From Limisphaerales bacterium (GTDB lineage Bacteria; Verrucomicrobiota; Verrucomicrobiia; Limisphaerales; UBA1100): a DNA stretch of 64,000 bases. Below the pieces are notes generated by a model that worked only from the letters and a program-made list of their open reading frames with translations, made no database searches and was not told the origin of the DNA. The stretch lies in NCBI GenBank assembly GCA_014382585.1, contig JACNJL010000028.1, positions 1-64,000 on the forward strand, written 5' to 3'. The translations under genes were made by a program, and so were the position numbers. Positions 1 through 64,000 of this stretch are shown piece by piece (positions within the stretch are counted from its first letter, which is position 1; each line of letters opens with the position of its first letter).

Positions 1-925
1 CTCGAGGCCTTCTTCTCCCATGCCTTCTCCCATTCCCTCGAGACCTTCTTCACCAAAACCTTCGCCCATTCCCTCCATTCCTTCAAGGCCTTCACCGAAT
101 CCTTCCATGCCTTCACCCATGCCTTCACCGAACCCTTCCATGCCTTCACCGCCGCTCATACCTTCGCCGAAGCCCTCCATGCCTTCGAGGCCTTCTTCGC
201 CCATACCTTCCCCCATTCCTTCAAGGCCTTCTTCGCCCATTCCTTCCCCCATTCCTTCCTCAAAACCTTCCATTCCTTCACCAAATCCTTCTAGGCCTTC
301 TTCGCCCATACCTTCTCCCATACCTTCTTCCATTCCACCTTCACCAAATCCTTCCATACCTTCCCCCATTCCCTCGAGGCCTTCTTCTCCCATGCCTTCT
401 CCCATTCCCTCGAGACCTTCTTCACCATAACCTTCTCCCATTCCCTCGAGACCTTCTTCACCATAACCTTCTCCCATTTCTTCCCCGAACCCTTCCATGC
501 CCTCACCCATACCTTCGAGACCTTCTTCGCCCATGCCTTCTCCCATGCCTTCGAGGCCTTCTTCGCCCATACCTTCCCCCATTCCTTCAAGGCCTTCTTC
601 GCCCATTCCTTCCCCCATTCCTTCCTCAAAACCTTCCATTCCTTCACCAAATCCTTCTAGGCCTTCTTCGCCCATACCTTCTCCCATACCTTCTTCCATT
701 CCACCTTCACCAAATCCTTCCATACCTTCCCCCATTCCCTCGAGGCCTTCTTCTCCCATGCCTTCTCCCATTCCCTCGAGACCTTCTTCACCAAAACCTT
801 CGCCCATTCCCTCCATTCCTTCAAGGCCTTCACCGAATCCTTCCATGCCTTCACCCATGCCTTCACCGAACCCTTCCATGCCTTCACCGCCGCTCATACC
901 TTCGCCGAAGCCCTCCATGCCTTCG
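1..925. repeat. Nested tandem repeat in coding sequence (366-372 bp units)
   Basis: Bases 181-427 recur at 547-793 (offset 366). Bases 1-187 recur at 739-925 (offset 738). Bases 1-55 are also present at 373-427. The array is therefore about two and a half copies of a 366-372 bp unit, each built from short units of 15-18 bp. The copies look identical over runs of 180-250 bp, which points to recent duplication or gene conversion. Unit lengths are multiples of three, so the reading frame is kept. Confidence 0.85.
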
Positions 926-1476
926 CCGTAGCCCTCCATGCCTTCGCCGTAGCCCTCCATACCTTCGCCGAAGCCTTCCATGCCTTCCATCCCTTCGCCG
1001 CCGCCCATTTCCCCTAAACCTTCGCCCATGCCTTCGCCATAACCGCTCATTCCGCTTTCGTTTGTGCCAACTCCACCGTAGCCGCCGGTGCCTTCTTCAA
1101 TTGTCGTTTGAAATTCTCCGGTGACTTCGCCGGTCAGGGTGTTCAGCCGACGATAGCCGGGAACAAATGAAGGGACTAATACAGTGGAACTTCCTGGGCC
1201 TGACACCGTTTCGGTGCCTTCGTGACCATTCGCTGCCGTGCCTGCCGTTACTGGAACTTCCTGCATCCAAGGCGGGAGTAGTACGCCGCCGCCGTAGGGT
1301 TGGCGCATTGTGGCCCGCACTCCGGTTCCGCTTACTTCATTGACATTGGGATCGGTGTTTTCGCCGCCGCCTTCGAGTCCGGGAATGGTTACCGGACCTT
1401 CCTGAGCATGCAGATTTATGACCGAAATGACGAAGATGGCGAGAGTCGCGAGAAGTGTGCGGGCTGAATTTTTCAT
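1..1476 (-). CDS. Secreted Met-Gly-Glu repeat protein, 3' end outside window
   Basis: The frame is open from an ATG at 1474-1476 to the left edge, giving at least 492 residues. The first 24 residues form a signal peptide (MKNSARTLL..., hydrophobic core, cleavage likely after LHA). About 110 residues of ordinary sequence follow, including a Tyr-Arg-Arg-Leu-Asn-Thr segment. From about residue 140 the protein is only short repeats such as [10 protein letters not shown] and GEEGLEG, so it is strongly acidic and rich in Gly, Glu and Met. At DNA level there is a higher-order repeat of 366-372 bp. The protein is probably exported and disordered or surface-located. I do not recognise a family and assign no function. 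Reading frames on the other strand here (Pro-Ser-Met repeats) are shadows. Confidence 0.8.
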
Positions 1477-1554
1477 AACCGTGTTTAGATTAGGTGGGCA
1501 GGACCATCCTGTCCACATAATTTAGGACGTTTCACTAAGTATTCCTGGTTACAA

Positions 1555-1583
1555 TTGATACGGCATTTTTTGAAAAAAATGAT
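1555..1583 (+). promoter_or_regulatory. Possible sigma70-type promoter for tRNA-Ser
   Basis: TTGATA at 1555-1560 is followed after 17 bp by AATGAT at 1578-1583, about 68 bp before the tRNA. The -35 match is good and the -10 match is only four of six. It is the best candidate in the 174 bp gap between the divergent repeat-protein gene and the tRNA. Confidence 0.3.
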
Positions 1584-1650
1584 ACTGACGGGTTGAGGCG
1601 ATGAATCGGATTGAGTCCGCTAACACCCTCGCCTACACTGCGCCCCGCGC

Positions 1651-1742
1651 GGAAGGGTGGCTGAGTCCGGTCGAAGGCGCTCGATTCGAAATCGAGTGAA
1701 CGGGGAACCGTTCCGTGGGTTCGAATCCCACCCCTTCCGCCA
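1651..1742 (+). tRNA. tRNA-Ser (anticodon CGA)
   Basis: A full class II tRNA. The acceptor stem is GGAAGGG (1651-1657) with CCCTTCC (1732-1738), followed by the discriminator G and an encoded CCA at 1740-1742. The anticodon stem CTCGA/TCGAG encloses the loop TTCGAAA, so the anticodon is CGA at 1687-1689 and reads the serine codon UCG. A long variable arm follows (about 1697-1714), and the T arm contains GGTTCGAATCC. Length and long variable arm are typical of tRNA-Ser. Confidence 0.96.
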
Positions 1743-1766
1743 TTTGCCATTTTCGCCCTGTTTTCA

Positions 1767-2741
1767 ATGAAAACCATCGATATGCACGTCCATATGGTAG
1801 GCAATGAAGCCAGTGGAAATGGCTGTTGGATTCGTGTGACGCCGGGCAAATACCCCCTCTACGCGCTGATGTTGCACAAGTTGGGCGTACCGGTGCGGGC
1901 GCTGCGGGCGGCTGATTTTGATGATTTGTACCGCGACCGGCTGCTCCATTATATACGGGATTCGGCCGTGGATGCCGTTTGCCTTTTAGCACAAGAAGCA
2001 GTTTATGACACAAAAGGCAGTTTGCTAAAAAACCACGGGAGCGCATTTGTGCCCAATGACGTCGTTTTGCGACTGGCCAAGGAGCATCCGGAATTTCTCC
2101 CCGCCGTGTCCATCCACCCTGCTCGGCCCGACGCGATGGATGAACTGAATCGCTGCCTCGACGCCGGCGCGGTGATGATGAAGTGCCTGCCCAATTGCCA
2201 GAACATTGATTGCAACAATCCGCGCTTCAAACCGTTTTGGGATCGAATGGCCGAAGCGGGATTGCCTTTTTTGGCGCACACCGGCGGCGAGCACACGCTC
2301 GAAGTGATCAATGCCGAATACGCCAACCCCAAAACTTTGCGGCTGCCACTCGAGTGCGGCGTCAACGTCATCGCCGCCCACGCCGCCACCGGCAGCGGGC
2401 CGTTTGATCCGAACTACCTTCCCACCCTCGTGCAAATGATGCGCGACCACAAAAATTTGTATGCCGATTCCAGCGCCCTCAACGTCCCCACCCGAAGCCA
2501 CGGCCTGCGCCCTTGTTTGGAAAACGAACTCCTCGCTTCACGCACCGTGCACGGCAGCGATTACCCCGTGCCCACTTCTCCATCCTGGGCGTGGCTGCGG
2601 GGCCTCATCGACAGCGATCAACTCGCCACCCTCCGCAACATCCAAAACCCCATCGAGCAGGATTACCAAACCAAAGTCGCAATGGGTTTCCCAGCCGAAC
2701 ACTTCACGCGCATCAACCCGTTGTTGCGAACGACCGGCTAA
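1767..2741 (+). CDS. Amidohydrolase-family (amidohydrolase_2) metal-dependent hydrolase
   Basis: 324 residues, starting at the first ATG 24 bp after the tRNA. The N-terminus has the metal-binding His-x-His pair (IDMHVHM) expected of the amidohydrolase TIM barrel. Further candidate ligands are the His in FLAHTGGEH (about residue 171), the HAATGSG segment (about 206) and the Asp in HGSDYP (about 266). The family (PF04909) includes decarboxylases and lactonases, and the substrate cannot be read from sequence. Its end overlaps by 4 bp the end of the convergent aminotransferase gene. A C-C or C-N hydrolase/decarboxylase role is inference. Confidence 0.85.
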
Positions 2742-3847
2742 AGCAATTCCTTCAACGCCGCCAAAACGCGGTTGACATTTGCTTCGCTGGAGGAATGGCC
2801 CATCAGGCCGATGCGCCAAACTTTTCCGGCAAGAGGCCCAAGGCCGGGGCCGATTTCGATGCCATGATCGTTGAGCAATGCTGCGCGCACGGCAGCTTCG
2901 TCAGTGCCATTGGGGATGGTCACGGCGTTGAGTTGCCAAAGTTGATGGCCTTCCTGCGAGGCGATGCCAAGGCCCATCTCGGCGAGGCCAACCCGAAGCG
3001 AATTGTGGTTGCTCTCGTGACGGGCCCAGCGGCGTTCAAGGCCTTCTTCAAGCACCAGGCGAAGGGATTCGTGCAGCGCGTAGTTCATTGAAATGGGCGC
3101 GGTATGGTGATATGCGCGTGCGCCTTCACCCCAATAATTAGCCAAAAGATTGACGTCGAGATACCAGCTTTGTACGCCTTGCGAACGCGCGCGGATGGTG
3201 TCCATCGCAGCTTCACTGAAGGAAACCGGCGAAAGTCCGGGCGGACAACTGAGGCATTTTTGGGTGCCGCTATAAATGGCGTCTACTTGCCAGTCGTCTA
3301 CGCGCACAGGGCAACCGCCGAGTGAGGTGACTGCATCGAGCAACAGCAACGCGCCGGTGTCGTGCACGATTTTTGAAATGTCTTCTATGGGCGTCAGCGC
3401 GCCGGTCGAGGTCTCGGCGTGGACGATGGCGACAAGTTTGGGTTTTGTGGTTTCCAGCACAGCGGCGATCTGCGCGGGTTCAATGATCCGACCCCATTCG
3501 GATTCCACGCGGGTGACTTTCGCACCGCAGCGTTCGGCCACATCCGCCATTCGCGTTCCGAATACGCCGTTGATACCGACGACCACTTCATCGTCCGGCT
3601 CAATTAGGTTCACAAAACAAAACTCCATCCCCGCGCTGCCGGTGCCACTCACGGGAAAGGTCATTTCATTTTCCGTAAGCATCACCGCGCGCAGCATCGA
3701 TTTGATTTCCTCCATCATCAAAATGAACGATGGATCAAGATGCCCCACCAACGGCCGGCCCATCGCCTCCAAAACGGACGGCGCCACATCACTGGGGCCC
3801 GGGCCAAGAAGGGTACGGGCGGGTGGAAAAAATTGTTCAACATTCAT
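2738..3847 (-). CDS. Class V aminotransferase, alanine/serine-glyoxylate type
   Basis: 369 residues, the usual size for AGXT-like class V aminotransferases. The start [19 protein letters not shown] carries the family's substrate-binding GPGPS near residue 15-19. The PLP lysine is K197 in [12 protein letters not shown], preceded by the PLP-ring aspartate in [11 protein letters not shown] (D171). Known family members transfer amino groups from alanine or serine to glyoxylate, making glycine. It is divergent from glycolate oxidase glcD, with only 62 bp between the start codons. That fits disposal of glyoxylate made by GlcDEF. Exact amino donor is not determined; phosphoserine or purine-catabolic homologues are less likely alternatives. 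Confidence 0.9.
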
Positions 3848-3909
3848 GCGCGCGCACCGTAGCCGTCCGCCTCGACACCCGCAATGGTTTTTGGCACGGT
3901 GCCTCGGCT

Positions 3910-5343
3910 ATGGCGCACACGAACCTCATCGGCGAACTGCAATCCATCGTTGGCGTGGAGGCCGTGTTGTCCGCCGAGGAAGAATTGCTGGTGTACGAAT
4001 GCGATGCGTACACTTTGGAGAAAAATTTACCCACCGCCGTGGTTTTGCCGAGTAGTACCAAGGAAATCGTGGCCATCGTAAAACTCTGCAACCGGCTGAA
4101 GCTTCCCATCATTCCGCGCGGCGCGGGCACCAGCCTCAGCGGCACGGTGTTGGCGGTGGATGGCGGTGTGATGATCGCCCTCACGCGAATGAACCGCGTG
4201 CTCAACGTCGATGCCCGAAACCGGCGCGCGCTCGTCGAAGCCGGCTGTGTCAACGCGTGGATCACCCGCGATGCCGCGCCGCACGGACTCTTCTTCGCGC
4301 CCGATCCTTCCAGCCAATCCGCCTGCACCATCGGCGGCAACGTGGCCACCAACTCCGGCGGCCCGCACACGCTCAAGAATGGCGTCACCACCAATCACGT
4401 GCTCGGATACGAAATGGTATTGGCCGACGGCACGGTGGAATGGCTCGGCACCGAGCCGGATGGCGGCGAGAAATTGGACGGCTACGATTTGCGTGGCGCG
4501 GCGATTGGCTGCGAGGGAATGTTCGGCGTGGTCACGCGCGTGCTCGTGCGGCTGATGAAAACGCCGCCTGCGTTCAAAACGTTCCTCGGAGTATTTGAAA
4601 GTGTGGATGACGCCAGCCAGGCCGTCAGCGACATCATCCGTGCAGGCATCGTGCCCGGAGCGTTGGAGATGATGGATCAGCTCATCACTCAAGCTGTGGA
4701 GGAGGCGTATCACTTCGGTTTCCCGCTTGATGCCGGCGCGGTGCTCATCGTGGAACTCGATGGCTTACGCGACGGCATTGAGGCGCAAGGCAAACAGGTC
4801 GAAAAAATTTGCCACCAACACAACGCGCGCGAAATCCGCGTGGCCAAGGATGACACTGAGCGCGCCGCAATCTGGAAATGCCGTAAACGCGCCTTTGGTG
4901 CCATTGGCCGGCTCAGCCCAAACTACGTCACGCAAGACGGCGTGGTGCCGCGCAGCAAACTGCCGGAGATTATGCGCTTTATCCGCGCCACCAGCGAAAA
5001 GCATGGCCTGCGGATCCCGAATGTTTTCCACGCGGGCGACGGAAACATTCATCCATTAATTTTATATGATGAACGCAAGCCGGGCGAAACCAAACGCGCG
5101 TTGGCCGCGGGTCACGATATTTTGGAAAAGTGCATCGCGCTCGGCGGCAGCGTCACCGGCGAGCACGGCATCGGCGCGGAGAAAATTGATTTCATGCCCA
5201 AACAGTTTTCGGCCGACGACCTCGACGCCATGAAAATGCTGCGCCACGCCTTCGACCCCGGCCAACGCTGCAACCCGCACAAAATATTCCCGGGCGGCAA
5301 ACGCTGCGCAGAATTCGCACCCCGCAAACAAGCCCACGCATGA
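3910..5343 (+). CDS. glcD: Glycolate oxidase subunit GlcD (FAD-linked)
   Basis: 477 residues from the ATG at 3910. An upstream in-frame ATG at 3730 lies inside the divergent aminotransferase and is not used here. The FAD-binding domain shows PRGAGTSLSG (about residue 74) and CTIGGNVATNSGG. The C-terminal FAD oxidase domain has HAGDGNIHPL and GEHGIG, both hallmarks of the GlcD/D-lactate dehydrogenase family. The product oxidises glycolate to glyoxylate, passing electrons through GlcE and GlcF to the membrane quinone pool. The stop overlaps the ATG of glcE (ATGA). D-lactate is a possible alternative substrate, but the three-subunit operon favours glycolate. Confidence 0.93.
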   Translation: MAHTNLIGELQSIVGVEAVLSAEEELLVYECDAYTLEKNLPTAVVLPSSTKEIVAIVKLCNRLKLPIIPRGAGTSLSGTVLAVDGGVMIALTRMNRVLNVDARNRRALVEAGCVNAWITRDAAPHGLFFAPDPSSQSACTIGGNVATNSGGPHTLKNGVTTNHVLGYEMVLADGTVEWLGTEPDGGEKLDGYDLRGAAIGCEGMFGVVTRVLVRLMKTPPAFKTFLGVFESVDDASQAVSDIIRAGIVPGALEMMDQLITQAVEEAYHFGFPLDAGAVLIVELDGLRDGIEAQGKQVEKICHQHNAREIRVAKDDTERAAIWKCRKRAFGAIGRLSPNYVTQDGVVPRSKLPEIMRFIRATSEKHGLRIPNVFHAGDGNIHPLILYDERKPGETKRALAAGHDILEKCIALGGSVTGEHGIGAEKIDFMPKQFSADDLDAMKMLRHAFDPGQRCNPHKIFPGGKRCAEFAPRKQAHA

Positions 5344-6239
5344 CCCTTACCCCGAACAACATCGAGCAACTTCGGGAACAACTTCCGAATGCAACGGCGG
5401 TGAAGGCCTTCGACTTGTCAGCCATTGGCGAGTTGATTAAGCACGTGCCGGAAGATATGACGGCGACGGTGCAAGCGGGAATGAACTTGAGCGATTTCCA
5501 AACACAACTGGCGCTGCAAAACCAATGGCTGCCGGTGGATCCGCCCTGCCCAAACACGCTCTCCATTGGTGCACTACTCGCGGGCAACGCCACCGGCCCG
5601 CGCCGGTTTGGCTTTGGCTCCGTGCGCGATTGGCTGATTGGCATCGCGGTAGTGTTACCCGATGGACGGCTGGTTCGCAATGGCGGCAAGGTGGTCAAAA
5701 ATGTCGCGGGCTTTGATTTGTGCAAACTGTTCGTCGGCAGCCGCGGCACGCTCGGGGTGATTGTGGAGGCCACATTCAAATTACTTCCCAAACCCGAAGC
5801 GGAAGTGTTTCTCAAAAAAGAATGTGCCTCGCTCGATGACGCGGAGGATTTACTGCAGAAACTTTGGGAATCGGATTTACAACCGCACGTGCTCGACCTC
5901 CATCGTCTCGATGGGCACCCCGTCAACTTGGTGACCGGCTTTGCAGGCGCGCGCGCGGATGTTGAGGCACAAACAAAAGCCGCCAGCAATCTCGGCCTGC
6001 TCAAGGAAACCAATCTGGATTACGACACAGCATTCCAGCTCACCGCGCACGGGACCGAGTCGGTCGCACCCGCCGATACAATCAGTTTCCTCCGTTCAAT
6101 ACCCAACTGCGATTTTGCCGCGCGCGCGGGCAATGGAGTGGTTCATTTGCGTGGCCGGCGCAGCGAACACGAGCCATCCGCTTTGGAGCGACGCATCAAA
6201 GACACCTTCGATCCCAAAGGCATTTTGCCCACGCTATGA
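5340..6239 (+). CDS. glcE: Glycolate oxidase subunit GlcE (FAD-binding)
   Basis: 299 residues, translationally coupled to glcD and glcF by ATGA overlaps at both ends. It holds a single FAD-binding_4 domain: the segments SIGALLAGNATGPRRFG and GGKVVKNVAGFDLCKL followed by SRGTLGVI are the GlcE signature. It is somewhat shorter than the E. coli protein (about 350 residues) because the C-terminal region is compact. GlcE is an essential second flavin subunit of the glycolate oxidase complex. Confidence 0.9.
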   Translation: MTLTPNNIEQLREQLPNATAVKAFDLSAIGELIKHVPEDMTATVQAGMNLSDFQTQLALQNQWLPVDPPCPNTLSIGALLAGNATGPRRFGFGSVRDWLIGIAVVLPDGRLVRNGGKVVKNVAGFDLCKLFVGSRGTLGVIVEATFKLLPKPEAEVFLKKECASLDDAEDLLQKLWESDLQPHVLDLHRLDGHPVNLVTGFAGARADVEAQTKAASNLGLLKETNLDYDTAFQLTAHGTESVAPADTISFLRSIPNCDFAARAGNGVVHLRGRRSEHEPSALERRIKDTFDPKGILPTL

Positions 6240-7474
6240 TCGAGCCTTTCATCGACGAAGATAAGTCGCTCGCTTGCGTGCACTGCGGCCTGTGCCTTTC
6301 GGCCTGCCCCACGTATTTGGAAACCGGCAATGAAAACGATTCGCCGCGCGGCCGCATTTATCTGATGCGCGCCCTACAATCCGGTCGCCTGCCAATGGAG
6401 GCCACCACCGTCCGATCCATCGACCGCTGCCTCGGCTGCCGCGCTTGCGAAAGCGCGTGCCCCAGCGGCGTGGAATACGGCTACCTCCTCGAGCACACCC
6501 GCGATCACATCGAGCACCACCACCGGCGCGGGTGGTTCCAAACCCTTCTGCGCCGCATCGCCATCGAACAAGTGCTCCCCTTCCCCAACCGGTTAAAACT
6601 GGCATTGTTCTTCGGCAGGCTAATGAAGCGGCGACCCTTCATTTGGTTCGCTCCCCGAATGGCGCGCGAGGCGTTGGAATTGGTTCCCGAACATTCTCCC
6701 GCATCGAGAACCCCAAAACAAAACCCCGCCACCGCCCAACCCGCGAGTGGGCAAGTCGGCTTCATCGAGGGCTGCGTGATGCAGGTGATGTTTGCCCGCA
6801 CCAACGAAGCCACCGTGCAATTGCTCAATCAAGATGGCTGGGACGTGCACTGCCCCGAAGGCCAAGCTTGCTGCGGCGCGCTCTACGCGCACTGCGGCCA
6901 GCTCGCCAAAGCCCGCGCTTGCGCCCGCCGCAACATCGCCGCCTTTGAATCGCAAAACCTCAAGGCCATCATCATCAACGCCGCAGGCTGCGGCAGCACC
7001 TTAAAAGAATACGGCCAGCTCCTCGCCGACGATCCTGAATGGGCCGAACGCGCCACTGCCTTTAGCGCCAAGGTCAAAGATTTGACCGAGTGGATTTCCC
7101 AAGAGACAGGAAACAAGAATCAGAAACTGGAATGCAAAGTCACGTATCACGATGCGTGTCACTTGGCGCATCCACAAGGGATCACACTTGAACCACGAGC
7201 ACTCGTCCAAGCCGTGGCGGGAGCAAACTTTGTCGAATTAAACGAAGCGGATGTGTGCTGCGGCAGCGCCGGAAGTTACAACCTCACCGAACCGGAAATG
7301 GCCGCGCGCCTGCAGAAACGAAAAACCAAAAACATCCTCGCCACCGGCGCCGACATCGTGGTCACCACCAACCCCGGCTGCCTCCTCCAAATCCAAGCCG
7401 GCCTAAAAAAAGCCAACCCAAAAATCCGCGTGATGCACATTGCGGATTTTCTGTCTAATTCCCTCGCCGAATAA
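6236..7474 (+). CDS. glcF: Glycolate oxidase iron-sulfur subunit GlcF
   Basis: 412 residues. Two [4Fe-4S] motifs lie at the N-terminus, CVHCGLCLSACP (about residue 14) and CLGCRACESACPSG (about 64). Two CCG domains follow, with the cysteines in EGQACCGALYAHCG and EADVCCGSAGSYN, the heterodisulfide-reductase-like arrangement of GlcF. It shuttles electrons from the flavin subunits to quinone. Its 3' end overlaps by 20 bp the end of the convergent hydrolase gene, so there is no intergenic terminator between them. Confidence 0.93.
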   Translation: MIEPFIDEDKSLACVHCGLCLSACPTYLETGNENDSPRGRIYLMRALQSGRLPMEATTVRSIDRCLGCRACESACPSGVEYGYLLEHTRDHIEHHHRRGWFQTLLRRIAIEQVLPFPNRLKLALFFGRLMKRRPFIWFAPRMAREALELVPEHSPASRTPKQNPATAQPASGQVGFIEGCVMQVMFARTNEATVQLLNQDGWDVHCPEGQACCGALYAHCGQLAKARACARRNIAAFESQNLKAIIINAAGCGSTLKEYGQLLADDPEWAERATAFSAKVKDLTEWISQETGNKNQKLECKVTYHDACHLAHPQGITLEPRALVQAVAGANFVELNEADVCCGSAGSYNLTEPEMAARLQKRKTKNILATGADIVVTTNPGCLLQIQAGLKKANPKIRVMHIADFLSNSLAE

Positions 7475-9014
7475 CCTGACCGGGACCGGCGGCATTGTGG
7501 CGATCATTTTCGACCACTGCTTTTCCATTCACCAAAACTAAGCGGAAGCCGGTGGCGTATTGGTGGGGGGCTTTGAAGGTGGCGTTGTCTTTTATTTTGG
7601 CGGGATTGAAAACGACGATGTCAGCGGCGAAGCCTTTGCGGAGTTCGCCTCTGCCTTTGAGTTGGAAGGTGCGGGCGGGGAGGCTTGTGAGTTTGCGAAT
7701 GGCTTCTTCGAGCTTGAGTTGTTTTTGGTCGCGCGCGTAGCGGGCGAGGAAGCGGGCGGCGTTGCCGTAGCCGCGCGGGTGTGGCACGCCGACTTCAAAG
7801 GCGCGCACGCTGCTGTCGCTGGCGAACATCGTGTGCGGATGACGCAGGAACGCGCGCGCGTCGTCCTCGTGCATTCCATGGAAGACCGCGCTTGCGCCGC
7901 CGTTCATTTCCACTTCAAAGATGAGTGAGATTTGGTGATCAAGGTCATGGTTGTCGTAGCGCAGCTTGGCGGCTTCTTTGACATTGAGGCCGTTGAGGCG
8001 TTGATCTTTTTTGTAATAAGCAATGACGGCGTATGCGTAATCCTCGCGTTGGCGATGACGCAGGCGGTCTTTCATCCAAGCAACAGTTTCGCTGTGAATT
8101 TTGGCGTTGGTGATGCGTTGAGAAAATGCTTTTGCCCCTCCGACGATCAATGCGTCGGGCAGCAACTGGTGGAGGCTCGTGCTCGATGCGGTGTAGGCGT
8201 ATTGATCGTGTGTGAGGCGGATGCCTTCGGTGCGAGCGCGATCGAGGCGGGCGAGCAGTTGCGGATGCTTGCCCCACATTGGACGACCGGCGAGTTTGAG
8301 ATGCGAAATGTGCGCGGGCAATTTGGCTTGCGCGGCGATGGTGCAGACCTCGTCGATGGCATTGAAAATATTGGTGCCTTCACTGCGTATATGGCTCGCG
8401 TAAATTCCACCGTGAGCGGCGACGGTTTTGGAGAGGGCAACCAGTTCATCGGTTTTAGCAAAAACACCGGGCAGATAAATGAGACCGGTGGACATTCCCA
8501 ACGCCCCGTCTTCCATTGCCTTGGCGATGTGTTTTTGCATCACGGCCAATTCCGTCGCATTGGGCGGGCGGCGGATTGAGCCACCCATCACCTGGCCGCG
8601 CACGGTTCCGTGGCCGATGAGACTGGCGATGTTGGGGGAGAATCCATTCTTCTCAAGCTTGGCATAAAACTCGCCGAGGTTGAGCTTCGATGAGCCGCAG
8701 TTGCCGAGCACCAAAGTCGTGACGCCCATTCGCAGAAAGTTTTCCGCCTTCGGATGGTAGACGATGTTCTCGGCGTGGGTGTGGACGTCGATGAAACCGG
8801 GGGCGATCGCGAGCCCGTTGACGTCGATGATTTTTCGCGGGCCACCGGCGCGGGCTACATTGCCGATGGCGATGATGCGACCGTTTTGGATGGCGACATC
8901 GCCTTTGAATGGCGCGCGTCCGGTGCCGTCGTAAACCAAGCCGTTGCGCAGGACGAGATCCGGCGCGGCGTTTACGCTAAACGCAAAACAAAGAGTGGCG
9001 AGAAGCACCCGCAT
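7455..9014 (-). CDS. Exported D-aminoacylase-like amidohydrolase (amidohydrolase_3)
   Basis: 519 residues from the ATG at 9012-9014, which lies 1 bp beyond the gcvH stop. This start gives a signal peptide (MRVLLATLCFAFSVNA). Metal-site motifs include GFIDVHTHAEN (about residue 64-74) and LVLGNCGSS, typical of N-acyl-D-amino-acid deacylases. ASHIRSEG, HISHLK and FASDSSV follow in family order. The C-terminal half carries the usual beta-sandwich return (KGFAADIVVFNPAKI). Family members hydrolyse N-acyl-D-amino acids or related amides; the substrate here is unknown. It lies downstream of gcvT-gcvH on the same strand and may share their transcript. Confidence 0.87.
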   Translation of the reverse strand: MRVLLATLCFAFSVNAAPDLVLRNGLVYDGTGRAPFKGDVAIQNGRIIAIGNVARAGGPRKIIDVNGLAIAPGFIDVHTHAENIVYHPKAENFLRMGVTTLVLGNCGSSKLNLGEFYAKLEKNGFSPNIASLIGHGTVRGQVMGGSIRRPPNATELAVMQKHIAKAMEDGALGMSTGLIYLPGVFAKTDELVALSKTVAAHGGIYASHIRSEGTNIFNAIDEVCTIAAQAKLPAHISHLKLAGRPMWGKHPQLLARLDRARTEGIRLTHDQYAYTASSTSLHQLLPDALIVGGAKAFSQRITNAKIHSETVAWMKDRLRHRQREDYAYAVIAYYKKDQRLNGLNVKEAAKLRYDNHDLDHQISLIFEVEMNGGASAVFHGMHEDDARAFLRHPHTMFASDSSVRAFEVGVPHPRGYGNAARFLARYARDQKQLKLEEAIRKLTSLPARTFQLKGRGELRKGFAADIVVFNPAKIKDNATFKAPHQYATGFRLVLVNGKAVVENDRHNAAGPGQVIRRGN

Positions 9015-9015
9015 T

Positions 9016-9402
9016 TTAGGCCTCGCCGATTTGGGCGGCGTAGCCGGCCGCATCGAGGAGGTGGGCGGTGTCGGGTTCGCCGTTGAGTTGCAGTTTGAAA
9101 AACCAACCCTCATCGAAGGGGCTGTCGTTGGCGAGCTCGGGGGTGTCCGCGAGTGCGGCGTTAATTTCCAGCACGGTGCCGCCCACCGGCGCGTAAAGGT
9201 CGCTGGCGGTTTTTACGGATTCCACCACGGCGCAGTTGTCGCCCGTGGCAAGCACGCGACCGGCCTCGGGCAGCTCCACGAAGACCACATCGGTCAGCTC
9301 GGCTTGCGCGTGGTCGGTGATGCCGATGGTGGCGGTGTCGCCCTCGATGCGAATCCATTCGTGGCTCTTGGCGTATTTCAGGTTGTCGGGAATGTTGCTC
9401 AT
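9016..9402 (-). CDS. gcvH: Glycine cleavage system H protein
   Basis: 128 residues, the normal GcvH length. The start MSNIPDNLKYAKSHEWI matches the family's opening (YTxxHEW) and overlaps the gcvT stop by 4 bp. The lipoyl-lysine is in VESVKTASDLYAPVGG (about residue 63). The protein carries the aminomethyl group between the P, T and L proteins. An ATG nine codons upstream is in frame but would extend into gcvT and is not needed. Confidence 0.96.
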   Translation of the reverse strand: MSNIPDNLKYAKSHEWIRIEGDTATIGITDHAQAELTDVVFVELPEAGRVLATGDNCAVVESVKTASDLYAPVGGTVLEINAALADTPELANDSPFDEGWFFKLQLNGEPDTAHLLDAAGYAAQIGEA

Positions 9403-10583
9403 TGTTTTTTGTATAAAGGTTTTTTGCAAACGGTCGCGGGGTAACGTTTCCCGCGAATGGAAATATCAATGACGGTGCCTTCCCGCGCGCGGTCGATGTG
9501 CACTTGCGCCATCCCGATGCCGCAGCCGAGCGAGGGGCTTTGCGTGCCACTGGTGACCACGCCGATGACCGGATCCGTTTCCTGCGGCTTAAGTCCAGCG
9601 TGGGCGACGGACCACACTTCTTTTCTGGCTTCGAGATTATTGTACACTTCGTAACCCTGACGCGGAGGCGGAGAATTGCCGTTCATTTTGAAGGCCACGA
9701 TTTTCTTTTTTGGGCGCTCGTCTTTTTGTTTCATCAACGCGCTGCGGCCGGTGAATTTGCCTTTGTCCACCTTCACAAAATAACCGCATCCCGCCTCGAT
9801 GGGCGAAAGCGATTCGCTAAGTTCGTGCCCGTAAAGCGGATAACCCATCTCCAGCCGCAACGTATCGCGCGCGCCCAATCCGGCGGGCACAATGCCGTGG
9901 GGTCGACCGACTTCCAGCACTTGATCCCACAACGCCGCAAGCTGTTCATTGGGCGCGATGATTTCAAAGCCTTCTTCGCCGGTGTACCCTGTGCGCGCCA
10001 CATACACTTCCCCCGAACCAAATCGCCATGCATCCACTTGATTTTTCACAAGATCGCCTGGCCGCGCTGCGCTGATGAGTCCATCGCCGTGGAAGAGTTC
10101 GTCGATAAACAAAAGCGCCGCCGGGCCTTGCACGGCAACGGCGCCGATTTGAGCCGATTGATCTTCCACCTTCACCCTACGATCCTCGCCGCGATTGCTC
10201 GCCTGAAATTCCAGCCAATGAAGATCGGCGCTGATCCGCGTGGCGTTCACCATCAACAGAAACGCCTCGCTCGCGATGCGGTAAACGTAAAGGTCATCAA
10301 CCACCCCGCCGCTCTCGTTGCACATCAACGTGTACTGGCCTTCGCCCACGGCGAGCAGCCCGATGTCATTGGTTAGCGCTTGGTTTAGAAACTCAGACGC
10401 GTGTGCGCCGCCCACCCAGATTTCGCCCATGTGCGAAATATCAAACACGCCCGCCGCCGCGCGCACCGCCTGATGCTCGGCCACGATGCCAGCGTATTGC
10501 ACCGGCATTTCCCAGCCGCCAAAATCAATGCAGCGCGCGCCCAGCTCGAGGTGTTGCTGATAGAGTGGCGTACGCTTTGGCAT
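9399..10583 (-). CDS. gcvT: Glycine cleavage system T protein (aminomethyltransferase)
   Basis: 394 residues. The N-terminus has the folate-binding signature (GGWEMPVQYAGIVAEHQAVR), and ARTGYTGEEGFEI and LGARDTLRLEMGYPLYGHE lie in the middle, as in GcvT. The C-terminal barrel contains GVVTSGTQSPSLG. It transfers the methylene from aminomethyl-GcvH to tetrahydrofolate, releasing ammonia. gcvP is not in this window. The 19 bp upstream gap leaves no room for a glycine riboswitch unless it lies before the flavoprotein gene. Confidence 0.96.
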   Translation of the reverse strand: MPKRTPLYQQHLELGARCIDFGGWEMPVQYAGIVAEHQAVRAAAGVFDISHMGEIWVGGAHASEFLNQALTNDIGLLAVGEGQYTLMCNESGGVVDDLYVYRIASEAFLLMVNATRISADLHWLEFQASNRGEDRRVKVEDQSAQIGAVAVQGPAALLFIDELFHGDGLISAARPGDLVKNQVDAWRFGSGEVYVARTGYTGEEGFEIIAPNEQLAALWDQVLEVGRPHGIVPAGLGARDTLRLEMGYPLYGHELSESLSPIEAGCGYFVKVDKGKFTGRSALMKQKDERPKKKIVAFKMNGNSPPPRQGYEVYNNLEARKEVWSVAHAGLKPQETDPVIGVVTSGTQSPSLGCGIGMAQVHIDRAREGTVIDISIRGKRYPATVCKKPLYKKQ

Positions 10584-10602
10584 GACAATTTAACCCGCGG
10601 GA

Positions 10603-11322
10603 TTATCCCCACTTCTCGATCATCATTTGCTCTTTGCCTACGCCAAGGCCATCCCGCACCAGGTTGGTGGCGAAATCCACGAGCGCGTTCGGGCCACACG
10701 CGTAGAAAATTGTGTTCTCCAAATCACCGACTTGCTCCTTCACCCAAGCCGAATCAATACGCCCGCGACGGCCTTCCCACGGATCGTTATCGGCAAGGCG
10801 AGTGCAGGTGACGAGGAATTCAAAATTGGGGTTCTCCTTTTCCAGCTGACGAAATTCCTCATCAAAAATCACATCGTGCGTTGTACGCACGGAATAAAGC
10901 ACTGTGATTTTTGTAGCCAACTTCAACTGCGTGGCTTCGCGCACAAACGCGCGGAACGGCGTCACGCCCGAACCACCAGCAACGCAAATCAAATGTTTAT
11001 CCGGCGGGTCAAGCACCGGCAGAAATTTACCCGTCGGCTCGATGACCCACAGAGAATCGCCCTCCTCCGCCCAGTCCACGAGGCTGGTGCCCATTTTACC
11101 ATCGCGTTTGATGGTAATTTCGAAATGGCCGCGGTCCAGCGCACTGCTCGAGAGCGAATACGCGCGTTTATACTTTTGCTTGTGCGGCCAATAAACGGTG
11201 ATGAACTGCCCCGTCAAAAAATCCACCTCGTAACCCTCCGGCCATTTCAGGCGCAGAGTTTTTGTGTCAGGCAACTCCATCGTTGCCCGTTCTATCTCCA
11301 TTTCTACTCGTAGCTTGGCCAT
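10603..11322 (-). CDS. Ferredoxin-NADP reductase-like flavoprotein oxidoreductase
   Basis: 239 residues. The FAD site is RAYSLSSS (about residue 52-59), the NAD(P) site is VAGGSGVTPFRAF (about 114-126), and YACGPNALVD (about 208) is the conserved CGP motif. These define the FNR superfamily. There is no 2Fe-2S domain, so this is a stand-alone reductase. It is upstream of gcvT on the same strand with a 19 bp gap, so co-transcription is likely. The electron acceptor is unknown; ferredoxin, flavodoxin or a short redox partner are all possible. Confidence 0.87.
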   Translation of the reverse strand: MAKLRVEMEIERATMELPDTKTLRLKWPEGYEVDFLTGQFITVYWPHKQKYKRAYSLSSSALDRGHFEITIKRDGKMGTSLVDWAEEGDSLWVIEPTGKFLPVLDPPDKHLICVAGGSGVTPFRAFVREATQLKLATKITVLYSVRTTHDVIFDEEFRQLEKENPNFEFLVTCTRLADNDPWEGRRGRIDSAWVKEQVGDLENTIFYACGPNALVDFATNLVRDGLGVGKEQMMIEKWG

Positions 11323-11427
11323 TTAAAAAAGTTTAGACAAATAAACACACCCCACCGACGGTTAATCAATTATGGATTCACCAGCCCGTGAAGCGCGGGC
11401 GGAGTGTCGGCAAACGCGCGGCGCGCT

Positions 11428-12282
11428 TCAAGCCTGATTTTGTAGTGGCTCAGGATTTTGCAGCGTAGCTGCCTCCACCACATTCGCCGGTGGAGCCTCA
11501 GCCTCGGCAGCTTTGAGGCGTTGCGCCACCTCCGCAGCGAGCACATCATATGCCGCCGTGCCTAAGCCATCCGGATCGTAATACAATGCAGGTTTGCCGT
11601 GACTCGGCGCTTCCGCCAAACGCGTGGCGCGCGGGATGGTGGTATCGAAAATCAATTCTGAAAAATGCTCGCGCACTTCCTCCAACACCTGTTGCGAAAG
11701 GCGCGTGCGACCGTCGTACATCGTCATCACGATGCCCAGAATGTGCAGCCCCGGATTATCGCCCGTGTCGTGCATTTGTTTGATCAGGCGCGTTACCATC
11801 GAGATGCCTTCCAGCGCGTAGTACTCGCACTGTAGCGGAACCAAAACACTATCCGCCGCCGCAAACGAATTCAGCGTTAACGACCCAAGCGAAGGTGGGC
11901 AATCGATTAAAATCACGTCATACACATTTGCCATTTTCACCGAATCCAACGCGCCCTGCAGTCGGTGCAAATGATCTTCCATTCGCGGCAGATCAATCTC
12001 CGCCCCGCATAAATCCACCTCACTGGGAATCACCGAAAGATTAGGAAACTCCGTGCGCACGATTTGATCCGTCAGCAACGCATCGCCGACGAGCACTGGA
12101 TACGCACTGCCGCCTTCGCGTTTTTCCACACCCACGCCACTGGTTGCATTCGCCTGCGGATCCAAATCCAAAAGCAGCACGCGCTGTCCTTGATTTGCCA
12201 AACACGCGGCAAGGTTGATTGATGTTGTGGTTTTCCCAACCCCTCCCTTTTGGTTGGCCACGGCAATAATATGAGTCGCCAT
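11428..12282 (-). CDS. parA: ParA-family chromosome partitioning ATPase
   Basis: 284 residues. The deviant Walker A motif KGGVGKTTTSINLA starts at about residue 11, the Walker A' region is LLLDLDPQANAT, and the Walker B region is VILIDCPPSLG. These are the ParA/Soj hallmarks. The C-terminal 30 residues are low-complexity. No parB is adjacent within the window, which is unusual because parA and parB normally sit together. The upstream gap holds two DnaA-box-like sequences. It may still be the chromosomal ParA or a positioning ATPase for another cargo. Confidence 0.92.
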   Translation of the reverse strand: MATHIIAVANQKGGVGKTTTSINLAACLANQGQRVLLLDLDPQANATSGVGVEKREGGSAYPVLVGDALLTDQIVRTEFPNLSVIPSEVDLCGAEIDLPRMEDHLHRLQGALDSVKMANVYDVILIDCPPSLGSLTLNSFAAADSVLVPLQCEYYALEGISMVTRLIKQMHDTGDNPGLHILGIVMTMYDGRTRLSQQVLEEVREHFSELIFDTTIPRATRLAEAPSHGKPALYYDPDGLGTAAYDVLAAEVAQRLKAAEAEAPPANVVEAATLQNPEPLQNQA

Positions 12283-12324
12283 ACCCGAAGGGTAAAAACC
12301 CCGCCCCCATTCACCGAGTAAAAC

Positions 12325-12391
12325 TTATGCACGGCATATTTGGTAGAGACACGCAGAATCACATCCCTGCCATCATCCCAACTTATCCACA
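12325..12391. promoter_or_regulatory. Two DnaA-box-like 9-mers upstream of parA
   Basis: TTATCCACA at 12383-12391 is a perfect match to the DnaA-box consensus TTATNCACA. TTATGCACG at 12325-12333 matches eight of nine. They lie 58 bp apart in the 157 bp gap between parA and the divergent small-protein gene. There is no AT-rich unwinding region or larger cluster, so this looks more like DnaA-dependent regulation than an origin. Confidence 0.35.
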
Positions 12392-12439
12392 AACGCGAAT
12401 AACCCATCCGTTGGCACGTGTTTTGCTCAAACGGTCGCC

Positions 12440-12634
12440 ATGAACGATAACATCGATTTACAGGGGGAAAATGACGGAATTATTCAAAACCCGCGTGAAC
12501 TTCACGCGGGCAGCGCAGAATCCACACAAGCCACCCAAGCCCCATCCAGCAAGCGCTTCGAGATGATGCTCGCCGGCGCCGCCTCCCTCACCCTCGTCGC
12601 CTTCCTCCTCGCCCTCTGGAAAATCATCGCTTAA
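12440..12634 (+). CDS. Small membrane protein, hypothetical
   Basis: 64 residues. The first 40 residues are polar, with Asn, Gln and Ser, and the last 22 form one hydrophobic helix (MMLAGAASLTLVAFLLALWKIIA), giving a tail-anchored layout. It is divergent from parA. The Shine-Dalgarno is weak. I do not recognise it. The coherent topology and its place between real genes make it a plausible gene, but a chance frame cannot be excluded. Confidence 0.5.
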   Translation: MNDNIDLQGENDGIIQNPRELHAGSAESTQATQAPSSKRFEMMLAGAASLTLVAFLLALWKIIA

Positions 12635-12759
12635 AGCACGGTTAGGCAAAGGAAAATACACAAGAAAGCAGGATGTTCAGGATTTTTTTGATCCTATCCA
12701 TCATAAACATCGTTGCTCAATAGCGCCCCATCTTCATTTCATCTGGGACCCAGCTTAAA

Positions 12760-13989
12760 TCACTCCCCCATTTTCGCCAGCACGGCTTTGGATTGAAGCA
12801 GATGAGGATGGGTGGGCAGCAGGGTTCGGATTTGAATTGCGTGGGCGCGATGGAAGAGGCGTTTGGCTTCCGCCACCTGCCCGAGGCCTTGGCGGGCTTC
12901 GCCCATTAGGTATTGCGTACGTGCGAGGTTGGGATGATTGGTTGCAATTCCCAGCTTCAATATTTCGGCCATGTGCTCTTCGTGCATGCGCAATGCTTTC
13001 TGATATTGCTTCTCCGCCAACAATAAGTTTCCGCAAACGCGAAGGAAATTAGAACGGTGATTGCCAAATTGCTTACCAGTTGGATCATCTGTTTTCAGAA
13101 TGGCTTCGGCACGGGCAAGCAGTGCGTTGGCTTCCTTCAAATCCGGCTCGGGCCGCTGGATGCAGAGCTTAGCCGTATTGCAAAAGATCAGGCTCATCTG
13201 CAAGTGCTGTTCCCCGTAAATTTTGATCCCCAACGCCATTGATTTCTCCATAAACTCCATCGCCTTGCGATGCTCCCCTTGTTTGGCGAGGGCTTGGGCA
13301 AGGTTATTATACACCAACGGGATGCCTACCCCTTCGGCACCCTGCAACACCAAAACGATGCCAAGTTGTGTTTGAAAATAGGCGAAAGCCCGTTTGAAAT
13401 TTCCAATATCCGAATACGAAGCGCCTAATTCTCCATAAGCTGTGAGCACCGGATTGGAGGTTGGTCCAAAATGTTGAAGCCAAATGGGCAGCGCGGCCAA
13501 TAGATGTTTTTGGCGGGCCGCAAAATCACCGCGTCGACTGGATTCATGCGCAAGTTGCGTATAGCCGTCCGCGATGTTGGGATGGTGTGGGCCGAGATGA
13601 CGCAACCAAATAACCAGCACCGCCTCCAAATGTTTAGACGCCGCCTCGTGGCGACCCATTTTCCGCAAGGTCCGGCTCAGCCCATACCGAATGTATGCCA
13701 CCTGCCGCCAGCGTGGTTTGGGCAATGCCTCTTCCTTCGACAATGCTTCAGCAAAGAATTCCTGCGCCTGCTTGTACCGGCCACTGTCATAGGCGGTTTT
13801 GGCTTTGAACATCCCAAAACTCATCTCCGGCGTAGGATCAGCTTTGGGATCCGGATTAATGATTGGCAGCGCGAGTGTTGCGGGCGGAGCTGTGGTTAAG
13901 GTTTTAGCGGGATTCAAGGGGCGCGGAGCACCACACCCGGCCAAGCCACCGGCAAGAAAGGGAATTAGGATTAGAGCATTTGCTTTCAT
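12760..13989 (-). CDS. TPR-repeat lipoprotein
   Basis: 409 residues from the ATG at 13987-13989; an upstream in-frame ATG at 14028 would put basic sequence before the signal peptide and is not favoured. The start MKANALILIPFLAGGLAGCGA is a lipoprotein signal with the lipobox LAGC (Cys about residue 19). The body is tetratricopeptide repeats of the kinesin-light-chain type: YKQAQEFFAEAL, DFAARQKHLLAALP, FKRAFAYFQTQLG, HRKAMEFMEKSMAL, YQKALRMHEEH and AEAKRLFHRAHAIQ. It is probably an envelope-attached scaffold for protein-protein contacts; its partner is unknown. Confidence 0.85.
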   Translation of the reverse strand: MKANALILIPFLAGGLAGCGAPRPLNPAKTLTTAPPATLALPIINPDPKADPTPEMSFGMFKAKTAYDSGRYKQAQEFFAEALSKEEALPKPRWRQVAYIRYGLSRTLRKMGRHEAASKHLEAVLVIWLRHLGPHHPNIADGYTQLAHESSRRGDFAARQKHLLAALPIWLQHFGPTSNPVLTAYGELGASYSDIGNFKRAFAYFQTQLGIVLVLQGAEGVGIPLVYNNLAQALAKQGEHRKAMEFMEKSMALGIKIYGEQHLQMSLIFCNTAKLCIQRPEPDLKEANALLARAEAILKTDDPTGKQFGNHRSNFLRVCGNLLLAEKQYQKALRMHEEHMAEILKLGIATNHPNLARTQYLMGEARQGLGQVAEAKRLFHRAHAIQIRTLLPTHPHLLQSKAVLAKMGE

Positions 13990-14098
13990 CGCCCCCACCT
14001 TAACACGACCAGCCGGAATTAGCCCCATTGATTATTTCGGGTTGTTCATTGATGGAATCAATATTGCCCGCGACTGGACAGCTGAAGCGCTTTGCCTT

Positions 14099-15286
14099 AT
14101 GGCTCGGTGCGTGACTTTTTTGGATGAGTTTAATGAGCTGGATGTGGCGGGGCTGCGGATGGTGGCTTTGGAGGCGGAGGAGCCGGTGGTTTTGGATAGT
14201 GTGCACACGGGACGACCGACGTTGCGGGATTTTGCGCATTTGATTTCGCCGACGGGGGCGAGCCATTTAGAGGCGCTGGCGGGAAGGTCACGCAGTATTA
14301 CGCAGCAGCGGTTTGGGAAAACGATTCGGTTGTTTGCGCCGCTTTATCTTTCCAATGAGTGCATCAATAATTGCAGCTACTGCGGGTTCTCGCGCGATAA
14401 CGCGATCTTGCGCGTAACGCTTTCGCTGGAGGAAGTGCGGCGCGAGGCGGCGGCGCTGGCAGCGCAGGGGTTTCGCAATGTACTGCTGGTGGCGGGCGAG
14501 CACCCGAAGTTTATCTCCAATGGTTACCTGCGGGAATGCGTGGGGGCACTGCACGAATCGGTGCCAAGCTTGTCGCTGGAATTGGGGCCAATGGAAGAGG
14601 ACGAATACCGTCCATTGGCCGCCGCGGGTGCGGAGGGTTTGGTGGTCTATCAGGAAACGTACGACCGTGCGGCGTACGCGGAATTTCACACGTCGGGGCC
14701 CAAGCGCGATTTCGATTGGCGGCTGGCCACGGCGGAGCGCGCGTATGCGGGGGGCTTCCGGCGGCTGGGCATCGGCGCGCTGTTCGGCCTAAGCGATTGG
14801 CGCGCGGAAGCGCTCGCGCTGGCCGCCCACGCGCAGTGGTTGCTGCGGCATTGCTGGAAGGCGCAAGTGACGTTGTCGCTACCGCGCCTGCGCCCCTGCG
14901 CAGGAAGTTTTGAATCCCGCGAATCGTTAAGTGACCGCGAGCTGACGCAGTTGATTTGCGCGCTGCGGATTTTCCTGCCCGACGTGGGGCTCGTGCTATC
15001 GACCCGCGAACCGGCAGCCCTGCGCGACGGGCTGATCCCGCTGGGGATCACAATGATGAGCGCGGGCAGCCATACGGAACCGGGCGGCTACACCGGCGCG
15101 GGTCGCGAAAATTTACATCACACCGAACGCGGTCGCATTGTGGAATTGGCCGAGGGTTCCAGCGAATGGGCCACGCAACAATTTGAAATCGCCGATGAAC
15201 GCAGCCCCAAAGCGGTGGCCAAACAAATCAGCGCGCTGGGTTATGAGCCAGTTTGGAAAGATTGGGACACGGCCTTGACGGTTTAG
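14099..15286 (+). CDS. thiH: 2-iminoacetate synthase ThiH (radical SAM)
   Basis: 395 residues from the ATG at 14099; a GTG at 14111 is an equally good start. The radical-SAM cluster is CINNCSYCGF (about residue 87-94), with LYLSNECINN before it and LELGPMEEDEY later, matching ThiH rather than BioB or CofG. ThiH cleaves tyrosine to dehydroglycine (2-iminoacetate), p-cresol being the by-product, for the thiazole ring of thiamine. thiS lies 918 bp downstream, with one gene between. thiG is not in the window. The frame is open 100 codons upstream, but that overlaps the divergent TPR gene. Confidence 0.9.
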   Translation: MARCVTFLDEFNELDVAGLRMVALEAEEPVVLDSVHTGRPTLRDFAHLISPTGASHLEALAGRSRSITQQRFGKTIRLFAPLYLSNECINNCSYCGFSRDNAILRVTLSLEEVRREAAALAAQGFRNVLLVAGEHPKFISNGYLRECVGALHESVPSLSLELGPMEEDEYRPLAAAGAEGLVVYQETYDRAAYAEFHTSGPKRDFDWRLATAERAYAGGFRRLGIGALFGLSDWRAEALALAAHAQWLLRHCWKAQVTLSLPRLRPCAGSFESRESLSDRELTQLICALRIFLPDVGLVLSTREPAALRDGLIPLGITMMSAGSHTEPGGYTGAGRENLHHTERGRIVELAEGSSEWATQQFEIADERSPKAVAKQISALGYEPVWKDWDTALTV

Positions 15287-15316
15287 ATCTTGAGTGTATC
15301 ATCCCTCCTCCCGCCG

Positions 15317-16204
15317 ATGATTAAGCGCTTTCGCCAATATTGGAAAAACCGTACCACACGTCGACGGTTTTTGCTGGGCACCGCCGGCGGCGGTATGACG
15401 GCAATGGGCTCAGGCTACGCCTACATGCGCCTGTGGGAAAGCGGCTGGCTTGAGGTCAACCGCCGCGAGGTGAAACTCAACCCACCGCACGCGCTGGAAA
15501 CGCCCATTAAGGTTTTGCATCTCTCAGATTTGCACGCCTCCAAAGTGGTGAGCCTCGCGTACCTGCGCCGCGCGCTGAAGATGGGGCTGGAATTGCAACC
15601 GGATTTAATTTGCATCACGGGCGACTTCATCACGTGGAAATTCAAACGCTACGCGGAATACGCCGAAGTGCTCTCGCAACTCTCGACCGCCGCGCCCACG
15701 TTTGCCTGCCTTGGCAATCACGATGGCGGCCCGTGGGCATCCGGCAAAATGAAACTCGGGAACGACGACGCGGGCGAAGTACGCGAACTGCTCACTGCTT
15801 CCAACATCAAACTCCTCCACAACACACACACCACGGCAACCATTCACGGGCAGGAAATCAATCTCGTTGGCGTGGGGGATTTATGGAACCGCGAGTGCGA
15901 ACCGGAACCCGCCTTTGCCGGCCTAAATACCACCCGCCCCACCCTTTTACTTTCGCATAACCCCGACACCAAAGATCAGCTCGCCGCGTTCCCGTGGCAA
16001 CTGATGCTGAGCGGCCACACCCACGGCGGCCAGCTTTACCTGCCGGGACTGGGTGCACCGTTGGCACCGGTGAAGAATAAAAAATTCGTGCGCGGCCTGC
16101 ACCGGCTTGATACCCGCTGGCTGCACATCAGCAAAGGCGTGGGCAATCTCCACGGTGTGCGCTTCAATTGCCGCCCCGAAGTGACGTTGCTCACCGTGGC
16201 CTAA
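15317..16204 (+). CDS. Tat-exported calcineurin-like phosphoesterase (YaeI type)
   Basis: 295 residues from the ATG at 15317; a TTG at 15290 could add nine residues. A twin-arginine signal is visible in NRTTRRRFLLGTAGGG, followed by a hydrophobic stretch. The metallophosphoesterase motifs occur in order: LHLSDLHASK, ITGDFI, CLGNHDGGP, LLSHNPD and LSGHTHGGQ. This is the membrane-associated YaeI/UDP-2,3-diacylglucosamine-hydrolase-like branch; the substrate is unknown. Its stop codon shares one base with the thiS start (TAATG), so it sits inside the thiamine gene pair. Confidence 0.88.
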   Translation: MIKRFRQYWKNRTTRRRFLLGTAGGGMTAMGSGYAYMRLWESGWLEVNRREVKLNPPHALETPIKVLHLSDLHASKVVSLAYLRRALKMGLELQPDLICITGDFITWKFKRYAEYAEVLSQLSTAAPTFACLGNHDGGPWASGKMKLGNDDAGEVRELLTASNIKLLHNTHTTATIHGQEINLVGVGDLWNRECEPEPAFAGLNTTRPTLLLSHNPDTKDQLAAFPWQLMLSGHTHGGQLYLPGLGAPLAPVKNKKFVRGLHRLDTRWLHISKGVGNLHGVRFNCRPEVTLLTVA

Positions 16205-16410
16205 TGGCGGGCCCCCTCATCGCCAACGGCCGCGAGGTGTCGGTGGAGCTCCCCTGCACGCTGGAGCAGTTTCTCGTTTCGCAAAACCAAGCACCCCGGA
16301 GCGTTGTCGTGGAGCTAAACGGCGAGGCCGTGTCGCCCTCCAATTTCGCCACACGCGAACTCGCGCCAAATGACCGACTGGAAATCGTCCGCATCGTCGC
16401 GGGTGGTTAA
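16204..16410 (+). CDS. thiS: Sulfur-carrier protein ThiS
   Basis: 68 residues with the ubiquitin-like fold pattern and the obligatory C-terminal Gly-Gly (IVRIVAGG), which is adenylated and thiocarboxylated before sulfur transfer to the thiazole. Start ATG overlaps the preceding stop by one base. With thiH it forms part of the thiazole branch of thiamine synthesis; thiF and thiG are not seen here. Confidence 0.88.
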   Translation: MAGPLIANGREVSVELPCTLEQFLVSQNQAPRSVVVELNGEAVSPSNFATRELAPNDRLEIVRIVAGG

Positions 16411-16484
16411 ATCAAAACGCGAATACTCGCGCCTTGTATTTAGGCAATTTTCCGCTACCATCAACGCCCTGCGGAGCTAAAAGT

Positions 16485-17825
16485 ATGCCTGACACCACTC
16501 CAGTTTACCTTGAGGAATTCCTCGCGCTGCACCCGGCGGATTTAGCCGACCGGTTACAACGTATGGAAGCCAAAGAGGCGCGCCATATTCTGCAGGAGTT
16601 GCCGGTGAAAAACGCCTCCGCCGCACTCACGGAACTGGAGGACGAAATTCTAGCCGGTCTGCTTGAGGAATTTCCCCCGACCAAACTCGTGCCATTGCTC
16701 AACGCAATGTACGCTGAAGAAGCGGCCGACGTGTTGGGTGAGATCGAGGAAACCACGCGCGCGAGACTGCTCCGCAAGATGGGCGCCAAAGAGGCTGCCG
16801 CCGCCAAAACGCTGCTAAAGTATCCCGAAGACAGCGCGGGCGGCATCATGAATGACCGGTTCATCACGCTGCGCTCGCACCAAACCGTCGGCGAAGGCCA
16901 CCGGCGCATTCGCCAAAAACACCGCGAGCAAAAACCTTCCGACATCAATTACCTGTTTGTCACCGACAAGGAAAATAAACTCGTCGGCGTGGTCTCCATC
17001 CGTGACCTGATTTTCTCTGATGACGAAGTGAAAATTTCGGACATCATGGATCGCGAAGTCAAATACGTTCGCGTGAGCGATGATCAGGAAGAAGTGGTGC
17101 GCCGGTTCGAGCACTATCATTTCCTCGGCCTGCCGGTGCTCGATGAGGAAGGTCGCATGGCCGGCATCATCGCGGGTGACGACGTGCTCTCCATCGCCAT
17201 CGACGAACAAACCGAGGACATGCAAAAGATGGTTGGCCTCGACGGTGAAGAGCGCACGCTCACGCCGTGGACGCAATCCTTCAAACGACGGCTGCCGTGG
17301 CTGTTTGTGAACCTGCTGACCGCGTGCCTCGCCGGCGCAGTGGTGGGCGTGTTCGAAGGCACGATAAAAGAATTTGTCGTGCTCGCTGTCTTCCTGCCCA
17401 TCATCGCCAGCCAAGGCGGCAATGCCGGGATGCAAACGGTGACCGTCATCGTGCGCGACATGGCGCTGGGTGAATTGTCGCCCGGCGACGGCCGCAAGGC
17501 GTTATTCAAAGAACTTCTTTTGGGGTTATTGATCGGCACCATCATCGGACTAATTGTGGGATTGGTGAGTTATTTAATTGCGCCCAAGTTTGGTATCACG
17601 TCGGAAATGGGCGCGATCCTCGGCCTCGTCGTCGGCGCGGCGATGGTGCTGAATTTGCTTTCGGCCGCGCTCTTTGGCGTGCTCATCCCATTTGCGCTTA
17701 AATTTTTCCGGCTCGACCCCGCGCTGGGGTCAAGCATCCTCATCACCACCGTCACCGATGTTGCGGGCTTCTTTTTCCTGCTCACGCTGGCGAAGTGGAT
17801 TCTCACGGGTTCGGCTCAGGCTTGA
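16485..17825 (+). CDS. mgtE: Magnesium transporter MgtE
   Basis: 446 residues from the ATG at 16485; GGAG lies about 10 bp upstream and decides this start over an ATG at 16434. The order is an MgtE N-domain of helical repeats (about 1-130: FPPTKLVPLLNAMYAEEAADVLGEI), two CBS domains (about 130-260), and five membrane helices. The membrane part includes the pore segment PIIASQGGNAGMQTVTVIVR. Known family members are Mg2+-gated Mg2+ channels in which the cytosolic domains sense Mg2+. Confidence 0.95.
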   Translation: MPDTTPVYLEEFLALHPADLADRLQRMEAKEARHILQELPVKNASAALTELEDEILAGLLEEFPPTKLVPLLNAMYAEEAADVLGEIEETTRARLLRKMGAKEAAAAKTLLKYPEDSAGGIMNDRFITLRSHQTVGEGHRRIRQKHREQKPSDINYLFVTDKENKLVGVVSIRDLIFSDDEVKISDIMDREVKYVRVSDDQEEVVRRFEHYHFLGLPVLDEEGRMAGIIAGDDVLSIAIDEQTEDMQKMVGLDGEERTLTPWTQSFKRRLPWLFVNLLTACLAGAVVGVFEGTIKEFVVLAVFLPIIASQGGNAGMQTVTVIVRDMALGELSPGDGRKALFKELLLGLLIGTIIGLIVGLVSYLIAPKFGITSEMGAILGLVVGAAMVLNLLSAALFGVLIPFALKFFRLDPALGSSILITTVTDVAGFFFLLTLAKWILTGSAQA

Positions 17826-17857
17826 CCCGCAAATCGATAACTGCACACTCTCCCGCC

Positions 17858-19114
17858 ATGAACGATTGGCTCTCACGAATCGCTGTTTTGGCGTTGCTGT
17901 TCACCTTCGCCATCAGCCCCATTGCCGCCCCCACAGCCACAAACACAAACGATGTGGCCACGCAAAAAAGCGAAAGCTATAAAAAAGCCCTGGGCGAATC
18001 AGAATGGGTGCAAGCCCTTGAGGATAATCTCGGCCAAAAAATCCTCGGCATTTCCGCCTGGCAATTTATTGCGGCATTTCTCGCCATCCTTGCCGGATTG
18101 GTTCTCAAACGCATCGTCATCAAATTCATTGAGAAAAAAATCGCCGCCTTTGTAGAAAAAACCGAAGCCGAATGGGACGACCTTTTATTCGAAGCCATCA
18201 TCAAACCGGTGAATATCTTCGTGATGATTGGCGCGATCCACTTGGCGGCATTTCTGCTGGTGTTCAACCTTGCCAATTTCCCCACGGCCATCATCGGCAA
18301 AAGCTACACAATCTTTCTCGGCATCGTTTTGATTTGGGGTGTGTATCGCCTCGTGGATGTGGTGGCGCATTACCTCGACGAATTGGTTTCACACAAAGAC
18401 GCCGGGCTGAAAGGTCAGTTTGTGCCGCTCATCAAAAAAGCGCTGCGCATTTTGGTCATCGTCGTCGGTGGCCTCACGGTGTTGGCAACCATTGGCGTGA
18501 ACATCACCGGCCTTGCGGCGTTACTCAGTGTCGGTGCATTGGCGTTTTCGATGGGCGCCAAGGATTCCGTGGCCAACCTCGTGGGCACGGTCAACATCCT
18601 TTCCGATCGCCCCTATAAAGTGGGCGACTGGATTTCTGTGGGCAGCGGCATTGATGGCGACGTGGAGGAGATCGGCTTCCGAAGCACCAAAATTCGGATG
18701 TTTGACAAGACGGTGATGACCGTCCCTAACGGAACGCTCGCCACCGAGACCATCAAAAACTGGTCACAAATGCCCAAGCGCCGCATTAAGATGACTATCG
18801 GCCTCACATACGATACCAAGCCCGACCAAATGCGCGACTTCCTCAAGCGCGTGGAAACACTGTTGCAGGAAGACGAAGGCGTAGATCAGGATTATATGCT
18901 CGTGCAGTTCACCGATTTTGGCCCCAGCTCGCTGGATGTGTTTCTGTATTACTTCGCGGCCACGACCGTATGGAAGGACTACTTGGAAACCCGCCAGCGC
19001 GTGAATTTGAAAATCATGGAACTCGTCGAAGAAATGGGGCTTGAGTTCGCCTACCCCACACAGACTTTGCATCTCAAGGGTGATGGACTCGAAACCCTCA
19101 ATGACTCGGACTAA
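17858..19114 (+). CDS. Small-conductance mechanosensitive channel, MscS family
   Basis: 418 residues from the ATG at 17858. A signal peptide or first helix ends near APTATN. About four more membrane helices follow. The pore-lining helix is glycine/alanine-rich (ITGLAALLSVGALAFSMGAKD), followed by the beta domain with LSDRPYKVGDWI and TVMTVPNGTLATETI. These are MscS hallmarks. Its C-terminal domain is of normal length. The channel would release solutes on hypo-osmotic shock. It starts 32 bp after mgtE and may share its transcript. Confidence 0.9.
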   Translation: MNDWLSRIAVLALLFTFAISPIAAPTATNTNDVATQKSESYKKALGESEWVQALEDNLGQKILGISAWQFIAAFLAILAGLVLKRIVIKFIEKKIAAFVEKTEAEWDDLLFEAIIKPVNIFVMIGAIHLAAFLLVFNLANFPTAIIGKSYTIFLGIVLIWGVYRLVDVVAHYLDELVSHKDAGLKGQFVPLIKKALRILVIVVGGLTVLATIGVNITGLAALLSVGALAFSMGAKDSVANLVGTVNILSDRPYKVGDWISVGSGIDGDVEEIGFRSTKIRMFDKTVMTVPNGTLATETIKNWSQMPKRRIKMTIGLTYDTKPDQMRDFLKRVETLLQEDEGVDQDYMLVQFTDFGPSSLDVFLYYFAATTVWKDYLETRQRVNLKIMELVEEMGLEFAYPTQTLHLKGDGLETLNDSD

Positions 19115-19141
19115 AAAAGTGCCCGCAACGCCCGCAATGCA

Positions 19142-19170
19142 TTGAAAATAATCTGGCCATTCGCCATAAT
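19142..19170 (+). promoter_or_regulatory. Sigma70-type promoter for the thioredoxin-like gene
   Basis: TTGAAA at 19142-19147 and CATAAT at 19165-19170 are separated by an ideal 17 bp. The start codon of the downstream gene lies 36 bp beyond. It sits in the 92 bp gap after the mscS-like gene, so the thioredoxin gene probably has its own promoter. Confidence 0.5.
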
Positions 19171-19206
19171 TGAGATAGGCTCGCCCTTTACCAATAAGGT
19201 TTAACT

Positions 19207-20010
19207 ATGAAAAACACAATCCAAACCATCCTGCGCCTCGCCTTCGTGGCGATGCTTGCATTCAGCCTCAACATTTCTGCTGAGGACAAAAAACAGACGT
19301 TTAAAGACGCCGCCCAAGAATTGATCGCAAAAATCCGCCCGATGATGGCGAAAGACCGCGATGGAGCCATGAAAGCCTACCTCAAGGGTGCCCGTGAACT
19401 CACCAAGCAATTCCCGGATGAACTCAGCCCCCGCGCTATGATGCTGGAAGCCGCAACGATGAGTTCGGACGAGAAGCTCAAAAAATCTGTCATCACTGAA
19501 CTCGCCGGCTTGAAGGATGAAAAATTCGCCCGCATCACTGATCGCGCTAAATCCGAACTGAAAAAAATGAACGCCCTCGGCAACCCGGTGGCCATCAAGT
19601 TCACCGCCGTGGACGGCCGCAAGGTCGACCTCTCTAAAATGAAGGGCAAAGTCGTGCTCATCGATTTCTGGGCCACTTGGTGTGGACCATGCGTCGCGGA
19701 AATTCCCAACGTCAAAAAAACCTACGCCAAACTCCACAAAAAAGGCTTCGAGATTGTTGGCATTTCCCTCGACAGCAAGGAAGATAAACTCAATGAGTTC
19801 GTGGCCGAAAAGGGCATGGCTTGGCCGCAACACTTTGACGGCAAAGGCTGGAGCAACACTATCGCCAAAGAGTTTGGCATCCGGAGCATCCCCGCAATGT
19901 GGCTGATCGACACCAATGGAAATTTGGTGGACATGAACGCGCGCCATAATCTGGAAGAGAAAGTGGAGAAACTACTGGCGGCGGGCAAAGATGCTGCGAG
20001 CGAAAAGTAA
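19207..20010 (+). CDS. Exported TlpA-like thioredoxin-fold protein
   Basis: 267 residues with a signal peptide ([17 protein letters not shown]..., cleavage near ISA). About 110 helical residues rich in Lys precede the thioredoxin domain. The redox site WCGPC is in [20 protein letters not shown] (about residue 157-161), and the cis-proline is in [11 protein letters not shown]. This is the periplasmic TlpA/ResA type, a thiol-disulfide reductant or peroxiredoxin-like redox protein. The N-terminal helical region is of unknown role. A stem-loop terminator follows the stop codon. Confidence 0.87.
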
Positions 20011-20033
20011 CCCCAACCCACAACGCAATTCAG

Positions 20034-20062
20034 AACCGGCCCTTCGCGGGGTCGGTTTTTTT
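20034..20062 (+). terminator. Rho-independent terminator after thioredoxin gene
   Basis: AACCGGCCC (20034-20042) pairs with GGGTCGGTT (20049-20057) with one G-T wobble. The loop is TTCGCG, and the run of T residues extends to 20062. It lies 24 bp after the stop codon and 67 bp before infA. Confidence 0.85.
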
Positions 20063-20128
20063 GTGCACTTTGTGGGTGGGTTTGGCTTGCTTTCACTTGG
20101 CCTCAACGGCAAAGTCCGCCCTTCCCGC

Positions 20129-20347
20129 ATGGCGAAAGAAGAACCCATACAACTTGAAGGCGTTATCTCAAAGGTAATGCCCGGCACTATGTTCATGGTG
20201 AAACTGGCCAATGGCCACGAAGTGCTCGCGCATATATCCGGCAAAATGCGCAAGCATTGGATCCGCATCAGCGTTGGCGACAAAGTAACAGTGGAAATGT
20301 CGCCCTACGATTTAAGCAAAGCCCGCATCATTTTTCGGCAACGCTAA
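20129..20347 (+). CDS. infA: Translation initiation factor IF-1
   Basis: 72 residues, the exact typical IF-1 length. [19 protein letters not shown] opens it, and the OB-fold sequences [18 protein letters not shown] and [13 protein letters not shown] match the family. It binds the ribosomal A site during initiation. The ATG at 20129 is chosen because in-frame codons upstream run through the terminator. It is a single-gene unit here, away from the ribosomal-protein cluster in which infA is often found. Confidence 0.97.
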
Positions 20348-20356
20348 CTAGGCCAA

Positions 20357-20809
20357 TTAGGCGTAGCCAATTTCCGGATTGCCCGCCTCAGCCGGCACCA
20401 CCATTTCAAAAGCGGGAATCACCGCCAACACGCGCCGACCGGTTTCGTCCAACCCAATGTAGCTGCCACTGGCCATCGCACGCCGCGAGTGGATGACGTG
20501 AAAACTGTTGTAGCTGAATGAGCCGCCCGGCCCGAGCGTGGGCATCTCCCCCACGAGCCCGTCACCCTCCACCGCCGTCACTTCACCGCTGGATTCTTTC
20601 ACCACCCATTTGCGGCCTTTCAATGTGATGGTGCAATCAGTCTGGTTAGTGATGGTGATATAATAAGCAAAACAATGCGGCCGGTCCGGCGCGGTGAGCA
20701 CTTGCGGTTGGTACACCAATTCATCCACCGAAACGCTTAACCCATCCAAGCTCTCGAATTCATTGCCGTCCATCGGCCCACTCAAGCCTTTGGGCGGCGC
20801 CTTGTCCAT
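20357..20809 (-). CDS. apaG: ApaG family protein
   Basis: 150 residues with the ApaG domain (DUF525): VYQPQVLTAPDRPHCFAYY followed by ITNQTDCTITLKGRKW, and GPGGSFSYNSF leading to GSYIG. ApaG forms a fibronectin-III-like beta sandwich; it is linked in some bacteria to Co2+/Mg2+ efflux, but its biochemical role is not settled. The first 25 residues are a short acidic extension. It is convergent with infA, 9 bp apart. Confidence 0.9.
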   Translation of the reverse strand: MDKAPPKGLSGPMDGNEFESLDGLSVSVDELVYQPQVLTAPDRPHCFAYYITITNQTDCTITLKGRKWVVKESSGEVTAVEGDGLVGEMPTLGPGGSFSYNSFHVIHSRRAMASGSYIGLDETGRRVLAVIPAFEMVVPAEAGNPEIGYA

Positions 20810-20851
20810 TCCATTCTCGACTAATGTGCTGCTATTTTGTAATGTGCGCGG

Positions 20852-22252
20852 ATGGAAGTGCAGTTCTGCGGGGCAACTCGAACGACCACCGGGTCCATGT
20901 TTGTGCTCAACGTAAACGGACAGAAAATTCTGCTCGAATGCGGCCTCTATCAGGGGCGCCGAGATGAGTCAAACGATCGCAACCGCAATTTCTCATTCGA
21001 TCCAGCCAGCATTGATGTGGCGGTGCTGAGCCATTCGCACATTGATCATTGCGGGAATTTCCCCAACCTCGTCAGGCAGGGCTATCGAGGAAATATTTTC
21101 AGCACGCACGCCGCACGCGATTTAGCGTCCATTATGCTCGCCGATTCTGCGCGCATCCAGGAACACGACGCCGAATACATTTCTCGCAAACGCGCCAAGA
21201 AAAACCTGCCGCCCGTGGAAGCACTTTACAGCGTGGAAGATGCCGAACGCGCAGGGCGCCAGTTTGTTTCGCTCAATTACGAACGCCCCATGCTCATCGC
21301 CGATGGCGTGACACTTACCTTTTACGACGCCGGCCATATTCTTGGCTCCGCGCAGGTGGTGCTCGATATTCGCGAAGAGGACAAAGAATTCCGCTACCTC
21401 TTCACCGGCGACGTGGGCCGCGGCGGACACGCGATTTTACGCGATCCCGTGCCGGTGGAAAATGTGGACGTGTTACACATCGAAAGCACGTATGGCAATC
21501 GGCTACACGGCGACCGCGAAATGTCTGTGGTCGAGATCGCCAAGGCCATTCGCGAGACCGCCCATCGCGGCGGCAAAATCATTATCCCCGCTTTTTCCGT
21601 GGGCCGCACACAACTCGTGGTTTACACACTCCATCAACTTGCCGAGAGCGGGGATTTGCCGGACATCCCTATCTTCGTCGACAGCCCGCTCAGCGTCAAC
21701 GCCACCGAAGTATTCCGACTGCACCCCGAATGTTTCAATGAATCGATCTACCAATTCCTGCGCGAAAAACAGAATCCATTCGGCATGGAAAACCTCCAAT
21801 ATATTCGGCAAGTTTCACGTTCCATTCAGCTCAACCAACTCAACGGCCCGGCCATCATCATCAGTTCATCAGGAATGTGCGAAGGCGGCCGCATTCGGCA
21901 TCATCTGAAAAACAACATCGAGGACCCCAAAAACCTCGTACTCTTCGTCGGCTATTGCGCCCAACACACGCTTGGCTCGCGTATTGCAAACGGCGATTCG
22001 CCGGTGAATATCTTTGGCGAAAAATATGAGGTCAAAGCGCAGGTGGCGCGCCACGACGCATTTTCCGGCCACGCGGACCGTGACGAACTCATCGCCCACG
22101 TGGAGAGTTGCACCGGTAATATCAGTGATATTTATGTCGTCCATGGCGAAGAAGAAAGCGCTCTCGCCTTTGGCGAATCCCTCGGCAAACTAAAGCCCAA
22201 CGCTCGGGTCACCGTGCCCGTACGCGACCAGAAACTCACAGCCCAACATTAA
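20852..22252 (+). CDS. Metallo-beta-lactamase/beta-CASP ribonuclease
   Basis: 466 residues. The metallo-beta-lactamase motif is LSHSHIDHCGNFP (about residue 55-67). The beta-CASP motifs follow: FTGDVGRGGH, VGRTQLVVYTLHQL, ISSSGMCEGGRIRHHL and HDAFSGHAD. This is the Ysh1/CPSF-73-like bacterial branch, members of which are RNA endo/exonucleases, rather than RNase J (no C-terminal extension). It would act on mRNA or structured RNA in the cytoplasm. It is divergent from apaG with 42 bp between the start codons. Confidence 0.9.
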   Translation: MEVQFCGATRTTTGSMFVLNVNGQKILLECGLYQGRRDESNDRNRNFSFDPASIDVAVLSHSHIDHCGNFPNLVRQGYRGNIFSTHAARDLASIMLADSARIQEHDAEYISRKRAKKNLPPVEALYSVEDAERAGRQFVSLNYERPMLIADGVTLTFYDAGHILGSAQVVLDIREEDKEFRYLFTGDVGRGGHAILRDPVPVENVDVLHIESTYGNRLHGDREMSVVEIAKAIRETAHRGGKIIIPAFSVGRTQLVVYTLHQLAESGDLPDIPIFVDSPLSVNATEVFRLHPECFNESIYQFLREKQNPFGMENLQYIRQVSRSIQLNQLNGPAIIISSSGMCEGGRIRHHLKNNIEDPKNLVLFVGYCAQHTLGSRIANGDSPVNIFGEKYEVKAQVARHDAFSGHADRDELIAHVESCTGNISDIYVVHGEEESALAFGESLGKLKPNARVTVPVRDQKLTAQH

Positions 22253-22299
22253 CTCAGCATTGCCACGCGCCCAAGATTGGGCGATATTGAGCCCCGAGG

Positions 22300-23367
22300 A
22301 TGTCAAGCCACCCCCAACATCCATTGCCGCGAACTGAATCGAGCCACTTTACACTGGCCGCTTTGGTAACATTGGCCATACATTTCGCAGTCGTTGCGGG
22401 CGTTATTTGGGGCAAGTGGCTTGAGACACCTCCAATTTTTCATGCCACAAAACCTAAGGAACGGCTTGCCACCGTCCGCCTGTTGGCCGCACCCAAAACC
22501 GAAACCGACCCTGAGGTAAAAGATATCGCCCAAATCTTTGTCCCCGTCGACCCCAACATCGCCACCGAGCAGGCGCCCAAGGAAACGGAAAATTATTCCA
22601 ATGCCAACAGCCTCGCCGCCAATCCAAAAACCGGCACAACGCAAATACCCAACCTCAAGGGCGAACAAACCATTGAACGCCGCGCCCACGCCGATGACGC
22701 CAGCGCTGCCTCCCAACAATTGGCCAACAAACCCGCCCCCGCAAAACCGCAGTCTGCACGCCCCCTGGTCGCGCCCATCATCAAACCCAAAAAACCAACA
22801 CCGCGCCGCACCACGCCCCCCTCCATTGCACAGTCCGGCGAGGCGGGCTCACTCGCTCCGCTGCAGCCTTTTAATCCGCCGGATTTTTCCAGCAGCATTC
22901 CACAACCCAACCCAAAATTAAATGAACGCCGCCCACCATCTCTTGCCGAGGCGCAGTCAAAACTGGGCAATGGCACGATCGCCGGACGGCCATCGACCTT
23001 TGATGGCGGCGTGCAACGGAAAGGGCCGCACGCACTTGATGTGCGCCTCACCGGTTTTGGTGAATACGATGCGCGCTTCATCGCCACCATCAAAGCCAAA
23101 TGGTACAAGCTGCTTGAAACGCGCAAACTGCGTTATCCCGGCACGGTGATAGTTGATTTTGTTTTGCACGCAGATGGCCGTATCACGGATATGAAAGTGC
23201 GCCAAAATACCATCACCAACACTGCGGCCAGCGGCATACAGGAATATTGCTGCCGCCAATCCATTCGTGGTTCAGCGCTCTTCGAAAGCTGGCCCGATGT
23301 GATGCGGCGAAAATTAAAAACCGATTCCCGCAATTGCCGAATTACTTTTAGTTATCTCATTCAATGA
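22300..23367 (+). CDS. TonB-like energy-transducing protein
   Basis: 355 residues. One N-terminal membrane helix (about residues 18-37) is followed by a long Pro/Lys/Ala/Thr linker (about 45-230) that could span the periplasm. The C-terminal 110 residues have the TonB/TolA pattern: YDARFIATIKAKWYKLLETR, then YPGTVIVDFVLHADGRITDMKV. It lies directly upstream of, and overlaps (ATGA), an ExbB-type gene, with an ExbD-type gene next. The set therefore forms a proton-driven energiser of outer-membrane transport or envelope stability. TonB versus TolA cannot be decided from sequence. Confidence 0.8.
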   Translation: MSSHPQHPLPRTESSHFTLAALVTLAIHFAVVAGVIWGKWLETPPIFHATKPKERLATVRLLAAPKTETDPEVKDIAQIFVPVDPNIATEQAPKETENYSNANSLAANPKTGTTQIPNLKGEQTIERRAHADDASAASQQLANKPAPAKPQSARPLVAPIIKPKKPTPRRTTPPSIAQSGEAGSLAPLQPFNPPDFSSSIPQPNPKLNERRPPSLAEAQSKLGNGTIAGRPSTFDGGVQRKGPHALDVRLTGFGEYDARFIATIKAKWYKLLETRKLRYPGTVIVDFVLHADGRITDMKVRQNTITNTAASGIQEYCCRQSIRGSALFESWPDVMRRKLKTDSRNCRITFSYLIQ

Positions 23368-24101
23368 ACCCACTCCGCGTGCGCCTCGCCCCTCTCCTTT
23401 GTCTTCTTTGCCTTACATGCGCCGTGCCAGCCACGTCTGCGCAAACAGCGGCACCTGAACCGGCTACCGAACAAACTGAGCCGCCGAAATCCAAAATGGA
23501 AATGGGCATTATCGGTATTTTAATTTTCCTTTCAGTCGTCAGCCTCGGCCTCATTGTGGAACGCGGATTGGCATTGCGGCGCGAAACAGTCATTCCATCG
23601 CCGCTCGCCAAGACCGCCAACCACTGCCGCACGCCCGAAGAACTTCTCGCCCTCCGCGCCGCGTGCAACGAGCGCCCTTCCCCGCACGGGCGATTGCTCA
23701 TCGCCAGCATTGAGCACCTTGATTTGCCGCGCGAAGAAAATGCTGAACTCCTACAAACCCGCGCTCGGGCGGAAGTGGCCAAGCTGGAACGCGGCGTAGT
23801 GGTGTTAGAAATCATCACCGGCATCGGGCCGCTGCTCGGATTGGTCGGCACACTTTTCGGACTCATCACCCTTTTCCACGGAATGGGCATTGAAGGCACC
23901 GCACAGCAAACACCCATCTTCGCCCAGGGCATCAGCATCGCCCTCAACGCAACGCTGCTCGGCCTCGTGGTGGCCATCCCTTCGTTGGTGGCGTGGAGTT
24001 ATTTCAATCGCCGCATCGAAACGCTCGCCATCGAAATGGAATCGCTTTGCGACGAATTCCTCCGGTCCCAATATCAACGCAACCAGCACATCGAAGGCTA
24101 A
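23364..24101 (+). CDS. exbB: MotA/TolQ/ExbB proton-channel family protein
   Basis: 245 residues. The N-terminus has a signal-like segment before the first membrane helix (MGIIGILIFLSVVSLGLIVERG, residues about 51-72). Two further helices lie in ITGIGPLLGLVGTLFGLI and NATLLGLVVAIPSLVAWSYF, the conserved MotA/TolQ/ExbB core. It forms the pentameric proton channel with the ExbD partner. The N-terminal signal-like extension is found in some ExbB homologues. It overlaps the preceding gene by 4 bp and the following one by 1 bp. Confidence 0.88.
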   Translation: MNPLRVRLAPLLCLLCLTCAVPATSAQTAAPEPATEQTEPPKSKMEMGIIGILIFLSVVSLGLIVERGLALRRETVIPSPLAKTANHCRTPEELLALRAACNERPSPHGRLLIASIEHLDLPREENAELLQTRARAEVAKLERGVVVLEIITGIGPLLGLVGTLFGLITLFHGMGIEGTAQQTPIFAQGISIALNATLLGLVVAIPSLVAWSYFNRRIETLAIEMESLCDEFLRSQYQRNQHIEG

Positions 24102-24517
24102 TGCAATTCCGCCCACGCCAACGCCGTTCCGCGCCACCGGTGATTATCATTTCACTGATTGATGTGTTAATGGTGGTGTTAATTTTTCTCGTGGTGAGCA
24201 CCACCTTCAAAGATCGCCTGCCCGCCATCGACCTTGCCCTGCCCGATTCGCGCACGCAAGACCTCACCGCCACCGGCGACGGTCCGCTCACCATCCAAAT
24301 CAAAGCCAAGCCGCCGCACTGGGAGATTAACGGCAAAGTGGTGACTTCCTTTGAAATGGAACGCATTTTCCGCGCGCGTGCCGCTGAGAAGCCGGATGTG
24401 ATGCTCATTATCCAATCCGACAAAGCCGCTCCCTTTGGCGCAGTTGTTACCGCCCGAGACACCGCCCGCATCGCCGGCATCACAAACGTAAGCGCTCAGG
24501 TGAAATTGCCGCAGTAA
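24101..24517 (+). CDS. exbD: Biopolymer transport protein ExbD/TolR
   Basis: 138 residues from the ATG that shares a base with the exbB stop (TAATG). A single membrane helix (VIIISLIDVLMVVLIFLVVS) carries the essential Asp in SLIDVLMV (D21). The periplasmic part VMLIIQSDKAAPFGAVV is the ExbD domain. It couples proton flow through the ExbB ring to the TonB-like protein. A GC-rich palindrome follows the stop codon. Confidence 0.9.
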   Translation: MQFRPRQRRSAPPVIIISLIDVLMVVLIFLVVSTTFKDRLPAIDLALPDSRTQDLTATGDGPLTIQIKAKPPHWEINGKVVTSFEMERIFRARAAEKPDVMLIIQSDKAAPFGAVVTARDTARIAGITNVSAQVKLPQ

Positions 24518-24519
24518 TA

Positions 24520-24563
24520 TAGCCCGGACCGGGGGTCCGGGTCCGGGCCAACGGCCCGGGCTA
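24520..24563. repeat. GC-rich double-hairpin palindrome providing the argG stop codon
   Basis: The outer arms TAGCCCGG (24520-24527) and CCGGGCTA (24556-24563) are inverted. Inside are two perfect 7 bp hairpins: CCGGACC/GGTCCGG, then CCGGGCC/GGCCCGG around AAC. The last three bases (24561-24563) are the TAG stop of argG on the minus strand. It sits between the convergent exbD and argG genes and could work as a bidirectional terminator, although it lacks a clear T-run. Confidence 0.7.
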
Positions 24564-25793
24564 CAAACGCCGACGCGTCTTCTGCACTTTGGCGCGAACT
24601 TTTAATCGCAACGCATTCAAATTGATAAATCCCGTTGCATCATCCTGATTATACGCTTCAGTGGGATCGGCTTCCATTGTGGCGATGTCAGGATTGTACA
24701 AGCTCACGGGCGATTGGCGCGCGGCGGTCATTAGATTGCCTTTGTAGAGCTTCAGCTTCACCGTGCCGGAGACGTTTCGCTGGCTTTCGGTAATGAGGGC
24801 TTGCAACATCTCGCGTTCGGGGGCGTACCAAAACCCGTTGTAAACAAGCTCGCTGTATTTTGGGATAAGCGAATCCCGGATGTGCATCACCTCGCGGTCG
24901 AGTGTGATGGTCTCAATTTGGCGATGAGCGAAATGCAGAATGGCGCCGCCGGGCGTTTCATACACACCGCGGCTTTTCATTCCCACGAACCGGTTCTCCA
25001 CAAGATCCACGCGGCCGATACCGTGTTTGCCGCCGACCTTGTTGAGCTTGCGCATCACACCAAGCGGTGAGAGTGCTTTGCCGTTCACGGCGATGCAGTT
25101 TCCTTGTTCGAATTCAAGCGTAACGTGCTCGGGTTTGTTCGGCGCGTCCTCGGGCGACACGGAGAGTTTGAACATTCCTTTGTTTTTCGGTGCGAAGGCG
25201 TCAAACTCAATGTCCTCCAAAATGCCCGCCTCGTACGAAATGTGCAGTAAATTGCGATCCATTGAATACGGCTTTTTCGCGCTGGCCTCGACATCGATTT
25301 TGTGTTTGCGGCAATAATCGATCATCTCCTTGCGGCCAGGAAATTCGGCGCGGAAATCGGCCATCCGCCACGGGGCGATGATGTTGAGATCGGGCGCGAG
25401 TGCAGCGGTTGTTAATTCGAAGCGAACTTGATCGTTGCCTTTGCCCGTCGCGCCGTGGGCGATGGCGTGGGCTTTTTCTTTGCGGGCAATCTCAACCATC
25501 CGTTTGGCGATGAGCGGACGCGCAATGCTGGTGCCGAGGAAATATTGATCCTCATAAATCGCCCCGGCCTGCAACATTGGGTAAATAAAATCGCGGGCAA
25601 ACTCTTCCTGTAAATTGTCGATGTACATTTTCGATGCACCGGTTCGCTTGGCCTTTCGGGTGAGGCCGCGCAGTTCTTCTTCCTGGCCTACATCGGCGCA
25701 GAATGCGATGATCTCTGCGTTGTATTTTTCCTTGAGCCACGTGAGCAACACCGAGGTGTCGAGCCCTCCGGAATAAGCGAGTACAATTTTCAT
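24561..25793 (-). CDS. argG: Argininosuccinate synthase
   Basis: 410 residues, normal length. The ATP pyrophosphatase P-loop is [14 protein letters not shown] at residues 4-17. The middle has [10 protein letters not shown] and [15 protein letters not shown], and the C-terminal half has [18 protein letters not shown], all family landmarks. It joins citrulline and aspartate in arginine synthesis. The stop codon is inside a palindrome. Confidence 0.97.
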
Positions 25794-25809
25794 AGTCGTT
25801 AAATCAAAA

Positions 25810-27021
25810 TCAGATCATGTGACAAAACAGGCCGTCACGCAACTTCGGTTCAAACCAGGTACTTTTGGGCGGCATCAAACCATCAGCATCGGCGATGGCC
25901 ATTAAATCTTCAATGCTCGTCGGGAACATCGAAAACGCGCAACCCGCGCCGGCATCCACGAGCCGTTCCAATTCGGCAGTGCCGCGAATGCCGCCGATGA
26001 AATCAAGGCGATCGCTCGTGCGTTGGTCTTCAATGCCGAGCAACGGCGCAAGTACGTGATTTTGCAGCAACGCGACGTCGAGTTCGTCCATCGGCGTTTC
26101 CGCGGTGGCGTGGGTGGGCTTAAAGGTGAGCTTGCGCCATTGGCCATCAAGGTAAAGGCCGAGTTCGTTTTTGCAAGTGCACTCACCCGCACCGCCATCT
26201 TGGATGTCAAAGATGATCCCCAATGCCGCCAAAAAATCTGCTGAGGATTGACCGTTCAAATCTTTGATCACGCGATTGTAGGCCAGGATTTGCATTTGAT
26301 TATGCGGGAAAACAACGGTCAAAAAACGGCCACTTTCTCCCGCGCCATTGCGGGTGGCGCACACGCGCGAGGCGGCGGCGCTGCGATGATGGCCGTCGGC
26401 GATGTACAGAAAATCAATGGCGGCAAATTGCGCTTCAATTGAGGCGATATCATCGGCGTTGTCGATTACCCACGCGGTGTGCTGCACGCCGTCATCGGCG
26501 GTGAGGTGAATGGCCGGTTCGTTGGCGGTGAGGCGTTCGGCGAGGGCATCGAGATCTGCCGTGGCACGATAGGTCAGAAAGACGGGGCCGGTTTGTGAAC
26601 TGAGCGCTTCCAAATGGCGCACGCGGTCATCCTCTTTGGCGGGACGGGTGAGTTCGTGTTTTTTGATGATGCCGGCGTCATATTCAGCACAACTGGCGGC
26701 GGCGACGAGACCGGTTTGGGTGTGGCCGTCCATCACTTGGCGGTAGAGGTAAAAACATGGTTGCGCATCTTGCACGAGTGCACCTTGCCCCTGGAGGAGC
26801 CCGAAGTTTTCTGCGCCCTTGGCATAGACGGGGGGGGAATACACATTGATGTTCAATTCAAGGTCAATCTCCGGTTTGCTGACGTGCAGAAAACTGAAGG
26901 GGTTGTCCTTCGCAATGGCGCGGGCTTCGGCGCTGTTCATCACATCATAGGGCAGCTCGCAGATTTTTGCGGCTAAATCGGATTTCGGACGCAGTGCGGC
27001 AAATGGTTTTAAAGTCGCCAT
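25810..27021 (-). CDS. DUF1015 domain protein
   Basis: 403 residues from the ATG at 27019-27021; an upstream ATG at 27060 adds only poor sequence. The start [12 protein letters not shown] and the motif [15 protein letters not shown] (about residue 205-219), with [15 protein letters not shown], are those of DUF1015, which is related to the SbnI/free-serine-kinase fold and is often near serine-pathway genes. Its biochemical role is not established. It is 16 bp upstream of argG on the same strand. Confidence 0.8.
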
Positions 27022-27153
27022 AAAGGGCGGGACGCTAGCGGACGGACGGCACGGACGCACGCTAAAAGCAAACTTGGGTAAAATTTTCCCTTGCCACGGG
27101 CGTCTAAATGGCTAGAAAGAAAACGCATCGGCGCATTTGACCGGCCAGTTTAT

Positions 27154-27186
27154 ATGATTAACACACAACTTCAGGAACTACTTTGA
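27154..27186 (+). CDS. Possible 10-codon leader peptide overlapping the infC start
   Basis: An ATG at 27154 opens a frame that reads MINTQLQELL and stops at the TGA at 27184-27186. That stop overlaps the TTG start of infC at 27183-27185 by two bases, so translation of the two could be coupled. No clear ribosome-binding site precedes the ATG, so it may be chance. Confidence 0.25.
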   Translation: MINTQLQELL

Positions 27187-27905
27187 GTCGTCCGTTAAAA
27201 GGCAGAGGACGGCGCTGGGAACCCCGCACGCGGGTAAACGAACGAATACGCGTACGCGAAGTGCGTGTGGTAGGAGCCGACGGCGTACAAGTCGGCGTGC
27301 TGGAAACGCGCGAGGCCATTGCGCTGGCCAAACGGCACGGGCTGGATCTCGTGGAGGTGGCGCCCAACGCCCGCCCGCCGGTGTGCCGCGTATGTGATTT
27401 CGGCAAGTACAAGTACGAAGAATCCAAAAAGAAAAAGGAGAATAAAAAGACTGCCCAAACCAATAAGGTTAAGGAAGTCCAACTCCGTCCGCGCTGCGAA
27501 AAGCACGATTTTGATTTCAAACTCACTCGCGCCATTGATTTTTTGTGTGCGGATATGAAGGTGAAAATTTACCTGCGCTTCCGCGGCCGGGAGAATGCGC
27601 ACAAAGAATTTGGCTTCGACGCCGTGAAGCGTTTTGTGAAAGAATTGCAACCTTTCGGCAAAACCGACACCGCCCCACGTTTGGTTGGGCGTGGCATCAC
27701 GGTTTTAGTCAACCCGCTACCGCCCAAACAACGCGCGGAGAATCCCCACCGCAAACACGGCGAGGAAATTTCAATGGACGATGAAATCCATTACGACGAC
27801 GAAGAAGATACCGGCGAAGAGGAGTCCAGCGAGCCCGCCGGCGACAATCTGAACAACGCGTTCGAAAACTTGGAAGCACCTGGCAAAAAACAGGCCGAAG
27901 CCTGA
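27183..27905 (+). CDS. infC: Translation initiation factor IF-3, TTG start and acidic tail
   Basis: 240 residues. The start is TTG at 27183 with AGGA at 27173-27176 and 6 bp spacing; no ATG in frame fits the family. The N-domain has RVNERIRVREVRVVGADG and VCDFGKYKYEESKKKKENKK, and the C-domain has AHKEFGFDAVKRFVKELQP. After the usual end the protein has about 55 extra residues rich in Asp and Glu. Rare start codons are well known for infC and are used for self-regulation through IF-3 proofreading. rpmI and rplT, the usual partners, are absent downstream; the next gene is the convergent Hsp70. Confidence 0.95.
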   Translation: MSRPLKGRGRRWEPRTRVNERIRVREVRVVGADGVQVGVLETREAIALAKRHGLDLVEVAPNARPPVCRVCDFGKYKYEESKKKKENKKTAQTNKVKEVQLRPRCEKHDFDFKLTRAIDFLCADMKVKIYLRFRGRENAHKEFGFDAVKRFVKELQPFGKTDTAPRLVGRGITVLVNPLPPKQRAENPHRKHGEEISMDDEIHYDDEEDTGEEESSEPAGDNLNNAFENLEAPGKKQAEA

Positions 27906-27908
27906 TCG

Positions 27909-29768
27909 TCAACTGAGCATCCCGCGCTGGCGCAGCACCGTTTCCATCGCGCGATCCATCATCAAATCCGCCAGCGGCAAAGTCGCTTCATCGAGCTTTG
28001 CCACGGCGGTTTTGAGCGCAGGCAAATCGCCATCCGTTTTCAGCGCGACCTCCACTGCTTCCAATCCGGAAGCGATCGATTCGGCATTATTCAATTCACC
28101 GGCAAACTCTTCCAAACCAACGCGCGCGGCTTTCACCGCCTCGCGCGCTTTGAGCGCGGCCTCGATCCACTTGCGCGCGTCCATATCTTCAAAGGCGTGC
28201 TCCACGGATTCTTCCACCATTTTTTGAACCGCCGTATCATCCACGTCCACGGCGGATTTCATTTCAAGAACTTTTTCGTATCCCGTCGCGGTGTCGCGCG
28301 CGAGCACGTGGAGAATGCCGTCCGCATCAATTTCAAACTGCACCCCCACCCGCGCCGCGCCGCGTTTGGCTGATTCAAATTCTAAATCAAATTGCCCGAG
28401 ACTCCAATTGTCCACCGCCTTTTCGCGTTCGCCTTGCAACACGTGCACCAACATTTGGCGTTGACCATCCACGGCATTGGTGAACATCTCACCCGCTTTG
28501 GTCGGCACCGTCGTATTGCGCGGGATCACAACATTCATCAAGCCGCCAAATGTTTCCAGCCCAAGCGACAGCGGCGTGACATCCAGCAAAACCATATCCG
28601 TGATGTCGCCCGACAAAATTGCCCCTTGAATCGCCGCACCCAACGCCACCGCTTCGTCGGGATTTTGCGAGGTGTTCAACGTCGGCCCATCCGCTTCGTG
28701 AAACGACTCACCCAGCCGGATGTCGCCGCGCGTTTCCGCGTAATCCGCGCACTCGAACCATTCCGACACACTACGACGCACTAACGGCATTCGCGTTTGG
28801 CCACCCACCAAAATCACTTGATTCAACTCCACCGCCTTCACGCCCGCATCGGCTAACGCTTGCCGACAATGCGCGCGCGTTTGGTCAATCACCGGCGCGG
28901 CCAACGCCTCAAGCTTTTCCCGCGTGAGCACGCATTCAAAATTGGTGTCACCGGAAACAAACGGCAATTGAATCGTCGCCTCCGTTTCCGTGGAGAGCGC
29001 CACTTTCGCAGCCTCCGCCGCCTCGCGCACGCGCGCACGCAGCGTCTCATCCGCGTCGGCATCAATGTGTTCCAGCAACCAATCGACAATGCGTTGATCA
29101 ATGTCATCCCCGCCGAGCCGCGTATTGCCGTGCGTAGACAGCACTTGGAAGATGCCCTCACGCAATTCCAAAACCGAAAGATCAAATGTGCCCCCGCCTA
29201 AATCATAAACCGCCACCCGCGCTTGTTCGGGCAACTTTTCCAATCCGCACGCCAGCGCGGCCGCGGTAGGTTCGTTGAGGATGCGTTCCACTGTGAAACC
29301 CGCCGCCACGCCCGCGCGCTGGGTGGCCTGCCGTTGAGCGTCATTGAAGTACGCCGGCACGGTGATGACCGCCCGCGTGATTTCAGTTTCCAAAACCGAC
29401 TCGGCACGGGTCTTCAACGATTTCAAAATCTCCGCCGACACCGTTTCGGGCGACACGCTGTCTTCACCCAACTTCACCGCGAGCGGATTTCCGGTTATCG
29501 TGTAATCAACGTGCCGTTCAGTTTCCGGCACGTCGGCGGCGCGTTGGCCGATGAAGCGTTTGATGGAATAAATCGTGCGCGCGGGATCGAGCGCACGCTG
29601 TCGTTGCGCAGGCCAACCGGCGATAGGCACGCCGTCTTTCGGATAATGTACCACCGAAGGCAATAGCCGTTGACCGTCAGCATCGGCCAATAAACCCGCC
29701 ATCCCCGCTTCCACCACGGCAATGGCGGAACGCGTGGTGCCAAGGTCAATGCCCACAATCGTGCTCAC
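27909..29768 (-). CDS. Hsp70/HscA-like chaperone
   Basis: 619 residues from the GTG at 29766-29768. Upstream in-frame ATGs at 29846 and 29825 are possible, but the sequence there is not conserved-looking. The ATPase domain opens with [17 protein letters not shown], and the phosphate loops [15 protein letters not shown] and [13 protein letters not shown] follow. The substrate-binding domain has [16 protein letters not shown] and RNTTVPTK. The C-terminus ends without EEVD. It is convergent with infC, 3 bp apart. HscA versus a second DnaK cannot be decided: no hscB or isc genes are near. Confidence 0.87.
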
Positions 29769-29857
29769 GCGCGGAGAGTAACGACTGGAATGATGAAATA
29801 CGATTTTAGAATTCAGATTGGACATTGCGTCTCGGGCATCAGACATTCCTCAATTCA

Positions 29858-30466
29858 ATGCACTGTCTTGTCACCGCCGGCCCCACCGTGGAGCCCATCG
29901 ATGCTGTGCGCCGGTTGACCAATCACTCAACCGGCCGCCTTGGTTGCGGCCTGGCCGATGCACTTGCGCGCGCAGGGCATCGCGTCACGCTTCTACTTTC
30001 CGAAACAGCAGTGCACGCGCCTAAATGCAAAAAGGTCCATATCGTGCGCTTCAACACCACAGCCGACCTCCGCGAACAACTCGAGGCCGCTGCGGCGTTG
30101 CGCGTGAAGAGGGTGTTTCACGTGGCCGCCGTTTCCGATTTCACCGTGAAACGCCCGCGCAAAGGCAAGATTCCCACCACCGCAACATTAATGCTCGAGC
30201 TAAAGCCAACGCCGAAGCTGATTCATTCCCTTCGCAAATGGTTTCCCGATGCGTTTCTCGTGGGCTGGAAATATGAAGTCGAAGGCGGCAAAAAATCAAC
30301 CGTGACCGCCGCCCGCGCCCAAATCAAAAAATGCAACACCAACGCCTGCGTAGCCAATGGCCCGGCGTATGGCGAGGGGTTTGGGGTGGTGGCCGATGAG
30401 GTAACGCATTGTGCGGATGACGCGGAGCTGTTCCGATGGGCGGGGGGAATAACCAAGGCCCAATGA
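29858..30466 (+). CDS. Phosphopantothenoylcysteine synthetase domain protein (CoaB-like)
   Basis: 202 residues from the ATG at 29858. It opens with MHCLVTAGPTVEPIDAVRR followed by TNHSTGRLG, the signature of the CoaB (phosphopantothenate-cysteine ligase, DFP) domain, and VFHVAAVSDFTVKR is the central region. The CoaC decarboxylase domain of the usual CoaBC fusion is absent. The final residues (TKAQ, stop) are encoded by a heptanucleotide repeat. It could be an incomplete ligase or a specialised homologue. Confidence 0.75.
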   Translation: MHCLVTAGPTVEPIDAVRRLTNHSTGRLGCGLADALARAGHRVTLLLSETAVHAPKCKKVHIVRFNTTADLREQLEAAAALRVKRVFHVAAVSDFTVKRPRKGKIPTTATLMLELKPTPKLIHSLRKWFPDAFLVGWKYEVEGGKKSTVTAARAQIKKCNTNACVANGPAYGEGFGVVADEVTHCADDAELFRWAGGITKAQ

Positions 30467-30536
30467 CCAAACCCCCAAGGAACTCCCAATTTCCAAAACC
30501 ATTGTGACTTGGGCCTTGGTCATTGGCCTTGGGAAT
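30453..30536. repeat. Heptanucleotide repeats in inverted orientation (CCAANNN / TTGGNNN)
   Basis: Tandem heptamers CCAAGGC, CCAATGA and CCAAACC start at 30453. The opposite arm TTGGGCC, TTGGTCA and TTGGCCT runs 30509-30529. The two arms are inverted to each other with a one-base indel. The left arm carries the last codons and stop of the CoaB-like gene. The stem could act as a terminator or mRNA end. Confidence 0.65.
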
Positions 30537-30538
30537 TC

Positions 30539-30754
30539 TTACCTCGCCTCAACCGTGTTTACAATTTGAGTCACATGCTCGGGATCCACCAATGCATGCC
30601 CATTCATTCCACCAAACCAAAAAATTAGCAACCGTGTCTCCGGCGGCGTCATCACCCAATCCAAATGCTTGACGTGATGCTTCTTTCCGTCGGCAGCATG
30701 AATTTCGCAGGGGCTGTGGCCGCGTACGGCCCCGATGACTTCTTCGTGTGTCAT
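30539..30754 (-). CDS. Small hypothetical protein
   Basis: 71 residues from MTHEEVIGAVRGHSPC; a start three codons earlier is equal. It is a mixed alpha/beta-looking soluble protein with KKHHVKHLDWVMTPPETRLLIFW, no signal peptide and no motif known to me. It lies 80 bp after argS on the same strand. Weakly supported as a gene by its place between real genes and normal composition. Confidence 0.45.
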   Translation of the reverse strand: MTHEEVIGAVRGHSPCEIHAADGKKHHVKHLDWVMTPPETRLLIFWFGGMNGHALVDPEHVTQIVNTVEAR

Positions 30755-30797
30755 TAAGAACACAGTGCCACACGCTGGCCGTTTTGCCTATTTTAGA

Positions 30798-30830
30798 GGC
30801 ACGGATTTATTTATTTATGGAATCCGTGTC
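30798..30830. repeat. Inverted repeat GCACGGATT...AATCCGTGTC
   Basis: GGCACGGATT (30798-30807) pairs with AATCCGTGTC (30821-30830), one G-T wobble, around a 13 nt AT-rich loop. It lies 5 bp beyond the argS stop codon on the minus strand. The 9-mer and 10-mer arms recur at 55339-55381. Confidence 0.6.
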
Positions 30831-30834
30831 AAAA

Positions 30835-32541
30835 CTACATTATTTCGGTGACCTCGATCCCCAGCCCATCCAATCCGGTTTTCAAAACGCGGCCGGTTAA
30901 TTCGCACAAGGCGATGCGGCTTTCGCGTTCAGATTCTTCGTTGGCTTTGAGGACAGGGCACGCTTCGTAAAAGCGACTGAAATGGCCGGCGAGTTCAAAG
31001 AGGTAATTGCACAGGAAATTCGGGCGATAATCGTCGGCAACCATTTCGAGGGTTTGGCCGAAATTGATTAGATGCTTGGCGAGCGCCAATTCTTCAGGCG
31101 CTTGGGCAGCGATGGTGACGTTATTGAAATCGGGCGCATCGATTTTGCGAAAAATACTGCGCACGCGCGTGTAGGCGTATTGGAGATACGGCGCGGTGTT
31201 GCCTTGAAGGGCGAGCATTTTGTCCCAGTCAAAAATATAATCGGTTTGGCGGTTATTCGAAAGGTCGGCGTACTTCAATGCGCCGAGGCCGACTACGCGG
31301 GCGATTTCGTGCCGTTGTGTTTCATCGAGGTCGGGGTTCTTTTCGCTAACCACCGCAAAGGCGCGCTCTTGCGCTTCATCAAGCAAATCAGCAAGGCGCA
31401 CCACTTCGCCGCTGCGGGTTTTGAATGGCTTGCCATCGGGGCCGAGAATGGAGCCGAACCACACATGCTCTAGGCGCGCGGTGACGTCGGGCTGCCAACG
31501 CCGGAAGATTTTAAACAGTTGTTGGAAATGCAGTTGCTGGCGGCCATCGGTAACGTACACGATTTCTTGCGGCGCCCATTCAGTGAGCCGATGCTGCAGT
31601 GTGGCGAGGTCGGTGGTGGTGTAGTTTGCGGCGCCATCGCTTTTTTGCACGATCGCCGGCTTGTCAGCGAGTTGCGCGTCATCGGGGAAAAAAACCGCCA
31701 TCGCGCCTTCGCTTTCTTCGGCAATTTTTTTGGAAACCAAATCCTCCACCACACCGGCGAGTTCGGGATTGTAAAAACTTTCGCCCAGCGTTTCGTCAAA
31801 TTTGATGTCGAGCCGCGAGTAGACCTGATCGAACTGGACTTGCGAGAGCTCTATCATCCGTTGCCAAATGCCAAGATTTTCCGCGTCGCCGTTTTGTAAT
31901 TTCACCAATTCCGCGCGCGCATCATCGCGCAGCGACTCTTCGCTATTGATGAATTTGTAAATGCGTTCGAGTTCAGCGATGGGATCGGCTTCAAGCGCGG
32001 CTTCATCGAGTTGAGTTTTCCAACCAAGCAACAGCATTCCAAATTGTGTGCCCCAATCGCCGATGTGATTATCGGTCACTACGCGATGACCGAGAAGGCG
32101 CAACACACGGGCGAGACTGTCGCCAAGAATGGTGGAGCGAATGTGACCCACGTGCATTGGCTTCGCGACGTTGGGCGAGCTAAAGTCCACCACCACCGTG
32201 CGCGGCGTGGTGGCGGGTGCAATGAATGGCAAGTCACTGGCGAGGGCGGCTTGTAATGCGGTATTCACCGCATCAGTCCGCAAACGGAAATTCAGAAAGC
32301 CCGGCCCGGCAATTTCCACTGGCTCGCACCATTCGGCCACATCGAGCCGGGTCACCACGTCGGTGGCGAGTTGGCGTGGATTCATCTGCCGTTGCTTGGC
32401 AAGTGCCATCAAGGCATTACTTTGGAAATCACCGTGCTTGGCATCCGCGCACACACGCACGAGCACGCGACTGACGTCGGCTACGGGCAGCACAGCGGCG
32501 GCAGCGGCTTGCAGGCGGGATTCAATTTGCCGCTGAATCAC
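30835..32541 (-). CDS. argS: Arginyl-tRNA synthetase
   Basis: 568 residues. The class I HIGH motif is HVGHIRST in SSPNVAKPMHVGHIRST (about residue 114-130). The N-terminal additional domain precedes it, and the C-terminal DALR anticodon-binding domain is at the end (LFELAGHFSRFYEACPV). KSDGAANYTTTDLATL is also characteristic. Start ATG at 32541. It charges tRNA-Arg and is followed by an inverted repeat after the stop. Confidence 0.97.
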   Translation of the reverse strand: MIQRQIESRLQAAAAAVLPVADVSRVLVRVCADAKHGDFQSNALMALAKQRQMNPRQLATDVVTRLDVAEWCEPVEIAGPGFLNFRLRTDAVNTALQAALASDLPFIAPATTPRTVVVDFSSPNVAKPMHVGHIRSTILGDSLARVLRLLGHRVVTDNHIGDWGTQFGMLLLGWKTQLDEAALEADPIAELERIYKFINSEESLRDDARAELVKLQNGDAENLGIWQRMIELSQVQFDQVYSRLDIKFDETLGESFYNPELAGVVEDLVSKKIAEESEGAMAVFFPDDAQLADKPAIVQKSDGAANYTTTDLATLQHRLTEWAPQEIVYVTDGRQQLHFQQLFKIFRRWQPDVTARLEHVWFGSILGPDGKPFKTRSGEVVRLADLLDEAQERAFAVVSEKNPDLDETQRHEIARVVGLGALKYADLSNNRQTDYIFDWDKMLALQGNTAPYLQYAYTRVRSIFRKIDAPDFNNVTIAAQAPEELALAKHLINFGQTLEMVADDYRPNFLCNYLFELAGHFSRFYEACPVLKANEESERESRIALCELTGRVLKTGLDGLGIEVTEIM

Positions 32542-32562
32542 TTGGTTGCCTTTATCGGGGCG

Positions 32563-33027
32563 CTATTGTTTCGCCGGTTGGCTGATGATTTTAACAATCG
32601 CCTCTGCATCGCCTGCTTGTTCGAGTGATTGACGGAAGTCTTTATTGTGGAGCAGCTTGGCAATATTCGCCAGTGTGTGCAGGTGCTTTTGAAACTGACC
32701 TTGCGGCACGAGAAACAGCACCACTAAATTTACCGGCTGATTATCGAGCGCCTCAAAATCAATTCCCTCGCCTGAGCGCCCCAATGCACCGACCACTTCA
32801 TCAATGAGATCCGTGGAGGCGTGCGGAATGCCGATGCCGAAGCCGATGCCGGTGCTCATTGAGTTTTCGCGTTTTTTGACCGCATCGATGATGGCCTCGC
32901 GATCTTTGGCTGCGATGGCACCACTGGACACGAGTTGATCGACCAATTCATCAATTGCCTCCCAGCGATTGGTGGCCTGCAGCGATGGCACGATGTGTTC
33001 GGCTTGGACTATTTCGCTTAGCGTCAT
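32563..33027 (-). CDS. PTS EIIA (PtsN-like) domain protein
   Basis: 154 residues, a complete EIIA-Ntr-type domain. The phospho-histidine is in GFGIGIPHASTDLIDEV (H68-69 region). Family members are phosphorylated by an Npr-type carrier and regulate potassium, nitrogen and carbon processes. No PTS partner is visible nearby. It is upstream of argS on the same strand with a 21 bp gap, so co-transcription is likely. Confidence 0.87.
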   Translation of the reverse strand: MTLSEIVQAEHIVPSLQATNRWEAIDELVDQLVSSGAIAAKDREAIIDAVKKRENSMSTGIGFGIGIPHASTDLIDEVVGALGRSGEGIDFEALDNQPVNLVVLFLVPQGQFQKHLHTLANIAKLLHNKDFRQSLEQAGDAEAIVKIISQPAKQ

Positions 33028-33061
33028 ATTACGTCGCGCGCATTCGGCACCAAGCGGGCGG

Positions 33062-33775
33062 CTAATTCAAGGCTGAATTGCAAGCATCCCAAGCCCGGAC
33101 CGCTAGCGCAGCCAATTCACGAAACGTGTCCAACGTCCCTGCACCGGCCATTTTGACCGCATCCAGCGTATCAGGTCCCTCAATCAAATGCGGCAAACCC
33201 AGCAACAGCACCAGTGCATTGCCCAAAAAAATAATGACCGCCGAGAACAAATACCCCTGAGAAGTGAGGTCCGACTGCCGGGTATGTAAAATATGCCAAG
33301 TGAGCAGCACGTGAAATGCGTACGCCAATCCCAACATCCAGTAAAACAATCCCCACGCCCATGGCCCGTTCCAACCCCAAATCGCGCGTCCGCCCACGAA
33401 CACCGCCAGCACTAGCACCACATACAACGGCACAAAATACGGCGCGAGGCTGACAAAAAAATTATCTTTTGTGACCAACACGTGGCCGCCATCGCTGGTG
33501 ACTTTCATTCCTTTCACACGCCCGCCGCAAGCCATCGTGGCGGCGGCATGGGTGAATTCGTGGCCGAACACATAAATCCACATCGGCTTCGGCGCGTAAT
33601 GATATAAGAGAAACATGCACCCCACCCCCGCCGTAAGCGGCGCCACCGTGGTGTCGAGCATTCCCGATTGGGAGATGAGTTGGCCCAAGGCACGCCCCAC
33701 GCCCACGCACAATGGCAGCAGCAAAATCGCTGCGAATAATTTACGCCTCCTCGGCACGGAAAAACTACACCACAA
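33062..33775 (-). CDS. Membrane M50-like zinc metalloprotease homologue
   Basis: 237 residues with about five hydrophobic helices. The zinc motif HExxH appears as VFGHEFTHAAA (about residue 71-76). Such proteins are intramembrane site-2-type proteases or M50-like membrane proteins. The rest of the site (the usual NxxPxPxLDG motif) is not clear here, so activity is uncertain. It is divergent from pyrE with 68 bp between start codons. Confidence 0.65.
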   Translation of the reverse strand: MWCSFSVPRRRKLFAAILLLPLCVGVGRALGQLISQSGMLDTTVAPLTAGVGCMFLLYHYAPKPMWIYVFGHEFTHAAATMACGGRVKGMKVTSDGGHVLVTKDNFFVSLAPYFVPLYVVLVLAVFVGGRAIWGWNGPWAWGLFYWMLGLAYAFHVLLTWHILHTRQSDLTSQGYLFSAVIIFLGNALVLLLGLPHLIEGPDTLDAVKMAGAGTLDTFRELAALAVRAWDACNSALN

Positions 33776-33843
33776 AACGCCGCTTCAATCGAGACGAAAA
33801 CATTGGATTGCCTCCGCCGGCTTCGCGCCGTTACCTTCCGCGG

Positions 33844-34413
33844 ATGACACAGGAGGAAGCACTACAAATTTTCCGTGATACTGGCGCACTACTCGACGGC
33901 CATTTTATACTACGCAGCGGACTCCACAGCCGGCAGTTTTTTCAATGCGCCCAGGCGCTGCAACAAATGCCGGTGGTGGAAAAACTTGGCGCGGCCTTGG
34001 CCGATCGCGTGCGGGATGAAGCCATCGAAACCGTCGTGGCCCCCGCGATGGGGGGGTTGGTGATTGGCCAGGAAGTGGCGCGGCAACTCGGCGTGCGGTT
34101 TGTTTTTGTGGAAAAAGATGATAACGGCTCACTCGTGATGCGCCGCGGTTTCTCTTTGGCCCCCGATGAAAAAGTGCTCATTGTCGAAGATGTCATCACC
34201 CGTGGCGGACGGCTGCAGGAAACCATCGACATCGTCCGCGCCCAATCCGCCGACCTCCGCGCTGTCACCATCGTGGTCGATCGCAGCAACGGCAATTATA
34301 AATCCGATGTACCGCTGCACAGTTTGCTGGCGATGGAAGTGGAAACATTTGAGCCGGATCATTTACCGGAAGATTTGCAAGCGACCCGAGCGGTGAAGCC
34401 CGGGAGTAAATAG
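33844..34413 (+). CDS. pyrE: Orotate phosphoribosyltransferase
   Basis: 189 residues from the ATG at 33844; the frame is open upstream but overlaps the divergent gene. The PRPP loop is VLIVEDVITRGGRLQET (about residue 113-129). LRSGLHSRQFFQCAQAL and VVAPAMGGLVIGQEVA are typical of PyrE. The enzyme makes orotidine monophosphate in pyrimidine synthesis. Lys in KDDNGS is in the active-site loop. Confidence 0.92.
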   Translation: MTQEEALQIFRDTGALLDGHFILRSGLHSRQFFQCAQALQQMPVVEKLGAALADRVRDEAIETVVAPAMGGLVIGQEVARQLGVRFVFVEKDDNGSLVMRRGFSLAPDEKVLIVEDVITRGGRLQETIDIVRAQSADLRAVTIVVDRSNGNYKSDVPLHSLLAMEVETFEPDHLPEDLQATRAVKPGSK

Positions 34414-34451
34414 AGATTGCCAAAGAGCCTCCCGCATCGGAGAATTTTTGC

Positions 34452-35063
34452 ATGAGAGCGGCGGCATTCATCACATTTTTGTTTTGCACGGGAATTTCAA
34501 TGAGCGCGGATAAAGCAACGAAGCCAACCAAAACGGAAGTGGCTACATTGGGGGGCGGATGTTTCTGGTGTTTGGAGGCGGTGTTCGAGCGGTTGCCGGG
34601 GGTGAGCAAGGTGGAGAGTGGGTATGCGGGCGGAAAGACGCTGAACCCCACGTACCGGGAAGTCTGCAATGGCACTACGGGTCATGCCGAGGTGGTGCAA
34701 ATTTATTTCGACCCTAAAAAGATTGGATACGACCAAATCCTCTCCGTGTTTTGGCAGTGCCATGACCCGACCACGCTAAACCGACAAGGCAATGATCTTG
34801 GCACACAATATCGCTCCACCATTATGCCGCACAATAAACAACAAACGATTATTGCGGAACAAAGCCGCAAGGAGTGGGCCAAGGAATTCAAGGAGCCGAT
34901 TGTCACCACGCTAGAGCCGCTTGAGAAATTTTATACCGCGGAGGTGAATCATCAGGATTATTTCCGGCTTAATCCTGGGAATCCATATTGCGCGTTCCTG
35001 ATCGAGCCTAAACTTAAGGCGCTCGAAAGCAAAAAAATCATTCCGGGGCGCCCAAATAAATAA
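34452..35063 (+). CDS. msrA: Exported peptide methionine sulfoxide reductase MsrA
   Basis: 203 residues. An N-terminal hydrophobic segment (MRAAAFITFLFCTGISMSA) suggests export. The catalytic Cys lies in LGGGCFWCLEAVFERLPGV. Later motifs GYAGGKTLNPTYREV and FWQCHDPT and GNDLGTQYRS are all MsrA landmarks. It repairs oxidised methionine in the envelope. A partner MsrB is not adjacent. Confidence 0.93.
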   Translation: MRAAAFITFLFCTGISMSADKATKPTKTEVATLGGGCFWCLEAVFERLPGVSKVESGYAGGKTLNPTYREVCNGTTGHAEVVQIYFDPKKIGYDQILSVFWQCHDPTTLNRQGNDLGTQYRSTIMPHNKQQTIIAEQSRKEWAKEFKEPIVTTLEPLEKFYTAEVNHQDYFRLNPGNPYCAFLIEPKLKALESKKIIPGRPNK

Positions 35064-35110
35064 CCAAAAAACACGTTGTTTACTTGGCAAACACCGTCTA
35101 ATCGGGTTGT

Positions 35111-36790
35111 ATGAGGCCTATGAAACGCGTGATTCCGGTTTTTGCTCTGGTTCTTTCAATCTGGTTGGTCGAAGCCGTTCCGCCACCACGCCTGATTAAG
35201 GGCCCCGTGCCGCTGCCGGTGCCCCAGATTGCTATCGCCAGACAACAAATTAAACTCGGCTTCATCAACCCGGCCCAAGGAATTCCTGGCACGGTGAAAA
35301 TCCCCTCCAATAATCCCCGCCGAGCGATCCCGGAGGAGCACCTGTTGACACACAATGGCGAAACATTTCGAGGAACTTTCCTTGGGTTTGATCCCGCCGA
35401 AGGGCTCAAATGGTCACACCCGGATTTCCAGCCAAGCGTGATTCATTTCCTGCCCGATCGAGTGAGTCGCCTTAATTTGAAAGTGGCCCCCTTGCCTGTA
35501 CACGCAAAACACCATTCCTGCCGAGTTGAATTGTCCAACGGCGACACCGTCGCAGGTGATTTGGTAAGTATGAACAACGGGAAACTTACATTGGATACAT
35601 GGTACGCCGGCAAACTTGCTATCAACACCGCGCACATCAAATCGATCAAACCCGGCGCCTCCATCTCAAAAGTTTTTTTCGAAGGACCAAAAGACAATCA
35701 AAACTGGTCTTTTAATAATCAACAAAACGGTGCGTTACCACAACAAATACTGCCCCAATTACCGATTGAGCAGCAGAAACTAATTAAAGAACGCGCTGCA
35801 CAAGCGGCCAATGGGCCAACTTGGAAATTTGCCAACGGCACGTTTGAATCCACCACCAGCAATTCCATGGTGGGGCGTAAGATGAAAGAAATGCCCAAGC
35901 GCTCCAGCATTGAATTTAATGTCGACTGGACCAGCAGCCTAAGTTTGTACATCAATTTTCTCACCGACTCGCTGGCCAGCTACAGCCAGTGTAATGGATA
36001 TTGTCTGCGGCTCACTCAAAGTTATATTTACCTGTACCGATACAACTTTAATAACGGCGCCGGTCGAGGCGGACGCCTAGGCAATAATGTGCGAGTAAGC
36101 CTCGCCAATTTGAAGGGCAATGCACATGTGGCACTCAAGACCGACGAAACGAAAAACACCATTGCGCTCTTCATCAATGGCACTTTGATTCAAAAGTGGG
36201 AAAACGTCGGCGAATTCCCCGAAGGCGCCAAAGGGTTGCTCTTCACTTCGCGCACCACCAACCGCATGAAGCTCAGTCGCATCCGTGTAACCGATTGGAA
36301 CGGAAGCCTTCCCGACCCCAATGCCAGCCCAAAATCGATGCCGGAAGAAGATTACGTGCTATTAAAAAATGCCGACCAAATCACCGGGGATGTGCTCGGC
36401 ATTGCCGCCGGCAAACTTCAATTTAAATCTGATTTTGGTGAAATGGCGATTGCGCTTGATAAAGTGGGGATCATCCATCGCGCCACAGAACGGGTAAAAC
36501 CACTGCCCATAGCACCCGGAATGGAGCGGGCCATCTTCAAAGACGGAGGCAGCATGACCATGAAAATTACCGGCTGGAAGGACGGCAAAGTTACCACCAC
36601 CAGCCCGATCTTCAGCGAAGCGGAGTTCGATGCCGCAGTATTTCAATCCATCGATTTCAACGATTTAACGACTAAACCGACAACCGCTGTTTCACCCCAA
36701 CTTAATCCCTCACCGATGGTACCGCCAAACATTCTGGTCCCCCGCCAATTACAACAACGAGTTTTGCCTGCGCCCCGGGCCAACCCCTAA
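35111..36790 (+). CDS. Secreted LamG-like beta-rich protein, paralogue 1
   Basis: 559 residues with an N-terminal signal (MKRVIPVFALVLSIWLVEA; the ATG at 35120 is an equal start). A beta-rich N-terminal module has VELSNGDTVAGDLVSMNNGKL followed by DTWYAGKLAI. A LamG-like jelly-roll region follows (WKFANGTFESTTSN to IRVTDWNGSLP, about 235-400). A C-terminal module repeats the NGD-type pattern. About 40% of residues look shared with the next gene over the aligned segments. Function is not known to me; carbohydrate or surface binding is inference only. Confidence 0.75.
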   Translation: MRPMKRVIPVFALVLSIWLVEAVPPPRLIKGPVPLPVPQIAIARQQIKLGFINPAQGIPGTVKIPSNNPRRAIPEEHLLTHNGETFRGTFLGFDPAEGLKWSHPDFQPSVIHFLPDRVSRLNLKVAPLPVHAKHHSCRVELSNGDTVAGDLVSMNNGKLTLDTWYAGKLAINTAHIKSIKPGASISKVFFEGPKDNQNWSFNNQQNGALPQQILPQLPIEQQKLIKERAAQAANGPTWKFANGTFESTTSNSMVGRKMKEMPKRSSIEFNVDWTSSLSLYINFLTDSLASYSQCNGYCLRLTQSYIYLYRYNFNNGAGRGGRLGNNVRVSLANLKGNAHVALKTDETKNTIALFINGTLIQKWENVGEFPEGAKGLLFTSRTTNRMKLSRIRVTDWNGSLPDPNASPKSMPEEDYVLLKNADQITGDVLGIAAGKLQFKSDFGEMAIALDKVGIIHRATERVKPLPIAPGMERAIFKDGGSMTMKITGWKDGKVTTTSPIFSEAEFDAAVFQSIDFNDLTTKPTTAVSPQLNPSPMVPPNILVPRQLQQRVLPAPRANP

Positions 36791-36819
36791 ATAACTATAA
36801 TACAAATTCAACTTTCACC

Positions 36820-38403
36820 ATGAAACGAATTATATTTTTACCGGTCATCTCACTTTGCGTTGGCACCCTATTTAGCCAACCCCTGCTCAATCGGCCGCCA
36901 TCGCTCCCCCCCGCACCTGCTCAACCCACCAGCACCTTCGTTGCCAGCAGCCAGACAGACCAACTGCAACTGATTCGTGGCAACGCGATGCTCGGCAAAT
37001 TTCTTGGCTTTGACCCTGAAAAAGGACTCCAGTGGAATCATCCGGATATTAAACCCGATTTACTCACCATTCCCACAGACCGAATCAGTCGTATTGATTT
37101 TGCCACCAAACCGGTCCCAGCCAACTCCAAATCCCATGATGGAATCATCGAGTTTGCAAATGGAGACCGGCTCATCGGTGATGTTCTGGGAATGGAAGGC
37201 ACCAAACTCCGCATCAACACTTGGTACGCGGGCGAGCTGGCGGTGGACCGCAGCGCTATCAGAACCCTTTCGCCAGGCATCATCGCTGGGTCCTCATTGT
37301 ATTCGGTGCCTGTCTCGGTCAAGGATTGGAAGGAAACGCGCACCGGTTCATTAGGGTGGAAATTCGCCAATGGCGGCTTTGATTCCACGGCGAGCGGCCC
37401 GGTGATCGGCCGCAGCTTCCCCAAAATGCCCGCCAAGGCACGGGTAGAATTCGATCTTGAGTGGAAACGCGGTAGCCCGAGCGTTTACATCGGTTTCATG
37501 ACCGACACCCTCACTTCGTACAGCGGGGGCAATTGCTACAGCATCCGCCTTACCGGCAGTTCAGTTTATATTTATCGGTACGCAAAGGTGAACGGCGGAA
37601 CCCGAAGCCAACGCCTGCAACCCTCCAGCCGAAGTTACAGCTTCGGCAGCGGCCCCAAGAAAGTACGCATAGGCCTTTGCCACGATGCTTCGAAACGGAC
37701 AGTCGCCGTAATCGTCAACGGAAAACTTGTGGGTGAATGGAGAGACACGCTGGCCGGTGCGCCACCCTTAAGTAACGGCCTGAACTTTTCCTCGCGGACC
37801 AGCAACCCGATGCGGATCAGCCGCCTCACCATCAGCCCATGGAGCGGCAACCTACCGGGAACCGGCAACGTCGCCGCCGCGGCCGGCGCAAAAGAAGATT
37901 TTGTCATGTTCGCTAACGACGACAGCATCACCGGGAAACTACAATCCATTGACAAAGAAATAATGAAATTTAAGTCCACCGCCTTTGGCGATGTAAATAT
38001 CCCGCTAACAAAAGTGGGGTCGATCTATTTCGCACGCGATACGATTGTTACTCCTCCAGTCCCTGTGGATTCGGTGCGCGCCACGCTAATGGGCAGTAGC
38101 CGCATCACTGGCATCATCAAGGCGTGGAAAGGCAAACAAGTTACTCTGACTAGTCCCATCTTTGGCGAAGCCACGTTTGATGCGAGCATTTTCCGGCAGG
38201 TGCAATTCAATCTCGGTAAACCTCGAAGCGCATCCACAAACCCAAGCAAACCCAGCATCAGTTTCAACCAGATTCCAGAGGGCGATGTAGATCCGATTGG
38301 AATCGACGCCATCCAACTCAACCGCCGTGAAGTGCCGCCGGATGTCATCAGACGCCTGAAGGAAGTGCAAGGCCTCCAACGCGCCTTTCCGCGCAGGCGA
38401 TAA
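36820..38403 (+). CDS. Secreted LamG-like beta-rich protein, paralogue 2
   Basis: 527 residues with a signal peptide (MKRIIFLPVISLCVGTLFS). The same three-part layout as the preceding gene: IIEFANGDRLIGDVLGMEG with NTWYAGELAV, then WKFANGGFDSTAS through to the LamG-like YIGFMTDTLTSYSGGN, then TSPIFGEATFDASIFRQVQFN. It begins 29 bp after paralogue 1, so the two arose by tandem duplication and are probably co-transcribed. No function is recognised. Confidence 0.75.
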   Translation: MKRIIFLPVISLCVGTLFSQPLLNRPPSLPPAPAQPTSTFVASSQTDQLQLIRGNAMLGKFLGFDPEKGLQWNHPDIKPDLLTIPTDRISRIDFATKPVPANSKSHDGIIEFANGDRLIGDVLGMEGTKLRINTWYAGELAVDRSAIRTLSPGIIAGSSLYSVPVSVKDWKETRTGSLGWKFANGGFDSTASGPVIGRSFPKMPAKARVEFDLEWKRGSPSVYIGFMTDTLTSYSGGNCYSIRLTGSSVYIYRYAKVNGGTRSQRLQPSSRSYSFGSGPKKVRIGLCHDASKRTVAVIVNGKLVGEWRDTLAGAPPLSNGLNFSSRTSNPMRISRLTISPWSGNLPGTGNVAAAAGAKEDFVMFANDDSITGKLQSIDKEIMKFKSTAFGDVNIPLTKVGSIYFARDTIVTPPVPVDSVRATLMGSSRITGIIKAWKGKQVTLTSPIFGEATFDASIFRQVQFNLGKPRSASTNPSKPSISFNQIPEGDVDPIGIDAIQLNRREVPPDVIRRLKEVQGLQRAFPRRR

Positions 38404-38493
38404 TTCCATTGATGGGTCTCCACCCCTGCCCGAATTAATCCCTGACGTCGATCGCTTCCCTCTCCCGCTTCTATTTGCTAGACTGTCTTCAGC

Positions 38494-40011
38494 ATGGCAT
38501 TTGATTCGTTTCGTGATTTTGTAAATCGGTTGGAAGCTGAAGGGGAGTTGCGGCGCATTTCCGCGCCCGTGGCCACGGAATTAGAAATCACCGAGGTGGC
38601 CGATCGCGAGATGAAAAGGCCCGGCGGCGGTCAGGCGCTCCTCTTTGAACACCCCACCGTCAATGGCAAGCCAAGCCCCATCCCGCTGGCCATCAATACG
38701 TACGGCAGCGAAAAACGTATGGCGATGGTGCTCGGTCGCGATAGCGTTGAAGATGCCGCCGCCGAACTCAACAAGCTGGTCAAAGCCAAGCCCCCCACCT
38801 CTTTCGGCGAAACATTCAACCTCCTCGGCACCGCCCTGGATCTCCGCCACGCTAAACCAACGAATGTAAAAAGTGGCCCGTGCAAAGAGGTCATTCATAA
38901 ATTTGAGGACTCAGAAGACAGGAGGCAAAATCCCTCAACTCTCAACGCTCAACTTTCAACTCTCCTAAATTTCCCAATTCAACAATGCTGGCCCAAAGAC
39001 GCCGGACGCTTCCTCACCCTTCCCTGCGTTGTCACCCACGACCCTGATACCGGCGATCGCAATCTCGGGATGTATCGCATGCAGGTTTTTGACGACCAAA
39101 CCACTGCCCTCCATTGGCAGTTGCAAAAAGTCGCCGCCCGCCACGGTCGCCGCTATTATGAAAAAGGCGAACGCATGCCCGTCAGTGTTTTCCTTGGCGG
39201 CGATCCCGTTTACGCCTTCTGCGCCAGTGCGCCGTTGCCCGATGGGCTGGATGAATTGCTGCTCGCTGGTTGGCTGCGCAAGAAATCCGTGCCATTGATC
39301 AAATGCGAAACCAACGACCTCAAGGTGCCCGCCGATGCGGATATCGTCCTCGAAGGCTACGTGGACCCCACCGAACCTCTTCGCGACGAAGGCCCCTTTG
39401 GCGATCACACCGGCTACTACACCTTGCCCGAGCCTTACCCCGCCTTTCACCTCACCGCCATCACCCATCGCAAGGATGCCATTTATCCGAGCACCATCGT
39501 TGGCCAACCGCCGATGGAGGATTTCCATCTCGGCGGTGCCAGCGTCCGGCTATTCCTGCCGATTCTAAAAATGAATTTCCCGGAGTTGGTCGACCTTGCC
39601 CTCCCCGCCGAAGGCGTCTTTCACAACCTCGTTTTCGTCAGCATCAAAAAAACCTATCCGATGCAGGCCTATAAAATCATGCACGGCCTTTGGGGCGCGG
39701 GCCAAATGATGTTTGCCAAATACATTATCGTAGTTGATGAAGACGTGAACGTGCACGACACCAGCGAAGTCCTCTTCCGCCTCGGCGCCTGCACCGACCC
39801 CCAACGTGACGCTCTCTTTTCCCGCGGGCCCGCTGACGTCCTTGACCATGCGACTACTGAAATGGCCATCGGCAGCAAATTGGGCCTCGACGCCACGCAT
39901 AAACTTCCCGGCGAATCCGGTTTCCACCGCGAATGGCCACCAATTATCACGATGGACGAGGCCGTGAAGAAAAACGTCGATTCCATTTTGAACAACCAAC
40001 AAAACAAATAA
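38494..40011 (+). CDS. UbiD-family decarboxylase with an in-frame heptad-repeat insertion
   Basis: 505 residues. Typical UbiD N-terminus (RDFVNRLEAEGELRRI, then REMKRPGGGQALLFE). CWPKDAGRFLTLPCVVT, GRYYEKGERMPVSV and IVGQPPMEDFHLGGAS follow; the last holds the conserved Glu of the prFMN-binding family. Between the CKEV and FPIQQCWP segments, where UbiD normally has about ten residues (GDxVDL...), this protein has 25, coded by a CTCAACN heptamer repeat (38934-38961). Members decarboxylate aromatic acids in ubiquinone/menaquinone-type pathways. Confidence 0.85.
   Translation: MAFDSFRDFVNRLEAEGELRRISAPVATELEITEVADREMKRPGGGQALLFEHPTVNGKPSPIPLAINTYGSEKRMAMVLGRDSVEDAAAELNKLVKAKPPTSFGETFNLLGTALDLRHAKPTNVKSGPCKEVIHKFEDSEDRRQNPSTLNAQLSTLLNFPIQQCWPKDAGRFLTLPCVVTHDPDTGDRNLGMYRMQVFDDQTTALHWQLQKVAARHGRRYYEKGERMPVSVFLGGDPVYAFCASAPLPDGLDELLLAGWLRKKSVPLIKCETNDLKVPADADIVLEGYVDPTEPLRDEGPFGDHTGYYTLPEPYPAFHLTAITHRKDAIYPSTIVGQPPMEDFHLGGASVRLFLPILKMNFPELVDLALPAEGVFHNLVFVSIKKTYPMQAYKIMHGLWGAGQMMFAKYIIVVDEDVNVHDTSEVLFRLGACTDPQRDALFSRGPADVLDHATTEMAIGSKLGLDATHKLPGESGFHREWPPIITMDEAVKKNVDSILNNQQNK
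38934..38961 (+). repeat. Heptanucleotide repeat (CTCAACN)x4 inside ubiD-type gene
   Basis: Four direct heptamers: CTCAACT, CTCAACG, CTCAACT and TTCAACT, in the coding strand. They code for an STLNAQLSTL segment. The region (about 38907-38985) is more AT-rich and less codon-like than its surroundings, and replaces the usual short loop of the UbiD family. Confidence 0.6.
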
Positions 40012-40021
40012 ATCCATCCGT

Positions 40022-41356
40022 ATGCGAAAACTACTCATCACCACCCTGTTGTTGTTCACCGCATGGAATTCGCATGCCGCAAAACCCAACATTCTCATTA
40101 TCCTTGTTGACGATCTCGGCTACGGCGACCTCTCCAGCTACGGCGCGACCGACCTCAAATCGCCCGCAATTGATTCGCTGATGGCCGCCGGGATGCGCTT
40201 CGATTCCTTTTACGCAAACTGCCCCGTGTGCAGCCCCACGCGCGCGGCATTGCTCAGTGGCACGTACCCGGATCTTGTTGGCGTGCCGGGCGTCATTCGC
40301 ACGCACCCGGTAAACAACTGGGGTTGGCTCTCACCCAAAGCCGTGTTGCTCCCCAAGCCGCTCAAAACTGCCGGCTATCACACCGCCATCGTCGGCAAAT
40401 GGCATCTTGGCCTTGAATCGCCTAATCGCCCCAATGAACGCGGTTTCGATTATTTCAAGGGGTTCCTCTGTGACATGATTGATGACTATTACAAACACCG
40501 CCGCCACGGCATAAATTATTTCCGCGAAAACGAAAAGGAAATCGACCCGCCCGGTCACGCCACCGATCTCTTCACCGAATGGGCCATTGATTATCTCAAC
40601 CATCAAAAAGGAGGGAAGAAACCCTTCTTCCTCTACCTCGCTTATAACGCACCGCACACGCCCATCCAGCCTCCAGCTGATTGGTTGGCCAAAGTTAAGG
40701 CACGCGAAAAAAACATCACCGACCCACGCGCCAAACTCGTGGCACTCATTGAACACATGGATGATGGCATCGGCAAAGTGGTGGCCGCACTCAAAGCAAA
40801 CGGCCAATACGAAAACACGCTCATCATGTTCAGCAGTGACAACGGCGGCCAGCTCAACGTCGGTGCCCAATGCGGCAACCATCGTGGCGGCAAACAGGAC
40901 ATGTACGAAGGCGGCCTCAAAGTCCCCGCCTGTGCCGTCTGGCCGGGGCGCATCCAACCCGGCTCGCGCAGTCAATTGCCCGCGCTTTCGATGGATCTTT
41001 ATCCCACTGCCTGTGTGGTAGCCGGAGCGAAAGTGCCCGACTATGTTGAAGGCGTAAGCATCCTCCCGACATTCCTTGGCAAACCCCAAACATTGAAACG
41101 TGATATGATTTTTGTACGGCGCGAGGGTGGGCGTTTATATAACGGTCAGGATTATCATGCCTTGCGAAGAGGAGATTGGAAACTGGTCCACAACCGACCC
41201 GACGAACCCCTTCAGCTCTACAATCTTGCCACCGATCCGCTGGAGAAAAATAATTTGGCCGCCACCGAGCCTCAAAAATACAACGAACTTAAAAACACGC
41301 TCCGGGAACATTTTCAGCGTGCCGGTCAAGTGCCTTGGCAAAGGCCGTCCAAGTAA
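40022..41356 (+). CDS. Exported sulfatase (arylsulfatase family)
   Basis: 444 residues with a signal peptide (MRKLLITTLLLFTAWNSHA). The sulfatase domain opens with KPNILIILVDDLGYGDLSSYG, the metal-binding aspartates. The FGly site is CSPTR, C70 in CPVCSPTRAALLSGTY. KWHLGLES and FLYLAYNAPHTPIQ, plus SSDNGGQ near the C-terminal region, are further signatures. A sulfatase-maturing enzyme would convert C70 to formylglycine. It starts 10 bp after the decarboxylase. Target sulfated glycan is unknown. Confidence 0.95.
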   Translation: MRKLLITTLLLFTAWNSHAAKPNILIILVDDLGYGDLSSYGATDLKSPAIDSLMAAGMRFDSFYANCPVCSPTRAALLSGTYPDLVGVPGVIRTHPVNNWGWLSPKAVLLPKPLKTAGYHTAIVGKWHLGLESPNRPNERGFDYFKGFLCDMIDDYYKHRRHGINYFRENEKEIDPPGHATDLFTEWAIDYLNHQKGGKKPFFLYLAYNAPHTPIQPPADWLAKVKAREKNITDPRAKLVALIEHMDDGIGKVVAALKANGQYENTLIMFSSDNGGQLNVGAQCGNHRGGKQDMYEGGLKVPACAVWPGRIQPGSRSQLPALSMDLYPTACVVAGAKVPDYVEGVSILPTFLGKPQTLKRDMIFVRREGGRLYNGQDYHALRRGDWKLVHNRPDEPLQLYNLATDPLEKNNLAATEPQKYNELKNTLREHFQRAGQVPWQRPSK

Positions 41357-41426
41357 GGTAAACTCCCTGTCCGGCTGTTGCGGAAAACCAGCCGACTACG
41401 GGGTGAACGGGCAAAGCAAAACCGCA

Positions 41427-42467
41427 ATGAAATTTTCAACATTTAACGACGCCACCGATGCGGTGAGGCAAATGATTCGCAGTGGCGAAGGCGATTTCAA
41501 TCAATTGGCACTGGCGCTATTTGCACTCCAAAAAGAACACGTACCGGCCTATCGCGACCTCTGCCAAACAAAGCCAGTTACCGCAACCCATTGGAGAGAG
41601 ATCCCGACCGTGCCGACCACCGCGTTTCGGGACTTAGAAATCACCAGCCTTTCTCCCGAAACACGCACAACGGTGTTTCATTCAAGCGGCACCACCGGCG
41701 CAGCCCATAGCCGTCACTGGCACAACGCATTATCGTTGGCCGTTTATGAAACATCATTGCGGATTGGGATTGAAAAATATTTAAGGCCAAAAGATTGCCA
41801 AATCCTGACGCTCACCCCTCCGCCCAATGAGGCGCCGCATTCATCGCTTTCACACATGGCTGCCACGGTGCACCCAAGCGTGATCTTCGGCGGATGCATC
41901 ACGGACACCGGATGGTCCATCAATCACGAGAACACCCAACGCACTTGCAAAAAAGCAATCCAAACCCAAACCCCACTACTGATCATAGGCCCGGCATTTT
42001 CATTTGTGCATTGGCTGGATCAATTGGATTCGCCCATTGCATTGCCCACAGGCTCGCGCGTGATGGAAACAGGCGGATACAAAGGCCGCTCACGGGAACT
42101 ATCAAAAACTGAATTACATGAATTGATTTCCAATAACCTCGGCGTAACCCACAATCACATCGTTTGTGAATACGGAATGTGCGAATTGAGCTCCCAAGCT
42201 TATGATCGAATTGTGGGGGAGCAAACCGCCCGCACCTTCACCTTCCCCGCCTGGGCTCGCTCTCGCGTAATTTCCAGTGAAACAGGATCCGAGGTGGATG
42301 ACGGCAACACCGGATTGCTGCAAGTTTTTGACCTAGCCAACATCCGCTCCGTGCTAGCCATCCAAACCGGTGACATAGCAGTACGTCGCGGCGAAGGATT
42401 TGAACTTATTGGGCGTGCAACTCAATCCGATCCGCGCGGCTGTTCGCTGGCGTTGGCAGAAAGCTAA
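41427..42467 (+). CDS. LuxE-type acyl-protein synthetase
   Basis: 346 residues from the ATG at 41427. AMP-binding motif TTVFHSSGTTGA (about residue 81-92), and ETGGYKGRSRELSKTEL, then VCEYGMCELSSQAYD (about 247-260), match the LuxE acyl-protein synthetase family (PF04443). LuxE activates a fatty acid as acyl-AMP and loads it onto a cysteine of itself. The next gene, 4 bp downstream, is a LuxC-type reductase, which would reduce the acyl group to an aldehyde. No luxA/luxB is present. An upstream in-frame ATG at 41112 is inside the sulfatase gene. Confidence 0.82.
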   Translation: MKFSTFNDATDAVRQMIRSGEGDFNQLALALFALQKEHVPAYRDLCQTKPVTATHWREIPTVPTTAFRDLEITSLSPETRTTVFHSSGTTGAAHSRHWHNALSLAVYETSLRIGIEKYLRPKDCQILTLTPPPNEAPHSSLSHMAATVHPSVIFGGCITDTGWSINHENTQRTCKKAIQTQTPLLIIGPAFSFVHWLDQLDSPIALPTGSRVMETGGYKGRSRELSKTELHELISNNLGVTHNHIVCEYGMCELSSQAYDRIVGEQTARTFTFPAWARSRVISSETGSEVDDGNTGLLQVFDLANIRSVLAIQTGDIAVRRGEGFELIGRATQSDPRGCSLALAES

Positions 42468-42471
42468 CCTG

Positions 42472-43833
42472 ATGGATCTGCCAAACTATTTCATCATCGA
42501 CACCCAACCGGAGGCGCCTCTTTCACCGCAGTTGATCACCGAAGCGTGCCGCCAACTCAAACGCAACCGAATTCAATATTTGCGAGACTTCCCAACCGCG
42601 CACACCATTACATTGCTTGCTCAACTAGCAGAAAACTGGCAGGACGCGCTTTACCCATTCCGTATAAAGGCACTAAAAGCCGGGCAACAATCCACCGGTT
42701 TTTCTCCCGAGAGTTTAGCCCGCGGATTGGATGAATTTTTTGCGCGCATTACCGAAGACAGTTTACACAATCTTGTTACACAGGAACTCGGCGACCCGCG
42801 GCGGCTCGATGCTCCCCTGAGCACCTCCGAAGAACGCTCTGAAAATCGATCCGCCTTTGCCCGCGGTCCGGAGCTGATCGGCCACATCACCGCCGGCAAT
42901 CTCCCCTGCCCTACTTTAATGAGCCTGATCCACGGACTACTGGTTGGCTCGGCACAGTTCGTAAAATGTGCAGAAAACGCGGGCTTTATCCCGCGCCTTT
43001 TTGCTCATTCAATTTACCACACTCACGCCAAGCTCGGCTCATGCATTGAGCTCGCACGTTGGTCAGGCGGGGATGATCCATTAGAAAAAGCGCTCTTCGA
43101 TGAGGCCGATTGCGTGATGGCCGTGGGCCGCGATGAGACACTTGAGGCCATCCGCACGCGCCTCCCCAATGGAAAACAATTTCTCAGCCACGGCCACCGT
43201 GTCAGCTTCGGATACATCCACAAACATTGCCTTTCGCGCGCGATGGCCCGCGAGCTGGCAGCCAATGCGGCGCGCGACGTGGCGGCGTGGAACCAGCTCG
43301 GCTGCCTGTCGCCTCATGTATTTTATGTGGAATGCGATGGAGCGGTTCGGCCGGAACAGTTCGCCGAAATGTTGTCCGAGGCAATTTGCCAACTGGAGCA
43401 AACCGAACCGCGCGGTGCAATCAGCGAAGCCGAAGCAGGTGACATTGCCCATCGACGCTCCTGTTATGAAATCCGTGAAGCCCACACCGGCGATGTGCGC
43501 CAATGGAAAAGTGAAGACACCACGGCATGGACGGTGGTCTTTGAAGAGGAACCTCAATTCTCAGCATCCTGTATGAACCGTTTCGTTCACGTGAAAAGCA
43601 CCTCTGATATTGATGCAACCCTCCGCGCGGCCGAGATGGTTCGCGGACAGGCTTCCACCGTCGGCCTCGCCGCACCCAAAAACGAAGCGGAAGAAATCGT
43701 GATCAAACTCGCTCACTGGGGCGTGACCCGCGTGTGCCCGATCGGCCAAATGCAAAACCCACCCGTTGGCTGGCGTCACGATGGTCGGCCGACATTGGGC
43801 GATTTGGTCACGTGGACTGATTGGGAAATGTAA
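42472..43833 (+). CDS. LuxC-type acyl-CoA reductase
   Basis: 453 residues from the ATG at 42472; a TTG at 42400 overlaps the preceding gene. It belongs to the LuxC acyl-CoA reductase family (PF05893). The nucleophile Cys is C278 in AAWNQLGCLSPHVFYVE, in the position of the LuxC acylated cysteine. LIGHITAGNLPCPTLMSLIHGLLVGSAQ has the family's glycine/asparagine segment. It would take an activated acyl group and NADPH to make a fatty aldehyde. queD follows 4 bp downstream. Confidence 0.85.
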   Translation: MDLPNYFIIDTQPEAPLSPQLITEACRQLKRNRIQYLRDFPTAHTITLLAQLAENWQDALYPFRIKALKAGQQSTGFSPESLARGLDEFFARITEDSLHNLVTQELGDPRRLDAPLSTSEERSENRSAFARGPELIGHITAGNLPCPTLMSLIHGLLVGSAQFVKCAENAGFIPRLFAHSIYHTHAKLGSCIELARWSGGDDPLEKALFDEADCVMAVGRDETLEAIRTRLPNGKQFLSHGHRVSFGYIHKHCLSRAMARELAANAARDVAAWNQLGCLSPHVFYVECDGAVRPEQFAEMLSEAICQLEQTEPRGAISEAEAGDIAHRRSCYEIREAHTGDVRQWKSEDTTAWTVVFEEEPQFSASCMNRFVHVKSTSDIDATLRAAEMVRGQASTVGLAAPKNEAEEIVIKLAHWGVTRVCPIGQMQNPPVGWRHDGRPTLGDLVTWTDWEM

Positions 43834-43837
43834 ATTT

Positions 43838-44200
43838 ATGATTATGGAATTACGAAAAACATTTCAGTTCGAAGCAGCCCACTCGCTGCCCAATCTCCCG
43901 CCAGAACACAAATGCGCCCGGCTGCACGGGCACAGTTTTAAGGTGGAAATCATTGTCACCGGCGAATGCGACCCCAAATTCGGATGGGTAATGGACTACG
44001 CTGACATCAGCGGCGCATTCGATCCAATCTGGAAGCAACTCGACCACTTTCATCTCAATGAAATCAATGGCCTTGAAAACCCAACCAGTGAAAACATCGC
44101 GATATGGATCTGGGACCACCTCAAACCTCGATTGCCGTTACTCACCGGCATCGAAGTAGCAGAAACCTGCAATGCGCGTTGTGTTTATCGTGGCAAATAA
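43838..44200 (+). CDS. queD: 6-carboxy-5,6,7,8-tetrahydropterin synthase (QueD)
   Basis: 120 residues (start MIMELRKTFQFEAAHSLP; an ATG two codons later is equal). Zinc ligands are H in EAAHSLP and the two His in CARLHGHSFKVE; the Cys of KCARLHGHS is the catalytic residue. ENPTSENIA and the Glu of EVAETCNARC complete the PTPS/QueD pattern. It makes carboxytetrahydropterin for queuosine. The lone location next to luxC-like genes has no obvious pathway link. Confidence 0.9.
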   Translation: MIMELRKTFQFEAAHSLPNLPPEHKCARLHGHSFKVEIIVTGECDPKFGWVMDYADISGAFDPIWKQLDHFHLNEINGLENPTSENIAIWIWDHLKPRLPLLTGIEVAETCNARCVYRGK

Positions 44201-44212
44201 TTAAACTCCGTC

Positions 44213-44680
44213 ATGGCCACGCGGTATGCTCACGTAAACATCATCGCCAATGACTGGCGCATGCTAAGTCATTTTTACGAAACGGTGTTCGACTGTGAGC
44301 CGTGGAGCAGCGAACGCGATCATCACGGGCCACATATTGATGCACTCACCGGTATGCCGGGAGCCCGGGTTCAGGGGCGGCATTTGCGTGTGCCCGGGCA
44401 TGGCGAAAATGGCCCCACGATTGAAATTTTTACCTTCGCCGACAATGGCGAAAATTATCCGAAACCCCTCAACCGCCCCGGGTTGGCACACCTCGCTTTT
44501 GAAGTGGATGATGTGGAGGCCACGCGCGCACAAATCAAATCATTGGGAGGAAGGGATTACGGCGAACTCGTCACCATTGACATTCCTGGTGCCGGCCGCC
44601 TCACGTTGCTTTACATGACCGATCCGGAAGGCAACATCGTTGAATTGCAAAAATGGCATCACGACCCAGACTCCGCCTAA
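44213..44680 (+). CDS. VOC (glyoxalase/bleomycin-resistance) family protein
   Basis: 155 residues. VOC fold: RYAHVNIIANDWRMLSHFYET at the start and PGLAHLAFEVDDVEATRAQ, with YMTDPEGNIVELQKW at the end, giving the His/Glu metal-ligand pattern (H7, H about 92, E about 145). It may be a metal-dependent lyase, isomerase or dioxygenase; the substrate is unknown. It starts 12 bp after queD. Confidence 0.85.
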   Translation: MATRYAHVNIIANDWRMLSHFYETVFDCEPWSSERDHHGPHIDALTGMPGARVQGRHLRVPGHGENGPTIEIFTFADNGENYPKPLNRPGLAHLAFEVDDVEATRAQIKSLGGRDYGELVTIDIPGAGRLTLLYMTDPEGNIVELQKWHHDPDSA

Positions 44681-44726
44681 TCCGCATTGCCCCACTGCTG
44701 GTTTTACTGTAAAACCTCCCGACCGA

Positions 44727-47700
44727 ATGAAGACTCCCTTTTTCCTTTTGGCCATGGTGCTGATCACCACCACCGTTACGTCCAGCGCGCAATTGCCGCC
44801 ACCCAATCCAAAACCCATTTCCGGCGCACGACATCCGGCCCTGAGCCCGGATGGCAAGCGGTTAGCTTTTGTCTATCGCGGCGATATTTGGATTTCAAAC
44901 TCCACCGGCGGAAGAGCGATCCCGGTCACCTCCCATCTCGCCCTCGACGCCTATCCCGTGTTCTCCCCCGATGGAAACTGGATTGCATTCGGCAGCCGTC
45001 GTCACGGGCAATGGGACGTCTTTGTAATTCCCTCGCTCGGCGGCACCGCACGGCAATTGACGTGGCACAGCGGAAACGAGCTTCCCTTCGGTTGGAACAG
45101 CGACAGCAGTCGCATTTGCTTCACCGCCCGACGTGATGACATGAGATACGGAATCTACACTGTGGACGTCTCCACTTTTCGTTCTGAATTGCTCTGCGAA
45201 GATTACGCCCCGATGCAATACCCGCGGTGGTCGCCCAACGGCAAAACGATGGTCTACGGCCGCTACGGCATGCCCTGGTATCGCGCACGCTATACGGGTT
45301 CCGCCGCAGCAGAAATTTGGGTGTTGAATCTTGCAACCCAAGAGCGCAAAAAAATTCGCGGGAACGGGCATCAACATTTATATACACAATTCCTCCCGGA
45401 TGGCCGACTGCTCACGGTGACCACCGGCGAAGCCACCCCTTCCGCGCCCAAGCTCAATGAACAACTTGGCAAATTTACGGACAATGATAAACGCACCCCT
45501 AATCTTTGGACGGTCGATGCAAATGGAAAAGCAACACAACTCACTCACTTCATCGGCGATGGCGTCCGTTACCCATCGGTGTCCATGAATACGGGAGATG
45601 TTGCATTCGAATACGGTCACCAAATTTGGCTGCTCAAAAAAGGCCAGGCAAACGCCAAACCAATTTCAATAATCGCCCTCACTGATCACAAGCAAAGCCC
45701 GCGGCGGCGCGAAACCCTTAAAGACGGCGTCACAGAAGCCGAACCGGCACCCGATGGCAAGAGCATGATTTTCGGCCTCAAAGGTGACATTTGGCAAATC
45801 CCCATCGCCAAGCCCACCGGGGTCGCTCGCGGTACTGCAGAGCAAGCCCGACGACTCACGCGCTGGCCGGGTGATGACTCCGATTTTTCGTGGGGTAAAG
45901 ACAGTAAAAAAATCTACTTCACCTCCGACCGCGAAAACAACACACGCATTTATGAACTCAATTTAGAAACCCAAAAACTGCGACCCTTATGGAACCGCAA
46001 GGAGGACGTGGTTCGCTTACGAGTTGCCCCCGACGGCAAGCATCTTTTCTTTTGGATGGCCGGCCCCGAAGGCGGGCTGCAGCGCCTAACGCTCGCCGAT
46101 GAAAAACTCAAAACCATCGTCAAACTCCCCGGCACTCACGTCCGCGGTCGCGGCGGGATTGAATATGAATGGTCACCGGACAACCAGTGGATTGCGTACA
46201 CCACCCGCACCGGCGACAGCTCATACAACATTTGGATCGTGCCCGCCGATGGCGGCGAAGCGGTTAATGTTACCCGCCTTAATGCGTTCCACAGCGACCC
46301 GACCTGGTCGAAAGACGGAAAATATTTGTACTTTCAAAGCGATCGTGATGGGGAAGGACTCTACCGGCTCGCGTTGAAACCGGATGCTTTTCGAATTTCA
46401 GATGTCGACATGAAATTCCAAAAACCATCCAAACCTGTAAACGTTGATATCGATTTCGATGGCATCCACCGGCGCATCATCAAGATGTCCTCTCAGAACC
46501 CGAGCTCCGATCTCATCGCCGCCAATGACGGGAAAATATATTTTTTGGCACGAGGTGACATTTACAGCGTGTCATATGATGGCCGTGAAACCAAGAAAAT
46601 CACCACCGGCGGACAACGCGTTGCCTTTCGTGTTATGAAGGATGGCCGCAAGACCACCTTTATGAAGAGCGGTGAAATGTTTATCGGAAGAATTGATGGC
46701 GGGCCAGAATCCAAAATCACCTTCAAGGCCGACTGGGTGAACGATATTAATGCCGAACGCATGGCGGCATTCAATGCGTTTTGGAAAACATTTCACCATC
46801 GGTTTTACGATGCTAACTTTCACGGTCGTGACTGGGATGCGCTACGCATTAAATATCTCAAACGCATGGGAAGCGTGGATACTCCGATGGAGTTTTCCAC
46901 CCTATTGCAAATGATGGTCGGCGAATTGGAGGCATCCCACACAGAAGTCAGTGCGCCCCCGGAATCCGCTAAGCCCAGCACGCCCCATCTCGGATTCACC
47001 ATTGATCACACCCACCGCGGTTTGGGGTTAAAAATAAAAACAGTTCCGAAGGGCGCACCGGGTTCGTTTGAAAAAACCAGGATCAAACCTGATGAATATG
47101 TCATTTCAATTGACGGCTCCATGGTGGACGCCAATGAACGCTTGTACAGCCTTCTTAACGCACGGGGGAATCGTATCGTCGAGTTTTTAGTAAACGACAA
47201 GCCACACAAAAGCGGCGCGCGCAAAGTACGCTACCAACTAATGTCGCAAACGGAATGGACTGATTTAAATTATAAAAACCGTGTATCCGCTACCCGCCGC
47301 AAAGTGGAAACCGCCAGCAAGGGCAAGATTGGGTATCTACATATCGCCGCGATGAGCTCCACAGATAAAACCCGGTTTGAGCGTGAAGCCTACGAATACA
47401 TCCTTGGCAAGGACGCAATGATTTTGGATGTGCGCAACAATCGCGGCGGCAACATTTCCGACACCCTGATTGACTGGCTCGAACGCAAGCCGCATGGCAT
47501 TTATCAATCACGCGATCTATCTCCCGAAGTAGCACCCTACCGTGTCTGGAATAAACGCGTCATCGTTCTGATGAACGAGCACAGCTATTCAAACGGTGAA
47601 ATGTTCCCGTACGCCATGCGCCAACGCGGCCTTACTGAAAAGATAGTAGGCATCGCCACCCCGGGCTATGTGATTTGGACTTCAGGATTCTCATTGCCCG

Positions 47701-47888
47701 GCGGTTTCAAAGCCCGCATCCCGGGCAAAGCCGTTTATCGTATGGATGGCTCCAATATGGAAAATAACGGCGAGAAACCGGACGTGCGCGTGTGGATCAC
47801 ACCCGACGAATGGGCTGCCGGAAAAGACCCTCAACTGGTAAAAGCGCTGGAATTGCTTGAACCCAAGCCCGCCACAATAAAACCGTGA
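44727..47888 (+). CDS. Tricorn-type protease homologue (exported)
   Basis: 1053 residues with a signal peptide (MKTPFFLLAMVLITTTVTSSA) from the ATG at 44727. The N-terminal two thirds carry repeated PD40/WD40-like propeller motifs (PALSPDGKRLAFVYRGDIW, PVFSPDGNWIAFGS, FSWGKDSKKIYFTSDREN, WSKDGKYLYFQSDRDGEG). A PDZ domain (TIDHTHRGLGLKIKTVPKGA, about 755-830) and an S41-type serine-protease domain follow, with the Ser in LMNEHSYSNGEMFPYAM (near residue 955). This is the Tricorn layout. Its TGA stop overlaps the GTG start of the formate dehydrogenase operon. Confidence 0.9.
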   Translation: MKTPFFLLAMVLITTTVTSSAQLPPPNPKPISGARHPALSPDGKRLAFVYRGDIWISNSTGGRAIPVTSHLALDAYPVFSPDGNWIAFGSRRHGQWDVFVIPSLGGTARQLTWHSGNELPFGWNSDSSRICFTARRDDMRYGIYTVDVSTFRSELLCEDYAPMQYPRWSPNGKTMVYGRYGMPWYRARYTGSAAAEIWVLNLATQERKKIRGNGHQHLYTQFLPDGRLLTVTTGEATPSAPKLNEQLGKFTDNDKRTPNLWTVDANGKATQLTHFIGDGVRYPSVSMNTGDVAFEYGHQIWLLKKGQANAKPISIIALTDHKQSPRRRETLKDGVTEAEPAPDGKSMIFGLKGDIWQIPIAKPTGVARGTAEQARRLTRWPGDDSDFSWGKDSKKIYFTSDRENNTRIYELNLETQKLRPLWNRKEDVVRLRVAPDGKHLFFWMAGPEGGLQRLTLADEKLKTIVKLPGTHVRGRGGIEYEWSPDNQWIAYTTRTGDSSYNIWIVPADGGEAVNVTRLNAFHSDPTWSKDGKYLYFQSDRDGEGLYRLALKPDAFRISDVDMKFQKPSKPVNVDIDFDGIHRRIIKMSSQNPSSDLIAANDGKIYFLARGDIYSVSYDGRETKKITTGGQRVAFRVMKDGRKTTFMKSGEMFIGRIDGGPESKITFKADWVNDINAERMAAFNAFWKTFHHRFYDANFHGRDWDALRIKYLKRMGSVDTPMEFSTLLQMMVGELEASHTEVSAPPESAKPSTPHLGFTIDHTHRGLGLKIKTVPKGAPGSFEKTRIKPDEYVISIDGSMVDANERLYSLLNARGNRIVEFLVNDKPHKSGARKVRYQLMSQTEWTDLNYKNRVSATRRKVETASKGKIGYLHIAAMSSTDKTRFEREAYEYILGKDAMILDVRNNRGGNISDTLIDWLERKPHGIYQSRDLSPEVAPYRVWNKRVIVLMNEHSYSNGEMFPYAMRQRGLTEKIVGIATPGYVIWTSGFSLPGGFKARIPGKAVYRMDGSNMENNGEKPDVRVWITPDEWAAGKDPQLVKALELLEPKPATIKP

Positions 47889-49558
47889 ACCAGCCAACGG
47901 ACACGGAACTCATCCGGCTATGGCGCGATGAGCCCGCGCCGTTGCTGCCTTTGCTGCACGCATTTCAGAATCGTGATGGATGGCTGAGCGAGAATTCATT
48001 GCGCAGTATTTCCGAGGGCCTGAAAATTCCACTAGCGGAGTTGTTCGGTACCGTCACGTTTTATCATCACTTTTCCCGGAAAGAAAACGGGCAAAACAAA
48101 CCGCGCGTGTGCGATGGGCCGGTATGCCGTTTTCGAGGGACGCAAAATATACTGGAATCATTAGACGCCAAACCCATGCCCTGCGCTGGTCGGTGCGATG
48201 GGCCGATCCCTGTTCTCAAAGGAAATCAAGTGCTTATCGGTTGCGAAGCGAATGACTTGAACCTGTTACCCTCGCCTTTACCGCCGCCCAATCCCAGCGG
48301 GATTGAGGAATGCGTATTCGCGCACATTCGCGAGGAGGGCCGCGCCACGATTGAGGGCTATCAAAAAACCGGCGGATACGAAGCACTCGAAAAAACATTG
48401 ACCGATTCGCCTGAATCTTTAGTGGCACTCATCACTGAAAGCAAACTCGCCGGCCGTGGCGGCGCGGGATTTCCTACGGGTAAAAAATGGGAAATGGTCG
48501 CTCAAGCGGAAGGCCATCCAAAGACCATCGTTTGTAACGCGGATGAAGGTGAGCCAGGCTGCTTTAAAGATCGCGCGTTGCTGGACTACGACCCGCACGC
48601 CACCTTGGAAGGAATGATTCTCGCCGCGTACGCCACCGGCGCAACGCGCGGTTTCATTTACTTGCGCTACGAATATCCCGACACGATGGGCACCCTCGAG
48701 CGCGCCATCGCGGAAGCAAAAACCGCTGGATTGCTCGGCCAAAACATCGCCGGCAAAGAGGGATTTGATTTTGAAATTCATATTCGACGCGGGGCGGGTG
48801 CTTATATTTGCGGCGAGGAAGGTTCGCTGCTCAACAGCCTCGAAGGCAAACATCCCTTCCCGCGCAATCGCCCGCCCTTCCCCGTCACACACGGCTTTGA
48901 AAATTTACCCACGGCGGTTAACAACGTGGAAACTTTTTCCGCCGTGCCACCCATCGTAAACCACGGCGCGAATTGGTATCAATCGCTCGGCCTCGGCGGG
49001 CACGCCGGCACCAAAGCCATCAGCCTTTCCGGTGACATTCAACGTCCCGGCAATTACGAAATACCCTTTGGTCTACCTCTCAAAACACTCCTGTACGATT
49101 GGGCTGGCGGACCGCTCGCGAGGCAATCCATCCAAGCCGTGAGTATGGCCGGATTGTCCGGCGGATTTCTCGGCGGCAGCGATCTCGACGAAGTCACGCT
49201 CGACGAACCCTCCATCCGCTCCAAAGGCGCATTTCTTGGCGCAGCGGGCATAATGGTTTTTGATGACCGCCGCAACATGGTCGATGTCGCCCACAATGCA
49301 ATGGCCTTTTTTGCGGAAGAATCCTGCGGCAAATGTTTTCCCTGCCGCATCGGCACCCAACGCCTCACCGAACGCCTCAATGGTTCCGCCAGTGCTGCCA
49401 CGGAGATCGAATGGCACAGCGAGGTTGATGACATCGGCGACACAATGATGGCCACCAGCGCGTGTGGCCTCGGGATGGCTGCGCCCAACATTACGCGCAG
49501 TTTGCAAAAATATTTTCCCGATCAAGTCTCCACACACTTGCAATCAGTTTCCCAATAA
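47885..49558 (+). CDS. Fused NuoE/NuoF-type subunit of NAD-dependent formate dehydrogenase
   Basis: 557 residues, GTG start coupled to the preceding stop (GTGA). Residues 1-125 are a NuoE/FdsG thioredoxin-like 2Fe-2S domain with C76, C81 (CDGPVC) and C100, C104 (CAGRC). Residues about 150-557 are NuoF/FdsB: FMN/NADH site GRGGAGFPTGKKW, GAYICGEEGSLLNSLEG, and the 4Fe-4S motif SCGKCFPCRIG. In known Fds-type enzymes these are separate genes, so the fusion joins the diaphorase module in one chain. It takes electrons from the alpha subunit to NAD+. Confidence 0.93.
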   Translation: MNQPTDTELIRLWRDEPAPLLPLLHAFQNRDGWLSENSLRSISEGLKIPLAELFGTVTFYHHFSRKENGQNKPRVCDGPVCRFRGTQNILESLDAKPMPCAGRCDGPIPVLKGNQVLIGCEANDLNLLPSPLPPPNPSGIEECVFAHIREEGRATIEGYQKTGGYEALEKTLTDSPESLVALITESKLAGRGGAGFPTGKKWEMVAQAEGHPKTIVCNADEGEPGCFKDRALLDYDPHATLEGMILAAYATGATRGFIYLRYEYPDTMGTLERAIAEAKTAGLLGQNIAGKEGFDFEIHIRRGAGAYICGEEGSLLNSLEGKHPFPRNRPPFPVTHGFENLPTAVNNVETFSAVPPIVNHGANWYQSLGLGGHAGTKAISLSGDIQRPGNYEIPFGLPLKTLLYDWAGGPLARQSIQAVSMAGLSGGFLGGSDLDEVTLDEPSIRSKGAFLGAAGIMVFDDRRNMVDVAHNAMAFFAEESCGKCFPCRIGTQRLTERLNGSASAATEIEWHSEVDDIGDTMMATSACGLGMAAPNITRSLQKYFPDQVSTHLQSVSQ

Positions 49559-49572
49559 CGACAATCCGCAAA

Positions 49573-52284
49573 ATGAACGCAACGGCTGAAATCAAAACAC
49601 AAACGCTGACACTCGATGGAGACGAAGTGCCATTTCGTGAAGGCGAAACGATTTACGAAGTCGCCCAACGCGCCGGACGCGAAGTCCCGACTTTGTGTTA
49701 TGATGCACGCCTCGAAGCTTTCGGAGCGTGCCGATTATGCGTCGTACAATTAGAAGGCGCGCGCAACCCCGTCGCCTCCTGCACCACACCCGCCGAGGCC
49801 GGAATGGTGGTGCACACTTCCACCGAGGCGATAGAGAAACACCGACGCACGCTTCTGGAATTGGTCGCCTCAGAAAACCCTGATTCCACCATCGACCCAC
49901 TGCGCGGATTTGCTTCACAGGAATTGAACGTGTTGCTCGATCGACACGAAGTACAGCCCGGTCGTTTTACGGGGGAGCATTCAGGCACAACCAGTGGCGA
50001 CGACAATCCGTTTATCCTGCGCGATTATGATCATTGCATTTCCTGCTACCGTTGCGTGCGCGTGTGCGCAGAGCAGGAGGGCGACCACGCGATCACGATG
50101 ATGAATCGTGGATTTGATAAACAAATCACCGCCGAGTTCAACAACCGCCTCAAGGAAAGCGCCTGCACCTTCTGCGGCCAATGCGTGCAAACCTGCCCCA
50201 CCGGCGCGCTGGGCGACCGCAAAGCAATGCGCGCGGAATCCCTGCCAGGTAAGCTGGAAAAGACGCGCAGCGTGTGCCCGTACTGCGGGGTTGGATGCCA
50301 AGTGGATTTGCTTTCTAAAGAAGACAAATTGGTTGGGATTCAACCCGCGATGGATGGCCCCGCCAACGAAGGCGCGCTCTGCATCAAAGGCCAATTCGCA
50401 TTCGATTTCGTGCAGCACGACGATCGCCTCACGAAACCACTCGTGCGCGGCGACGATGGCGAACTTCACGAAGTGGATTGGAACACCGCACTGGATCGCG
50501 CCGCCGAGGGCTTCCGCAAAGCGCTCGAGGAACACGGCCGCCACGCGATTTACGGTGTGGCTTCTGGCCGCGCACCCAGTGAGGCCGCGTATACGATGCA
50601 GAAATTTATCCGCGCTGGGTTTGGTACGAATCAGATTGATAATTGTAGTCGTGCTTGACACGCCCCCACGGTCGCCGGTCTGGCGGCCACCATCGGGCGC
50701 GGAGCTATGTCCAACCCCCTCGCGGACATGGACAAACCGGACGTAATTTTCTGCATCGGCACCAATATGACCGAGTGCCATCCGGTCGCTGCCACGCGCA
50801 TTAAAAAAGCCCTCAAGCGCGGCGCAAAAATGATCGTCGCCGATCCCCGCAAAATCCCGCTCGCGGGAATGGCGCACCTGTATTTGCCTTTACGTGTGGG
50901 CTCGGATGTCGCGTTGCTGCTCGGCATGGCGCACGTAATTTCCCGAGAAAATTTGACGGATAAAACGTTCATCGCCGAACGCACAAAAGGCGCCAATGAA
51001 TTTCTTGAGCACCTGAAAAACTTTACTCCCGAATGGGCCGCCGAAATCACCGGGCTCAACCCCACTGACATCGAGGAAGCCGCACGGTTGTACGGCGGCG
51101 CGGATCGCGGTGCGATCTTTTACACACTCGGCATCACCGAGCACATTTGCGGCGTGGATAATGTGCAGAGCCTTTGTAATCTTGCGTTGATGACCGGGAA
51201 CCTCGGACGCGAAGGCACAGGCATCAATCCCATGCGCGGGCAAAACAACATTCAAGGCGCAGGTGATTCCGGCGCGGTGCCGGCTAATTATCCCGGCTTT
51301 CAACCAGTGAATGATCCCGATTGCCAAAAGAAATTTGCAAAACTTTATGGCCGTGCGATTGATGCAGAAAAAGGCATCACCAAAGTCACTGCCCTGAATG
51401 AATGCGGCAAATCTATCCACGCGATGATTATCAATGGCGAGAACACCGTGGTGTCCGACCCCGACCGCGCCCATTGCCAACACGCGCTCGAGTCGCTCAA
51501 CCATCTCGTGCTCATCGATATTTTCCGCACTGAAACCGCCGAGCTGGCCGATGTGGTTTTACCCGCCACTGCCTTTGGCGAAACCGATGGCGTGTGTGTG
51601 AACACCGAACGCCGCGTACAGCGCCTCCGTCAGGCCGTGCCGCCGCAGGGCGAAGCGCAACCGGATTGGTGGATTGTTTCACAAATTGCCCAGCGACTCG
51701 ACATCCCCGGTTTCGAATTTGAATCTGCCAAAGATGTTTTCAATGAACTCTGCGATCTTTCGCCAATCTACGCGGGGCTCGATTGGGACCGCATCGAAAA
51801 CGCCGAGTACCAATGGCCCGTGCCGGAAAATGATCATCCCGGCACACCGATACTGCACGAAGGTGAATTCAAAAACGGCCGCGGCCTGTTCAGCATTATC
51901 AACTACCGCGACCCCGCCGAGGTGGTGGACGACAAATATCCTCTATGGCTCACCACCGGTCGCCGACTGCAAGCCTACCACACGCGCACGCAAACCGGGC
52001 GCTCAACGGGCATCGATTATTTATTGAATGAAGAATCACTGGAGGTTCACCCGGATGACCTCACTGCACTTCAACTCACTGATGGCGGTTTTGCCAACCT
52101 CACCAGCCGTCGCGGCACCGTAAAAATTCGCGTGCGTGCCTCCGGCCAATCACCACCCGGCACGGTATTTTGTAGCTTCAGTTTCAACGACGTCCCCGTG
52201 AATATCCTCACCGGCTCCGGCTACGATCCCATCACCGAAACCGCTGAACTGAAAGTCTGCGCCGTGCGCGTGGAACCGGCATAA
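49573..52284 (+). CDS. fdhA: Formate dehydrogenase alpha subunit, selenoprotein (Sec at TGA 50656-50658)
   Basis: 903 residues when the in-frame TGA at 50656-50658 is read as selenocysteine (U362). Both sides are one reading frame, and the junction reads IDNCSRA-U-HAPTVAGLAAT, the classical catalytic site of Sec/Cys formate dehydrogenases. N-terminal 2Fe-2S ferredoxin domain (GACRLCVVQLEG), then CISCYRCVRVC and CTFCGQCVQTCPTGAL clusters, then the Mo/W-bis-MGD domain with CPYCGVGCQVDLL. The usual His-Cys3 cluster segment (residues about 102-120) has no cysteine. A SECIS hairpin follows the TGA. It oxidises formate to CO2 in the cytoplasm. Confidence 0.93.
50656..50688 (+). promoter_or_regulatory. 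Bacterial SECIS element for selenocysteine insertion
   Basis: Directly after the TGA, GGTCGCC (50670-50676) pairs with GGCGGCC (50682-50688), all seven positions including one G-T wobble. The 5 nt loop GGTCT (50677-50681) is identical to the apical loop of the E. coli fdhF SECIS, which SelB binds. The distance from TGA to stem (11 nt) fits bacterial SECIS elements. Confidence 0.88.
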
Positions 52285-52287
52285 AAA

Positions 52288-53094
52288 ATGGGAGAATCTA
52301 AGTCAATCGAGATTCAACGCTGGAATGGCGACACGCTTAATCCTGCAGAAACTGACACCGTGGCCACCGAGGAGCCGCTGGAAATTCGTGTTCGTGGACG
52401 GAGCATTGCCATCACGATGCGCACACCGGGGCACGACGAAGATTTAGCAGCCGGATTTTTAGTCACGGAAAATATCATTCAAAACCGGCGGGATATCAGT
52501 GAGATCGCACACTGTCGCGAGGGCGAAGCGGCGCAACTGCGTAACACAATGAATGTTTTTCTGACGCCGGATGTGGAGGTGGATTTCGGGCAACTCACGC
52601 GCCATTTTTTCGCCAGCTCCAGCTGTGGCCTTTGCGGCAAAGCGAGCATTGATAGCGTGCATCAACATTTTCCCCCGGTGGTAAACCAATCAGAGGTGAA
52701 CGCCAAAATGCTGGCTGCGTTGCCGGATAAACTTCGCGTGGCTCAGCCCACTTTTGACCAAACCGGCGGACTGCACGCGGCAGGGCTGTTTTCGATGGAA
52801 GGATTTCTCACCGTCAGCCGCGAAGATGTCGGGCGGCACAACGCGGTGGACAAAGTGATCGGCAATGCGTTTTTGGATCGTGTGGATTTATCACAAAGCA
52901 TTTTGTTGGTAAGCGGCCGCGCTTCATTTGAAATTATGCAAAAATCACTGGCCGCACGCATTCCAATCGTAGCGGCCGTGTCCGCACCTTCATCCTTGGC
53001 AGTGGAATTTGCACAGGACAGCGGGCAAACACTGGCCGGATTCGTCCGAGGGAAAACGATGAATGTTTATGCGGGAGCGCAGCGAGTGCAGTAG
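52288..53094 (+). CDS. fdhD: Formate dehydrogenase accessory sulfurtransferase FdhD
   Basis: 268 residues, 3 bp after the alpha subunit. The active-site cysteines C113 and C116 lie in SSSCGLCGKAS. Later SREDVGRHNAVDKVIG and LLVSGRASFEIMQK are typical. FdhD transfers sulfur from IscS to the molybdenum cofactor of formate dehydrogenase, needed for its activity. Its presence directly after the Sec subunit supports an active enzyme. Confidence 0.95.
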   Translation: MGESKSIEIQRWNGDTLNPAETDTVATEEPLEIRVRGRSIAITMRTPGHDEDLAAGFLVTENIIQNRRDISEIAHCREGEAAQLRNTMNVFLTPDVEVDFGQLTRHFFASSSCGLCGKASIDSVHQHFPPVVNQSEVNAKMLAALPDKLRVAQPTFDQTGGLHAAGLFSMEGFLTVSREDVGRHNAVDKVIGNAFLDRVDLSQSILLVSGRASFEIMQKSLAARIPIVAAVSAPSSLAVEFAQDSGQTLAGFVRGKTMNVYAGAQRVQ

Positions 53095-53138
53095 GGCGTG
53101 CTCCCCGAGCGCGCAATGGCGGGATCGGAAAAACCGCT

Positions 53139-54620
53139 CTACCGATCATTGCGGGCGTCCAGATACTCCCGTAAAGATTGCGCGCCTTTCACCCCAAAAC
53201 CGGACACCTCGGAAATTTGTTCCACAGTTGCTTCGCGCAATCTTTGGAGGCTCCCAAAATGTTTTAGCAACGCCGCTTTGCGACTGGCCCCGATGCCAGG
53301 GAATTCGTCCAGCACGCTTTCGGAAATTTTTTTGAGGCGCAATTCAACATTGAAAGTGTTGGCGAATCGATGGGACTCGTCACGAACGCGTTGGAGAAGT
53401 TTCAAAGCGGCGTTGTCTAAGCCCAATCGCAGCGACTCCATTTCGTTGGGGCGATGGATTTCTTCGAATTCTTTAGCCAGTCCGATAGCGGGAATGTCAG
53501 CCAAACCCAGCTCCTCCAACTCTGCGGTGGCGGCGCTGAGCTGGCCTTTACCCCCATCAATGAGGATGAGATTTGGCATCGGACGTTTTTCTTTTTTAAG
53601 GCGTGCGTACCGGCGACTGACGGCTTCGGCCATACAGGCGAAATCGTTCTGAGATTTTACGGCCTTCATTTTGTAGCGGCGATACTCGGAATTAGCTGGA
53701 CGGCCATTGCGGAAGACAACCATCGACGCAATCATAAATGTGCCGCTGATGTTCGATATATCAAAACCCTCAATGCGCGCGGGCGGTTCGGCGAGGCCCA
53801 ATTCTTTGGCGAGTTGTGCGAGGTCACGATCGGGGTCGATGGCGAGAGGAAGTTCGTTGGGAAGGCGATGGTAGCGGGTGGTTTTGCGTGTGGTATCCCG
53901 AAGCGCGTCAATTTGATCACGTATTTTTGCGGCGCGTTCGTAGTCGCGTGATTCGGCGGCTTTGTGCATCGCGGCCTCGAGTTGGCCTAGTATTTCAGCG
54001 CAGTGGCCGGTTAAGAAATCGCAGGCGTTTTCAACCTGCATTCGGTATTGCTCACGGGTGACTTTTTCAATGCACGGTGCGCTACACACTTCGAGGTGCC
54101 CATAAAGGCAATGTTTGTATTCGTGCTCATCAGGAGTGAAGGGCTTGCAACCGCGTAAATTGAATTTGTGGCGCGCGAGCTCGAGCGTCCGTTTAAGAGC
54201 GGTCCCGCTGGGGAACGGGCCGAAATAGCGCGCGTTGTCGTCTATCTTCAGCCGCGTAAGAGCGAAGCGCGGGATCGGATCGTTGAGGTTCACCTTGAGC
54301 ATTAAGTAGCGTTTGTCATCACGGAAGCTGACGTTGTAACGCGGTTTGTATTGCTTGATGAGGCGACTCTCAAGTAGCAGCGCCTCGGCCTCACCCTTCA
54401 CGACGTGCACATCGAAATCATGAATGCCCTCAACCAGCGCGCGGAATTTCACATCCCAACTCATCCGGCGCGAGGGATGAAAATATTGGCTCACGCGCTT
54501 GCGAAGGTCTCGCGCTTTACCAACATAAATGACCGTGCCCAGCCGGTCTTTCATCAAATAAATGCCCGGTTTATGCGGCAGCTCACTGACCTTACTGCGA
54601 ATGGCGTCGGTGGCAGGCAT
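53139..54620 (-). CDS. uvrC: Excinuclease ABC subunit C
   Basis: 493 residues. N-terminal GIY-YIG domain (KPGIYLMKDRLGTVIYVGKA), UVR motif near residue 200-235 (GQLEAAMHKAAESRDYERAA), RNase H-like nuclease domain (IEGFDISNISGTFMIASMVV and LILIDGGKGQLSAA), and C-terminal helix-hairpin-helix (LDEFPGIGASRKAALLKHF). It is shorter than the E. coli protein (about 610) mainly because inter-domain parts are compact. It makes the two incisions in nucleotide excision repair. The fdhD gene is convergent, 44 bp away. Confidence 0.95.
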   Translation of the reverse strand: MPATDAIRSKVSELPHKPGIYLMKDRLGTVIYVGKARDLRKRVSQYFHPSRRMSWDVKFRALVEGIHDFDVHVVKGEAEALLLESRLIKQYKPRYNVSFRDDKRYLMLKVNLNDPIPRFALTRLKIDDNARYFGPFPSGTALKRTLELARHKFNLRGCKPFTPDEHEYKHCLYGHLEVCSAPCIEKVTREQYRMQVENACDFLTGHCAEILGQLEAAMHKAAESRDYERAAKIRDQIDALRDTTRKTTRYHRLPNELPLAIDPDRDLAQLAKELGLAEPPARIEGFDISNISGTFMIASMVVFRNGRPANSEYRRYKMKAVKSQNDFACMAEAVSRRYARLKKEKRPMPNLILIDGGKGQLSAATAELEELGLADIPAIGLAKEFEEIHRPNEMESLRLGLDNAALKLLQRVRDESHRFANTFNVELRLKKISESVLDEFPGIGASRKAALLKHFGSLQRLREATVEQISEVSGFGVKGAQSLREYLDARNDR

Positions 54621-54629
54621 TGTTGGGAT

Positions 54630-54695
54630 GAGCGGTTTGCAGTGAGCGGTGAGCAGTTTTTGGGCGCACTGCTAACAGCTCACCGCTTACTGCTC
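54630..54695. repeat. Inverted heptanucleotide repeat hairpin between uvrC and gmhA-like gene
   Basis: Four exact heptamers GAGCGGT, TTGCAGT, GAGCGGT and GAGCAGT run from 54630 to 54657. The opposite arm carries the heptamers ACTGCTA, ACAGCTC, ACCGCTT and ACTGCTC (54668-54695). GCAGTGAGCGGTGAGC (54639-54654) pairs with 54678-54693 with one mismatch. It lies in the 82 bp gap between the uvrC start and the stop of the next gene on the minus strand. Confidence 0.7.
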
Positions 54696-54702
54696 ACCTC
54701 AT

Positions 54703-55272
54703 TCACTCCGCCCACTCAGGGTTTTCTATGAAAGCGTAGCAAATCATATGGGCTATGCCCATTTGGCAATCCTCGGCGCGGCCGTAGTGAGTTTCATCGA
54801 TGACGATGCAATTATCGGCGAGGTCGGCAAGCTTGCCGCGTTTGCCACCGATGAGGGCGATGATATTCAGGCCCTTTTCCTTTGCCCACTCGCAGGCGGC
54901 AATGAGATTGGGGGAGTTGCCGCTCACGCTCATCGTCAGCACCACATCGCCTGCCTCGGCGTAATTTTCGAGTTGGCGGCGGTAAATGTCGTCATATCTG
55001 TAATCGTTGCCAATGGCGGTCATCCAACTCACGTTGTCATTAAGACTAAAAACTTTAAACCGTTTGCCTACGGCATCCGACGAGCCCTTGCCAAGGTCGG
55101 TGGCAAAGTGCGAGCAGTTCGATGCACTGCCGCCGTTGCCGAACACAAAAATCTGGCCGTCATTTTTTAGCGCCTCCTTCACTGTCTCGATGGCGGCGGC
55201 CACTTGGTCCACGGGGATGGTGTCGAGCGCCTTTCGCTCGGCGGCGATGTAATCAGAAATCCACTCCTTCAT
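54703..55272 (-). CDS. GmhA-type SIS-domain phosphosugar isomerase
   Basis: 189 residues from the ATG at 55270-55272; the ATG at 55290 adds six residues. The sugar-isomerase fold has FVFGNGGSASNCSHFATDL (about residue 42-60), LTMSVSGNSPNLIAACEWAK and EDCQMGIAHMICY. This is the phosphoheptose isomerase (GmhA) branch of SIS proteins, which makes heptose 7-phosphate for lipopolysaccharide. Whether the substrate is sedoheptulose 7-phosphate is not proven here. Confidence 0.85.
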   Translation of the reverse strand: MKEWISDYIAAERKALDTIPVDQVAAAIETVKEALKNDGQIFVFGNGGSASNCSHFATDLGKGSSDAVGKRFKVFSLNDNVSWMTAIGNDYRYDDIYRRQLENYAEAGDVVLTMSVSGNSPNLIAACEWAKEKGLNIIALIGGKRGKLADLADNCIVIDETHYGRAEDCQMGIAHMICYAFIENPEWAE

Positions 55273-55338
55273 CGGCGAAGCGTATCCCAAATATGTCGCG
55301 GAGTCAGCCCAAAAGGGAGACAGGGATTTTACGAATTC

Positions 55339-55381
55339 GCACGGATTCTAACCATTTGTGTAAAGCCGTGAAATCCGTGTC
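55339..55381. repeat. Second copy of inverted repeat GCACGGATT...AATCCGTGTC
   Basis: GCACGGATT (55339-55347) and AATCCGTGTC (55372-55381) are inverted around a 24 nt loop. The same two arms occur at 30799-30830. The element is in the gap between the divergent gmhA-like and thrS genes. Confidence 0.6.
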
Positions 55382-55454
55382 TTAAAATGACTCAGCCGTG
55401 GTTGCCCCCAATTTTCTTTTCGCAACCCTGTTTTTACGCTACACAACGCGGCGA

Positions 55455-57245
55455 ATGGAAGGTGCTAAAAATGAGGTGCAGCGGAAAACGCTGGAGGAGC
55501 GGCGGGAGATGGATGGGCTGTCGCGCATTCGGCATTCGTGTGCGCACGTGCTGGCTACGGCGGTACTGCGGATATGGCCGGAGGCAAAACTGGATATCGG
55601 GCCGCCAACGGATGAGGGGTTTTATTACGACTTCGATTTGGAACATCGCTTCACACCCGATGATTTTGAAAAAATCGAGGCGGAAATGACGAAGGTGGTA
55701 AAGGAAAATCAGCCCTTCGAGATATCCGAGATGACACGCGACGAAGCGAAGGCGCATTACGCGAAACTGGAGCAACCGTTCAAGCTGGAGCGGATCAATG
55801 ACATTCCGGAGGACGAACAAATCACCTTTTATCGCAATGGCGAATTTTTTGATTTATGCGCCGGCCCACACGTGCCACGCACGGGAAATGTAAAAGCGTT
55901 TAAATTACTGCGACTGGCGGCGGCGTATTATCGTGGCAACGAAAAGAACCCGCAGTTGCAACGCATTTACGGCACGGCGTTTAAGAACAAAACGCAGCTC
56001 AACGAATGGCTTGAGATGCGGGAAGAAGCGGCCAAGCGCGACCACCGAAAAATTGGTCGCGAGCAGGGCTTGTTTACGCTGTCGCCGTTGGTGGGGCAAG
56101 GTTTAGTTTTGTGGATGCCCAAAGGCGGCATCGTGCGCTCGGAGTTACAAAGCTTTATGCAGGGCGAGTTAACGCAGCGCGGATACAATCCAGTGTTCAC
56201 GCCGCACATTGGCAGCATTGAGCTTTACAAAAAATCAGGGCATTTCCCGTATTACAAAGAGAGCCAGTATCCGACGATCACAGCGGACGAAAATGAGGAG
56301 TATCTCCTCAAGCCAATGAACTGCCCGCATCACATCCAAATTTTTGCGGCGCAGAAACACAGCTATCGCGAGCTCCCCATTCGCCTGGCTGAATTTGGTA
56401 CGGTGTACCGATACGAACAAAGCGGAGAACTGAGCGGCATGACGCGTGTGCGCGGGTTAACGCAAGATGACGCCCATCTTTTTTGTATGCAGGAACAGGT
56501 GGAAGCAGAGATTCGCGACACGGTCGATCTCACACTTAAAACGTTGAAGACCCTCGGCCTCGATGATTTCCGCGTGCAAGTGAGTCTGCGCGAACCGGGC
56601 AGCGACAAGTACACCGGCGACCCCGCCCACTGGGACGCCGCCGAAGCCACGCTCGCTCGCGTGGCGACGGACATGAATATCCCGCACGATACCGTGACAG
56701 GCGAAGCGGCGTTCTACGGACCGAAGCTCGATTTTATGGTGAAGGATTGCCTTGGCCGCGAATGGCAACTCGGCACGGTGCAGCTCGATTACAATTTGCC
56801 CGAGCGATTTGGTCTCGAATACGTTGGCGCGGACAACACCGCGCATCAACCCGTGATGATTCACCGCGCTCCCTTCGGCAGCTTCGAGCGCTTTATGGGC
56901 ATTCTCATCGAGCACTTTGCCGGCAACTTTCCACTGTGGCTCGCGCCCGAGCAAGTGCGCGTGCTGCCGATTACCGAACACCAAAATGAGTACGCCGGGC
57001 AAATTCTCGACCGACTCAAAAATGCCGGCATCCGTTGCGGCGCAGATTTTTCCGGCAACAAAGTCGGCGGCAAAATCCGCGATGCCGAGATGAACAAAGT
57101 CCACACGATGCTTATCCTCGGCAAAAAAGAGCAGGAAACCGCCAGCGTCGCCCTCCGGGTCCACGGCCAAGGCGACCAGGGCGTGAAACCGATTGAAGCC
57201 GCATTAACGGACATTCAAGCTGCGATTTCCTCCAGAAGCCTGTAA
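55455..57245 (+). CDS. thrS: Threonyl-tRNA synthetase without TGS domain
   Basis: 596 residues from the ATG at 55455 (a GTG at 55398 is possible but adds poor sequence). It starts right at the N2 editing-domain region (RIRHSCAHVLATAVLRIW), so the usual N-terminal TGS domain is missing. The zinc site C in MNCPHHIQIF, the catalytic core FGTVYRYEQSGELSGMTRVRGL, and the C-terminal anticodon-binding domain (VRVLPITEHQNEYA) are present. It charges tRNA-Thr. The next gene on the same strand is rpmB. Confidence 0.95.
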   Translation: MEGAKNEVQRKTLEERREMDGLSRIRHSCAHVLATAVLRIWPEAKLDIGPPTDEGFYYDFDLEHRFTPDDFEKIEAEMTKVVKENQPFEISEMTRDEAKAHYAKLEQPFKLERINDIPEDEQITFYRNGEFFDLCAGPHVPRTGNVKAFKLLRLAAAYYRGNEKNPQLQRIYGTAFKNKTQLNEWLEMREEAAKRDHRKIGREQGLFTLSPLVGQGLVLWMPKGGIVRSELQSFMQGELTQRGYNPVFTPHIGSIELYKKSGHFPYYKESQYPTITADENEEYLLKPMNCPHHIQIFAAQKHSYRELPIRLAEFGTVYRYEQSGELSGMTRVRGLTQDDAHLFCMQEQVEAEIRDTVDLTLKTLKTLGLDDFRVQVSLREPGSDKYTGDPAHWDAAEATLARVATDMNIPHDTVTGEAAFYGPKLDFMVKDCLGREWQLGTVQLDYNLPERFGLEYVGADNTAHQPVMIHRAPFGSFERFMGILIEHFAGNFPLWLAPEQVRVLPITEHQNEYAGQILDRLKNAGIRCGADFSGNKVGGKIRDAEMNKVHTMLILGKKEQETASVALRVHGQGDQGVKPIEAALTDIQAAISSRSL

Positions 57246-57324
57246 ATTGACGCAAATAGGGCTTGCCAGTTCGGCTTGGGCTGGTATTCTCCGCGCCCCA
57301 AACAGAAAATTGAGGGAGAACATT

Positions 57325-57591
57325 ATGGCTAGAGTTTGTAAAATCACCGGAAAACGCCCACACGTCGGCGGCACTATTTCCCGCAGCGGTAAGGCGAAAA
57401 AAGAAGGCGGCATTGGCCGTCACGTCACCAAGGTTAATAAGCGCCGGTTCATCCCCAACATTCAGCGCGTGAAAATCATCACTGAGAATGGCACGGTAAA
57501 ATACGTCCGCGTGGCCGCCAGTGCTATCAAGAAAGGCCTCATCACCAAGGCGCCCAAGCGCAACTGGAAGAAGCCTGAAGAAAAGGCTTAA
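57325..57591 (+). CDS. rpmB: 50S ribosomal protein L28
   Basis: 88 residues from the ATG at 57325 with a GAGGGAG ribosome-binding site 7 bp upstream. MARVCKITGKRPHVGGTISRSG is the L28 N-terminus, with the Lys/Arg-rich middle HVTKVNKRRFIPNIQRV. Length is a little above the usual 62-80. A terminator follows 22 bp downstream. Confidence 0.95.
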   Translation: MARVCKITGKRPHVGGTISRSGKAKKEGGIGRHVTKVNKRRFIPNIQRVKIITENGTVKYVRVAASAIKKGLITKAPKRNWKKPEEKA

Positions 57592-57612
57592 ACGCACATC
57601 TAATGCATTTCC

Positions 57613-57641
57613 AACGCGACTGGACATAGCCGCGTTTTTTT
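57613..57641 (+). terminator. Rho-independent terminator after rpmB
   Basis: AACGCG (57613-57618) pairs with CGCGTT (57631-57636), around a 12 nt loop, with seven T residues from 57635. It lies 21 bp after the rpmB stop and before the convergent smpB. Confidence 0.75.
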
Positions 57642-57653
57642 GTGCCTGAAATT

Positions 57654-58130
57654 TTAACGCCCCTTCACCGAATGCATCATCACTCGCCGAAGATTGCGAT
57701 CGCTTTCGCGTTTTTTGATGGTTTCGCGTTTGTCGGTCTTGCGTTTACCTTGGCCAATGCCAAGCAGGACTTTTACCAACCCCTCTTTCCAGTATAATTT
57801 AAGCGGCAAAATGGACAGCCCTTTGGCTTGGGTCAATCCCTGCAAACGATCAATTTCCCGACGGTGCAGCAAAAGACGGCGCGAAGCTGTTGGCTCGTGA
57901 TTGTGCCGGTTGCCGTGGGTGTATTCGTCGATGTGGCAATTCATCAGCCAAAGCTGGCCATTGTTATCCACTCGAGCGAAGGCTTCGCGAATTTGCCCCT
58001 TGCCGGCGCGAAGTGATTTCACCTCGGTACCCCGCAGCACCAATCCCGCCTCGAGCGTTTCGGTGATTTCATAATCCCGTCGCGCCTTGGAGTTAGTGAT
58101 GATATCCATACTGGCTTTTTTCGCAGGCAT
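57654..58130 (-). CDS. smpB: SsrA-binding protein SmpB
   Basis: 158 residues from the ATG at 58128-58130 (MPAKKASMDIITNSKARRDY). An ATG seven codons later (58109) is the alternative. LEAGLVLRGTEVKSLRAGKGQI is the SmpB core, and the basic C-terminal tail (KRKTDKRETIKKRESDRNLRR) is the part that enters the ribosome. It delivers tmRNA in trans-translation. The preceding minus-strand stem and T-run end exactly at this ATG, so the promoter must lie very near or read through. Confidence 0.93.
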   Translation of the reverse strand: MPAKKASMDIITNSKARRDYEITETLEAGLVLRGTEVKSLRAGKGQIREAFARVDNNGQLWLMNCHIDEYTHGNRHNHEPTASRRLLLHRREIDRLQGLTQAKGLSILPLKLYWKEGLVKVLLGIGQGKRKTDKRETIKKRESDRNLRRVMMHSVKGR

Positions 58131-58154
58131 AAAAAAGGCCGGAATAAATCCGGC
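58131..58154 (-). terminator. Terminator of rpoZ abutting the smpB start codon
   Basis: Read on the minus strand, GCCGGA (58154-58149) and TCCGGC (58143-58138) form a 6 bp stem around TTTAT, followed by C and a run of six T residues (58136-58131). The next bases are the smpB ATG at 58130. Confidence 0.7.
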
Positions 58155-58175
58155 AAACAAAATCTGGAGCGCCGG

Positions 58176-58418
58176 TTATTTGCGACGCTTCTTGGCTTTC
58201 TTGACCTCAGAAGCCATCTCTTCATCGAGGATGGAGTATTCCATTTTTTTCTCCACCAACTCCGTCAGCGCCATATCCGCCGAGCCCAGCATCGGGGCAT
58301 CAATCAACGGTCGGCTTGAGCCGGAGTTGAGCTGGCGCACGCGCGCGGACACAAGATTGATGAGGATGTTCGGGTTCCCCACTAAAGTCACCGCTTCGTT
58401 GCAAAGTTCTGTATTCAT
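58176..58418 (-). CDS. rpoZ: RNA polymerase omega subunit
   Basis: 80 residues from the ATG at 58416-58418. The pattern VGNPNILINLVSARVRQLNSG, then DMALTELVEKKMEY, is the RpoZ core (Rpb6-like, binding the beta' subunit), followed by a basic C-terminus (VKKAKKRRK). A longer frame upstream overlaps the divergent prenyltransferase and lacks family similarity. A terminator lies just downstream. Confidence 0.85.
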   Translation of the reverse strand: MNTELCNEAVTLVGNPNILINLVSARVRQLNSGSSRPLIDAPMLGSADMALTELVEKKMEYSILDEEMASEVKKAKKRRK

Positions 58419-58508
58419 TAAAGGGGCTGGAAAATACAGGCTCCAGCAGAAGGTGCAAGCAGAAAATCGAGCATTGCCGCAGCCGCGCCCAGGCATTAAA
58501 ACCCTCGC

Positions 58509-59408
58509 GTGCCTGAAAACCGCGCTTTTAACCTCAAAAATTACGCCCGACAACGGGCTAAACAAGTCGACCGCGCACTCGGCCAACACCTCCCCACCGC
58601 CCGCACCAAGCCCGCCACGCTCCATCAGGCCATGCGATACAGCCTATTTGCCGGCGGCAAACGCATTCGCCCCATCCTGACCCTTGCTGCCGCCGAGGCA
58701 TGCGGCGGGAGTGTCGGTGACGCGATGCCTCTGGCGTGTGCCATGGAATGCATCCACACTTACTCACTCATCCACGATGATTTGCCTTCGATGGACAACG
58801 ACGATTTCCGCCGTGGGCGCCCCACCAGCCATAAGGTTTACGGCGAGGGCATTGCTGTGCTAGCGGGTGACGCGCTACTCACTCAGGCTTTTGAAATTGC
58901 TGGCAAAGCCCGTGGCTGGCCACGCTATTCTCACGCCGCTCTCATCGCGGAGATCACCCATACCGCCGGATCGCTCCAGCTCATTGCTGGGCAGGTCGCC
59001 GATCTAGAAGGCGAGGGCAAAAAACTCTCCCTCCCTCAGTTGCGCTACATCCACGAACGCAAAACCAGCGCACTGCTCACCTGCTCCGTCCGTCTCGGCG
59101 GAATGAGCGCCAACTGCCGCCCCGCCCAACTCAAGGCACTTTCGGATTTCGGGTACCATATCGGCCTTGCCTTCCAAGTCATCGACGACATTCTCGACTG
59201 CACCCAAACCACCGAGCAACTCGGCAAAACCGCCGGCAAAGACGCCGCCACCGCCAAGGCCACCTACCCCGCCATCGTGGGTCTGGAGAAATCCAAAAAA
59301 ATCGCCAGCCAACTCACCGCCAAGGCCTTTGCCGCACTCAAGCCGTTCAATGGCAAAGCCACCGCATTGGAAGCCATTGCGGAATATCTGCTGAAGCGGG
59401 ACACTTAA
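58509..59408 (+). CDS. Polyprenyl (farnesyl/geranylgeranyl) diphosphate synthase
   Basis: 299 residues, GTG start at 58509. The two aspartate-rich motifs are SLIHDDLPSMDNDD (about residue 82-95) and QVIDDILDCTQ (about 222-232). FAGGKRIRPILTLAAAEA and GKTAGKDAATAKATYP are family landmarks. An IspA-type enzyme making C15-C20 isoprenoid diphosphates; chain length is not read from sequence. It overlaps purB by 4 bp at their ends. Confidence 0.9.
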   Translation: MPENRAFNLKNYARQRAKQVDRALGQHLPTARTKPATLHQAMRYSLFAGGKRIRPILTLAAAEACGGSVGDAMPLACAMECIHTYSLIHDDLPSMDNDDFRRGRPTSHKVYGEGIAVLAGDALLTQAFEIAGKARGWPRYSHAALIAEITHTAGSLQLIAGQVADLEGEGKKLSLPQLRYIHERKTSALLTCSVRLGGMSANCRPAQLKALSDFGYHIGLAFQVIDDILDCTQTTEQLGKTAGKDAATAKATYPAIVGLEKSKKIASQLTAKAFAALKPFNGKATALEAIAEYLLKRDT

Positions 59409-60739
59409 AGCCCCAGTTTTTTGAAGCGCGCGTTAATGTGTTTTTGGTGGAATTCCACCGAACACAATTTTTCCAGCTCGCCGGTTTTGAAATGTTTGGC
59501 CACGTTGGGGTCGGCCATCAATTGATCAAGGAAACTGGCGTCATCGCGACCGGCATGTTTTACCGCCCACGTTTCCATCGCAGCGACTTGCACCAACGAA
59601 TACGCGGCCTCGCGGGTGAGCCCTTTTCGGATGAGGGCGAGCAAGACGGTTTGGCTGTTCCACATGCCGAGGCTGAGGCCCAAATTTTTTTGCATATTTT
59701 TCGGGTACACATTCAAGCCGTCCATCATTCGTTGGAGCAGCGAGAACATATAATCAAGCAGCGTGCAGGAATCGGGGAAGATGATCCGCTCCACGCTGCT
59801 GTGGGAAATATCGCGTTCGTGCCAGAGGGCCACGTTTTCCATCGCAGCCAACGCATTGCCGCGCAACACGCGGGAAAGCCCGCTAAGACGCTCCCACGTG
59901 ATGGGGTTGCGCTTATGCGGCATCGCACTACTGCCTTTTTGACCTTTGGTAAATGGCTCTTCAGCCTCCAACACTTCGGTGCGCTGCAAATGGCGGAACT
60001 CCACCGCCCAACGCTCGATGCTCGCGCCAACTACAGCGATGGCGCTCATAAACTCAGCGTGGTTATCGCGTTGCACCACTTGTGTGGCAAGCGGGGCAAC
60101 TTTGAGGCCGAGTTTTTTGCAGACATAATTTTCAATGCGCGGCGGCAAATGTGCGTTGGTGCCCACAGCACCGGAGAGTTTGCCGATGGCGGCCACTTCT
60201 TTACAGCGCTCTAGTCGCTGCAGCGCGCGGCCAAACTCATCGTACATCAACGCCATCTTCAACCCAAACGTGGTGGGCTCAGCTTGAATGCCGTGGCTCC
60301 GGCCAATGCAAACAGTAAACTTATGTTTGCGCGCCTGTTTGGCAATGGACTTGCGGACTTGCTTCACATCGGCAATGAGAATCTCTGTGCTTTGCTTCAT
60401 TTGCGCGGCGAAGGCGGTGTCGACGATGTCGCTGGAGGTCAGCCCAAAATGCAGCCATCGACTGGCCTTATGATTGATCTTTTCGGCCACCGCGGTGGTG
60501 AAACCAATGACATCGTGATTGAGCGTGCGCTCGAGTTTCTTTTGGCGCCGGACAAGCGCCGGCAGATTGGCGAAACATTTTTCTGCCCCCACCCTCATCT
60601 TCGCGAAGTCGGCTTTGGGCACGACTCCCTCTTTTACAAGAGCTTCGCTGGCATGCATCTCGATCTGCAGCCAGAGGTTAAGCTTGTTTTCGTCAGTCCA
60701 AATTGCCCGCATTTCGGGCTGTGAATAGCGCGGTATCAT
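59405..60739 (-). CDS. purB: Adenylosuccinate lyase
   Basis: 444 residues. The fumarase-superfamily signature is KGSSAMPHKRNPITWE (about residue 271-286), FGLTSSDIVDTA and VCIGRSHGIQAEPTTFG give the substrate-site residues, and the start MIPRYSQPEMRAIWTDENKL is the PurB N-terminus. It catalyses two steps of purine synthesis. It is convergent with the prenyl synthase and their stop codons overlap. Confidence 0.96.
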   Translation of the reverse strand: MIPRYSQPEMRAIWTDENKLNLWLQIEMHASEALVKEGVVPKADFAKMRVGAEKCFANLPALVRRQKKLERTLNHDVIGFTTAVAEKINHKASRWLHFGLTSSDIVDTAFAAQMKQSTEILIADVKQVRKSIAKQARKHKFTVCIGRSHGIQAEPTTFGLKMALMYDEFGRALQRLERCKEVAAIGKLSGAVGTNAHLPPRIENYVCKKLGLKVAPLATQVVQRDNHAEFMSAIAVVGASIERWAVEFRHLQRTEVLEAEEPFTKGQKGSSAMPHKRNPITWERLSGLSRVLRGNALAAMENVALWHERDISHSSVERIIFPDSCTLLDYMFSLLQRMMDGLNVYPKNMQKNLGLSLGMWNSQTVLLALIRKGLTREAAYSLVQVAAMETWAVKHAGRDDASFLDQLMADPNVAKHFKTGELEKLCSVEFHQKHINARFKKLGL

Positions 60740-60788
60740 CTGCAGGGAGAATAAAGCAGGAAGATAAAGCGCGTCGAGCGCAAGTCAT

Positions 60789-61688
60789 TCACGGTTGCCT
60801 TTTTGCGGCTTTGGCAAGTGCATCCCGCTCCTTGTCGGTGAGGCTGTCCATTCCCTTTGCAGAAATCTTGTCAAGAATGGAGTCGATATCTTCCTCAACA
60901 AATTCAACTTTTTGCACCTTGCGTTTGGAAGTACGACGTGGGTAAGCCCGTGCGCCGCCGTCAATGGTCACCACTTTGCGTTCCTGCCAGCGTTCGCGTA
61001 ACCGTTGCCACCACGGCTCCGCCCCAGCCAAAGTACCACCCTGAACAAATGCCAAAATGAAAAGCACACCCCCAAGCAGTCCGCCCAAGTGCGCCCCATG
61101 CGCCACGAGCGGGCCTTGGCCGCCCAGAATTTTCCGTTGCGTCAGGACACCCAACACACCGATCACCGCCAATGCGATGAGCAGATATTTTGCACGAATG
61201 CGCACGGGGATGATGAACATCAAAAGAATAGTCATCTCACGATTCCACTGCAAAACCGCAAAAGCCGCGATCAACCCGAAGACGCCCGCGGACGCACCCA
61301 CCACACCGCTGGCGGGATTGATTTCGCCCCAAGCCAAACCGCATTGCACCAAGCCCCCAATAATGCCCGAAAGGAGATACATCAAGAGCATGCGGTTTTT
61401 TCCTAATGCTTCTTCGATAGGTTTGCCAATCATCCAAATCATCAGACAGTTGATGATGATGTGAAATAGATCGCCATGCAAAAACTGAAACGTGAACAAT
61501 TGGTAAACGTGGCCCTGTTTCAGCAACTCCGGAACCAAAGCCAAGTTTGAATAAAACCCTTCTACCGTAAACTGCAAAATGAAGCAGAGCACGTTGGCAA
61601 TGATGAGCCATCCCCACATGGGGGTTCCATCGCGCGTGGTTTCCGGTTGCCAATCCGGTTCGCGCATATATGGCCGGTCATCAAGCAT
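60789..61688 (-). CDS. Rhomboid-family intramembrane serine protease
   Basis: 299 residues, six hydrophobic helices (about 22-225). The catalytic Ser is in GVVGASAGVFGLIAAF, the catalytic His is in VAHGAHLGGLLGG, and HGDLFHIIINCLMIW carries the conserved rhomboid His/Asn. The C-terminal 75 residues are a charged cytosolic tail (TSKRKVQKVEFVEEDIDSIL). It would cut membrane proteins within the bilayer. It follows the M3 peptidase gene by 3 bp. Confidence 0.92.
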   Translation of the reverse strand: MLDDRPYMREPDWQPETTRDGTPMWGWLIIANVLCFILQFTVEGFYSNLALVPELLKQGHVYQLFTFQFLHGDLFHIIINCLMIWMIGKPIEEALGKNRMLLMYLLSGIIGGLVQCGLAWGEINPASGVVGASAGVFGLIAAFAVLQWNREMTILLMFIIPVRIRAKYLLIALAVIGVLGVLTQRKILGGQGPLVAHGAHLGGLLGGVLFILAFVQGGTLAGAEPWWQRLRERWQERKVVTIDGGARAYPRRTSKRKVQKVEFVEEDIDSILDKISAKGMDSLTDKERDALAKAAKRQP

Positions 61689-61691
61689 GGG

Positions 61692-63422
61692 TTACTTTAA
61701 CGCAGCCAGCTCGGTTTGCACCAGTTCTATCAGCGGCTTGAAGGCATCGGTATCAAAACTAAATGGAGCACCGGCGGCTTGGAAGAGTTCCGGCAAGGGC
61801 CGCGAGCCACCCAGTGCGAGGGCGTTTTTATAATCAGCCAGGGCTTTGGCGCGGTCGCCTTTGCTGTTTTTCCACACCCACAACGCGCCGAGCTGGGCGA
61901 TGCCGTATTCGATGTAATAAAACGGAATGAGAAAAATGTGGAGCTGCCGATGCCATAGTTTGAGGTGAGATTGCTCGTGGCCGGCCCAGTCAATGTCGCC
62001 ACCGAAGCGGGCGCGCAGCTCCATCCATTGGGCGTCGCGCTCTTCGCGCGTGTGATCGGGGTGCGTGTAAATCCAATGTTGAAACGCATCGACCGTGGCG
62101 ATCCACGGGAAGATGGTGATGATCCCCTCGAGGTGTTCGCGCCGCGCGCGTGTGGCTTCTTCTTCGCCGTAAAATTCCTCGAGATGCTCGTTGCCAATCA
62201 GTTCCATGCTCATCGAAGCGACCTCGCAAAATTCCAGCGGCGCGTGCTGGTAATGATGAATGTCCTCATCCTGAGCCGCCAGCGTGTGGAAGGCGTGGCC
62301 GGCCTCGTGGAGGAGCGTTTCCACATCGCGCTGCAGGCCCACAGCGTTCATAAAAATAAATGGCAGACGCGCCTCGGGGAGACTGCTTTGGTATCCACCG
62401 GGTGCCTTGCCTTTGCGGTTGGCAAGATCCAGCAGCTTATGGTCGCGCATCGTTTGGAAGCCACCGGCCAATTCGTCGTCGACGTGATTGAAAATATTTT
62501 TGGTGCGCGCCACCATATCGTCCACTTCAGTGAATGGCTTCAGCGGCGACCGGCCCAGCGGATCCACGCCGGTATCCCACGGGCGCAGTGTATCAAGTTG
62601 CATTTGCTCGCGGCGCTCGGCGAGCAGTTGATTGTACAACGGCATCACCAACGTCTCTACGGCTTCGTGAAACTTAAAGCAATCGTCCGGCTGATAATCA
62701 AAGCGCCCTTTGGAAAGGTGCTTGAACTCGCGGTAATCCTTGAAGCCCGCGTTGGCGGCAATCTGCACGCGCAGCGCCATCAATTTTTCAAACTGCTCAT
62801 CGCAGGCATCCGCCACTTCGAGCCGTTTGTTGGCGACTAACTCCCAAGCTTCTTGGCGCAGCGCACGATCGTTTTCCTGTAAGTACACACCCATCTGCAC
62901 CAGCGTTTTTTCTTCGCCCTGAAACTCGACGGTGAGCGCGCCCATCATTTCCTGATATTCCTGACCGAGCTTGGTTTCCTGCGTTTCCAGCGGCACATTT
63001 TCCTCGCGGAACAATTCCACGTACGACGCCCAATCGCGGTCGAGCACTTCGTAACGAGTCTCGGGCAAATTGCAACGCTGCGGATGTTCCACAAACAATT
63101 TGGACAATTGAAAAAATTTCTCCTTCATTCCCGGCTCGATGTTCTCCACAAAATCGAGGTAGCCCTTCTTGGCGTCTTCATTGGAAGTGTGGCACGTCAT
63201 CGCGATGTACCGACGTGAGCCATCTTCATCGAGGATCGCGCTCAACTCGCTGACTTCCAAAATCCACGCCTCGAGATCAGCCGCCGATTCACAACTGCCA
63301 ATGCGCTCGGCGAGTTGATCAAAAAACGGCTCGATGGTATTCCAGCTATCAAGCTTGAGATCTGTCGGCACGAATGCGCGCGGTTTGTAAGGGGCGAGTA
63401 TTCCAAACGGCAATAATTCCAT
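61692..63422 (-). CDS. M3-family oligoendopeptidase (PepF type)
   Basis: 576 residues from the ATG at 63420-63422. The zinc site is LLHEAGHAFHTLAAQ (HExxH near residue 358), with the Glu ligand in the SMSMELIGNEHL region. LLHEAGH with PLGRSPLKPFTEVDDMV before it is the M3B pattern. It would hydrolyse short peptides in the cytoplasm. Neighbours are a C39-like membrane peptidase upstream and a rhomboid downstream, all on the minus strand. Confidence 0.92.
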   Translation of the reverse strand: MELLPFGILAPYKPRAFVPTDLKLDSWNTIEPFFDQLAERIGSCESAADLEAWILEVSELSAILDEDGSRRYIAMTCHTSNEDAKKGYLDFVENIEPGMKEKFFQLSKLFVEHPQRCNLPETRYEVLDRDWASYVELFREENVPLETQETKLGQEYQEMMGALTVEFQGEEKTLVQMGVYLQENDRALRQEAWELVANKRLEVADACDEQFEKLMALRVQIAANAGFKDYREFKHLSKGRFDYQPDDCFKFHEAVETLVMPLYNQLLAERREQMQLDTLRPWDTGVDPLGRSPLKPFTEVDDMVARTKNIFNHVDDELAGGFQTMRDHKLLDLANRKGKAPGGYQSSLPEARLPFIFMNAVGLQRDVETLLHEAGHAFHTLAAQDEDIHHYQHAPLEFCEVASMSMELIGNEHLEEFYGEEEATRARREHLEGIITIFPWIATVDAFQHWIYTHPDHTREERDAQWMELRARFGGDIDWAGHEQSHLKLWHRQLHIFLIPFYYIEYGIAQLGALWVWKNSKGDRAKALADYKNALALGGSRPLPELFQAAGAPFSFDTDAFKPLIELVQTELAALK

Positions 63423-63465
63423 GCGCGGGACGATGTCAAAATGCCCGCCAGTTGCGAGCCAAAAA

Positions 63466-64000
63466 TCAGTCAGCACGCCGAATCCAAACCCCCGTGTGCC
63501 GCCAACGCTCCCGCAATTGCTCAGCCGAAATCTCCATTCGACCGGAAAGCGGATCACCCAAAATCATTTTCCCATCTTCCTCACCCAGCCAAGCCACCCA
63601 GTGATCCATCATAAAACCGTATTTGATGCGAAGCAGCACCGAGCCCTCTTTCGGCAAATCCGCCAGCGAATCGAACCAGCAATACTCCGCCACCACACCA
63701 TCGCGCTCGTGCAGCCGGTTGATTGCCCGCGCCAATTCATCCGGCTCCGTGCCCGTAAAATGCGTGGTGTGCGCCGCCACCGCCAGCGCGCCTTCGCCCG
63801 AGTCCACTCCCAATCGTCGCAACCCCGTCACCGCCGAGGCCGGGCCGCAGGTGTAATCGCTGGTCTGCGCACACACCTCCCCGTTGCCGTGCCAACGCGT
63901 TTTCATCGCCGTCAATTTACCGCGCAACATGGCCGACGCGATAAAAGGCACCAGTGAATTGATCGCTGCCAAAACCATCATCACCGTGATGAGTTTGCGA
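63466..64000 (-). CDS. Membrane-anchored C39-like peptidase, 5' end outside window
   Basis: At least 178 codons, open to the right edge. The first part is hydrophobic (ITVMMVLAAINSLVPFIASAML), a membrane helix. It is followed by a C39-type domain with the catalytic Cys in CAQTSDYTCGPASAVTGLRRLGV and the His in MMDHWVAWLGEEDG. ILGDPLSGRMEISAEQLRERW is the usual end. C39 peptidases often process double-glycine leader peptides; here without an ABC transporter the role is unknown. Confidence 0.75.
   Translation of the reverse strand, partial: RKLITVMMVLAAINSLVPFIASAMLRGKLTAMKTRWHGNGEVCAQTSDYTCGPASAVTGLRRLGVDSGEGALAVAAHTTHFTGTEPDELARAINRLHERDGVVAEYCWFDSLADLPKEGSVLLRIKYGFMMDHWVAWLGEEDGKMILGDPLSGRMEISAEQLRERWRHTGVWIRRAD

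Follow-up and report, generated by a model that had tools for sequence, protein, structure and literature searches.

Results

The window analysed here is a stretch of 64,000 nucleotides from the genome of a Limisphaerales bacterium, and its forward strand carries two adjacent genes, for a LuxE-type adenylating enzyme (acyl-protein synthetase) and for a LuxC-type acyl-thioester reductase. The LuxE-like open reading frame starts with an ATG at position 41427 and ends with a stop at 42467 (346 aa); it matches PF04443 above the curated cut-off (E=6.8e-16, 58.6 bits, cut-off 24.9). The LuxC-like frame, running from an ATG at 42472 to a stop at 43833 (453 aa), also exceeds the curated cut-off of its family, PF05893 (E=1.7e-69, 235 bits, cut-off 21), and the spacer between the two genes has 4 bp (CCTG). 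This pairing had been correctly recognised in the first-pass annotation, from which the third gene of the unit was missing. This is the gene for 6-carboxytetrahydropterin synthase (QueD), located on the same strand at 43838-44200 and starting 4 bp past LuxC. QueD scores 100.1 bits against TIGR03367 (cut-off 89.25), shows 57% identity to the E. coli-type QueD 4ntm, retains the catalytic Cys, Asp-His and Glu residues in the alignment to 4ntm/4ntk, and is the only member of the PTPS family in the source genome, where it occurs in a single copy. A gene for a VOC/glyoxalase-family protein (44213-44680, plus strand, PF00903) follows 12 bp past QueD and is possibly co-transcribed with it. The conservation of this neighbour is restricted to close relatives within the family, and the UbiD and sulfatase genes upstream of the pair are likewise common only to family members. 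No preQ1 riboswitch was detected at the gathering threshold in nine loci, nor at E<=1 around the pair. Elsewhere in the window, two tandem paralogous genes (35111-38403) encode secreted-looking proteins of 559 and 527 aa, 36% identical and with no Pfam match, and the region 47885-53094, in which NuoE/F-like and formate-dehydrogenase-like genes are followed by an FdhD homologue (PF02634), is probably an NAD-linked formate dehydrogenase cluster.

The residues expected of both enzyme types are conserved. The SSGTTG and EYGMCELSSQ motifs, by which LuxE had been identified in the first-pass annotation, are near-invariant among 46 orthologues (SSGT being invariant), and C278 of LuxC, noted there in the GCLSP motif, does not vary among 45 orthologues and falls on the equivalent Cys of Photobacterium LuxC (7xc6) in the alignment. 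The acyl-transfer Cys equivalent of LuxE, C339 (RGCSL), is invariant among the 46 orthologues as well. Loss of catalytic residues, a concern raised at that stage, is thus not what the alignment revealed, as both cysteines are retained; in the luminous enzymes, we take their counterparts to serve catalysis (LuxC) and acyl transfer (LuxE). The source genome holds one copy of LuxE and one clear copy of LuxC, and two further LuxC matches, at 24-28 bits, probably represent different aldehyde dehydrogenases.

Profiles built from the orthologues matched a single solved complex, the LuxC-LuxE fatty acid reductase of Photobacterium phosphoreum (7xc6), with E=5.5e-26 for the LuxE profile against 7xc6_E. 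The two systems share both families, the gene pairing, the catalytic cysteines and the LuxC fold (TM 0.81 between the LuxC AlphaFold model and 7xc6_A); they differ in that LuxC identity is only about 20% and that linkage to QueD is found here instead of adjoining lux genes. The absence of luxA, luxB and luxD, stated in the first-pass annotation, holds for the genes beside the pair, whose order-wide conserved neighbours are QueD and a gene of the MFS family. When the pair was tested against the luminous equivalogs NF052244 and NF052251, LuxE reached 43 bits (cut-off 550) and LuxC 62 bits (cut-off 750). The nearest folds of the LuxE AlphaFold model (pLDDT 92) are small aromatic-acid ligases of the PaaK type (PaaK, NatL2 and EhpF), and 7xc6_E is absent from the Foldseek/VIA matches of this model, though it is matched by the sequence profiles. 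The PaaK-type ligases and EhpF, a phenazine antibiotic biosynthesis protein (3hgv/3l2k) similar in length to LuxE, resemble the model with Z scores of 21-25 and activate aromatic carboxylates, as is proposed for LuxE, although they share only 13-17% identity with it and belong to different pathways. EhpF acts ahead of a carboxylate reduction. An aromatic substrate for LuxE would fit this likeness of the predicted fold, without being proved by it.

The LuxE-(MFS)-LuxC-QueD arrangement is kept across the order of Verrucomicrobiota to which the source genome belongs, with about 40 families sampled; this is an order of soil and water bacteria, and its named relatives carry the labels Limisphaerales, Pedosphaera or Verrucomicrobia subdivision 3. 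Among the 80 named loci, which are those retrieved with the LuxC alignment, QueD lies at most 500 bp downstream of LuxC in 74 and LuxE lies upstream of LuxC in 72, and several of the exceptions, in which QueD or LuxE is missing, are contig ends. The MFS gene is found within the operon at 24 of the 80 loci and, where present, sits between LuxE and LuxC. At L182, L205, L206, L224 and L225, an additional gene of the YkuD type (L,D-transpeptidase-like, ~235-256 aa), without a clear role, separates LuxE from LuxC or from the MFS gene; it accounts for the gap of ~700 bp that several genomes have between the two lux-type genes. Genome G039 carries, apart from its LuxE-LuxC-QueD operon (L104), a distant LuxE-LuxC fusion with an open frame of 856 aa and 287 bits to PF04443 (L055, G039:C18:6825-7937). 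No relatives of the pair were found on viral contigs, and in phages there was one match to LuxE, at 20%.

The inventory of queuosine genes was determined in 58 related genomes, mostly MAGs, of which 35 are near-complete. QueA was found in 53 of the 58 and in all 35 near-complete genomes, and QueE-like matches in 51 of 58. The source genome encodes QueD, QueE and QueA; its QueE, whose best five NCBIfam matches are all QueE models, is encoded away from the LuxE-LuxC-QueD operon. QueC and QueF, which catalyse the two steps from 7-carboxy-7-deazaguanine (CDG) to preQ1 (PMC11130926), gave strong matches only in the same seven genomes, from seven genera, and both are absent from the other 51, namely the source genome and 50 relatives. 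The absence of QueC and QueF rules out that QueD is a normal copy in a full standard queuosine pathway. A Tgt motif was not found beside QueA or in the sequence stretches examined, a result that is silent on the rest of the genome.

The occurrence of LuxE is complementary to that of QueC/QueF. LuxE is present in 43 of the 58 genomes, only one of which (G022) has QueC/QueF, and QueC/QueF occur in 6 of the 15 genomes without LuxE (1/42/6/9, p=7e-4, kinship not corrected for). In the near-complete genomes (n=35), the corresponding table is 0/28/4/3 (p=7e-4, again with kinship not corrected for), so that LuxE or QueC/QueF is present in 32 of 35 and neither is present in G044, G052 and G055.

The conversion of CDG to preQ1 through an aldehyde would need an amination, and an aldehyde transaminase was therefore predicted before the neighbours of QueE were inspected. 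A class-III aminotransferase (PF00202) is the immediate neighbour of QueE at 28 of 34 QueE loci, the source genome included (G000:C22, L237:4593-5897), and of the first 20 loci, 18 have it directly downstream on the same strand. The protein is ArgD/LysJ-like and scores below every curated cut-off among the models listed. Its orthologue was found in 44 of the 58 genomes and is missing from five of the seven QueC/QueF genomes; in some LuxE-bearing genomes (G034, G038, G057) it is encoded away from QueE, and in G044 it is present without LuxE. In G042, QueD, QueE and the aminotransferase share one contig of 7.4 kb on the same strand, with QueD ~2 kb from QueE. Next after the aminotransferase come an RsmA/KsgA-like rRNA methyltransferase gene and a Nudix gene (L112, L299 and L237 region 4000-4600, named by eye), which places the queuosine genes together with ribosome-maturation genes.

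Discussion

The order-wide linkage to QueD and the complementarity with QueC/QueF make it likely that the LuxE-LuxC pair belongs to queuosine biosynthesis, where it replaces QueC and QueF. With a fairly good degree of confidence, we also propose that most of the order uses a second, non-orthologous route from CDG through an aldehyde to preQ1, in which LuxE, LuxC and the class-III aminotransferase stand in for QueC and QueF. The gene identities, the conserved residues, the order-wide linkage, the absence of QueC/QueF and the fact that QueE, QueA and the aminotransferase are encoded are what was observed; from these we infer which substrate is used, which intermediates are formed and in what order the steps occur. 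GTP would be converted to CDG by QueD, encoded in the operon, and QueE, encoded elsewhere in the genome. LuxE, the proposed CDG-activating enzyme, would use ATP to turn the CDG carboxylate into an acyl-adenylate and then into a thioester on Cys339. The acyl group would pass to Cys278 of LuxC, and its reduction by NAD(P)H would form 7-formyl-7-deazaguanine, which the PLP-dependent class-III aminotransferase is predicted to convert to 7-aminomethyl-7-deazaguanine (preQ1), the precursor that Tgt and QueA would carry on to queuosine in tRNA. The MFS protein of the operon could move precursors; an MFS protein of Bartonella is a demonstrated preQ1 transporter (PMC11130926).

The proposed route shares with the QueC-QueF route its start, CDG made by QueD and QueE, and its end, preQ1 for Tgt and QueA, but the latter passes via the nitrile preQ0, whereas an aldehyde and a transaminase are proposed here. 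In its logic it would parallel ArgB-ArgC-ArgD and the LysW-linked system with LysJ, in which activation of an acid, formation of an aldehyde and class-III amination also follow one another; those systems employ acyl-phosphates and amino-acid substrates, in contrast to the adenylate and the heteroaromatic acid proposed for LuxE. Adjacent LuxE-like and LuxC-like genes are found also on Pantoea plasmids (LuxC 32-34% identical), where the pair is followed by an SDR reductase and QueD is lacking, and where the substrate presumably differs. The LuxE-LuxC pair therefore appears to be a general acid-reducing module, the partner genes of which hint at its substrate.

The first-pass annotation had interpreted the pair as a source of fatty aldehydes for lipid, wax ester, pigment or signal synthesis. 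The enzyme types and the acid-to-aldehyde chemistry of that interpretation are upheld, while the fatty-acid substrate and the lipid-related role are unsupported, because across the order the pair is partnered with queuosine genes rather than with lipid genes; the genomic context predicts a non-fatty acid substrate. A reductase of fatty acids or other lipid acids that is merely co-transcribed with QueD would agree with the retention of both cysteines and with the fact that the biochemically known LuxE-LuxC pairs all reduce long-chain fatty acids. We regard it as improbable, since it leaves the absence of QueC/QueF, and the complementary occurrence of the pair, without explanation, and since both proteins score far below the luminous equivalog cut-offs. 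The direct neighbourhood of QueD, the product of which is itself a carboxylic acid, could also mean that the pair reduces 6-carboxytetrahydropterin to a formyl- or hydroxymethyl-pterin cofactor. The bypass of FolB in folate synthesis, leading from the QueD product to 6-hydroxymethylpterin, was therefore considered first, and it was ruled out by the presence of FolB and FolK: each is encoded by 54 of the 58 genomes, and none of the 35 near-complete ones lacks either. In its general form the pterin reading is quite improbable, as it does not account for the association of QueE with the aminotransferase, for QueA or for the complementarity with QueC/QueF.

The membership of LuxC in the aldehyde dehydrogenase superfamily, together with the LuxC-QueD pairs that lack LuxE, would be accounted for if LuxC oxidised the acetaldehyde released by QueD and LuxE were a separate accessory. 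This we consider extremely improbable: the flux through QueD is tiny, to our knowledge QueD elsewhere requires no LuxC-like partner, and both LuxE and the missing QueC/QueF would be left unexplained. The pair and the aminotransferase might, on the other hand, act on a 7-deazaguanine that ends up in something else than queuosine, be it a DNA base, a secreted compound or a secondary metabolite, with queuosine being made from salvaged preQ1. The MFS gene within the operon is in line with such a function, and preQ1 salvage is common among bacteria that have QueA and lack QueC/QueF (PMC6593275). Against this stand the near-universal presence of QueA in the order, a gene set that stops exactly at the chemistry of preQ1, and the fact that QueC/QueF take over in some genera, which together render a non-queuosine product unlikely.

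Some genomes do not fit the replacement of QueC and QueF by the pair. LuxC-QueD without LuxE was found in six genomes, and LuxE was looked for upstream of these LuxC genes and not found. Three of them, G015 (L110), G018 (L109) and G019 (L116), are related and incomplete and lack also QueE and the aminotransferase, and the other three, G031 (L102), G050 (L107) and G053 (L108), possess QueC/QueF. Such genomes, as well as G044, G052 and G055 with neither route, may represent ongoing loss, salvage or another use of LuxC. G022 has both routes, namely a compact QueF-QueC-QueE-QueD cluster in addition to the LuxE-LuxC-QueD and QueE-aminotransferase units (L115, L286, L045); the compact cluster may have been acquired horizontally or may serve another 7-deazaguanine.

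The proposed route is assembled from known families and leads to a known intermediate. No prior description of it was found in the open-access full-text literature, subscription papers and preprints being outside the scope of the search, and the phrase 7-formyl-7-deazaguanine was not found there. If the proposal is true, it would close a gap in how an abundant and largely uncultured order makes queuosine, and the annotation of the whole LuxE/LuxC clade ('acyl-CoA reductase, bioluminescence') would be corrected. A nucleobase-type acid would become a substrate of LuxE/LuxC-type enzymes, with 7-formyl-7-deazaguanine as a predicted metabolite, and genome-based calls of queuosine auxotrophy that rely on the absence of QueC/QueF would be wrong for such bacteria.
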